A stretch of 39,879 bases of DNA from Crocinitomicaceae bacterium (lineage in GTDB: Bacteria > Bacteroidota > Bacteroidia > Flavobacteriales_D > Crocinitomicaceae): contig SSGT01000100.1 of NCBI GenBank assembly GCA_008017065.1, positions 1-39,879 of the forward strand, given 5' to 3'. The stretch's first letter is position 1, and every line of letters begins with the position of its first letter. The position numbers and the translations under genes are program-made. This document shows positions 1-39,879 of the stretch, piece after piece. Under the pieces are notes generated by a model, which saw only the letters and a list, made by a program, of their open reading frames with translations, was not told the origin of the DNA and did not search any database.

Positions 1-181
1 CAGAAGAAGCAACTCCAATCATCCATTTAACCGTTGACGAAATCGCTTTCGTAGCCACAGTCGAAGCTGTTGTACCTCCGATCTGCGATTGTATACCAGC
101 CCACAAGTCGCTCCTTACAGGAACCTCGTGGTTGGATAGCTTCTCCGAAAATAGCTCTTTTATGTAGTCTTTATCTTTCAA
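1..181 (-). CDS. Partial CDS (runs off the left edge): putative anti-sigma factor or membrane protein partner of the ECF sigma factor
   Basis: Hand translation of the minus strand from TTG at 181..179: (M)KDKDYIKELFSEKLSNHEVPVRSDLWAGIQSQIGGTTASTVATKAISSTVKWMIGVASS, open to the window edge. An in-frame TAG lies just upstream of the TTG. It overlaps the sigma factor stop and is absent from the supplied ORF track. The 'ELFxxKLxxxEVPVxxxLWxxIQ' N-terminus resembles Bacteroidota proteins encoded after ECF sigma genes. Confidence 0.6.
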   Translation of the reverse strand, partial: MKDKDYIKELFSEKLSNHEVPVRSDLWAGIQSQIGGTTASTVATKAISSTVKWMIGVASS

Positions 182-707
182 TTTCTAATTTTTCTAATAC
201 GTGTCTCAAATAAGCTCTTGCTCTGGAATATTGTGACTTGGATGTGTTTTCAGAAACACCCAATAAATCTGCGATCTCCTTGTGGCTGTATCCTTCAATA
301 GCGAACAAGTTGAAAACCACTTTGTACCCTTCAGGAAGTGCCTGGACCATTTTCATCAAATCATCTGCTTGCAGTTGATCTGATGCCAATTCAGAAGAAG
401 TTAATTTAAAATCAACATCTTCCAATTTAGAGTCATTCACATGGCGCTTGTTTTTACGAAGTGCATCCAAGGAAGTATTCACCATAATTCTGCGAATCCA
501 ACCTTCAAGCGAACCTTCCATTTTGAAATCAGCCAATTTGCCAAAAACTTTTACAAATCCTTCTTGTAAAACGTCTTCCGCTTCCATTGAATCATTCACA
601 TAACGCATGCAAACCGCCATCATTTTTGACGCAAATTTATCAAACAACATTCGCTGAGCTTTGGCATTTCCTTTGACACATTCTATTACCAAGGTGTTGT
701 CATCCAT
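171..707 (-). CDS. RNA polymerase sigma factor, sigma-70/ECF family
   Basis: 178 aa. Region 2 'ARYVNDSMEAEDVLQEGFVKVF'-type motif, 'EGWIRRIMVNTSLDALRK', and region 4 'LPEGYKVVFNLFAIEGYSHKEIADLLGVSENTSKSQYSRARAYLR'. Confidence 0.95.
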   Translation of the reverse strand: MDDNTLVIECVKGNAKAQRMLFDKFASKMMAVCMRYVNDSMEAEDVLQEGFVKVFGKLADFKMEGSLEGWIRRIMVNTSLDALRKNKRHVNDSKLEDVDFKLTSSELASDQLQADDLMKMVQALPEGYKVVFNLFAIEGYSHKEIADLLGVSENTSKSQYSRARAYLRHVLEKLEIER

Positions 708-800
708 AGCGCTTGCTTATAACGTCAGACTTACAATCTGAATAAAAAGTTGCATCCGAAGTTAATTTTAAATTAAAAAAGCTAATTTCGTCTATCATAT

Positions 801-808
801 CAAAGTTA
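801..808 (-). promoter_or_regulatory. Bacteroidota -7 element TAACTTTG (TAnnTTTG), candidate promoter for the sigma factor gene
   Basis: Plus strand reads CAAAGTTA, about 94 bp upstream of the sigma factor start. Confidence 0.45.
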
Positions 809-811
809 GCG

Positions 812-2038
812 ATGTTTTTAAAATCTCTCTTCATTTTAGTACCTTGTTTTTGTTTCGCGACAAGTTCGGATGTACAAAGCCAAATTAAACTCAAACAAGG
901 TAAATGGAATGGTGAATTACAACTCAACCAACAAACCACATTGCCTTTTCGAATGGAAGTACAGAAAGTAAAAAAAGAGTATATTTTTTCCATTCACAAT
1001 GCTGAAGAAAAAATTGTTCTTAATCAACCCAGTATCCAAGCAGATTCAGTAGTCTTAGATTTTCCTAATTTTCATTCCGCTTTAAAATTTAAAATCAATC
1101 ACAAAAGTGAGTTAAACGGATATTGGATCAACTACAACAAAAACAACAATTACAAGATTCCATTTACGGCAACTGCTGTTTCAAAAAACGCAACGTCGGA
1201 TTCTGAAGCTACACCAATAATTCAATTGTCGGGAAAATGGAAGGCTACATTTGATCCAAGCACAGCGGATGCATACATGGCAATCGGGATCTTTAGAACC
1301 AACAAAAACAAAATCTACGGAACATTTTTAACCGAAACTGGCGATTACCGTTTCTTGGAAGGAACTATTCAAAATCAATCGTTTTCTCTTTCCTGCTTTG
1401 ATGGTTCACACGCTTTTCACTTTACAGGAACCGTTGAAAATGAGAAAATTAATGGTAACTTTTATTCTGGAAAACACTTCAAAGGTGAATGGATAGCAGA
1501 AAGAGACGAACTTTTTCAATTAAGAAATCCAGATTCATTAACATACATCGTTAAAAAAGAACCTTTTACATTCAAGTTGAAAGATGTAGAAGGAAATGAC
1601 TTTACATACCCAAACAGTCGGTTTGAAAACAAAGTAACGATTATTCAAATCATGGGGACATGGTGTCCGAATTGCATGGACGAAACCCGGTTTTTTCAAG
1701 AATTGTATACAAAATACAACGCAAAAGGTCTAGAAATAATTTCGGTAGGATACGAAACACCGAAAGAGTTTGCTGGTCAAGCAGAAAAAATAAAACTATT
1801 ACGCGATCGTCACCAACTCAAATTCACTTTTCTAGTAGGTGGAACAGCAAGTAAAAGTTTAGCTTCACAACAATTTTCAATGCTAAACGAAATCATTTCA
1901 TATCCAACCGCTATCATCCTTAACAAACGAGGAGAAGTAGTAAAAGTGCATACCGGATTTAATGGGCCAAGTACCGGTGAAATTTACACCAAATACGTAG
2001 AAGAAATGATTGCATTGATTGAAAGCTTACTAGAATAA
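812..2038 (+). CDS. TlpA-family thioredoxin-like protein with an N-terminal extension
   Basis: 408 aa with an N-terminal signal-like segment. C-terminal 'VTIIQIMGTWCPNCMDETRFFQELYTKYNAKGLEIISVGYE' carries the WCPNC thioredoxin-type active site. Confidence 0.88.
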   Translation: MFLKSLFILVPCFCFATSSDVQSQIKLKQGKWNGELQLNQQTTLPFRMEVQKVKKEYIFSIHNAEEKIVLNQPSIQADSVVLDFPNFHSALKFKINHKSELNGYWINYNKNNNYKIPFTATAVSKNATSDSEATPIIQLSGKWKATFDPSTADAYMAIGIFRTNKNKIYGTFLTETGDYRFLEGTIQNQSFSLSCFDGSHAFHFTGTVENEKINGNFYSGKHFKGEWIAERDELFQLRNPDSLTYIVKKEPFTFKLKDVEGNDFTYPNSRFENKVTIIQIMGTWCPNCMDETRFFQELYTKYNAKGLEIISVGYETPKEFAGQAEKIKLLRDRHQLKFTFLVGGTASKSLASQQFSMLNEIISYPTAIILNKRGEVVKVHTGFNGPSTGEIYTKYVEEMIALIESLLE

Positions 2039-3451
2039 TCAATGATTCACCGTTGGCCGATGATCTGCATTTCCAAGCATCCACGCGGTATGAAAAACCA
2101 ACGATGTTACTGCACGTAATTTATCGAAATTAATGGTTTCAATTTCATCCGTCTCGCGGTGATAATCGTCGTGAAATCCACCAAAATAAAAAATGCTTGG
2201 AATACCATTTTTCGCAAAATTATAATGATCTGAGCGGTAATAAAGCCTCAAAGGATCATTTAGGTCGTTGTACGTATAATCCAATTGCAACTGACAAAAT
2301 AACTTATTTGCCTGCTCACTCCATAGATGTAGCTCGTTACTCAGCCGATTTGAACCAATTAAATACACCGCAAACGTATCTTTTTCTGTCGGTTTTGTAG
2401 TTCTTCCAACCATGTCAATATTCAAGTCCGTTATTGTATTCGATAACGGAATCCAGGGATTGGAAACATAATACGCTGAGCCCAACAAACCCATTTCTTC
2501 GCCTGTCAAGGCTACAAACAAATACGAACGTTTTGGATTTTTTCCTTGATCTTTTGCCACTTGAAAGGCTTGCGCCATTTCCAACAAAGCAGCTGTTCCT
2601 GTAGCATTATCATCTGCACCGTTAAAAATCTTATTGCCTACACGTCCAATATGATCGTAATGCGCACTAACAACGATAACCTCTTCCTTCAAAACCGGAT
2701 CGCTTCCCTCAACAAATGCCATTACATTCTCTGTAAAGATATACGCTGGTTTCGGATTTAGTTTTGCTACAACTTCCACCGTCAATTTACGCGTTGATGT
2801 GATCTGACGAAGCTGTTTGGAAGGAATCTTCGACTTATCCATAAACAAATATGGATTCTTTACTACCGATTGTGGCAAAACCAAATTATCGGTTGAATAA
2901 TCGGTAAAATAACGACTATCATAATTGGTTACTAAAAAACAAATTCCCTTACATGCAATGGCGTTGATTTTGTCGAAATCAACCGACTTATAACTATCTA
3001 CTTCAACAATCAAAAACTCAGATGAAAAATTTCGCTTGGTATTGAAAAGTTCATTCGCTTGCACGTAAACAGGATTTACAAAGTTGAAGGCATGTGTTTG
3101 GTAAAGACCGTTGAAACCAAAGTCAGCGGGATAATTCAACACGGTATTCCCTATCGTCACCGAACCAGATTTTTGTTTTTGCAGCAACTCAAAGGTTTGA
3201 AAGTACGTTTTGGACGGAACAGGCGAACAATCCAATTTCTCAAACGTCGCTTGAATGTATGCAGCCGCTTTTTTTTGACCTGCATCACCCGTTTTTCTTC
3301 CCTCCAAACTATCCGATGCCAAAATGCGCACATGTTTAATTAAATCGGCCGTATCAATCAGTAATTCGTAATTATTACTTAAATCTTGCGATTTTACACT
3401 AAAAATAGAACCAATAACTGCACAACAGAACAACACATAACTACGCTTCAT
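2039..3451 (-). CDS. M28 family metallopeptidase (secreted Zn aminopeptidase-like)
   Basis: 470 aa. Signal peptide, 'VVSAHYDHIGRVGNKIFNGADDNATGTAALLEMA', 'ALTGEEMGLLGS' and 'YYRSDHYNFAKNGIPSIFYFGG'. Confidence 0.92.
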   Translation of the reverse strand: MKRSYVLFCCAVIGSIFSVKSQDLSNNYELLIDTADLIKHVRILASDSLEGRKTGDAGQKKAAAYIQATFEKLDCSPVPSKTYFQTFELLQKQKSGSVTIGNTVLNYPADFGFNGLYQTHAFNFVNPVYVQANELFNTKRNFSSEFLIVEVDSYKSVDFDKINAIACKGICFLVTNYDSRYFTDYSTDNLVLPQSVVKNPYLFMDKSKIPSKQLRQITSTRKLTVEVVAKLNPKPAYIFTENVMAFVEGSDPVLKEEVIVVSAHYDHIGRVGNKIFNGADDNATGTAALLEMAQAFQVAKDQGKNPKRSYLFVALTGEEMGLLGSAYYVSNPWIPLSNTITDLNIDMVGRTTKPTEKDTFAVYLIGSNRLSNELHLWSEQANKLFCQLQLDYTYNDLNDPLRLYYRSDHYNFAKNGIPSIFYFGGFHDDYHRETDEIETINFDKLRAVTSLVFHTAWMLGNADHRPTVNH

Positions 3452-3474
3452 GGCTAAAAATTTAACGTTAAAAT

Positions 3475-3918
3475 CTACTTACAAAAAGGAATTTTATCGA
3501 TTCTATTTTGATGTCTTCCACCTTCAAAATCGGTTGTAAAAAAAGTATCTACCATTTCCAATGCTTCATTCAATGAGATGAACCGCGCTGGCAATGTTAA
3601 AATATTTGCATCGTTGTGTTGACGAGCCAATGCAGCTATTTCATTTTTCCAACACAATGCACTGCGTACTCCTTGATGTTTATTCGCGGTCATATTGATT
3701 CCATTTCCACTACCGCAAAGTAAAATGCCCTTCATTCCCGGATTTTCCTCCACCATCGTAGCAACGGGATGCGCATAATCAGCATAATCAATACTATCGT
3801 TTGAATAACATCCTTTATCATCCACCGAAAAACCTTTACTTTGTAAATGCTTTACGATCGCTTCTTTCATTTCGAAACCAGCATGATCACAACCGATCGG
3901 AATCACCAACTTTGACAT
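3475..3918 (-). CDS. rpiB: Ribose 5-phosphate isomerase B
   Basis: 147 aa. 'IGCDHAGFEMKEAIVKHL', 'GILLCGSGNGINMTANKHQGVRSALC', 'NDANILTLPARFI'. Confidence 0.95.
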   Translation of the reverse strand: MSKLVIPIGCDHAGFEMKEAIVKHLQSKGFSVDDKGCYSNDSIDYADYAHPVATMVEENPGMKGILLCGSGNGINMTANKHQGVRSALCWKNEIAALARQHNDANILTLPARFISLNEALEMVDTFFTTDFEGGRHQNRIDKIPFCK

Positions 3919-3936
3919 AATTTTCTATTTTTGAAA

Positions 3937-3944
3937 CAAAGGTA
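3937..3944 (-). promoter_or_regulatory. Bacteroidota -7 element TACCTTTG, promoter for rpiB/M28 peptidase
   Basis: Plus strand CAAAGGTA, about 19 bp upstream of the rpiB start. Matches TAnnTTTG. Confidence 0.6.
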
Positions 3945-4830
3945 ATCCTTATTAACAATTCACACAAGTTATACACAATGACGTGCATTGCAATTTTTCA
4001 ATCAACTGAAAATAAAGACCAATTGAAAAAAACATGTTCACACGAATTGGAAAGAAATTGTTAATATTCGTTGAAAGAAACTGAAAACAAAAGCTAGGAA
4101 TATTCATAAATTATTTAAATCAATTTAACAAACCGAATATCCTACTAAAGTTTTGTTCATTTATAAGAAACATACGAACGACTTATCAGCACACAACCCG
4201 CATTTATCGCACAAAAAGTTATTCATAAAAACAGTTTTACACAACATTGTTTATAACCCAAGTATCAATTTAAAAATCAATTAAATAAACTGAATAAAAC
4301 TGTTGATAAACACCTTCAAAAATGCGATAACTCATTATTCAAAGTCTTCTTTCCATTTTTTGTACACACTATCAACATCATTAATAAAAGAAATAAATCT
4401 TTCTTTATAAAAATCTTTTCTTTTAAATAGTTAAAAAGAGAAACAGGTGAGGTACTTGCATAATTGAAAACGAATCGCTATCTTCTTTCCAACAGGTAGT
4501 TTTCCTTTACAACGCAGCTATTCAATACGCTTTCTGTAAATAAGTTACGTGTAATTATTCATTGTTATTTCGGTTGAACGTAAATACATGATCGATTCGT
4601 TCGATCCCATTTTCAAAAATTATTATTGCATTCAAAAATAGTGGAGTTGTTAACAAGAATTTTCAACTAATTTTTTTTGCGGATGTATGCCTTTAAAAAC
4701 AAGGGGTTCTTATGCTTACGTAGTTTCTAAAATTGTTTAATCTAATTGAAAAACAATGTTTTATAACAAAAATTATACAAATAAACGTGAAGATAAACGC
4801 GCTTGAATCAAGCCATATTAAATATTTCAT

Positions 4831-4838
4831 TACCTTTG
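4831..4838 (+). promoter_or_regulatory. Bacteroidota -7 element TACCTTTG, promoter for the LytTR response regulator
   Basis: TAnnTTTG match 20 bp upstream of the preferred ATG at 4859. Confidence 0.6.
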
Positions 4839-4858
4839 AAAAAGAAATAAATGAAGTT

Positions 4859-5617
4859 ATGCTGAAAATAAATGTACTTGTAGTTGAGGATGAATCTATA
4901 GTATCCAAAGATATTCAGCACAGTTTAATTAAATTAGGTTATCATGTTGTTGGAGCTGCTGCTACGGGTGAAAAAGCGCTCGAGATCGCCTCGGAGGAGA
5001 TGCCAGATGTTGTTTTGATGGATATCATGCTCAAAGGCGAAATGAATGGGATAGAAGCAGCTGAAATCATCAAGAGAGATTTAAAAATTCCAGTGATCTT
5101 TTTGACAGCTTACGCCGATGAAGCTACATTAAACAAAGCAAAAATAACAGAACCATACGGGTACATTATTAAGCCTTTTAAAGAAATCGATTTACATACA
5201 AACATCGAAATGGCGATCTACAAACACGAAAAAGAACGCGAATTGATTCGTGAACGTGATTTCCTGATGTCGATGAATGAAAATAAAGACAATCACAACG
5301 ATGGTTTTATTTTTGTGAAATCAAATAGTAAATTGGTCAAATTAAATACAAAAGACATTTTCTTCATTGAAGCGTTGAAGGATTATGTTGTGATTAACAC
5401 AGCAGATACCCGTTTTACAATTCATTCAACGATGAAAGAAATTGAACAAAAAATGGGAACTGCTGAGTTTATTCGTGTTCATCGTTCATTTATAGTACGC
5501 TTGGATAAAATTGTAACGATTGAGTTTCCGAATTTACATTTGGAAAACGACAAGAAACCAATTCCAATCGGCGGCTCATACAGAGATGATCTCAACAACC
5601 GAATTAAGTTGATCTAA
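4859..5617 (+). CDS. LytTR-family response regulator (REC + LytTR DNA-binding domain)
   Basis: 'MLKINVLVVEDESIVSKDIQ...PDVVLMDIMLKGEMNGIEAAE...PVIFLTAYAD...YGYIIKPF' receiver, then 'FIFVKSNSKLVKLNTKDIFFIEALKDYVVI...EFIRVHRSFIVRLDKI' LytTR. The ATG at 4859 is preferred over the track start at 4733 because of the homology start and the -7 box. Confidence 0.93.
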   Translation: MLKINVLVVEDESIVSKDIQHSLIKLGYHVVGAAATGEKALEIASEEMPDVVLMDIMLKGEMNGIEAAEIIKRDLKIPVIFLTAYADEATLNKAKITEPYGYIIKPFKEIDLHTNIEMAIYKHEKERELIRERDFLMSMNENKDNHNDGFIFVKSNSKLVKLNTKDIFFIEALKDYVVINTADTRFTIHSTMKEIEQKMGTAEFIRVHRSFIVRLDKIVTIEFPNLHLENDKKPIPIGGSYRDDLNNRIKLI

Positions 5618-5634
5618 AATAGTGATTAAAATAA

Positions 5635-5673
5635 AAAAAGTCCCGCTCCTGACAAAAGGAAGCGGGACTTTTT
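5635..5673. terminator. Bidirectional intrinsic terminator
   Basis: Inverted repeat AAAAAGTCCCGCT...AGCGGGACTTTTT between the convergent response regulator and DUF2007-like genes. Confidence 0.9.
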
Positions 5674-5687
5674 GTTGTACCGTATTT

Positions 5688-6338
5688 TTAGAGTATCTGT
5701 GAATGCATTCCGATTAACGAAACAATACTTGTAAGAAACGTGATCGATAAAATCACAATAGAAATAAGTGCGATGTACAATCCATGTTTACGGTCTGATT
5801 CAATGTAAGTGTACATTTTTTCGCCGTTGGGAAGTGTTTTTTTACTCGACCTTAAACTCAGACCGATGAATAAACCGAGAAAACCACTTACAAAAGCTAA
5901 AATATAACCTGCATAGATCCATGTCTTTTGGCTTTTTTCGGGTTGTTTAAGTGATTGTAAGCGTTGATCGACTAATAACTGAATAACATCAGGTTGAATT
6001 TCTTTTCCTCGCTTACGGAGCAAGTTCAAAGCAAGTTTAAAATCAAGGTCGTTCCATTCATCCCGTTTGGTTACAATTTCCATCAATTCATTGTCTGAAA
6101 ATTGATACAAGTAATAATTAGCAGGAATAGTTTCTGTAAACAAGTTAAGCGCCCGTTCTTCATCGTTTTCGTGAATGTAAACACGAATTTCAGTTTCAAA
6201 AACAAACGCAGGATCAAATCCTTTTTTGCCAACTTCTATTGAATAATCGATTTCATTTGCTTTCAGTGCCGAAGTCAATTCAAATGCATCCTCTTCATTT
6301 TTAAATGATTGAAACAGATATGTGCACTGATTTTTCAT
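5688..6338 (-). CDS. DUF2007-like (putative signal transducing) protein with C-terminal transmembrane helices
   Basis: N-terminal 'CTYLFQSFKNEEDAFELTSALKANEIDYSIEV...VYIHENDEERALNLF' DUF2007-like, then two hydrophobic helices. Start refined to MKNQC at 6338, which removes overlap with rnr. Confidence 0.65.
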   Translation of the reverse strand: MKNQCTYLFQSFKNEEDAFELTSALKANEIDYSIEVGKKGFDPAFVFETEIRVYIHENDEERALNLFTETIPANYYLYQFSDNELMEIVTKRDEWNDLDFKLALNLLRKRGKEIQPDVIQLLVDQRLQSLKQPEKSQKTWIYAGYILAFVSGFLGLFIGLSLRSSKKTLPNGEKMYTYIESDRKHGLYIALISIVILSITFLTSIVSLIGMHSQIL

Positions 6339-6345
6339 CCTAAAA

Positions 6346-8493
6346 TCAATTCGTTTGGTTGACAAGTTCCAAATTGATTTGTCGTTTTCGTGTGTCTACA
6401 TCGGTTACTTTGACATGGATTTTATCACCAAAGTTGTATTCGATTCCCGTTTTAGGTCCAACAATTTTATATTTTTCTGCATCAAAGTAAAAGCGATCAC
6501 CTGGAATATCAATCATCGGAATCATTCCTTCACATTGGTTTTCATCCATTTTCACAAACATTCCAAAATCAGCGATTCCAGAAACGGTTCCTTCAAAGGT
6601 TTCACCAACACGATCTTTCATAAATAGTGTTTGAAAGAATTTATTGGATTCTCGTTCTGCCTCCGTTGCTTTCCGTTCGTTGCGTGAAATTCGTTTACAC
6701 ATCTCATTTAGATCTGCGCCATACCGATGTTGTTTGGTTGTAAGTTCTTCAAACAATATGCGATGAACCAACAAATCTGCATACCGACGAATCGGAGATG
6801 TGAAATGAGTGTAGTAGGGGAAAGCCAATCCGTAGTGACCAATGTTGTCTGTTTCGTAGGTCGCTTTTGCCATGGAGCGAATAGCCATTGTTTGAATCAA
6901 TGAATATTCACTTGTGGGTTTGATTTTTAGCAACAATTCGTTGATTGCAGTTGAAATATCATCCGGACTAGTGAAGTTTAATTCGTACCCAAATTTGTCG
7001 ATAAACACCCGAAATAAAGCAATTTTTTCAATGTCTGGTTTATCGTGGCAACGGTAAACAAATGGAATTTTATCTGCTTTGTTTCCTGGCTTCGCAATAA
7101 ATGTTGCTACTTTTTTATTGGCAAGTAACATGAATTCTTCAACCAATTTGTGTGCATCTTTGGATGTTTTTAGAATCACATTTGTAGGATTTCCACCGGC
7201 ATCTAATTCGAAGCGCATTTCTTCGGATTCAATATTTAGCGCGCCCGATTTTAAGCGTTTTTTGCGTAGAATTTTCGCAATTTGGTCTAAAAACAAAATT
7301 TCTTTTTTGTAATCACCTTCAGCTCCCTCGATTATTTCTTGTGCTTCTTCGTAGGTGAATCTTCGGTTGGAATGAATGACTGTTTTTCCAAACCATTGGT
7401 TTAAAACTTTCCCTTTTTCATCCATTTCAAAAACAGCAGAAAAACTAAATTTGTCTTCATGCGGTCGGAGTGAACACGCCATGTTGGAAAGTTGTTCAGG
7501 CAACATCGGAATTACGCGGTCTACCAAGTAAACAGAATTGGATCGTTTTAATGCTTCCTCATCCATTGGTGTCCCCGGTTGGACGTAGTGACTCACATCT
7601 GCGATGTGCACACCTATTTCGACGTTTCCATTTTCTAACCATTGAATAGAAATCGCGTCGTCAAAATCCTTCGCATCAATTGGATCGATGGTAAGTGTTG
7701 TGATATTTCTAAAATCGCGTCGTTTTATAACTTCTTCTGGGTCTAAATCCATCGTCACTTTTTCAGCAGCAGCAATTACGGCTTGCGGAAATTTGATTTC
7801 GAGTCCTTGATTGACCAAAATTCCTATCATTTCCGTTTCGTTCGTATTTTTAGAACCCAATACTTCGATTACTTCGCCGTACGGACTTTGAGACGATTTA
7901 GGCCAAGCGGTGATGCGAACAAGTACTTTGTCTTTGTCTTTTGCTCCGTTTAATTTTTCCTTTGGAATGTAAATATCAACTCCATTTCGTTGATTATCAG
8001 GAATAAAAAAAGCAAATTTTTCGTGTGCTTCAACTGTTCCCACAAATTGAGTACGTTCACGTTGCAGTACTTCAACAACCTGACCTTCTGTTTTGGTCGC
8101 TGTTTTTTTGGTGATTGCCACTCGAATTCGGTCGCCGTTCAATGCGTGATTTACGTGTTGTGGTGCAATGTAAATATCGGCTTCATTTTTATCAGTTAGT
8201 AAAAATCCAGCACCGCGCTGTGTCATTTGAAATTCACCTTCAACTGTTTTTGAGTGTTGATTCAGTTTGAATGTTCCATGACTAGTTTCTCTCAAAAACT
8301 CGGCATTTACAAGGTCTTTCAAAACGCCAAAAGTTTGTTTACGGAGTTCACCTTCTTTGATACTAAGCAAGACACAAATTTCTTTATGACTGTAGTTGGT
8401 AGTAGGATTTTTGTCAAAAAGTTTTCGAATGATGTGTGTTAAACTTCCTTTGAATTTACTTGGTTTGTTGTGTTTAGCTTTTTTTTTAGCCAT
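6346..8493 (-). CDS. rnr: Ribonuclease R
   Basis: 715 aa. 'TIDPIDAKDFDDAISIQW', 'VHIADVSHYVQPGTPMDEEALKRSNSVYLVDRVIPMLPEQLSN', 'HFTSPIRRYADLLVHRIL' and a C-terminal S1 domain. Confidence 0.96.
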   Translation of the reverse strand: MAKKKAKHNKPSKFKGSLTHIIRKLFDKNPTTNYSHKEICVLLSIKEGELRKQTFGVLKDLVNAEFLRETSHGTFKLNQHSKTVEGEFQMTQRGAGFLLTDKNEADIYIAPQHVNHALNGDRIRVAITKKTATKTEGQVVEVLQRERTQFVGTVEAHEKFAFFIPDNQRNGVDIYIPKEKLNGAKDKDKVLVRITAWPKSSQSPYGEVIEVLGSKNTNETEMIGILVNQGLEIKFPQAVIAAAEKVTMDLDPEEVIKRRDFRNITTLTIDPIDAKDFDDAISIQWLENGNVEIGVHIADVSHYVQPGTPMDEEALKRSNSVYLVDRVIPMLPEQLSNMACSLRPHEDKFSFSAVFEMDEKGKVLNQWFGKTVIHSNRRFTYEEAQEIIEGAEGDYKKEILFLDQIAKILRKKRLKSGALNIESEEMRFELDAGGNPTNVILKTSKDAHKLVEEFMLLANKKVATFIAKPGNKADKIPFVYRCHDKPDIEKIALFRVFIDKFGYELNFTSPDDISTAINELLLKIKPTSEYSLIQTMAIRSMAKATYETDNIGHYGLAFPYYTHFTSPIRRYADLLVHRILFEELTTKQHRYGADLNEMCKRISRNERKATEAERESNKFFQTLFMKDRVGETFEGTVSGIADFGMFVKMDENQCEGMIPMIDIPGDRFYFDAEKYKIVGPKTGIEYNFGDKIHVKVTDVDTRKRQINLELVNQTN

Positions 8494-8623
8494 GTTGTAT
8501 ATTTAATCTTTTGCTAAATTACGACAAAAAAATGAAACTAAAGGGAATTGTACCTGCTTGTGAATCCTTTGTTTAAAAGCAATCTGAATTGTAAATCAAA
8601 ACAAAAGCAAAGCTTTTTTGTTT

Positions 8624-8631
8624 TAACTTTG
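8624..8631 (+). promoter_or_regulatory. Bacteroidota -7 element TAACTTTG, promoter for ferritin
   Basis: TAnnTTTG 16 bp upstream of the ATG at 8648. Confidence 0.6.
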
Positions 8632-8647
8632 TATAAAAGGAATCCAT

Positions 8648-9169
8648 ATGAACGCACGAGTTGAAGCAGCATTGAATGAGCAAATTTTGAAAGAAAGCTC
8701 ATCTTCACAATATTATTTAGCCATGGCTTCTTGGTCTGAAAACCAAGGATTGAATGGTACAGCACAATTTTTATACGGTCAATCAGATGAAGAACGTTTT
8801 CACATGTTGAAATTAGTTCGTTTTGTGAATGAGCGTGGCGGAAAAGCAATCATACCATCGATCCAACAACCGCCCGTAGAATTCACAGATTTAGAAACGG
8901 TTTTTGAATCGTTGTTGTCGCATGAAATTGCTGTCACAGAAAGTATCAACAATTTGGTTGATGTTTGTTTGCAAGAGAAAGATTATACGACGCATAATTT
9001 TATTCAGTGGTACGTTGCAGAGCAGTTGGAAGAAGAAGCACAGGCGCGTACGATTTTAGATAAACTGAAGCTGATTGGTGGCGACAAAGGGGGAATGTAC
9101 ATGTTTGATCGTGATTTAGAAAATTCAGCGATCAAACCAGCGATGACATCCGCTGCACCAGCAAACTAA
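8648..9169 (+). CDS. Ferritin
   Basis: 173 aa. 'LNEQILKESSSSQYYLAMASWSENQGLNGTAQFLYGQSDEERFHMLKLVRFVNERGG' ferritin-like diiron motif. Confidence 0.95.
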   Translation: MNARVEAALNEQILKESSSSQYYLAMASWSENQGLNGTAQFLYGQSDEERFHMLKLVRFVNERGGKAIIPSIQQPPVEFTDLETVFESLLSHEIAVTESINNLVDVCLQEKDYTTHNFIQWYVAEQLEEEAQARTILDKLKLIGGDKGGMYMFDRDLENSAIKPAMTSAAPAN

Positions 9170-9173
9170 AGAG

Positions 9174-9752
9174 ATGAATGTGATTGAAAATGGATTCCAA
9201 CTTGTGTTGGGATCCAAATCACCGCGACGACAAGAATTGTTAGCGGGAATGGGATTTCAATTTGAAATTCGGACCAAGGATACCGATGAAACTTTTCCAA
9301 CTTCTCTCCAACCAGTAGATGTTCCGGTATTTTTAGCGGAATTAAAGTCAGATGCCTTGGTGGAAACCTTGGTCGAGGGCGAAGTATTGATAACATCGGA
9401 TACGATTGTCTTGTTGGAAGGTGAAATCTTAGGAAAACCAACAGACGCGACACACGCAACGGAAATGCTCCGCCGATTGGCAGGAAAGTCACACGATGTT
9501 GTAACAGGTGTTTGTTTGCGTTCTGCTCAAAAAAAGCATTCGTTTTCGGTTAGCACACGCGTTTATTTCAAACCGCTTTCAACGGAACAAATCAACTATT
9601 ACGTAGCGAATTACAAACCGTTTGACAAAGCTGGAAGTTATGGAATCCAGGAATGGATCGGTTACGTTGGAATCGACAAAATCGAAGGGTCATACTTCAA
9701 CGTGGTTGGGTTACCAACTGCTGAATTGTGGGATGCATTGAAAGCCTTTTAG
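9174..9752 (+). CDS. maf: Maf-like nucleoside triphosphate pyrophosphatase
   Basis: 192 aa. 'LVLGSKSPRRQELLAGMGFQFEI', 'ITSDTIVLLEGEILGKP', 'KAGSYGIQEWIGYVGIDKIEGSYFNVVGLP'. Confidence 0.95.
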   Translation: MNVIENGFQLVLGSKSPRRQELLAGMGFQFEIRTKDTDETFPTSLQPVDVPVFLAELKSDALVETLVEGEVLITSDTIVLLEGEILGKPTDATHATEMLRRLAGKSHDVVTGVCLRSAQKKHSFSVSTRVYFKPLSTEQINYYVANYKPFDKAGSYGIQEWIGYVGIDKIEGSYFNVVGLPTAELWDALKAF

Positions 9753-9758
9753 TCAAAT

Positions 9759-11096
9759 TTAATTAGCAATCCATAAACTTGGATTGATTCGAATTACTTG
9801 CCCTTCTTGTACCAAGTGGATTTCAAAGTGAGCCACCGACAATGTTTCTCCATCGACAGGAAGTAAACTTCCGATTCCTTGTTTTGTAGTTACTTTTGAA
9901 CCCACACCAACGTATACTTCTTGTAAATTACTGTATACTGTTCGGTAATTTCCGTGTTTGATAATCACCACTTTTCCGGCGCCAGGGATTGATAAAACAC
10001 TTGTAACTTCACCCTCAAATACAGCACGAACTTGTGCTGATTTTGGAGCGCTGATGTCCACTCCGTTGTTGTTGGTTGTCACGTTTGGAAGTGTAGGATG
10101 TGCGTGTTTTCCATATCCTTCTGTGATTGTACCAGTTGCTACTGGCCACGGAAGTCTTCCTTTGTTGGATTCAAAACTTTTGTTTAATTCATATTCTTTG
10201 GTTTCCGAAATGGTTGGTACTTTTTTTACCGGTTCACTCGGAGTTGACGTTTCGGTTGGTTTTGAAGCGGTCGTTTTTCCGCTTGTTTTTCCAGTCGATT
10301 TTGTGTTGCTTGCTGTCGCCGCTTTTTCTTTTTCTTTTTTCTCACGCGCTTTGCGTTCTTTTTCCGCAGCTGCAATTTCTTTGTCGATTGCTTCTTTAAT
10401 GCGTTGTTTTAGAACGGCTTTTTTCTTTTCTTCCTCTTTCAAGTTAGCGAGGAGTTTGGCTTCTTCTCCCTTGAGTTTTTGAAATGTTTTTTGTTGTTTT
10501 TCTTTGTCTTTTAAGATAGCCTCTTTCTCCTTGCGTTTTTCTTCCGCTACGCGAATTTTCCGTTCTTTTTCAGTCTCAAGTGACTTTTTTTCGTTCGAAA
10601 TTAATCCTTGATGTTGTAAAATAATCAACTTTTGCTTGCGTTGAATTTCGGCAATTTTCTCTAAGTATTTATTTCTTTTCAACGCTTCAAAATACGTAGA
10701 AGCAGAAAAGATGTACATCATTTTTCCTTGTTTACTACGGTGTTTGTAAGCATAAATACTGAGTTTTTTGTACTGTATTTTTAATCGTGCAATCTTTTCT
10801 GTCAATTCCTTGATTTGTTGGTCTTTTTGCTCAATTTTTAACTCAGCACCACGAATCTGATTGTCAAAATTTTTCAACAATTCTTCCCGGTATTGAACTT
10901 GATTATCAATTACTTTTAATTCATTTAGCGTCGCTTCTTTGGTTGATTTGGTTTTGTCCAAAAGCGATTTGGTATTCGCAATACTTTTTTCCAAACGGTC
11001 TTGTTCTTTCCGAAGTTTATCGCTGTTTTTTTGAGCGAAGGTGGGGAAAACAACGCTTGAAATGAGAATTAAAAAGAGTTTATTCACAGATGCCAT
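9759..11096 (-). CDS. Murein hydrolase activator EnvC-like, M23 family
   Basis: 445 aa. Signal peptide, long Lys/Glu-rich coiled coil, C-terminal LytM/M23-like domain 'NNNGVDISAPKSAQVRAVFEGEVTSVLSIPGAGKVVIIKHGNYRTVYSNL'. Confidence 0.92.
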   Translation of the reverse strand: MASVNKLFLILISSVVFPTFAQKNSDKLRKEQDRLEKSIANTKSLLDKTKSTKEATLNELKVIDNQVQYREELLKNFDNQIRGAELKIEQKDQQIKELTEKIARLKIQYKKLSIYAYKHRSKQGKMMYIFSASTYFEALKRNKYLEKIAEIQRKQKLIILQHQGLISNEKKSLETEKERKIRVAEEKRKEKEAILKDKEKQQKTFQKLKGEEAKLLANLKEEEKKKAVLKQRIKEAIDKEIAAAEKERKAREKKEKEKAATASNTKSTGKTSGKTTASKPTETSTPSEPVKKVPTISETKEYELNKSFESNKGRLPWPVATGTITEGYGKHAHPTLPNVTTNNNGVDISAPKSAQVRAVFEGEVTSVLSIPGAGKVVIIKHGNYRTVYSNLQEVYVGVGSKVTTKQGIGSLLPVDGETLSVAHFEIHLVQEGQVIRINPSLWIAN

Positions 11097-11913
11097 AACT
11101 TTCAGGAATTACCATAATTAACGGTTGACGTTGATTGATTTCGATCTTTTCGTAGTCCAAATTGACGTGAATTACATTTTTTGCTGTAAATACTTGTACA
11201 TAAACTTCTTTGGGAACACTGTAGTTGTCAACCATCTCGCGGGAGATGTAATCAATTTGTACTTTTGTTGAATCCGACGGACTTTCAATTTCCATGCGTT
11301 TCAATCCACGTGCATCGTTAGTAAGATAATATTTGATGATTACTTCATCTGTATCTTCTTCCCTTTTTTTGTCTGGTTTTCCTTTGATTGTGCGCTTGAT
11401 TTCTCGCTTTCGATGGGATGAAATGATGTAATTAAATGGATCGTAAATTTGGAAATATTTCTGATTGGTGTCGTAGCCCAACGGAATTCCTAGTAGTAAT
11501 TCTTCTACGTTGTTGAATTCAAAAGCATAGCCCAAACTTTCTTTTAGTGTCGCTAATTTTGCTTTTGTGAAACATTTGCTTCGTTTGTTTACGATAGTAA
11601 GCGAATCGGTGGTCAACATCGCTCCGAAAATTGGAATTGCAGCGTAAGAAATTGTTGCGTTGATTGCACTGTCTTTCACCAAACGAATTGATGTTTTGAA
11701 CGAAACGCTTTGATTTGTATCCTTGAATTTGGTGCTTATTTTCGAGTAGAAAAACTCCGGCTTTCGGAGAAAAAGGCTGTCCAAAGTGGAAACCAATTCT
11801 CCCGTTTTTTTTCGCTCTAATTTTTCTGTATTTGTCATCATTATTTTGGGAGAACAAGCCACTAATAAGAGTACGCTCGTAACCACAAAATAATACCTAA
11901 TATATCGGTTCAT
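11080..11913 (-). CDS. DUF4292 family lipoprotein
   Basis: Lipobox 'LLLVACSPK'. 'KFKDTNQSVSFKTSIRLVKDSAINATISYAAIPIFGAMLTTDSLTIVNKRSK' typical of DUF4292, and the expected neighbours. Start refined to MNRYIRYYF. Confidence 0.82.
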   Translation of the reverse strand: MNRYIRYYFVVTSVLLLVACSPKIMMTNTEKLERKKTGELVSTLDSLFLRKPEFFYSKISTKFKDTNQSVSFKTSIRLVKDSAINATISYAAIPIFGAMLTTDSLTIVNKRSKCFTKAKLATLKESLGYAFEFNNVEELLLGIPLGYDTNQKYFQIYDPFNYIISSHRKREIKRTIKGKPDKKREEDTDEVIIKYYLTNDARGLKRMEIESPSDSTKVQIDYISREMVDNYSVPKEVYVQVFTAKNVIHVNLDYEKIEINQRQPLIMVIPESYGICE

Positions 11914-13609
11914 AATATGTTTTTGTGTCAATTTTCTTGTTCAAAACTTTGTTTGTTGCACCCAATTCCTTGGCTTTCATCCAATATTGAACAGCTTCTG
12001 TAATTTTTCCCAATTTAAAATAAACGTCACCCAAGTGCTCATTTACGAGTTTGTCTGTTGGACGAATTTGAAACGCATTTTCAAAAATCTTTTTAGCGTC
12101 GTCGTATTTTTCTTTTTGAAATAGAACCCAACCGTATGTGTCCAAATAGCGAGATTCATTTGGTGCTTTCTCGACTACTTTACGAATCATTGTTTCTGCT
12201 TCGTCTAGATCCATTTTTGCAAGTGCTAAATAGTATGCAAAATTATTCAAGGTATTGATTTGATCTGGAACCAATTTTAATGCTACCTGGTAGCTGTCTT
12301 TGCCTTCTGTATATTGTTTTAATCCAAAATACGCTTCTCCTTTTTGCGCATAAAATTCAGATTTTAATTTGTCGTTGTTTACGATGAGGTCTTGCCCGAG
12401 GTTGAGAGCATCTAATGCTTCTTGGTATTTTTTGGTTTGGTTTGCGCTAATTCCGTGTAATAAATAGACATTCACCATTGTTGGAAACAATTCCAAGCAT
12501 TTCTTACTTGCAGCATACAACGTTTCAAAATCACGGTTTTGGTAGTGCATAATCAACACTTGATCCCAAATTGCAAAGCGGGATTCGTCGTATTTCAATG
12601 CGGTTGTGAAATCCAACAATGCTTCTTTGTCTTGTTTGTTCTTCAAGTAAAAATCACCGCGGATCGCATATACTTTTGCTTCGGATGGATATTTGTTGAC
12701 CAAGATTGTATTCAGTTCGATCATATCTGCATCGACATTCGGCTGCGTTTCGTAAATGCTTAATAGGATTTTCATTTTTTGATCCAAGGCGATGTCATCA
12801 CTTTGAAATCCTTTTTTCAATGCGTCAAAAGACGATTTTCGATCCCCAAGTTGATCGTAATATTGTGCCAATGCCATTTGCGCATTTCCATTCGAAGGAT
12901 CAGCTTCAGCCAATAAAATCAAGTAGTCGTAAGCTTTATTTTGCTGTTTTTTTTCAAAATAATAATCAACCAAATTGGCAAGCAACTGCGCATCTTTTGG
13001 ATATACTTTCAGACCTTTGTTGATTTCGTTCAACGCTTTGTCATCTTGCTTCAGTTGGCGGTACAAGTGAAATTTTTCGATCGATAATTCGGGATTTACG
13101 CCCATTTGATCTTCGAGCTTATCGAGTGCTTTGATTGCACCTGCTTCGTCGTTTGATCGCATCAGGCATTCCGCATAGGAAAACAACCATTCCGTATTCC
13201 TAGGTTCTTTTTCTACGAGTTTTTGGAAGTTTTTGGCAGCTTCAGCAAAGTTTTTTTGCTGGTAATACATGTATGCCAATTCTTCGGTATACCACGGGTT
13301 TTTCGGGTCGATTTTGGATGCTTTTTGAATCGACTCCATGGATTTATTCATTTGCTTTGTTTCCAAATACAATTGTGACAACGCATAATGAACCGCGTCG
13401 TCGTTGGGGCGAACCGCCAAGCAAGATTCAAAAAGCGCAATCGCTTCTATGAGTTGACCGCGTTGTTTTAAGCGCACACCTTCGTGAAACTTCTCGATAT
13501 ACGGGTGATCCGCCTTCGAAAAAGCAACTGATTCTTTAGGTTTTTTTAACGACCCACACGAGGTCAAAAACACGGAAACACCGAAAATATAGAGAAGTTT
13601 CTTTTGCAT
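11897..13609 (-). CDS. Tetratricopeptide-repeat lipoprotein
   Basis: 570 aa. Lipobox 'FLTSCGSLKK', many TPR motifs such as 'AEAAKNFQKLVEKEPRNTEWLFSYAECLM'. Confidence 0.9.
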   Translation of the reverse strand: MQKKLLYIFGVSVFLTSCGSLKKPKESVAFSKADHPYIEKFHEGVRLKQRGQLIEAIALFESCLAVRPNDDAVHYALSQLYLETKQMNKSMESIQKASKIDPKNPWYTEELAYMYYQQKNFAEAAKNFQKLVEKEPRNTEWLFSYAECLMRSNDEAGAIKALDKLEDQMGVNPELSIEKFHLYRQLKQDDKALNEINKGLKVYPKDAQLLANLVDYYFEKKQQNKAYDYLILLAEADPSNGNAQMALAQYYDQLGDRKSSFDALKKGFQSDDIALDQKMKILLSIYETQPNVDADMIELNTILVNKYPSEAKVYAIRGDFYLKNKQDKEALLDFTTALKYDESRFAIWDQVLIMHYQNRDFETLYAASKKCLELFPTMVNVYLLHGISANQTKKYQEALDALNLGQDLIVNNDKLKSEFYAQKGEAYFGLKQYTEGKDSYQVALKLVPDQINTLNNFAYYLALAKMDLDEAETMIRKVVEKAPNESRYLDTYGWVLFQKEKYDDAKKIFENAFQIRPTDKLVNEHLGDVYFKLGKITEAVQYWMKAKELGATNKVLNKKIDTKTYYEPIY

Positions 13610-14617
13610 TTAATCGATTGTTGAATAATCACTCAAACTCAAATCTCGGGCCAAACCTTTGTATTTCGCATGGTTTCCGATCATTGAGTCTTTCATATTG
13701 GCGTCACTAATGGTCGTATGATCCTGCAAAATACTGTTTTTTATGATTGAATTGGTAATTTTTGATCCTTTTCCCAAGGAAACGTGAGGACCGATAATTG
13801 AATTTTCGATCACCACATTTTCACCGATGTAACAAGGTGGAATTACAATTGAGCTAATCAATTGTGTAGATCCAGCTACCATTTGCATGTTTTTTTCGTA
13901 ATCAAATTCCAATACGCGTTGGTTGGTGTAAACCGTTACTTCTTTGTTTCCACAATCCAACCATTCGTTCACTTTTCCTGGTTTGAATTTTTTTCCTTTT
14001 TCGGTCAAACGACGCAATGCGTCCGGCAATTGGTATTCTCCACTTTTGATGACTTCGTTGTCAATCAAGTATTCCAATTCGGTGCGCAATGCTTCACCTT
14101 CTTTGAAATAGTAAATTCCAATCATCGCCAAGTCTGAAACGTAGGTTTGTGGCTTTTCAACAAAATCAATAATTTCTCCGTTGTCGTTCAATTTTACCAC
14201 ACCAAAAGCCGAAGGATCTTCGATTTGTTTTACCCACAAAATGCCGTCTGCAGCAGGATCAATTTTGAAATCTGCGCGAAACAAGGTGTCTGCAAAAGCA
14301 ACCACTACAGGTCCTTCCAGTTTTTCTTTCGCACACAAAACAGCGTGCGCCGTACCCAAGGGTTTGTCTTGGTAATGAATCGATCCTTTAGCTCCAAGTT
14401 TTGCAGCAACTTCAATCAATTCCGCCTCAACTTCGGCACCAAAATCACCGACTACGAATGCAATTTCTTCAATCGGTTCACTGCAAACTACAGCGATGTC
14501 TTCTACCAATCGGTGAACAATTGGTTTTCCTCCAACCGGCACAAGTGGTTTTGGAACGGTCAATGTGTGTGGTCTTAAACGGCTACCACGACCAGCCATA
14601 GGTACGATTACTTTCAT
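13610..14617 (-). CDS. Sugar phosphate nucleotidyltransferase
   Basis: 335 aa. 'MKVIVPMAGRGSRLRPHTLTVPKPLVPVGGKPIVHRLVEDI' plus a left-handed beta-helix-like C-terminus 'IGENVVIENSIIGPHVSLGKGSKITNSIIKNSIL'. Confidence 0.93.
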   Translation of the reverse strand: MKVIVPMAGRGSRLRPHTLTVPKPLVPVGGKPIVHRLVEDIAVVCSEPIEEIAFVVGDFGAEVEAELIEVAAKLGAKGSIHYQDKPLGTAHAVLCAKEKLEGPVVVAFADTLFRADFKIDPAADGILWVKQIEDPSAFGVVKLNDNGEIIDFVEKPQTYVSDLAMIGIYYFKEGEALRTELEYLIDNEVIKSGEYQLPDALRRLTEKGKKFKPGKVNEWLDCGNKEVTVYTNQRVLEFDYEKNMQMVAGSTQLISSIVIPPCYIGENVVIENSIIGPHVSLGKGSKITNSIIKNSILQDHTTISDANMKDSMIGNHAKYKGLARDLSLSDYSTID

Positions 14618-16152
14618 TTTATAAATTTTAAAGATGGTTCTGACAAATAATTATTTGGTTTAAAAAAACGAAGAGAAAAATCTAGGTTACTTAGATAGAT
14701 ATCTCTATCGTTTAAATTAAAAAAGGGAATTTTGTTTTTAAATTGCTTCAAGCAATATTGAACTATTTCTATGGAAGCATTATCGCTAAGGAATAAATAG
14801 GGAAAGTCTGTTTTGGAATTTTTTTTAGTTAGAAATTGGTTGTTTTCCTCTAAGAAAGCGCCTTGAATATTTTCTAAAACTTCGATACCTGATTTTGGAT
14901 TAAAGAATAGTGTAAAAACATTTTCTTCGTTTTTATCAATTTCTGAAATGAATTTTTTTGCACGTTCAGGATGAGAAGAAGCGATTTTTAAATCTTCTAA
15001 AAATTGGTTGATTTCGCTTTCTTTTAAAAAAATATAGTCTTTTTCGTCTGTAATTCTATAGAACGCTTTTTGTTGAAGACACAAATTTTCATGAATTAAA
15101 TCTTCATCTTTAAACACAGAATTGAATAAAATTGATTTATAAAAATCATTTCGTTCTTCAGCAATCATAGACTCTGAAACATTGATATTATAGGAAATAC
15201 CAACATGTATCCATTCATTGTTAAATCGAATCAGTCCTATATTTATCGCTTGATTTTTGGTAATAGTTGGATTATTGTAAGACTTTTTTACCAAACTTAT
15301 TTTTTTATCTGAAGCCAAATGATTTAAAAACAAATAGTTATTATCGATTTCTTCAACCACAAAATTTCCCTGAAGCATTACACTTATGCTGCTAATAGAC
15401 GTATATAAAGGATGCTCTTTCCCTAAATACTCAGCAACTAATTCATTTGATCTTAAATGAAGCAAACGGGTTTTTTGATTCAATATAAACTCCGTTGTTA
15501 CGGCATATAGTAATTGTGAAATGTATTCTAATTGTTCAACGTCTTTTATTTCTTCGAGCTTTTCTGAATACCGTTGCCCGATGTCTGGGATAAACAAATA
15601 GGACTCTAAAAACAGCTTTTCCATTAGTTTTCGAATCTCAAAGAATTGATCTATAAAATCATCTTTTATTTCGAGTGTGTAACAAGATTGTAAAACCGTA
15701 TTTTCAGGTGCATATTCATAATGCCTATCAAAAACATCAATGATATCATTTGCGATTTTTAAGAGTAATTCTATGTTTGGGTGAATTACTCGATCTTTTG
15801 AAGATGTATTTATAAAGTACCAAGTTAAAAAAGCAATATCTTCCGGGTTTATTTCATCGTCTAAATATGCATCATTACAATCAAAAAAAGGCATTTTCTT
15901 ACCATACATTTCTTGATGTTTCTTTCTAAAAGTATCAAAAATACGTGTTTTTGATATCACATCTTCAAAATAGGAAGTGATGAAACATGAAAACAAATGG
16001 GGATCTATATCACTCTCAAAAATGGATCCAAAATAAAAAATGAGTTCATCATTAACCTCATTGGCAACTTTTAAATAAAATAAATCTGAAGCACTATGTC
16101 CGTTATATGGTTTGTATGCTTTCCAATCTTGGATGTAAATTTTTCCTTTCAA
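14614..16152 (-). CDS. Uncharacterised 512-aa protein, possibly DUF3843-like
   Basis: Long AT-rich ORF 'MKGKIYIQDWKAYKPYNGHSASDLFYLKVANEVNDEL...'. The N-terminus resembles DUF3843 from memory only. Its stop overlaps the nucleotidyltransferase start as ATGA. Confidence 0.75.
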   Translation of the reverse strand: MKGKIYIQDWKAYKPYNGHSASDLFYLKVANEVNDELIFYFGSIFESDIDPHLFSCFITSYFEDVISKTRIFDTFRKKHQEMYGKKMPFFDCNDAYLDDEINPEDIAFLTWYFINTSSKDRVIHPNIELLLKIANDIIDVFDRHYEYAPENTVLQSCYTLEIKDDFIDQFFEIRKLMEKLFLESYLFIPDIGQRYSEKLEEIKDVEQLEYISQLLYAVTTEFILNQKTRLLHLRSNELVAEYLGKEHPLYTSISSISVMLQGNFVVEEIDNNYLFLNHLASDKKISLVKKSYNNPTITKNQAINIGLIRFNNEWIHVGISYNINVSESMIAEERNDFYKSILFNSVFKDEDLIHENLCLQQKAFYRITDEKDYIFLKESEINQFLEDLKIASSHPERAKKFISEIDKNEENVFTLFFNPKSGIEVLENIQGAFLEENNQFLTKKNSKTDFPYLFLSDNASIEIVQYCLKQFKNKIPFFNLNDRDIYLSNLDFSLRFFKPNNYLSEPSLKFIK

Positions 16153-16318
16153 GATAATTATAAACTTTTTTTCAAAATTAATTCTTTTTGTTTCGGAATA
16201 TCTGCATTTTTTCAGTTTCTAAATCTTCTGTTTTTCAAATTCTGAAACAATGTTTGGTTGTTTAGTAATTAATTGCCAAAAGTCAAAACTATTGATTTTC
16301 AATTAAAAAAACAGAAAA

Positions 16319-16753
16319 TTATTTTTTTCCAGTGCTTCCAAATCCTCCGTCGCCACGGTGTGTTTCGCTCAACGTTACAGTTGAAATCCATTCTGCCTGC
16401 TCAACGGAAGCAAAAACCAGTTGGGCAATGCGTTCGCCGGATTCAATTGTAAATGAATCGTTGGAAAGGTTGATGAGCAAAACGCCAATTTCTCCACGAT
16501 AATCCGCGTCGATTGTCCCGGGAGAATTGAGAACAGTAATTCCATTTTTAAATGCCAAACCGCTTCTTGGGCGCACTTGTGCTTCAAAACCAACAGGAAT
16601 TTCGATGAAAAGTCCAGTCGGAATGAGTCTTCGTTCCAAGGGTTTCAGCGTGATTGTTTCTGAAATAAATGCCCGCAAATCTAACCCCGCCGAAGCGATC
16701 GTTTCGTAAGCTGGCAGCGCATTGTTGGATTTGTTAATGATGTTTACGTTCAT
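16319..16753 (-). CDS. dut: dUTP diphosphatase
   Basis: '[29 protein letters not shown]', '[37 protein letters not shown]', '[10 protein letters not shown]', '[12 protein letters not shown]'. Confidence 0.97.
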
Positions 16754-16856
16754 GCTTCTACTCAATATTTGGCGAAGATACTATTTTTTATGTTTTCTAC
16801 ATTTTTTCAATCTGTTGACTAAGCGTGTGTTTACGTCGTTTCCTTACAATATTCCG

Positions 16857-16864
16857 TATATTTG
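16857..16864 (+). promoter_or_regulatory. Bacteroidota -7 element TATATTTG, promoter for the cysQ operon
   Basis: TAnnTTTG 20 bp upstream of the ATG at 16885. Confidence 0.6.
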
Positions 16865-16884
16865 TTTGAAACATACACACAACC

Positions 16885-17715
16885 ATGCAATTGAATAATT
16901 TTCAACTACCAACCAACCTCCTTGTAGCGATTGAAGCAGCGATTGAAGCAGCAACGTTGATCATGCGTTTTTACAGCGATGGATTCAACGCCAACGCCAA
17001 ATCAGACGGAAGTCCGGTCACAGAAGCGGATATTGCTTCTTCGGCGCTAATTCGGTCTATGTTGCTTAAAACCAACATTGCGGTGATGGACGAAGAAATT
17101 CAAAATGCGCATTTTGACGAGCGTAAAAATTGGGAGGCCTACTGGTGTATCGATCCATTGGACGGTACCAAAGAGTTTGTCAAACGCAACGGTGAGTTTG
17201 TGGTCAATATCGCCTTGATTGAAAACCAACAAGCTACGTTTGGCGTGATTGCTTCTCCTGTAAAAAAGGAGTTGATTTTTGGAGGTCCTGCGTTTGGCGC
17301 GTTTCATACCGATTTTGGATTGTTTGCTCGCGGTGAAGCGCGCAAGTTAACACCGTTCAGGCGCACTGATCGCAATTTGTCTCTTGTTTCGTCCCGTTCT
17401 CACCACGTTGGAAGCGAACGTATTTTTGTTGACCGCTTGCTTCACGAGTTTGGTGAAGTGGAGTTTATTCAACGCGGTAGCGCACTTAAATTTTTTGATT
17501 TGGTACTCGGAAATGCAGACGTTTATCCGCGTTTTGCGCCAACGATGGAGTGGGACATTGCGGCAGGGCAAGCAATTTTAGAAGCGCTGGGTGGAAAAGT
17601 GTTGAATGTCGAAACCAATCAATCCTTGGTGTACAACAAAGAAAATTTACTGAATCCCCATTTTATTGCAAAAACTTCTTCATTTTTGCGTGAAGAACAA
17701 AACAAAAAAGCATGA
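16885..17715 (+). CDS. cysQ: 3'(2'),5'-bisphosphate nucleotidase
   Basis: 276 aa inositol monophosphatase fold. 'KSDGSPVTEADIASS', 'WCIDPLDGTKEFVKRNGEFVVNIALIE', 'PTMEWDIAAGQAILEALGG'. Confidence 0.92.
   Translation: MQLNNFQLPTNLLVAIEAAIEAATLIMRFYSDGFNANAKSDGSPVTEADIASSALIRSMLLKTNIAVMDEEIQNAHFDERKNWEAYWCIDPLDGTKEFVKRNGEFVVNIALIENQQATFGVIASPVKKELIFGGPAFGAFHTDFGLFARGEARKLTPFRRTDRNLSLVSSRSHHVGSERIFVDRLLHEFGEVEFIQRGSALKFFDLVLGNADVYPRFAPTMEWDIAAGQAILEALGGKVLNVETNQSLVYNKENLLNPHFIAKTSSFLREEQNKKA
16927..16950 (+). repeat. 12-bp perfect tandem duplication GCGATTGAAGCA x2 inside cysQ
   Basis: Read directly; encodes AIEAAIEA. Confidence 0.9.
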
Positions 17716-19289
17716 AAAAGTTTTGGGTAAGATGTACGTGTTGGCTACTTTGTTCCCCAATTGGGTTTTCTGTGGCACAACAAAACACCTTGCCAATGCA
17801 TGTTTTTTACAAAGAAAAATTTTTAGAAAATACGCCCAATCAATCCTTGGAAACGTTTTTCCCTGCTACCGAGAATCAACTCAATTTACATCGGATTATT
17901 CGCGACTCGTCGGTTCAATATTACGACGGTACAGAATGGTTGTTTAAAAAACATTGGGTAAGTTTCTCAAATTCAGAAGGGTCAATTTCAATCAGTCCGC
18001 TGGTAGATTTTACGCTTGGAAAAGAAACAACCGACACTTCCGGACAACGTTTATTTCGCAATACGCGAGGTGTTTACATCGAAGGTGAATTGCTCAAACG
18101 AATCGGATTCAATTTTGTATTTGCTGAAAATCAGGCCCGGTTCATGAATTATGAAGCTGCTTTTTTTCGCAGTCGGGGTGAAAAATACATTGGGGTTGGA
18201 AATTATTCTACGCAAAACGCAGTCATTCCCGGAGGATCACGCACAAAGCCTTTCAAGGGAAATGCATTTGATTATGCATATTCTGTTGGAAGTATTCATT
18301 TTCAAGCCACAAAACAACTTGATTTTGAATTCGGAAATACACCACAATTCGTGGGTGTTGGTTATCGTTCGCTGTTACTTTCCGACAATACACTCGGTGC
18401 ATTGTATCTGCGTACGAAATGGAAAATATCGGATCGATGGAGTTATCAACTGATGTTTCGCAAAAACAATAATTTGTACCGGAAACCACTCACGCAGCAA
18501 GTGGAATCGGTCTACGAGTCGAAACTATTCGGGATGACGTATTTGACGTTTAAACCGATTTCAAATGTATCCATCAGTTTGTTTTCTGCAGGCAATCAAT
18601 TGCGGGGCGACTCGTTGGTGAAACATGGTATTGCACTCCAAATGATCGCACCGATTCCTTTGATTCAAAACGACCTTATTTTTGGAAATTCCGCATTATT
18701 CAATGGAATTTCGGGAATAAACATTGATTTTGCACTGAAGCAAAGTCGATTCTACGGTCAATTGGTGATCGACAAAATCGGACAAAAACACGTGGTGGCG
18801 GGTCAAGTTGGCGCACATTTTTTCAAGATAGCTTCGGTTAAAAACTTGCACGCGCAAGTGGAAGTCAATCTTGTACCGAAAGATTTCTACGCCGACAAAA
18901 ATCCGAAATTGAGTTACAGCAATTTCAATCTGCCGTTGGCACACATCAAAGGCAATAATTTTGGAGAAATCATTGTTAGAGGCGACTACGAAGTGAAACG
19001 TTTTTTCGTTTCGTCTAAATCGGTTTATTACGCCGGCTTGAAGGGAAACGATTCGATCCCAATGACGTCTCATTCCATCTTCGAAATGCAATTCAACGTG
19101 CCTAACCAAACTGCAACAACGTTTATTCAAGAGTTTGAATTGGGTTACCGCATCAACCGCAAATACAACGCGCTATTTTCGATTGGTTGGAAAGGGAGAT
19201 TTTATCAGTCAAGTGTCGGAAAGTTGGATCAGCAAATGGTTTTCATCGGGTTGAAGACGGGAATTTTTAACCAATATTTAGATTTCTGA
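17712..19289 (+). CDS. Outer-membrane beta-barrel, Wzi/RemB-like capsule assembly family
   Basis: 525 aa with signal peptide. 'FEFGNTPQFVGVGYRSLLLSDNTLGALYLRTKWKISDRWSYQLMF' and 'FYGQLVIDKIGQ' style motifs. 4-bp ATGA overlap with cysQ. Confidence 0.72.
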   Translation: MKKFWVRCTCWLLCSPIGFSVAQQNTLPMHVFYKEKFLENTPNQSLETFFPATENQLNLHRIIRDSSVQYYDGTEWLFKKHWVSFSNSEGSISISPLVDFTLGKETTDTSGQRLFRNTRGVYIEGELLKRIGFNFVFAENQARFMNYEAAFFRSRGEKYIGVGNYSTQNAVIPGGSRTKPFKGNAFDYAYSVGSIHFQATKQLDFEFGNTPQFVGVGYRSLLLSDNTLGALYLRTKWKISDRWSYQLMFRKNNNLYRKPLTQQVESVYESKLFGMTYLTFKPISNVSISLFSAGNQLRGDSLVKHGIALQMIAPIPLIQNDLIFGNSALFNGISGINIDFALKQSRFYGQLVIDKIGQKHVVAGQVGAHFFKIASVKNLHAQVEVNLVPKDFYADKNPKLSYSNFNLPLAHIKGNNFGEIIVRGDYEVKRFFVSSKSVYYAGLKGNDSIPMTSHSIFEMQFNVPNQTATTFIQEFELGYRINRKYNALFSIGWKGRFYQSSVGKLDQQMVFIGLKTGIFNQYLDF

Positions 19290-20722
19290 TGAAAAAGTGG
19301 ATGTTTTTAATCGGTTTGTTTTCGTCCACGTTGGCACATGCGCAACACTTGGAGGTCGAGCGATTGTGGGTTTCGGCGCCAAAGGAAATCCATACGGCTG
19401 TAAAAAACAAGATGTTTTATCAATTGGATTCCATTCGATCCGATTCCAGTTCAAGGATTCAAGTGACGGTTGCGCCAGATGTGATGTTCGCATATCAGCA
19501 CAAGCAATTTAAAACGCGTTTGGGCGCTCATTTGATTGTTTCGGGAAATGTGCGCTCAAAACTTGCTGTGATGGGAAGTTATCGAATGGGTTATGTCAAT
19601 CAGTCCCTGACACCGTATGTTTCACAAGTGCAAGCGAAAGCTTTTTCTACCAACGAACTTAAAACGGGCGATTACATTTACCACGATCTTCGCGGAAGAA
19701 TTTCCTACACCCCCAACAAGGTGATTACCCTTCAAGCAGGATTAGATCATTTGTTTGTGGGGGAAGGTGATCGATCCTTGTTTGTCGGCAATCAGGGAAT
19801 CGCTTCTCCTTTTGCGGGTTTAAAGGTTAATTTTTGGAAATTGGAATACCATTTCAATCAATTGTTTTTGCGTGAACGCGTGGCGAATCATTTCAGTCCA
19901 AAAGCAAGTGCGATGCATTTCATCAATTTCAAACCAACAAAACGATGGAGCATCGGTATTTTTGAATCAGTGGTCTACGCCATGAAAGATACACTTTACA
20001 ACCGCGGATTCGAATTGGAATATCTCAATCCCTTGATTTTTTATCGTCCGCAAGAGTACAATTTGGGTTCTTCTGATAACGTTTTGTTGGGGGTGAATAC
20101 TTCGTATCAATGGAAAAAAAACATGGTATACGGTCAATTGGTTATCGACGATTTTTTCTTGACTGAAATTCGAGCAAGAAGTAGATACTGGGCAAGTAAG
20201 TATGGAGTTCAATTGGGTTTTAAATCGTGGATCGATCGTGCAAATGACCGTTTCTTTGTCCGAACAGAAATGAACGTGGTGCGTCCGTTTACGTATAGTC
20301 AAGTGAATGTTGACAATGTATACGGAAATCAATCCTTGGCACTTGCGCACCCCTTGGGATCCAATTTTATTGAGTTTTATCAAGAAGTTTCGTGGCAACG
20401 TAACAATTGGCGGGTTGAATCGTGGTTGCAAGTATATTTGAAAGGACTTGATTCTGCAGGAAGCAACCTAAGCTTGGGAGGAGATATTTATGTTCCGTAT
20501 AATAATCGCCCTGAAGAATATAATTTCACCATTGGGAGAGGAATCACCTACCGAGCGATGAATATAGGAATTCTTGTTGCGCGGACACTGTTTAAAAACA
20601 CAATGGAAGTGTTTGTAGAACCCCGAATTTTAGTTCAAAACACAGAGGGAGACGTTTCTTCGCGTTTGTTTTTCACCGTGGGAATTCACCGAAACTTAGG
20701 TGCTGATCGCCGAAATTATTGA
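19289..20722 (+). CDS. Second Wzi/RemB-like outer-membrane beta-barrel
   Basis: 477 aa with signal peptide. 'LQAGLDHLFVGEGDRSLFVGNQGIASPFAGLKVNFWKLEYHFNQLF' and 'VYGQLVIDDFFLTEIRA'. Start overlaps the previous stop (TGATG). Confidence 0.7.
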   Translation: MKKWMFLIGLFSSTLAHAQHLEVERLWVSAPKEIHTAVKNKMFYQLDSIRSDSSSRIQVTVAPDVMFAYQHKQFKTRLGAHLIVSGNVRSKLAVMGSYRMGYVNQSLTPYVSQVQAKAFSTNELKTGDYIYHDLRGRISYTPNKVITLQAGLDHLFVGEGDRSLFVGNQGIASPFAGLKVNFWKLEYHFNQLFLRERVANHFSPKASAMHFINFKPTKRWSIGIFESVVYAMKDTLYNRGFELEYLNPLIFYRPQEYNLGSSDNVLLGVNTSYQWKKNMVYGQLVIDDFFLTEIRARSRYWASKYGVQLGFKSWIDRANDRFFVRTEMNVVRPFTYSQVNVDNVYGNQSLALAHPLGSNFIEFYQEVSWQRNNWRVESWLQVYLKGLDSAGSNLSLGGDIYVPYNNRPEEYNFTIGRGITYRAMNIGILVARTLFKNTMEVFVEPRILVQNTEGDVSSRLFFTVGIHRNLGADRRNY

Positions 20723-20737
20723 TTAAACCAACTTTTC

Positions 20738-21307
20738 ATGAAGACAGAGAAAGAAAAAATGCTTTCCGGAGAAATGTACAACCCGTTGAATAAAGTTTTG
20801 TTGAAAGAACGCAGGGCAGCAAGGTTGCTGTTGAAAGCGCTCAACGATTGTCGGGAGGATGATTTTGCTAAAAAAGATCAAATAGTTCGGCAACTAATGC
20901 CCAATGCTGGAAATGGCTGTTGGATTCAAACGCCTTTTTTTTGTGATTACGGTTACAATTTGCATGTAGGTGAAAAGGTCTTTTTTAATTTCAATTGTAC
21001 AATTTTAGATGTGATGCCAGTAAAAATTGGGAATCGCACTTTTTTTGGTCCCAATGTGCAAGTGTATACGGCGATTCATCCGTTGCATGTTGCTGAGCGC
21101 GCAGCAGGTTTGGAAAGCGCAAAACCCGTCGTGATTGGTGAAGACTGCTGGATTGGAGGGGGAGCTATTATTTGTCCTGGCGTGACGATTGGCGATCGAA
21201 CGGTTGTAGGAGCAGGAAGTGTTGTGACGAAAGATCTCCCAAGCGATGTGCTCGCTGTTGGTAATCCGTGCCGGGTGATTCGTGCCTTGAATGAAACAGA
21301 CGTATAG
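20738..21307 (+). CDS. Sugar O-acetyltransferase (maltose/galactoside acetyltransferase-like, left-handed beta-helix)
   Basis: 189 aa. 'EKEKMLSGEMYNPLNKVLLKER', 'YNLHVGEKVFFNFNCTILDVMPVKIGNRTFFGPNVQVYTAIHPL', 'PVVIGEDCWIGGGAIICPGVTIGDRTVVGAGSVVTKDLP'. Confidence 0.93.
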   Translation: MKTEKEKMLSGEMYNPLNKVLLKERRAARLLLKALNDCREDDFAKKDQIVRQLMPNAGNGCWIQTPFFCDYGYNLHVGEKVFFNFNCTILDVMPVKIGNRTFFGPNVQVYTAIHPLHVAERAAGLESAKPVVIGEDCWIGGGAIICPGVTIGDRTVVGAGSVVTKDLPSDVLAVGNPCRVIRALNETDV

Positions 21308-21310
21308 TCA

Positions 21311-21336
21311 AAAAAAAGGCCAACCGAAGTTGACCT
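21311..21336 (-). terminator. Intrinsic terminator for the T9SS cargo gene
   Basis: Minus strand AGGTCAAC-TTCG-GTTGGCCT followed by a T run. UUCG-type tetraloop, one G-U wobble. Confidence 0.75.
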
Positions 21337-21357
21337 CTTTCAAAAAACAATTAACTA

Positions 21358-23211
21358 TTATTTCTTAACAATTCTTTTTGTGATTACTTGATTACCAATT
21401 GTAATTGTGTAATTGTAAACACCAGCATTTAAGTCAGCACCGTTGATTTCAACTGTGTGCGTACCAGCAGCATAATTGTTTGAACCTAAATCCAATACTT
21501 TTCGTCCTGCGATGTCAGTTACAACGATAGAAACCGCTGCTTCATTTTTCAATTCGAAAGCAACCTCTGTAGAAGCATTGAATGGATTTGGGTATGCATT
21601 AACATTGTATTGTGCAGCCAATTCTTCAACACCTGTGTAGTCCGTAAAGTCTAAACGTACAACAGGGCAAGGAACTACGTTCAACAATACGTCGTCTGGA
21701 GCCAAACCGATGAAGTTGTCACCGTCTTTTCCTAACACGTTTCCGTCGATAGCAAAACCAGAGAAAGCAACTGGAACAGGCTCACCCAAGTTGAAACCAG
21801 CAGTTACCAAGTACGTCTTACCAGCTTCCAAAGCTACTGGCGACATAAAGTACAATTTAAGTAATTTACCAAACTCACCAGAAACCATGAAGTGCTCTTC
21901 TGTTGCGTCAATAATGATTGGATCTCCTGAACCACCTAATTCGTAGATTGTTGCAAAAATTGAACGACCGATGTAATCTGCTTGTGATTGCGTAGGTACA
22001 GCACCAATTCCAATTTGAACTGCGTGAAGGTTGTCATTTGCGAAAATTTCGAAAGCCGTTCCGATTTCTGGACGACCTGTTCCATTTTGCCATCCGTTGA
22101 AAGAACTTCCGTAAGAAGCTGTTGTTCCATCGTAAGCATCCGCAGCCATTACTTTGTTTGTAACCTCAAATTTTACAGGTCCAGCATCATCCGATGTGAA
22201 ATCCAATGTATTGTTTGAAGTCAACGCATAGTTGAAGTTTGCAACACCCACCGTTGTAGGAATTGTAAATCCATTTGCTTCTTCGATAGCCAATGTATCT
22301 CTTCCAAATGAAGCGATCGTTACTGCAGAACTTGCTTGGTTGTATGCACCATTTGTTACAGTCAATGTAACGTTTTGAGAAGCTAATCCTGTGTTTTTAG
22401 CGATTGCTCCGAAAGTAGCAACACCTGCAGCGGCAGCCTGTGCAGCTGGCATTTTCGTATAGCTCAAACGTTGCTCACCAATTGTAATGAATTTTTGGAA
22501 CAATTGAACGTTGTTTACATATCCTTCTTTGATAGAAACATTGTCAATCGCCCAACCGTATCCACTTCCGAATTGGTCGTCTGCTTCTAAACTTTGCCAA
22601 CGGAAACGAATTATTCCTTGGGTTACGTTTGGTCCGATTGGAATATCGATCACTTCTGTGTTTTGAACGACTGGTCCATTTCCAATAGCTGATGTATTTA
22701 CTTGGTAAGAATCCCAGTTAGCACCATTGTCCGTTGAAATTTCAACAAATGTAGCGTCGTTGTTGAAACGTCTGTAACGTTGATTGAATGAAACAGTAAT
22801 GATTTCAGATGCACTCATGTCGATTACTGGACTTTGGATGTATGCATTTTGAACACCAACTGGTCCTGACAACAAATATTGGATACCATTGAAAGCAGCT
22901 AAAGGAGCTGTTCCGTTCGTCATTGCTCCGATGTATTGAGCCATTTGTGCTGGGTACGCACCAACGGTAAATGCACCTTGAACACCTGCACCAACGTTTC
23001 CAGTTGTCCATTGTCCTGCAGTAGCGAAATCACTACTCCAGATTGGATCTCCTCCAGCCTTTGGGGTAGCACTGTTTATGACATTTTTTGGGTCATTCAC
23101 AGAAATTTTAACAGGCGCTAGTTTCGATTTGCTGTACGAAGGAATCGTTTGAGCGAATGAAATTGAAGTTGCAACCGTCAAAATTGACAAAATTGTAAAT
23201 TGTTTTTTCAT
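21358..23211 (-). CDS. Secreted protein with T9SS type A C-terminal sorting domain
   Basis: 617 aa with signal peptide. C-terminus 'NVNAYPNPFNASTEVAFELKNEAAVSIVVTDIAGRKVLDLG...GVYNYTITIGNQVITKRIVKK' is a T9SS type A CTD. Confidence 0.93.
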   Translation of the reverse strand: MKKQFTILSILTVATSISFAQTIPSYSKSKLAPVKISVNDPKNVINSATPKAGGDPIWSSDFATAGQWTTGNVGAGVQGAFTVGAYPAQMAQYIGAMTNGTAPLAAFNGIQYLLSGPVGVQNAYIQSPVIDMSASEIITVSFNQRYRRFNNDATFVEISTDNGANWDSYQVNTSAIGNGPVVQNTEVIDIPIGPNVTQGIIRFRWQSLEADDQFGSGYGWAIDNVSIKEGYVNNVQLFQKFITIGEQRLSYTKMPAAQAAAAGVATFGAIAKNTGLASQNVTLTVTNGAYNQASSAVTIASFGRDTLAIEEANGFTIPTTVGVANFNYALTSNNTLDFTSDDAGPVKFEVTNKVMAADAYDGTTASYGSSFNGWQNGTGRPEIGTAFEIFANDNLHAVQIGIGAVPTQSQADYIGRSIFATIYELGGSGDPIIIDATEEHFMVSGEFGKLLKLYFMSPVALEAGKTYLVTAGFNLGEPVPVAFSGFAIDGNVLGKDGDNFIGLAPDDVLLNVVPCPVVRLDFTDYTGVEELAAQYNVNAYPNPFNASTEVAFELKNEAAVSIVVTDIAGRKVLDLGSNNYAAGTHTVEINGADLNAGVYNYTITIGNQVITKRIVKK

Positions 23212-23234
23212 AATTTTAATTAATTTAAGATTAA

Positions 23235-23242
23235 CAAATATA
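23235..23242 (-). promoter_or_regulatory. Bacteroidota -7 element TATATTTG, promoter for the T9SS cargo gene
   Basis: Plus strand CAAATATA, about 24 bp upstream of the start at 23211. Confidence 0.6.
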
Positions 23243-23270
23243 ACATTCTATTCTCGAATAGGTAAATGTT
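23242..23270. repeat. Interrupted inverted repeat AACATTCTATTC-TC-GAATAG-GTA-AATGTT
   Basis: Arms CTATTC/GAATAG and AACATT/AATGTT, read directly, between the upstream gene's stop and the T9SS gene's -7 element. Confidence 0.7.
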
Positions 23271-23279
23271 CGTGTTTAA

Positions 23280-24062
23280 TTAACAACTTCTATCTTTTAA
23301 GAACGCGAGTTGTGCGCGTGTGTTGTTGAGTTCTTCTTTGTTTAACTCGGTTGTTTTATATGACTCTTCTCCGGTGTTAAAAGTTACAATAGAATTTCCA
23401 AGTGCATCAACTACCGTTGAATCTCCGCTGTAATTCAATGATTTACCGTCTACGCCAACCCGATTTACACCTACTACATAGCATTGATTTTCAATTGCTC
23501 TCGCTGTTAAAAGTGTTTTCCAATGCAACGCACGTTTTTCGGGCCAATTGGCGATATACAGAATAACGTCGTAAGTAGGATTTCCGTTGGGTTGGATTTC
23601 GTTTCTAACAACTTCAGGAAAACGTAAATCGTAGCAAATTTGCAATTGAATTTTCCAGTTTTTGTATTCAATAACTTGCGCGGTTTTTCCTGCGCTGTAA
23701 AACTGATCTTCTCCAGCTAAGCTAAAAAGTTGACGCTTATCGTAGATGCTGAATTCTCCGGAAGGGAACATAAAGATGCCACGATTGAAATAGTGCTCGT
23801 TTGCTGATGCAATGAAAGAGGTGTAGAGCGCTGCATTTTTTTGCTTGGCTGTTTTTCGCATCCAATTCAAGGCCATCGAGTTATCCATTGTCTCTGCAAG
23901 GTCGCGCGCGCGCATCGAAAATCCGGTATGAAACATTTCTGGAAGCACGATGAGATCAGTGTCGGTGACGCGTTTCAGAAGTGCATCCAAATGCGCTAGG
24001 TTCTGCGCCTTCTCTTCCCAATATTGGGTACTTTGTACAAGTGTTACTTTTAAATTTGACAT
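23280..24062 (-). CDS. Carbon-nitrogen hydrolase family amidase (omega-amidase/YafV-like)
   Basis: 260 aa nitrilase fold. 'DLIVLPEMFHTGFSM', 'IYDKRQLFSLAGED', 'IQLQICYDLRFPEVVRN', 'YVVGVNRVGVDGKSLNYSGDSTVVD'. Confidence 0.88.
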   Translation of the reverse strand: MSNLKVTLVQSTQYWEEKAQNLAHLDALLKRVTDTDLIVLPEMFHTGFSMRARDLAETMDNSMALNWMRKTAKQKNAALYTSFIASANEHYFNRGIFMFPSGEFSIYDKRQLFSLAGEDQFYSAGKTAQVIEYKNWKIQLQICYDLRFPEVVRNEIQPNGNPTYDVILYIANWPEKRALHWKTLLTARAIENQCYVVGVNRVGVDGKSLNYSGDSTVVDALGNSIVTFNTGEESYKTTELNKEELNNTRAQLAFLKDRSC

Positions 24063-25177
24063 AGCTTTTGTGCCGCTTTTTCAAGGGTTTCATTGTCTTT
24101 TGCAAAACAAAAACGGATGATTTGTTGATCAAAGTGATCTTGATAAAACGCGGAGAACGGAATTGCAGCCACTCCATGTTCTTTCACCAGTTTTTCAACA
24201 AAAACCGTATCTGATTCTGTTGAAATTGAGGAAAAGCGAGCTGTTTGAAAATAAGACCCTTCCGATGGAAGAAGTTCAAATCGGCTTTTTTTCATCAAGT
24301 CTTGGAAATAATCTCTTTTTGCTTGGTAAAATCTACCCAATTGTTGAACGTCAATTTCTTTTAAATATTTTGCCAACGAAATTTGCGCAACGCTATTCAC
24401 ACAAAAAACAAGAAATTGATGTACTTTTTTGATTTCACGCATGTATTTTTCGGGAGCAATCAAATAACCAATTTTCCATCCGGTAATATGAAATGTTTTC
24501 CCAAAGGAGGAAACAACAATCGTTCGATCAAGCAGTGCACTTCGCGTGTTGGCAGAAATGTGTTTTTGCTCAAATGTGATGTATTCATATACTTCATCTG
24601 AAAGCAAGATTAACTTCGGATGACGCTCGAGTAAATTTTCCAATGCCAACAAATCGCTTTCTTGCAATATTTTCCCCGACGGATTGTGTGGATTGTTGAC
24701 GATAATCAGCGCTGTTTTTGCATTTACAGCCTGATTGATTTTTTCCCAATCGGGTGTAAAATCGGGAAGCATGTTTACGTGAATTGGTTCAGCACCAGCT
24801 AATAAAACAGCTGGAGCGTAGCAATCGTAAGCAGGATCCAAAATAACAACATTTTCGCCTGCATGAACGAGTGCTTGGATAGTAGTAAAAATTCCTTGTG
24901 TTGCTCCAGCAGTGACCAATACTTCGGTTTCCGGGTTTACCGTGCGACGGTAGCTTTGCATCGTCAATGTTGCGATTTCCTCCAAGAGTCCTGCATATCC
25001 GCTCATCGGCACATATTGATGTGCGTTTTCAAGCGCGGTTTCTTGAAGAAGCGATACAAGTTTGGCATCTACAGGGAAATTGGGAAAACCTTGCGATAAG
25101 TTGATCGCTTGATGGTCGGTCGCCATTTTCGACATTGTGGTAAAAATGGTTGTTCCAACATGGGGAAGTTTTGACAT
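24050..25177 (-). CDS. PLP-dependent aminotransferase class I/II, methionine aminotransferase (YbdL)-like
   Basis: 'MSKLPHVGTTIFTTMSKMATDHQAINLSQGFPNF', 'NNPHNPSGKI', 'LLSDEVYEYITFEQKHISANT', 'VVSSFGKTFHITGWKIGYLIAP'. Start refined to 25177. Confidence 0.9.
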   Translation of the reverse strand: MSKLPHVGTTIFTTMSKMATDHQAINLSQGFPNFPVDAKLVSLLQETALENAHQYVPMSGYAGLLEEIATLTMQSYRRTVNPETEVLVTAGATQGIFTTIQALVHAGENVVILDPAYDCYAPAVLLAGAEPIHVNMLPDFTPDWEKINQAVNAKTALIIVNNPHNPSGKILQESDLLALENLLERHPKLILLSDEVYEYITFEQKHISANTRSALLDRTIVVSSFGKTFHITGWKIGYLIAPEKYMREIKKVHQFLVFCVNSVAQISLAKYLKEIDVQQLGRFYQAKRDYFQDLMKKSRFELLPSEGSYFQTARFSSISTESDTVFVEKLVKEHGVAAIPFSAFYQDHFDQQIIRFCFAKDNETLEKAAQKLCQI

Positions 25178-25183
25178 ATCTCG

Positions 25184-25195
25184 CACTTTAAAGTG
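25184..25195. repeat. 12-bp perfect palindrome CACTTTAAAGTG in the aminotransferase leader
   Basis: Read directly; the self-complementary 12-mer ends 6 bp upstream of the ATG. Confidence 0.85.
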
Positions 25196-25265
25196 TCCTA
25201 AAAATACAAACAACAAATGAAACATCCAGCATTTTTGCCTATTTTGGCGGTAAAATTGAGTTATC

Positions 25266-25514
25266 ATGCGCCATTGTTTATTTTGTTTGCTGTTTTTGCT
25301 AGTTAGCTGTGGACCGAAAGACCCGCAAATGTGTTCTTGTTTAGAGTCGAGTGAACAGTTGAACCAACTTTCTTCCAGGTTGCTTTCAGGAAAAGTAACA
25401 CAAGCACAAAAGGATTCATTGATTCAATTGCGTGCTGAAACGGCTAAAAAATGTTTGAATTATCAAACGATGAGTGGCGAAGAAATGTTGAAACGAAAAG
25501 CAGATTGTCAATAA
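25266..25514 (+). CDS. Small putative lipoprotein of unknown function
   Basis: 82 aa 'MRHCLFCLLFLLVSCGPKDPQMCSCLESS...'. Lipobox LVSC, located directly upstream of tatD. Confidence 0.7.
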   Translation: MRHCLFCLLFLLVSCGPKDPQMCSCLESSEQLNQLSSRLLSGKVTQAQKDSLIQLRAETAKKCLNYQTMSGEEMLKRKADCQ

Positions 25515-25522
25515 TTTAGCGG

Positions 25523-26299
25523 ATGTTTATAGATACACACACGCATTTGTATTCCGATGCTTTTGCTGCGGATCGTGCGGAAATGATTCAACGAGCGCTC
25601 GATGCAGGCGTACACAATATGTTGCTCCCAAACATTGATGTAGATTCAATAGAAGGAATGTTTGCTCTTGAAAATCAGTTTCCCAACGTATGTCACGCGA
25701 TGATGGGTTTGCATCCAACTTCGGTTGGAGCGGATTTTGAAGCACAATTGGCAACAATGAAATCCCATTTAGAAGCACGAAAATTTATTGCAATCGGTGA
25801 AATCGGAATTGATCTGTATTGGGAAACCAAGTTTCGAGCGCAACAAATCGAGGCATTTATCCGACAGATCGAATGGGCAAAATCGATGGATTTACCCATT
25901 GTAATTCATGCACGAAACTCGTTTCCTGAAATCTTTGACGTATTAGACCAACACAACGATGAACGTTTACGCGGTGTGTTTCATTGTTTCACAGGTACGC
26001 TGGAAGATGCTCAAAAAATTCAAACGTATGGTGGGTTTTTGTTTGGTTTAGGGGGTGTATTGACCTTTAAAAAATCGGGTCTAGATGAAGTTGTAAAGCA
26101 GTTGCCATTGGAACAATTGGTGCTTGAGACGGATTCCCCGTATTTGGCGCCAACTCCGCATCGAGGTAAGCGAAATGAAAGTGCGTATATATCGCTAATA
26201 GCGGACACGCTTGCGTCAATTTTTGAGACCTCCGTTGCAAATATCGCGACAGAAACCACGCGAAACGCCGAAAAGCTATTTTTCAACTCCAATAAGTAG
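25523..26299 (+). CDS. tatD: TatD family hydrolase
   Basis: 258 aa. 'MFIDTHTHLYSDAF', 'GLHPTSVGADF', 'AIGEIGIDLYWE', 'PIVIHARNSFPEIFDVL', 'VFHCFTGTLEDAQKI', 'LVLETDSPYLAPTPHRGKRNE'. Confidence 0.93.
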   Translation: MFIDTHTHLYSDAFAADRAEMIQRALDAGVHNMLLPNIDVDSIEGMFALENQFPNVCHAMMGLHPTSVGADFEAQLATMKSHLEARKFIAIGEIGIDLYWETKFRAQQIEAFIRQIEWAKSMDLPIVIHARNSFPEIFDVLDQHNDERLRGVFHCFTGTLEDAQKIQTYGGFLFGLGGVLTFKKSGLDEVVKQLPLEQLVLETDSPYLAPTPHRGKRNESAYISLIADTLASIFETSVANIATETTRNAEKLFFNSNK

Positions 26300-26301
26300 C
26301 C

Positions 26302-27327
26302 ATGCAAAAGCCAAGTGTTTTAATGATTTACACCGGTGGAACGATCGGTATGATTAACGACCCGAAAACGGGCGTGTTGAAAGCTTTTGATTTCAAACAT
26401 CTGTCGAATCAGATTCCCGAGTTGGATCGGTTGAACGTAAAACTAACTGCAATTTCGTTTGAAAAACCGGTTGATTCTTCGGAAATGAATCCTGAAAAAT
26501 GGGCTGAAATAGCACAGATTGTATTTGAAAACTATGAATCTTACGATGGATTTGTGATTTTACATGGTTCCGATACGATGGCGTTTACTGCTTCGGCGTT
26601 GAGTTTCATGTTGCAGGGACTTTCTAAACCAGTGATACTTACAGGTTCACAGTTACCAATTGGTACAATTCGAACGGATGGAAAAGAGAATTTAATTACA
26701 TCCATCGAAATTGCCGCTGCAAAAGATCCCGCTGGAAATCCACGGATTCAAGAAGTTGTGATTTATTTTGAGTATTCGTTGTATCGTGGTAACAGAACTT
26801 CGAAGATTTCTGCGACTGAATTTGAGGCTTTTAGTTCACCCAACTATCCAGAATTGGCAGTAGCGGGCGTGTCTATTCGTTATCAGCTAGAGCCAAAAAT
26901 TGAACAACGAGAATTGAGCTTGTTTACCGCGTTTGATAATCGTGTCGCTTTGCTGAAGATTTTTCCGGGGTTTAATGTGGAAGTTTACAAGAGTTTGTTT
27001 GATTTTAAATTGGTTAAGGGAATTATTATTGAAACATTTGGCGCGGGTAATGCACCCTCCGGCGAACTTTTTTCTGAATTAATTCAATCCTATATCTCGG
27101 AAGGGGGAATAGTTTTAAATATAACGCAATGCAGCACAGGAAGTGTTGAACAAGGTCGTTATGAAACGAGTTCGTTTTTTCAAGCGGCTGGTGTAATCGG
27201 TGGTTTTGATTTGACAACGGAAGCAGCTGTAACGAAAATGATGTACGCGTTGGGCAAATATTCAAATCCGATCGAAATTCGCGAAGTACTTGAGAAAGAT
27301 TTGAACGGCGAAATGACATTGTCATAG
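26302..27327 (+). CDS. ansA: Type I asparaginase
   Basis: 341 aa. 'VLMIYTGGTIGMINDPKTGVL', 'DGFVILHGSDTMAFTASALSFML', 'KPVILTGSQLPIGTIRTDGKENLITSIEIA'. Confidence 0.93.
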   Translation: MQKPSVLMIYTGGTIGMINDPKTGVLKAFDFKHLSNQIPELDRLNVKLTAISFEKPVDSSEMNPEKWAEIAQIVFENYESYDGFVILHGSDTMAFTASALSFMLQGLSKPVILTGSQLPIGTIRTDGKENLITSIEIAAAKDPAGNPRIQEVVIYFEYSLYRGNRTSKISATEFEAFSSPNYPELAVAGVSIRYQLEPKIEQRELSLFTAFDNRVALLKIFPGFNVEVYKSLFDFKLVKGIIIETFGAGNAPSGELFSELIQSYISEGGIVLNITQCSTGSVEQGRYETSSFFQAAGVIGGFDLTTEAAVTKMMYALGKYSNPIEIREVLEKDLNGEMTLS

Positions 27328-27354
27328 ATTACGTGCGTTTTTAAAATATATTCC

Positions 27355-27362
27355 TATCTTTG
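27355..27362 (+). promoter_or_regulatory. Bacteroidota -7 element TATCTTTG, promoter for tRNA-Ser
   Basis: TAnnTTTG 40 bp upstream of the tRNA 5' end. Confidence 0.6.
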
Positions 27363-27402
27363 CGCTCCCTTCTAGATGAGGTTTTTATCGGAAGTAGAAT
27401 TA

Positions 27403-27490
27403 GGAGAGGTGTCCGAGTGGTTGAAGGAGCACGCCTGGAAAGTGTGTATACGCCTAAAGTGTATCGCGGGTTCGAATCCCGCTCTCTCCG
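27403..27490 (+). tRNA. tRNA-Ser(GGA)
   Basis: 88 nt with acceptor GGAGAGG/TCTCTCC, long variable arm, anticodon loop CTGGAAA and T arm GCGGGTTCGAATCCCGC. The 3' CCA is not encoded. Confidence 0.96.
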
Positions 27491-27503
27491 CAAATGAGTA
27501 AAG

Positions 27504-27533
27504 AGTCTTGAGTTTTTTCAAGGCTTTTTTTTT
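27504..27533 (+). terminator. Intrinsic terminator downstream of tRNA-Ser
   Basis: AGTCTTGA...TCAAGGCT stem (one G-U) followed by a T run. Confidence 0.8.
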
Positions 27534-27670
27534 GGAATAAAGCGGGATGAGAACCTGGTTCGAGCCGGAACGCAGTGGAGCCCATCATTTTTAAAATTTC
27601 ACTTTTTTCATCTGTGGCATGTTACTTTTTGGGTTTTTTGACATTCTTGTTGTATCTAATTCAAAGAGCT

Positions 27671-28825
27671 ATGAAAAAGTTGGTATTTAGTTGTTTTGCA
27701 ATCGTTTATTTGTCTTTCAATGGATTTGCAACGGAGATGAGGTTGGCGCAAGAAATTGTGGCTCAAACGGAAATTCAACGCCCACGATATGTGTTGAAGA
27801 CCGGCGCTTTGAAAGTTGCAGTTTTCAACATGCCTTTTGGAGAAAGTTACTTGATTTCGGAGAAAGATAAATTGTTCCTAAAGACGGCGGATGTGCGCAT
27901 GATTGAATTGGTTTTTTCTGATTTTCCGAAAGGGGAAGATTTAAAGAAATTGAATTTGAATCGAATCAAAGAAGTTGAAAGTTGGAGAAAAACGTTGGTC
28001 TCCAATCCTGAAATTACGTGGAAAATTATTCGACAAACCGATTGTACGAACGAAGCGGAAGCGAAAACACTGTTTCACGGAGTCGTCATTCATTACAAAG
28101 GTCCACAAACGGAAGAAGATCGAATTTTAGAATTCACTACGACGATGAGGTTTTTACCGCTCGAAGAAGAAATCAAAGATCCGGTGAAATTGAGAAAAAG
28201 TCTTCCCGATTCCACGATTTTCAAGGTCTTAGAACGCAATAAGCAATGGAAAAAAATGGCAGTCGTTGCAGATTTGACAGGATCCATGTCACCTTATACC
28301 GCGCAATTGGTTCTTTGGTTTAAATTGAAAACCAAGGATCAACGAATTCAAGATTTGATTTTTTTCAACGACGGAGATAAAACACCCGATGCGAAGAAAG
28401 TAATCGGAAAAACCGGTGGAATTTATCACGGCAAAGGCAATAATTACAAACAAGTGCGCGAACTTGCACTTAAAACAATCCAAGGAGGATGTGGAGGAGA
28501 CGCTCCAGAAAATAATTGTGAAGCGTTACTTTTTGCCCTAGAAAATGCACCCGATGCGGAAGAATATATTTTAATAGCCGACAATTTTGCACCGATAAAA
28601 GACGCTATTTTAATGAATCAGATCCATAAACCTATTCGCATTATTTTGTGTGGAACTTCTTACGGAATCAACCTTCAATACTTGAATTTAGCTCGAAAAA
28701 CAGGCGGTTCGGTGCATACGATGGAGTCCGATTTGGTTGATTTAATCAAAATGAATGAAGGCGAAAAGTTTACGTTTATGAAGCAGAAATTCATCATTAA
28801 AAACGGGGTAATTGTCAAAGGTTGA
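27671..28825 (+). CDS. Secreted VWA-like domain protein of unknown function
   Basis: Start refined to 'MKKLVFSCFAIVYLSFNGFA' (signal peptide). 'MAVVADLTGSMSPYTAQLVLWF' resembles a MIDAS motif (DxTGSMS), with a Rossmann-like continuation. Confidence 0.72.
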   Translation: MKKLVFSCFAIVYLSFNGFATEMRLAQEIVAQTEIQRPRYVLKTGALKVAVFNMPFGESYLISEKDKLFLKTADVRMIELVFSDFPKGEDLKKLNLNRIKEVESWRKTLVSNPEITWKIIRQTDCTNEAEAKTLFHGVVIHYKGPQTEEDRILEFTTTMRFLPLEEEIKDPVKLRKSLPDSTIFKVLERNKQWKKMAVVADLTGSMSPYTAQLVLWFKLKTKDQRIQDLIFFNDGDKTPDAKKVIGKTGGIYHGKGNNYKQVRELALKTIQGGCGGDAPENNCEALLFALENAPDAEEYILIADNFAPIKDAILMNQIHKPIRIILCGTSYGINLQYLNLARKTGGSVHTMESDLVDLIKMNEGEKFTFMKQKFIIKNGVIVKG

Positions 28826-28858
28826 TGCTTTTTAACCTCTTTTTTTGTAAAATTGTGC

Positions 28859-29500
28859 ATGAATCCCTTGGTAGATACGTATTTTGAAAAAGACCTGAAG
28901 TGGCACAAAGAATTGATGCAATTGCGCAGTATTGTGTTGGAATGTCAACTCACTGAAACCTTGAAATGGGGTTCGCCATGTTACATGTATCAAAACTCGA
29001 ATGTGTTGATTTTAGGTGAATTCAAGGCACATTGTGTTATAAGTTTTTTCAAAGGAGCGCTGTTGCAGGATGAGTCCAATTTGCTGCAAAAACCAGGTGA
29101 AAATTCGCAGGCAACCCGCACGATTTATTTTACAAGTAGTGAAGAAATTTTAGTAGCCGAAAAAATTTTGAAAGCACTGATTTATCAGGCAATAGAAGTA
29201 GAAAAAGCAGGTTTGAAGGTTGAACTAAAGAAACACGATGCGTATGAATTGCCAACAGAATTGAAAGAAATTTTTGAGAATGACCATGCGTTCAAAACTG
29301 CATTTTTGGCTTTGACGCCAGGAAGACAACGAGCCTATCTTCTTCATTTTTCAGCAGCCAAACAAGCACAAACACGGATCAATAGAATTCAAAAAAGTCG
29401 GCCGTCCATTTTGGCAGGTCGAGGAATCAACGATTGTACGTGTGGATTATCTAAAAAAATGCCGTACTGTGATGGTTCGCATAAGGTGTTGAATACTTGA
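28859..29500 (+). CDS. YdeI/DUF1801-like protein with C-terminal CDGSH-type [2Fe-2S] motif
   Basis: 'MNPLVDTYFEKDLKWHKELMQLRSIVLECQLTETLKWGSPCYMY...' DUF1801-like, 'ALTPGRQRAYLLHFSAAKQAQTRINRIQKS' YdeI-like, and the tail 'CTCGLSKKMPYCDGSH' fits C-x-C-x2-S-x3-P-x-C-D-G-S-H. Confidence 0.85.
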   Translation: MNPLVDTYFEKDLKWHKELMQLRSIVLECQLTETLKWGSPCYMYQNSNVLILGEFKAHCVISFFKGALLQDESNLLQKPGENSQATRTIYFTSSEEILVAEKILKALIYQAIEVEKAGLKVELKKHDAYELPTELKEIFENDHAFKTAFLALTPGRQRAYLLHFSAAKQAQTRINRIQKSRPSILAGRGINDCTCGLSKKMPYCDGSHKVLNT

Positions 29501-29540
29501 AATTAACAATTGATTTATGCAGTTTTTTTGAAATTTTTCC

Positions 29541-29576
29541 ACAAAAAAAATCCGCCTTCCAACTAGAAAGCGGATT
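29541..29576 (-). terminator. Intrinsic terminator for gcvP
   Basis: Minus strand AATCCGC...GCGGATT followed by a T run. Confidence 0.8.
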
Positions 29577-29601
29577 CTAAATCCAACTGTTTGTTTAAAA
29601 T

Positions 29602-32472
29602 TTAATCTTCAATTACTGCGTAGCTTTCAACGCTCGGACAAGAACAAACCAAGTTTCTATCTCCAAACGCATTGTCAACACGGCGAACAGGAACCCAGTA
29701 TTTGAATTCTTTCAAGTATGCAACTGGATACGCTGCTTCTTGCGGTGTGTAAGGATATGTCCATTCGCGGTTGATGATACAATCTGCAGTGTGAGGAGCA
29801 TTTTTCAACAAGTTGTTTACTTTGTCTGCTTTTCCTGATTCGATGTCAGCGATTTCTTTGCGGATTTTGATCATTGCTTCGATGAAACGATCCAATTCTG
29901 CTTTGTCTTCACTTTCTGTTGGTTCAATCATCAACGTTCCTGCCACAGGGAAAGAAACGGTTGGTGCGTGGAATCCAAAATCAATCAAACGTTTTGCCAT
30001 ATCGGCAACTTCAACTTCTGCTGTTTTTTTGAAATCACGACAATCCAAGATCAACTCGTGTGCAACAGTTCCGTTTGAACCCGTATATAAAATATCGTAA
30101 TGTCCTTTCAACGACGCTGCGATGTAATTTGCATTCAAAATCGCGTTTTCAGTAGATTCTCTCAATCCTTTTGCACCCAACATTTTGATGTATCCGTAAG
30201 AAATCAACAAAATCAAGGCACTTCCATAAGGAGCAGATGACACTGCGTGAATCGCTTTTTCGCCACCAGCTTGGATCAATTCACTTCCGGGCAAGAAAGG
30301 TGCTAAATGCGCTGCAACACCGATTGGTCCCATTCCTGGTCCACCACCTCCGTGAGGAATCGCAAACGTTTTATGTAAGTTTAAGTGGCAAACGTCTGCA
30401 CCAATGTTTCCTGGATTAGTCAATCCAACTTGTGCATTCATGTTGGCACCGTCCATATATACTTGTCCGCCATTGTCGTGAATGATGGAAGTAATTTCTT
30501 TGATTCCTTCTTCGAAAACTCCGTGCGTTGAAGGATAAGTAACCATCAAACCAGCCAACGTATCTTTTAATTCTTCCGCTTTCGCTTTCAATGCAGGAAT
30601 GTCTATATTTCCATTTTCATCACAACCGGTAACTACTACTTCAAAACCAGCCATCACCGCAGATGCAGGATTGGTACCGTGTGCCGATGAAGGAATAATC
30701 ATGTGTTTTCTGTTGAAATCACCATTCGCTTCGTGGAACGCTTTGATGACCATCAAACCAGCGTATTCCCCTTGTGCACCCGAGTTTGGTTGCAAAGAAA
30801 CTGCCGTAAATCCGGTTGACTCACATAAATCTTTTTCCAATTGACGCAACATGACGTGGTATCCAGTTGCTTGTTCTACTGGACAAAATGGGTGCATGTT
30901 TGCAAATTGTGGATTTGTGATTGGCATCAATTCAGACGCTGCATTTAATTTCATGGTACAAGATCCGAGAGCAATCATGCTGTGAACCAACGAAATATCT
31001 TTGTTTTCCAACAATTTCAAGTAACGCATCATTTGCGATTCTGAATGGTGTTTGTTGAACGTTGGATGCGTTAAAATAGCATCTGTTCTTAAATAAGAAT
31101 CAGCAATTTGAATTTCATTAATCAATGTCGCTTTTTCAACCGTTTTACCATTGACAGAAGCAAAAACACCGATCAAATTATGCACATCGTCTTGCGTGAT
31201 TGATTCACCAAAACTAATGGTAACTTGATTGTCGTTTACATAGCGGAAATTCATTTCTGCTGCTTCCGCTGCTGCTTTTAATGTAGCCGAAGAAACTCCA
31301 GCTGGAAGTTCAATCCAAAGCGTATCGAAATAATCGTTGTTCAACAATTTGTATCCCGCTTTCTCAATTCCATGGGCAGCTGTCACCGCTTTTCCGTGGA
31401 TCGAAGTAGCGATTTCACGCAAACCATGTGGTCCGTGATACACTGCATACATACTTGCCATCACAGCAAGTAATGCTTGCGCAGTACAAATATTTGAAGT
31501 TGCTTTGTCGCGTTTGATGTGTTGCTCACGTGTTTGCAAAGCCATTCTCAAGGCAACGTTGTCGTCAGCATCTCTTGAAACACCGATGATACGTCCTGGA
31601 ATGGTACGTTTGTATTCTTCTTTACAAGCAAAAAATGCAGCGTGTGGTCCACCGTAACCCATTGGTACACCGAAACGTTGAGAAGAACCCAACACCACAT
31701 CAGCGCCCATTGAACCTGGAGATTTTAATAAAACCAATGCCATGATATCGGCAGCAACAGCTACGCGAATTTCACTTGATTTCATGGTTTGGATAAATGC
31801 TTCGATGTTTTTGATACGACCGTAAGCATCTGGATATTGAACGATTGCTCCAAAATAGGTAGCGTCGCCCGTAAACGTTTCAGGGTTTCCGATTGTCAAC
31901 TCAATTCCTAAGTTGGCAGCGCGTCCTTTAATAATGTCGATTGTTTGTGGGAATGCAAATTCAGAAACGAAAAATTTATTTCTTCCTTCTTTGATTTCAT
32001 TTCTGGAGCGTGAATTGTAGAACATGATCATCGCTTCTGCAGCAGCTGTACCTTCGTCCAACAACGATGCGTTTGCGATTTCCATTCCTGTCAAATCCAA
32101 CACCATGGTTTGGAAATTCAATAAAGCTTCCAAACGACCTTGAGAAATTTCAGCTTGGTAGGGCGTGTAAGCCGTGTACCATCCTGGATTTTCTAACACA
32201 TTACGCAAAATAACAGAAGGTACAATCGTATCGTTGTAACCGAGTCCAATGTAGGATTTGAATACGTTGTTTTGTGCACCAATTGCCGTAATGTGTGTCA
32301 GATATTCTTGCTCCGTCATCGCATCGCTGATGTTCAGTTCGCCTTTCAAGCGGATGTGAGCAGGAATTGTTTTGTCAATTAATTCAGAAATGCTGGAAAA
32401 TCCTGTTTTCTCAAGCATTGCTTGTTTTTCGGAGTTGTTCGACCCAATGTGTCTTTCAGAAAATGCGCTCAT
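29602..32472 (-). CDS. gcvP: Glycine dehydrogenase (aminomethyl-transferring), P-protein
   Basis: 956 aa. 'SYIGLGYNDTIVPSVILRNVLENPGWYTAYTPYQAEISQGRLEALLNFQTMV', 'HLNLHKTFAIPHGGGGPGMGPIGV'. Confidence 0.97.
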   Translation of the reverse strand: MSAFSERHIGSNNSEKQAMLEKTGFSSISELIDKTIPAHIRLKGELNISDAMTEQEYLTHITAIGAQNNVFKSYIGLGYNDTIVPSVILRNVLENPGWYTAYTPYQAEISQGRLEALLNFQTMVLDLTGMEIANASLLDEGTAAAEAMIMFYNSRSRNEIKEGRNKFFVSEFAFPQTIDIIKGRAANLGIELTIGNPETFTGDATYFGAIVQYPDAYGRIKNIEAFIQTMKSSEIRVAVAADIMALVLLKSPGSMGADVVLGSSQRFGVPMGYGGPHAAFFACKEEYKRTIPGRIIGVSRDADDNVALRMALQTREQHIKRDKATSNICTAQALLAVMASMYAVYHGPHGLREIATSIHGKAVTAAHGIEKAGYKLLNNDYFDTLWIELPAGVSSATLKAAAEAAEMNFRYVNDNQVTISFGESITQDDVHNLIGVFASVNGKTVEKATLINEIQIADSYLRTDAILTHPTFNKHHSESQMMRYLKLLENKDISLVHSMIALGSCTMKLNAASELMPITNPQFANMHPFCPVEQATGYHVMLRQLEKDLCESTGFTAVSLQPNSGAQGEYAGLMVIKAFHEANGDFNRKHMIIPSSAHGTNPASAVMAGFEVVVTGCDENGNIDIPALKAKAEELKDTLAGLMVTYPSTHGVFEEGIKEITSIIHDNGGQVYMDGANMNAQVGLTNPGNIGADVCHLNLHKTFAIPHGGGGPGMGPIGVAAHLAPFLPGSELIQAGGEKAIHAVSSAPYGSALILLISYGYIKMLGAKGLRESTENAILNANYIAASLKGHYDILYTGSNGTVAHELILDCRDFKKTAEVEVADMAKRLIDFGFHAPTVSFPVAGTLMIEPTESEDKAELDRFIEAMIKIRKEIADIESGKADKVNNLLKNAPHTADCIINREWTYPYTPQEAAYPVAYLKEFKYWVPVRRVDNAFGDRNLVCSCPSVESYAVIED

Positions 32473-32502
32473 AGTTTTGATACGTCTTTAAGGATGTGTT
32501 GA

Positions 32503-32510
32503 CAAAGATA
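32503..32510 (-). promoter_or_regulatory. Bacteroidota -7 element TATCTTTG, promoter for gcvP
   Basis: Plus strand CAAAGATA, about 31 bp upstream of the gcvP start. Confidence 0.6.
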
Positions 32511-32622
32511 CAATCATATCTGTTATTATTTGAGATTTTCGGGCGAATTTTCGGAGTGATTTAACTTTAGGAGTTCACGAATCCACGCCGTTGGGGCGTT
32601 ACAATTGACTCACGTAAAATAC

Positions 32623-32636
32623 ATGATTTTTATCAT
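32623..32636. promoter_or_regulatory. Fnr-box-like palindrome ATGAT-TTTT-ATCAT upstream of paaA
   Basis: Same arms and 4-bp spacer as the element at 35997-36010. Resembles the FNR consensus TTGAT-N4-ATCAA. Confidence 0.6.
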
Positions 32637-32741
32637 ATTTTTCATTGCATTTCGTCATTTCATCAACAAGGCAATTCTTTTTCCTTTGCAGTATTCGTGA
32701 TTACATTTTTGAATCAACAACTCGTTAATAGCTTTTGGAAT

Positions 32742-33674
32742 ATGAATACGATCGCCCCCGCTATGGAAGAATTGCTGGCTGCATTTGAAGAAAAGATCAA
32801 TGCGGAAGTAAAAATTGAACCCAAAGATTGGATGCCCGAAGAGTATCGACAACATCTAATTCGCCAAATTTCGCAGCATGCACACTCGGAAGTGATTGGT
32901 ATGCAACCCGAGGGAAATTGGATCTCAAGAGCGCCGTCGTTGCGGAGCAAAAAGATCTTGTTGGCAAAAATTCAAGACGAAGGTGGTCACGGATTGTATT
33001 TGTACAGCGCCGCTGAGACCTTGGGAGTAAGCAGAGAACAATTCATCGCCTGGCTGCACGAAGGAAAAGCCAAGTATTCATCCGTATTCAATTATCCAAC
33101 GTTGAATTGGGCAGACGTAGGCGCGATTGGCTGGTTGGTTGACGGGGCGGCGATTACCAATCAAGTTTCTTTGCAACGCACCTCGTATGGACCGTATGCG
33201 CGGGCAATGGTTCGTATTTGTAAAGAAGAATCGTTTCACCAACGTCAAGGGTATGAAATCATGTGGCGCATGATGGAAGGAACCAAAGCGCAGCAACAAA
33301 TGGCGCAAGATGCATTGAATAGATGGTGGTGGCCAGCCTTGATGATGTTTGGACCTCACGATTCAGATTCTCCACATTCAAGTTTGGCTATGAAATGGAA
33401 AATCAAGCGTGAATCCAATGATTATTTGCGTGATAAATTCATCAACAAAACGATTCCTCAGGCTGAATTGATTGGTTTGAAAGTTCCAGATCCAAATTTG
33501 CAATTGATTTCGGAGGGTATTTACAAACACGGTGATATCAATTGGGATGAATTTTGGGAAGTTGTAAAAGGAAACGGACCTTGCAATCAGCAACGTTTGG
33601 AACATCATATCAAAGCCCACAAAGAAGGAGCATGGGTGCGCGCAACAGCGTTGGCTTCCAAATCAAATAACTAG
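32742..33674 (+). CDS. paaA: 1,2-phenylacetyl-CoA epoxidase subunit PaaA
   Basis: '[62 protein letters not shown]', '[24 protein letters not shown]', '[12 protein letters not shown]'. The ATG at 32742 is preferred over the GTG at 32697, which lies almost at the promoter element. Confidence 0.93.
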
Positions 33675-33688
33675 TAAAACACAAAGAA

Positions 33689-34132
33689 ATGGACAAACAA
33701 GCTTTACACGCCTTTTTGGTAGAATCGCAACAAGTAATTATTCGCGATTTGGAGGAAAAAATTGCATTGGATTCTTCTATGGCTGACATTGATGAAAACG
33801 ATACGATTGATCCAGAGGATTTGTCGCATCAGGCTGAGTCGGCAACGTTAAAACAACTATTCACACAGAAATTGGCAAAAGCAAAAGCAGACTTGGCAAA
33901 CTTAGAACAGGTAGATTTTTCGGCTAAGACGAGCGCTTTACCGGGTGCTGTTGTTTCGACCGAAAAATTCCATTTTGTGTTGGGATATGCAGCCATTCCG
34001 TTTGAATTTGAAAACAAAACCATCGTGGGTGTTTCCGTTGATTCGCCGATTTTTCCTGAAATCAAGGGGAAACAAATTGGGGATGTGTTTGCTTATTCGG
34101 ACAACACGTATACAATCGTCGAAATTTATTAA
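33689..34132 (+). CDS. GreA/GreB-like transcription elongation factor family protein
   Basis: 147 aa. Helical N-terminus 'ESATLKQLFTQKLAKAKADLANLEQ' and C-terminus 'GVSVDSPIFPEIKGKQIGDVFAYSDNTYTIVEIY', matching the Gre C-terminal pattern (xISxxSPIxxALxGKxxGDxVxxxxxxYxIxxI). Confidence 0.65.
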   Translation: MDKQALHAFLVESQQVIIRDLEEKIALDSSMADIDENDTIDPEDLSHQAESATLKQLFTQKLAKAKADLANLEQVDFSAKTSALPGAVVSTEKFHFVLGYAAIPFEFENKTIVGVSVDSPIFPEIKGKQIGDVFAYSDNTYTIVEIY

Positions 34133-34141
34133 GGTAAGAAT

Positions 34142-34435
34142 ATGGAAGCAAAAGAAAATCAAGGGGAACTTTGGGAAGTTTTTATCCAATCAAAGCCAGG
34201 ACAATCCTTCAAACATGCGGGAAGCGTGCATGCGTATGACAAAGAAATGGCCATTGAAAATGCACGTGATGTGTACACAAGACGCGCGGAGGGAACTGGT
34301 TTGTGGGTTGTACCGAGTAAGGAAATCATTGCCGTAACGGTCAATGAAGCAGCGTATTTCTTCGAGCCTGCCGACGAAAAGATCTATCGTCATCCCACGT
34401 TTTATCAAATGCCAGAAGGGGTAAAAAACATGTAG
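34142..34435 (+). CDS. paaB: 1,2-phenylacetyl-CoA epoxidase subunit PaaB
   Basis: 97 aa. 'LWEVFIQSKPGQSFKHAGSVHAYDKEMAIENARDVYTRRAEGTGLWVVPSKEI'. Confidence 0.93.
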   Translation: MEAKENQGELWEVFIQSKPGQSFKHAGSVHAYDKEMAIENARDVYTRRAEGTGLWVVPSKEIIAVTVNEAAYFFEPADEKIYRHPTFYQMPEGVKNM

Positions 34436-34440
34436 TGTGT

Positions 34441-35190
34441 ATGGAATCAAAACTAAAATATTATTTGCAAGTTGCAGACAATGCGTTGATTTTAAGTCAT
34501 CGGTTGGGTGAATATTCGAGTCATGGTCCATTTTTGGAGGAAGACTTGGCCAACACGAATGTTGCACTCGATTTGATTGGAATTGCCGAATCAATTTTGG
34601 ATGAAACGGGCAGGCAAGAAGGACTTGGACGCACAGGAGATGATTTGGCGTACCGCAGAAATGAAACCGAATTTTTGAATTGTTTGCTTGTTGAACAACC
34701 CAATACGGATTTTGCGTTTGTGATGGTGCGTCAATTTTTTACAGATGCATTTCACTTTTATTTCTTCTCAGAATTAACCAAAAGCAACGATGCATTTTTG
34801 TCGGCAGTAGGCTATAAATCCTTGAAAGAAGTGACTTACCACTTGCGACGAAGTTCAGAATGGATGATTCGCTTGGGAGATGGAACGCCTGAAGCAAATG
34901 CAAAAACAACCCACGCGATTCAAACGTTATGGAAATTTTCACATGAATTTTTCATAGAAAATGCGATCGATCTGGAGATGAAAAACGCTGGAATTGGGGT
35001 AGATTTAAAAGTGGTCGAAAGCAATTGGATGCAAAAAATCAGAGAAATTTTTTACATGTCAAAACTATCAATTCCTGAAAACAATTACCAATATTCAGGC
35101 GGAAAGAACGGTGTTCACACCGAAAATCTGGGATATATTTTAGCGGAAATGCAGTATTTACCAAGTAAGTATCCGGATGCCGTTTGGTAG
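34441..35190 (+). CDS. paaC: 1,2-phenylacetyl-CoA epoxidase subunit PaaC
   Basis: 'YLQVADNALILSHRLGEYSSHGPFLEEDLANTNVALDLIGIAESIL', 'YHLRRSSEWMIRLGDGTPEANAKTTHAI'. ATG at 34441. Confidence 0.93.
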   Translation: MESKLKYYLQVADNALILSHRLGEYSSHGPFLEEDLANTNVALDLIGIAESILDETGRQEGLGRTGDDLAYRRNETEFLNCLLVEQPNTDFAFVMVRQFFTDAFHFYFFSELTKSNDAFLSAVGYKSLKEVTYHLRRSSEWMIRLGDGTPEANAKTTHAIQTLWKFSHEFFIENAIDLEMKNAGIGVDLKVVESNWMQKIREIFYMSKLSIPENNYQYSGGKNGVHTENLGYILAEMQYLPSKYPDAVW

Positions 35191-35255
35191 GAAATTTGTT
35201 TGCATAATCAATGTTCAAGCCCCAAGGAGGATTCCGCGGAGCTTGGATAGTTGCT

Positions 35256-35945
35256 TTATTTTCCTGCTAAGTGCAGTAATTTCTGTTTGTTTATGATTTC
35301 GATTTTTCGGGTATGAATTTCAATCATTTCCTCGTCTTTGAAATCTTTGAGTAAACGGATCAAGGTTTCGGTTGCAGTTCCAACAAAATTGGCTAAGTCT
35401 TCACGAGTCAAGTTAATTTCTTCTGCGCCATAAATATCCCCTAAAATGAGCAGCGAAAAAGCCAATCTTTCGCGAACGGATTTTTGAGCCATGTTTGTAA
35501 TGAATACAGCACGATCGCCCAATTCTTTTGAAAGTTCTTGCATGATTCCATTGCGCAGTGCTGGATTGGTATCAATCATGTTCAAGAAATCTTCTTTGGC
35601 AATGAAACAAATATTTGATTCTTCTAACGTGGTTGCAGAAACCTTGTAGGGTTCTCCACTAAACATCGCTCTAAAACCAATGATTTCTCCTTCCTTGGCA
35701 ATGTGAATGATCTGTTCCTTTCCTTCGTCGCCTCGGGTAAATACCTTTACTTTTCCTTGATTCAAACAATAAACTCCGCGCTGTAAACTCCCTTCAACAA
35801 ATAAGGGTTGATTTTTTTTGTAATAGGCGCACGTTTTCATTGAATTGACTTCTTCCAAGCTGTGGTCACAAAAACTACCCAAAAGAGAACTGCTGCGTGC
35901 CCCACAATTCATACAGGTTATATTTTTATGCGATTTATCCAACAT
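35256..35945 (-). CDS. Crp/Fnr family transcriptional regulator
   Basis: 229 aa. cNMP-binding-like fold 'QPLFVEGSLQRGVYCLNQGKVKVFTRGDEGKEQIIHIAKEGEIIGFRAMFSG', HTH 'LTREDLANFVGTATETLIRLLKDFKDE', N-terminal Cys cluster 'CMNC...FC...TC'. Confidence 0.93.
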   Translation of the reverse strand: MLDKSHKNITCMNCGARSSSLLGSFCDHSLEEVNSMKTCAYYKKNQPLFVEGSLQRGVYCLNQGKVKVFTRGDEGKEQIIHIAKEGEIIGFRAMFSGEPYKVSATTLEESNICFIAKEDFLNMIDTNPALRNGIMQELSKELGDRAVFITNMAQKSVRERLAFSLLILGDIYGAEEINLTREDLANFVGTATETLIRLLKDFKDEEMIEIHTRKIEIINKQKLLHLAGK

Positions 35946-35996
35946 AGTTTATTCTTTACAGTGTAAAAGTACAACAAAAATTGAATTTTTTTAAAG

Positions 35997-36010
35997 ATGA
36001 TTAATATCAT
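35997..36010. promoter_or_regulatory. Fnr-box-like palindrome ATGAT-TAAT-ATCAT between the Crp/Fnr gene and hemN
   Basis: Perfect 5-bp arms, 4-bp spacer, in the divergent intergenic region. Confidence 0.65.
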
Positions 36011-36057
36011 TTTTTAAACTCTGTGTTTGTATTTCCTTTGCAGTCAAAATAAATGTG

Positions 36058-37422
36058 ATGCAACAAGATATCATTGAAAAATACAATGTTCCTGGTCCAA
36101 GGTACACCTCTTATCCAACGGTTCCTTTTTGGAAAAATGAGAATTTGAGTGTAACTCAATGGTTATCAACTGTAAATAAAAACTACGATCACTTTCAATC
36201 CAACGAAGTGAGTCTTTACATTCATTTACCATTTTGCGAAAGTTTGTGCACTTTTTGTGGTTGTCACAAGCGCATCACGAAGAACCACGGCGTTGAAAAA
36301 CCATACATCGACGCGGTGATTGAAGAATGGAAATTATATAAAAGTAAATTGCCTTTTCAGCCGAAAATTAAAGAATTGCATTTGGGTGGAGGTACACCCA
36401 CTTTTTTTGCACCGGAGGAATTGATTCGTTTGGTTCAATGTTTATTTGAAACAACACACGTCGACCCAGCGGCATGCGAGCTAAGTTTTGAAGCGCACCC
36501 CAACAACACCACTGAAAGGCATCTGCTGTCGTTGTACGATTTTGGTTTCCGCCGTTTGAGTTTAGGAATTCAAGATTACAGTCCGATTGTACAACAAGCC
36601 ATTCATCGTATTCAATCGGTTGAACAAGTAACGAAAGTACATACGCTGGCCCGCAAAATAGGGTATACGTCCATTAGCCATGATTTGGTTTTTGGGCTTC
36701 CCAAACAGCAATTGAGTGATATGTTAGATACCGTTGCAAAAACGTTGGCCTTGCGCCCAGATCGCATCTCACTCTACAGTTACGCCCACGTGCCGTGGAT
36801 CAAAGGGAATGGACAACGGGGCTACGATGAGTCGGATTTGCCGCAAAATGAAGAAAAACGAAAGTTGTACACCACTGCGAAACAGGCATTGGAGGCAGCT
36901 GGGTATTCCGAAATTGGAATGGATCATTTTGCTCTTGATCACGACGATTTGGCCCGCGCCTTTCGCGCAAAAAATTTGCACCGTAATTTTATGGGATATA
37001 CCACGCAATCTACTTCCTTTTTGATCGGCCTGGGCATGTCTGCTATTTCCGATAGTTGGTTTGGTTTTGCTCAAAACGACAAGTCGGTTGAGGGTTATTT
37101 GGAGCGCATCGAAAAAGGGGAGATTCCGGTGTTTCGCGGACACATACTTTCTGAAAAAGAATTGGTAATTCGCCAAAATATTCTTGATTTAATGTGTCAT
37201 TTTGAAACTACGTTGCATCCAGATCCACGCTATCAAGCAATGAACGATCAAATAAAAATAGATTTACAGGACCTTATTGCCGATAAACTAGTTTGTGTTG
37301 AAAAGGATACAGTTTGCGTCACTGAAATTGGAATTCCGTTTGTTCGAAACATCTGCATGGCATTCGATCAAGACTTGGTAAAAAATGTAAAATTGGAACA
37401 AAAATTTTCCCAAACGATATGA
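36058..37422 (+). CDS. hemN: Oxygen-independent coproporphyrinogen III oxidase
   Basis: 'YNVPGPRYTSYPTVPFW', radical-SAM 'SLYIHLPFCESLCTFCGCHKRI', 'LHLGGGTPTFFAPEEL', 'RLSLGIQDYSPIVQQAIHRIQ'. ATG at 36058, or GTG at 36055 as in the track. Confidence 0.95.
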   Translation: MQQDIIEKYNVPGPRYTSYPTVPFWKNENLSVTQWLSTVNKNYDHFQSNEVSLYIHLPFCESLCTFCGCHKRITKNHGVEKPYIDAVIEEWKLYKSKLPFQPKIKELHLGGGTPTFFAPEELIRLVQCLFETTHVDPAACELSFEAHPNNTTERHLLSLYDFGFRRLSLGIQDYSPIVQQAIHRIQSVEQVTKVHTLARKIGYTSISHDLVFGLPKQQLSDMLDTVAKTLALRPDRISLYSYAHVPWIKGNGQRGYDESDLPQNEEKRKLYTTAKQALEAAGYSEIGMDHFALDHDDLARAFRAKNLHRNFMGYTTQSTSFLIGLGMSAISDSWFGFAQNDKSVEGYLERIEKGEIPVFRGHILSEKELVIRQNILDLMCHFETTLHPDPRYQAMNDQIKIDLQDLIADKLVCVEKDTVCVTEIGIPFVRNICMAFDQDLVKNVKLEQKFSQTI

Positions 37423-39770
37423 GCGAGAAAAACTGTTTTCACTGCGGGGATGAGGTAATTGGTAAACCAATTCTTTTCGATACAAAGGAATTTTGTTGCA
37501 ACGGTTGTAAAAGTGTGTATCAGTTGCTAAAAGATAATAATCTGGGTACTTTTTACACCTTGGAACAAGGAGCCGGAGCAAAACCGAGTGCAAGTAATCA
37601 GCACAAATATGCGTTCTTGGAAGTCGATGGCATTCGTGCAAAATTTATTGATTTTGAAGATGAAACGACGGCGCGTGTGACGTTGTTTCTGCCACAAATC
37701 CATTGTTCGTCTTGTATTTATTTGTTGGAAAACTTGTCGAAAATTGAGCCTCAGGTATTGTCTTGTCAGGTCAATTTTACCAAGCGTGAAGCGACGATTG
37801 CTTTTGAAAATACACTTAGTCTAGCTGCATTAGCGTTGTTGCTCGATCGCATCGGTTACGCTCCTAATTTTGGAAATCGCAACGAAACGGAGAAACAAAT
37901 CGATAAGCAGTTTATGTACAAATTGGGAATCGCTGGTTTTGCATTTGGAAGTATCATGCTTTGGGCGTTTCCGGAGTATTTGGGTATCGAAGGAGACAAT
38001 CCAGAGTTTCGAAATTTCACAGCGTATCTTTCATTGGCGGTTTCCGTTCCCGTGTTAGTATACTCTGCGAGTGACTATTTTGTTTCGGCATTCAAAGCGT
38101 TGAGGTATAAAAGTTTAAACTTGGATGTGCCGATAACGATCGGTATAATTGCACTGTACTTGCAAAGTTTTTTCACAATCGTTACTGGCGGAGGACCGGG
38201 ATATATGGATTCTTTTGCTGGATTTATATTTTTCTTACTGATCGGAAAATGGTTTCAAAATAAAACCTATAAAACACTTTCCTTTGAACGAGATTATACT
38301 TCTTATTTTCCAGTTGCCGCTACAAAAATTGTTGCTGGAAAAGAAGAAATCGTTGAAATTGAAGAGTTGCAACTTCTCGACCACATTTTAATCCGAAACG
38401 AAGAAGTGATTCCTTGCGACAGTACCTTAATTTCCGACTCGGCGAAAATTGATTACAGTTTTGTAACAGGTGAATCCAATCCAGTGCACATGAAAAAAGG
38501 AGATTTCATTTATGCAGGTGGGAAGTTAATTGGTCAACGCATCGAATTACAAGTTGAAAAAGAAAGTAATCGAAGTCATTTGACACAATTGTGGAACGAT
38601 GTCAAAACTGACCAAAAAGAAATCTCAGGTTCCAGATATCAAGATAAGTTATCGGTCTACTTTTTGGCGATCATATTAGTTATTGCAACTGTTTCAGGGA
38701 TTGGTTGGGCGTTTGTGGATCCGTCTAAAATAACACACATCGTGGTTGCAATTTTGATCGTTGCGTGTCCGTGTGCCTTGGCACTTTCAGCTCCGTTTAC
38801 CTACGGAAATGTGATGCGTTTGTTGGGAAGAAAAGGATTGTACTTGAAAAACACGTCGGTGATTGAACGAATCAATGCAGTTACAGACATTGTGTTTGAT
38901 AAAACGGGTACGTTGACAACTGGAACAACACATCGAGTAGAATATCAAGGAGATGCATTCAACAAAGAAGAATTGGAAGCGATTTATTGCTTGGCTAATT
39001 CTTCTACACATCCATTGTCACGTGCGATTGTCGGTTATTTGCGCTTACAGCAAATTGCTTCGAATGCGCCAATTGATGATTTTTCGGAGCAAATCGGAAA
39101 AGGTATTTCGGGAAATATCGATGGTAAAACGGTTTTGATAGGAAATGCAGCTTTCACCAATCAATCTCAATTGGACGCCAATGAAACATCTTCGTTTGTT
39201 CGAATTGGTGAAAAAAGTGGACGATTTATTTTTTCATCCGAATTACGTGATGGAATTGGAAGTTTAATGAAGCAATTGAGTGCGTACAAAATACACGTTT
39301 TATCGGGAGATAAAGACAAAGACAAGACGATTATGGAACAAATTCTTCCAGCTTCCAGTTCTATTTTGTTTGAACAAACACCGCGACAAAAGTTGGAGTA
39401 TATTGTAGATCTAAAATCAAAAGGAAAACAGGTGATGATGATTGGCGATGGATTAAATGATGCTGGAGCTTTGGGAATTTCAGACGTTGGAATTGCGGTT
39501 TCTGAAGATGTTTTCCGTTTTACGCCTTCTTCGGATGCCATTGTGGAAGCAAGTAAATTATCGATACTGCATCAATTGCTTTCGATTTCTAAATTTTCGA
39601 AAACTGTATTGCGATTCTGCTTAATTTTTTCACTGTCCTACAACGTGGTCGGATTGAGTTTTGCGATTTCAGGAAATTTGACACCACTCGTAGCAGCTAT
39701 TTTAATGCCAATAAGTTCGATCACGGTTGTCTTTATTAGTACGTTTTTGGTTTTTCTAAAAAAGTCATAG
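37419..39770 (+). CDS. ccoI: Heavy-metal translocating P-type ATPase, CcoI/FixI-like
   Basis: 783 aa. N-terminal 'CFHCGDEVIGKPILFDTKEFCCNGCKSVYQLL', HMA-like 'IHCSSCIYLLENLSKIEPQV', 'ACPCALALSAPFTYGN', 'DKTGTLTTGTTH', 'MIGDGLNDAGAL'. ATGA overlap with hemN. Confidence 0.92.
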   Translation: MSEKNCFHCGDEVIGKPILFDTKEFCCNGCKSVYQLLKDNNLGTFYTLEQGAGAKPSASNQHKYAFLEVDGIRAKFIDFEDETTARVTLFLPQIHCSSCIYLLENLSKIEPQVLSCQVNFTKREATIAFENTLSLAALALLLDRIGYAPNFGNRNETEKQIDKQFMYKLGIAGFAFGSIMLWAFPEYLGIEGDNPEFRNFTAYLSLAVSVPVLVYSASDYFVSAFKALRYKSLNLDVPITIGIIALYLQSFFTIVTGGGPGYMDSFAGFIFFLLIGKWFQNKTYKTLSFERDYTSYFPVAATKIVAGKEEIVEIEELQLLDHILIRNEEVIPCDSTLISDSAKIDYSFVTGESNPVHMKKGDFIYAGGKLIGQRIELQVEKESNRSHLTQLWNDVKTDQKEISGSRYQDKLSVYFLAIILVIATVSGIGWAFVDPSKITHIVVAILIVACPCALALSAPFTYGNVMRLLGRKGLYLKNTSVIERINAVTDIVFDKTGTLTTGTTHRVEYQGDAFNKEELEAIYCLANSSTHPLSRAIVGYLRLQQIASNAPIDDFSEQIGKGISGNIDGKTVLIGNAAFTNQSQLDANETSSFVRIGEKSGRFIFSSELRDGIGSLMKQLSAYKIHVLSGDKDKDKTIMEQILPASSSILFEQTPRQKLEYIVDLKSKGKQVMMIGDGLNDAGALGISDVGIAVSEDVFRFTPSSDAIVEASKLSILHQLLSISKFSKTVLRFCLIFSLSYNVVGLSFAISGNLTPLVAAILMPISSITVVFISTFLVFLKKS

Positions 39771-39879
39771 CAGCAAGATAATTAAACGAGTTAATACTAT
39801 TTTTAGTAATTTCAACGAATTTATTCAGTCAATTGATCGGTTTGCAAATTTGTTCACGTTGTTTTTGCAAAAAATGTTA

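Follow-up and report, generated by a model that had tools for sequence, protein, structure and literature searches.

Introduction

Gre factors are usually viewed as housekeeping proteins with broad and overlapping roles. Structurally, residues D41 and E44 of Escherichia coli GreA touch the catalytic Mg2+ (PMC7527559). Gfh1 inhibits transcription despite having conserved tip acids (PMC4598747), so that an acid pair of this kind is no proof of cleavage activity. E. coli cells without GreA and GreB are compromised under nitric oxide stress (PMC11498084), which is a precedent for Gre factors in respiratory stress. Outside the Bacteroidota, precedent for micro-oxic induction of phenylacetate (paa) genes is mixed: in Bradyrhizobium, phenylacetate-CoA oxygenase subunits are listed with fixG, fixI and hemN2 as proteins induced by microoxia (PMC6515984), whereas PaaI and PaaJ proteins of Burkholderia are listed with negative values in micro-oxia (PMC3759415).

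Here we describe a Gre-like gene, named greX in this study, that lies inside a paaABC operon of a Crocinitomicaceae bacterium. The window is the whole stretch of DNA that was analysed (39,879 nt, contig SSGT01000100.1); its source genome is labeled G000 and the window GreX protein P0001.

Results

greX is a conserved gene between paaA and paaB

greX is an open reading frame at 33689–34132 (+ strand, ATG start, 147 aa). It follows the end of paaA (33674) after 14 nt and precedes the start of paaB (34142) by 9 nt, in agreement with the length and spacing given in the original prediction, which was made from the sequence alone. The neighboring genes are paaA (32742–33674, +; an in-frame GTG at 32697 is a possible alternative start), paaB (34142–34435, +) and paaC (34441–35190, +; GTG start possible at 34435), and their products all score above NCBIfam equivalog cut-offs (TIGR02156, 493.8 bits; TIGR02157, 114.2 bits; TIGR02158, 231.6 bits). 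The operon comprises paaA-greX-paaB-paaC only, with neither paaD nor paaE 3' of paaC or elsewhere at the locus, and ends at a convergent gene for a Crp/Fnr-family regulator (35256–35945, −; PF00027 and PF13545 over cut-off) with N-terminal cysteines in a CxxC...C arrangement. Beyond it lie a radical SAM gene (36055–37422, +; PF04055), whose product we take to be HemN-like from its sequence and context, and a ccoI/fixI-type gene for a copper P-type ATPase (37419–39770, +; PF12156, PF00122).

An alignment of seven GreX relatives, run against the species genomes of GTDB, gave 33 loci. The paaA-greX-paaB slot was found in 27 of these 33 relatives, and a convergent Crp/Fnr gene occupies the same downstream place in 18 of the 27. 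Ratios of dN/dS for greX were 0.03–0.22 (seven close pairs). We conclude that greX is a real conserved gene whose placement between paaA and paaB is not due to chance; slot conservation and dN/dS together rule out a gene remnant or an artefact.

We then compared this arrangement with paaA-paaB spacing in 199 sampled Flavobacteriales genomes, which contained 115 measurable pairs (109 genomes). Median spacing was 56 nt, and 104 of the 115 gaps were ≤200 nt, as expected from the earlier statement that classical paa operons have paaA next to paaB. greX was identified in only five of these pairs (G000, G133, G159, G153 and G187), and each of the five genomes also carries a canonical paaA-paaB pair without greX. 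Three other wide gaps occurred, in G114, G184 and G039.

The linkage has exceptions in both directions. Two close relatives of greX are located away from paa (L049 and L059), and these lone copies are nested within the paa-linked greX clade; G157, the genome of one of them, has a canonical paaA only and no cbb3-linked paaA. Retention of greX without paa fits a trans-acting factor, and these cases suggest that greX does not have an obligate local role on the paa operon. Conversely, two loci of the greX-linked PaaA clade (G103 and G175) are without greX. Distant GreX relatives were found in unrelated loci, which likewise points to action in trans.

One of the distant relatives (L188:6986-7441), encoded on plasmid pP63_f of Phaeobacter and labeled hypothetical in its annotation, has lost most tip acidic residues; its gene is part of a run of redox genes with msrB, msrA, redoxin, SelO and mercuric-reductase-like genes and another msrA. 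The context of a relative in G018 is of a stress type and without paa: its cluster (L106:6600-11673) encodes UspA-like proteins, a response regulator that carries a fused Crp-like domain, and a PAS-domain protein. A third relative (G185:C13, on L011) lies 3' of a gene for a small heavy-metal-associated protein, and one in-frame TGA is reported within its database match.

The greX operon is a second paaABC system in an Fnr/cbb3 gene cluster

The source genome also carries a canonical paaABCD set on another contig (G000:C209; L100:660-3201), where paaA and paaB are 18 nt apart without greX. The genes adjoining that set differ from those at the window copy, which indicates that two PaaABC systems coexist. 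PaaA copies linked to greX all fall, with the greX-less copies of G103 and G175, into one clade of the PaaA tree (support 99/96), and the canonical duplicates are placed well apart from it (99/95). The canonical copy and this split rule out an ordinary paa operon that has received an insertion. The original prediction correctly named paaA and paaB as the neighbors of greX, but the operon is not the classical one: it is a second paaABC, lacking paaDE, in an Fnr/cbb3 cluster. In G133 and G187 the same unit continues with fnr, hemN, ccoI and ccoNO (a FixN-FixO fusion), followed by ccoP in G133. The second paaABC of G103, which is without greX, has the cbb3 genes on one side and fnr on the other.

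Since the source genome is 73% complete, the absences of paaE and paaK were checked in six ~99%-complete relatives (G133, G159, G187, G153, G103 and G175), each with two paaABC sets. PaaE is present in these relatives, away from the second paaABC; in four of the six it shares a contig with the canonical copy, and it could serve both PaaABC copies in trans. Phenylacetate-CoA ligase PaaK (TIGR02155) was over cut-off in none of the six, which may either obtain phenylacetyl-CoA by a different route or have a divergent ligase. Outside this group, a genome of family f3 (G002, locus L141) has a single paaABC without paaD or paaE beside genes resembling those of tryptophan and homogentisate catabolism (read by eye as tryptophan dioxygenase, kynurenine monooxygenase, HAAO, HPPD and HGD-like), and its PaaA groups closer to the window clade than to the canonical clade.

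Crp/Fnr-like boxes precede the greX operon

A Crp/Fnr-type palindrome, TGATTTTTATCA (32624–32635, +), matches TGAT-N4-ATCA exactly and lies 118 nt 5' of the paaA ATG; another (35998–36009, +) lies between fnr and hemN and is seen in several orthologous loci. Among cbb3-linked loci, the relaxed form TGA-N6-TCA occurs within 250 nt 5' of paaA in 25 of 28 (2.1 expected from shuffles), a count that is somewhat optimistic as the relaxed palindrome was chosen after the strict consensus and 14-mer results and that comes from loci related by descent. As many upstream regions in the first control set may be coding sequence, the appropriate comparison is with the seven canonical duplicates from this family, none of which has the box upstream of paaA; the background in random 250-nt windows from the same loci is 16%. 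Boxes are mostly positioned 70–140 nt before the paaA start and often come as two boxes 22 nt apart. This spacing of about two helical turns is exact in L034, L039, L042, L046, L048, L051, L101 and L102. The strict FNR consensus TGAT-N4-ATCA is weak alone (8 of 27 loci), full 14-mer FNR scoring of the upstream regions was uninformative, and sigma-70 and terminator scans, which do not cover Bacteroidota promoters, gave nothing above shuffles. The second paa operon looks induced by low oxygen.

GreX is predicted to adopt a Gre fold

Curated family models did not recover GreX. PF01272 had no match to P0001 at E ≤ 10, its best E-value among the 33 GreX members was 0.016 with the gathering score not reached, and no Pfam or NCBIfam Gre model was over cut-off in any of the 33; sequence searches of the PDB with GreX likewise gave nothing usable. 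AlphaFold2 models (pLDDT 83–84), however, consist of a long helical hairpin (helices at residues 3–37 and 42–74) and a C-terminal beta domain (86–147), consistent with the helical N-terminus originally proposed, and the anticipated Gre-type C-terminal signature is present as the motif SPIxxxxKGKxxGDxF. The best ten PDB matches (Foldseek, E ≤ 0.006, probability 0.97–1.00) were all Gfh1, GreA or GreB; the same families led the ranking for the first GreX model, and in both searches the best matches were Gfh1. TM-scores against Gre/Gfh1 structures are modest (0.34–0.55), as expected if the orientation of the two domains differs. Profile-profile alignment (hhalign) of GreX with 30 GreA sequences covered the whole length at E 5e-6 with a probability of only 70–79, and a transitive link exists through G185:C23, which P0001 matches (E 4e-5) and which is itself over the PF01272 cut-off. 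The HMM match to PF01272 on which the original prediction partly depended is missing, but the structural match is there, and by Foldseek, profile-profile comparison and the transitive link GreX is a protein of predicted Gre fold.

The acidic tip of GreX comprises residues 33–48 (D-I-D-E-N-D-T-I-D-P-E-D-L-S-H-Q; codons at 33785–33832, +). The hhalign register places D33-x-x-E36 of GreX on D41-x-x-E44 of GreA, and the predicted helices are long enough for this register. By the alignment the GreX tip is ~8 residues longer than that of GreA, and its seven acidic residues are more than GreA has. Nine positions are invariant in the 33 GreX sequences (D33, D35, E36, T39, D41, P42, E43, D44 and Q48), even though identity to P0001 over the full protein drops to 32–59%. 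The suggestion that acidic residues might occupy the coiled-coil tip is thereby borne out, with D33 and E36 invariant in the GreA catalytic register.

Because PF01272 has no match, we term GreX an uncatalogued, divergent Gre-like subfamily, defined by sequence comparison, with an enlarged acidic tip. We found no description of greX or of a paaA-greX-paaB arrangement in the literature libraries searched, which are incomplete, so that this is not proof of novelty; together with its position outside curated families, this suggests that the subfamily is apparently new. A housekeeping greA is encoded away from the window (G000:C117), ruling out that greX is the only greA of the genome, and a further short Gre-like protein is encoded at G000:C1.

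Discussion

The gene, its conservation, the Gre fold, the register of the acid pair, the paralogous operon, the Fnr/cbb3 linkage and the Crp/Fnr-like boxes were obtained by computation. We consider it probable that GreX is a Gre-type secondary-channel factor of RNA polymerase that is co-induced at low oxygen. Low oxygen would act through the adjacent Crp/Fnr regulator to induce paaA-greX-paaBC, with greX presumably co-transcribed with the paaDE-less paaABC. The C-terminal domain of GreX would then bind RNA polymerase at a site outside the secondary channel, and the helical hairpin would extend into the active centre. There, D33 and E36 may ligate the catalytic metal and promote the cleavage of RNA that has backtracked. 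Transcription could thereby be sustained under oxygen or energy limitation. In one group of Flavobacteriales, where greX is regularly part of this second paa operon, the findings suggest, without proving it, a dedicated RNA polymerase helper for oxygen-poor conditions.

Similar observations could result from a protein that acts on RNA polymerase in the opposite sense. As a Gfh1-like inhibitor, GreX would enter the secondary channel and its metal-binding acidic loop would block catalysis, so that low-oxygen transcription would be slowed and not rescued. The leading Foldseek matches are indeed Gfh1, the tip exceeds that of GreA in acidic residues, and Gfh1 itself inhibits although its tip acids are conserved (PMC4598747). 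Yet the Foldseek ranking does not discriminate Gre from Gfh1, the GreA-type DxxE pair of GreX is in exact register, and Gfh1 has been described from Deinococcus-Thermus, which leaves an inhibitory role unlikely. GreX could instead be a general RNA polymerase factor without an oxygen-specific role whose gene is carried in the operon by chance. Lone copies do exist elsewhere, and Gre factors are general; but the slot is kept across well-diverged loci and the Crp/Fnr boxes mark the whole unit, and we see only a very slim chance of such hitch-hiking.

The gene order could also mirror a protein complex, with a repurposed Gre fold making GreX an accessory or assembly subunit of the second PaaABC oxygenase. 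Such a role would account for the strict paaA-paaB slot in 27 loci, for greX travelling with one PaaA clade, and for a second PaaABC without PaaD at its locus. It is rather improbable given that G157 keeps greX without a cbb3-linked paaA, that the L049 copy is not located near paa, that G103 and G175 retain the oxygenase without greX, that distant relatives occur in unrelated loci, and that the GreA acid pair is kept at the tip. A specific form of this idea, in which the Gre fold no longer serves RNA polymerase and GreX binds the second PaaABC through its acidic loop as an assembly or regulatory subunit, for example loading iron into PaaA as a substitute for the absent PaaD, strikes us as distinctly improbable.

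A conserved and uncatalogued Gre subfamily that gene order and Crp/Fnr boxes tie to a low-oxygen operon would allow a direct test of whether bacteria devote secondary-channel factors to a single physiological state. A second class of PaaABC comes to light here as well, one that has neither PaaD nor PaaE encoded beside it and lies inside a cbb3/Fnr gene cluster.

Compared with known systems, GreX shares with GreA and GreB a two-helix hairpin with an acidic tip, a C-terminal beta domain, the DxxE register and an SPI...GK..GD motif, but it falls under the PF01272 cut-off, its N-terminus is ~9 residues shorter, its tip has ~8 extra acidic residues, and its gene is carried in a catabolic operon. 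Gfh1 of Thermus provides the best structural matches and has a strongly acidic tip, whereas the PDB search gave no sequence match between it and GreX. Rnk has a Gre-like C-terminal domain and belongs to the same RNA polymerase-binding class; however, its hairpin is short where that of GreX is full-length, and the Rnk structure 3bmb is a weak match (E 0.14). Short Bacteroidota Gre-like proteins with a GDKHE motif (for example L002:821-1270 and L012), found by the GreX profile, resemble GreX in length and C-terminal domain and differ at the tip (GDKHETxRAM versus DxDExDTxDPEDxSHQ). Finally, the window PaaA, PaaB and PaaC pass the same equivalog models as those of canonical paaABCDE operons, from which the window operon is set apart by a separate PaaA clade, the lack of paaD and paaE at the locus, greX itself, the Crp/Fnr boxes and the cbb3 neighborhood.
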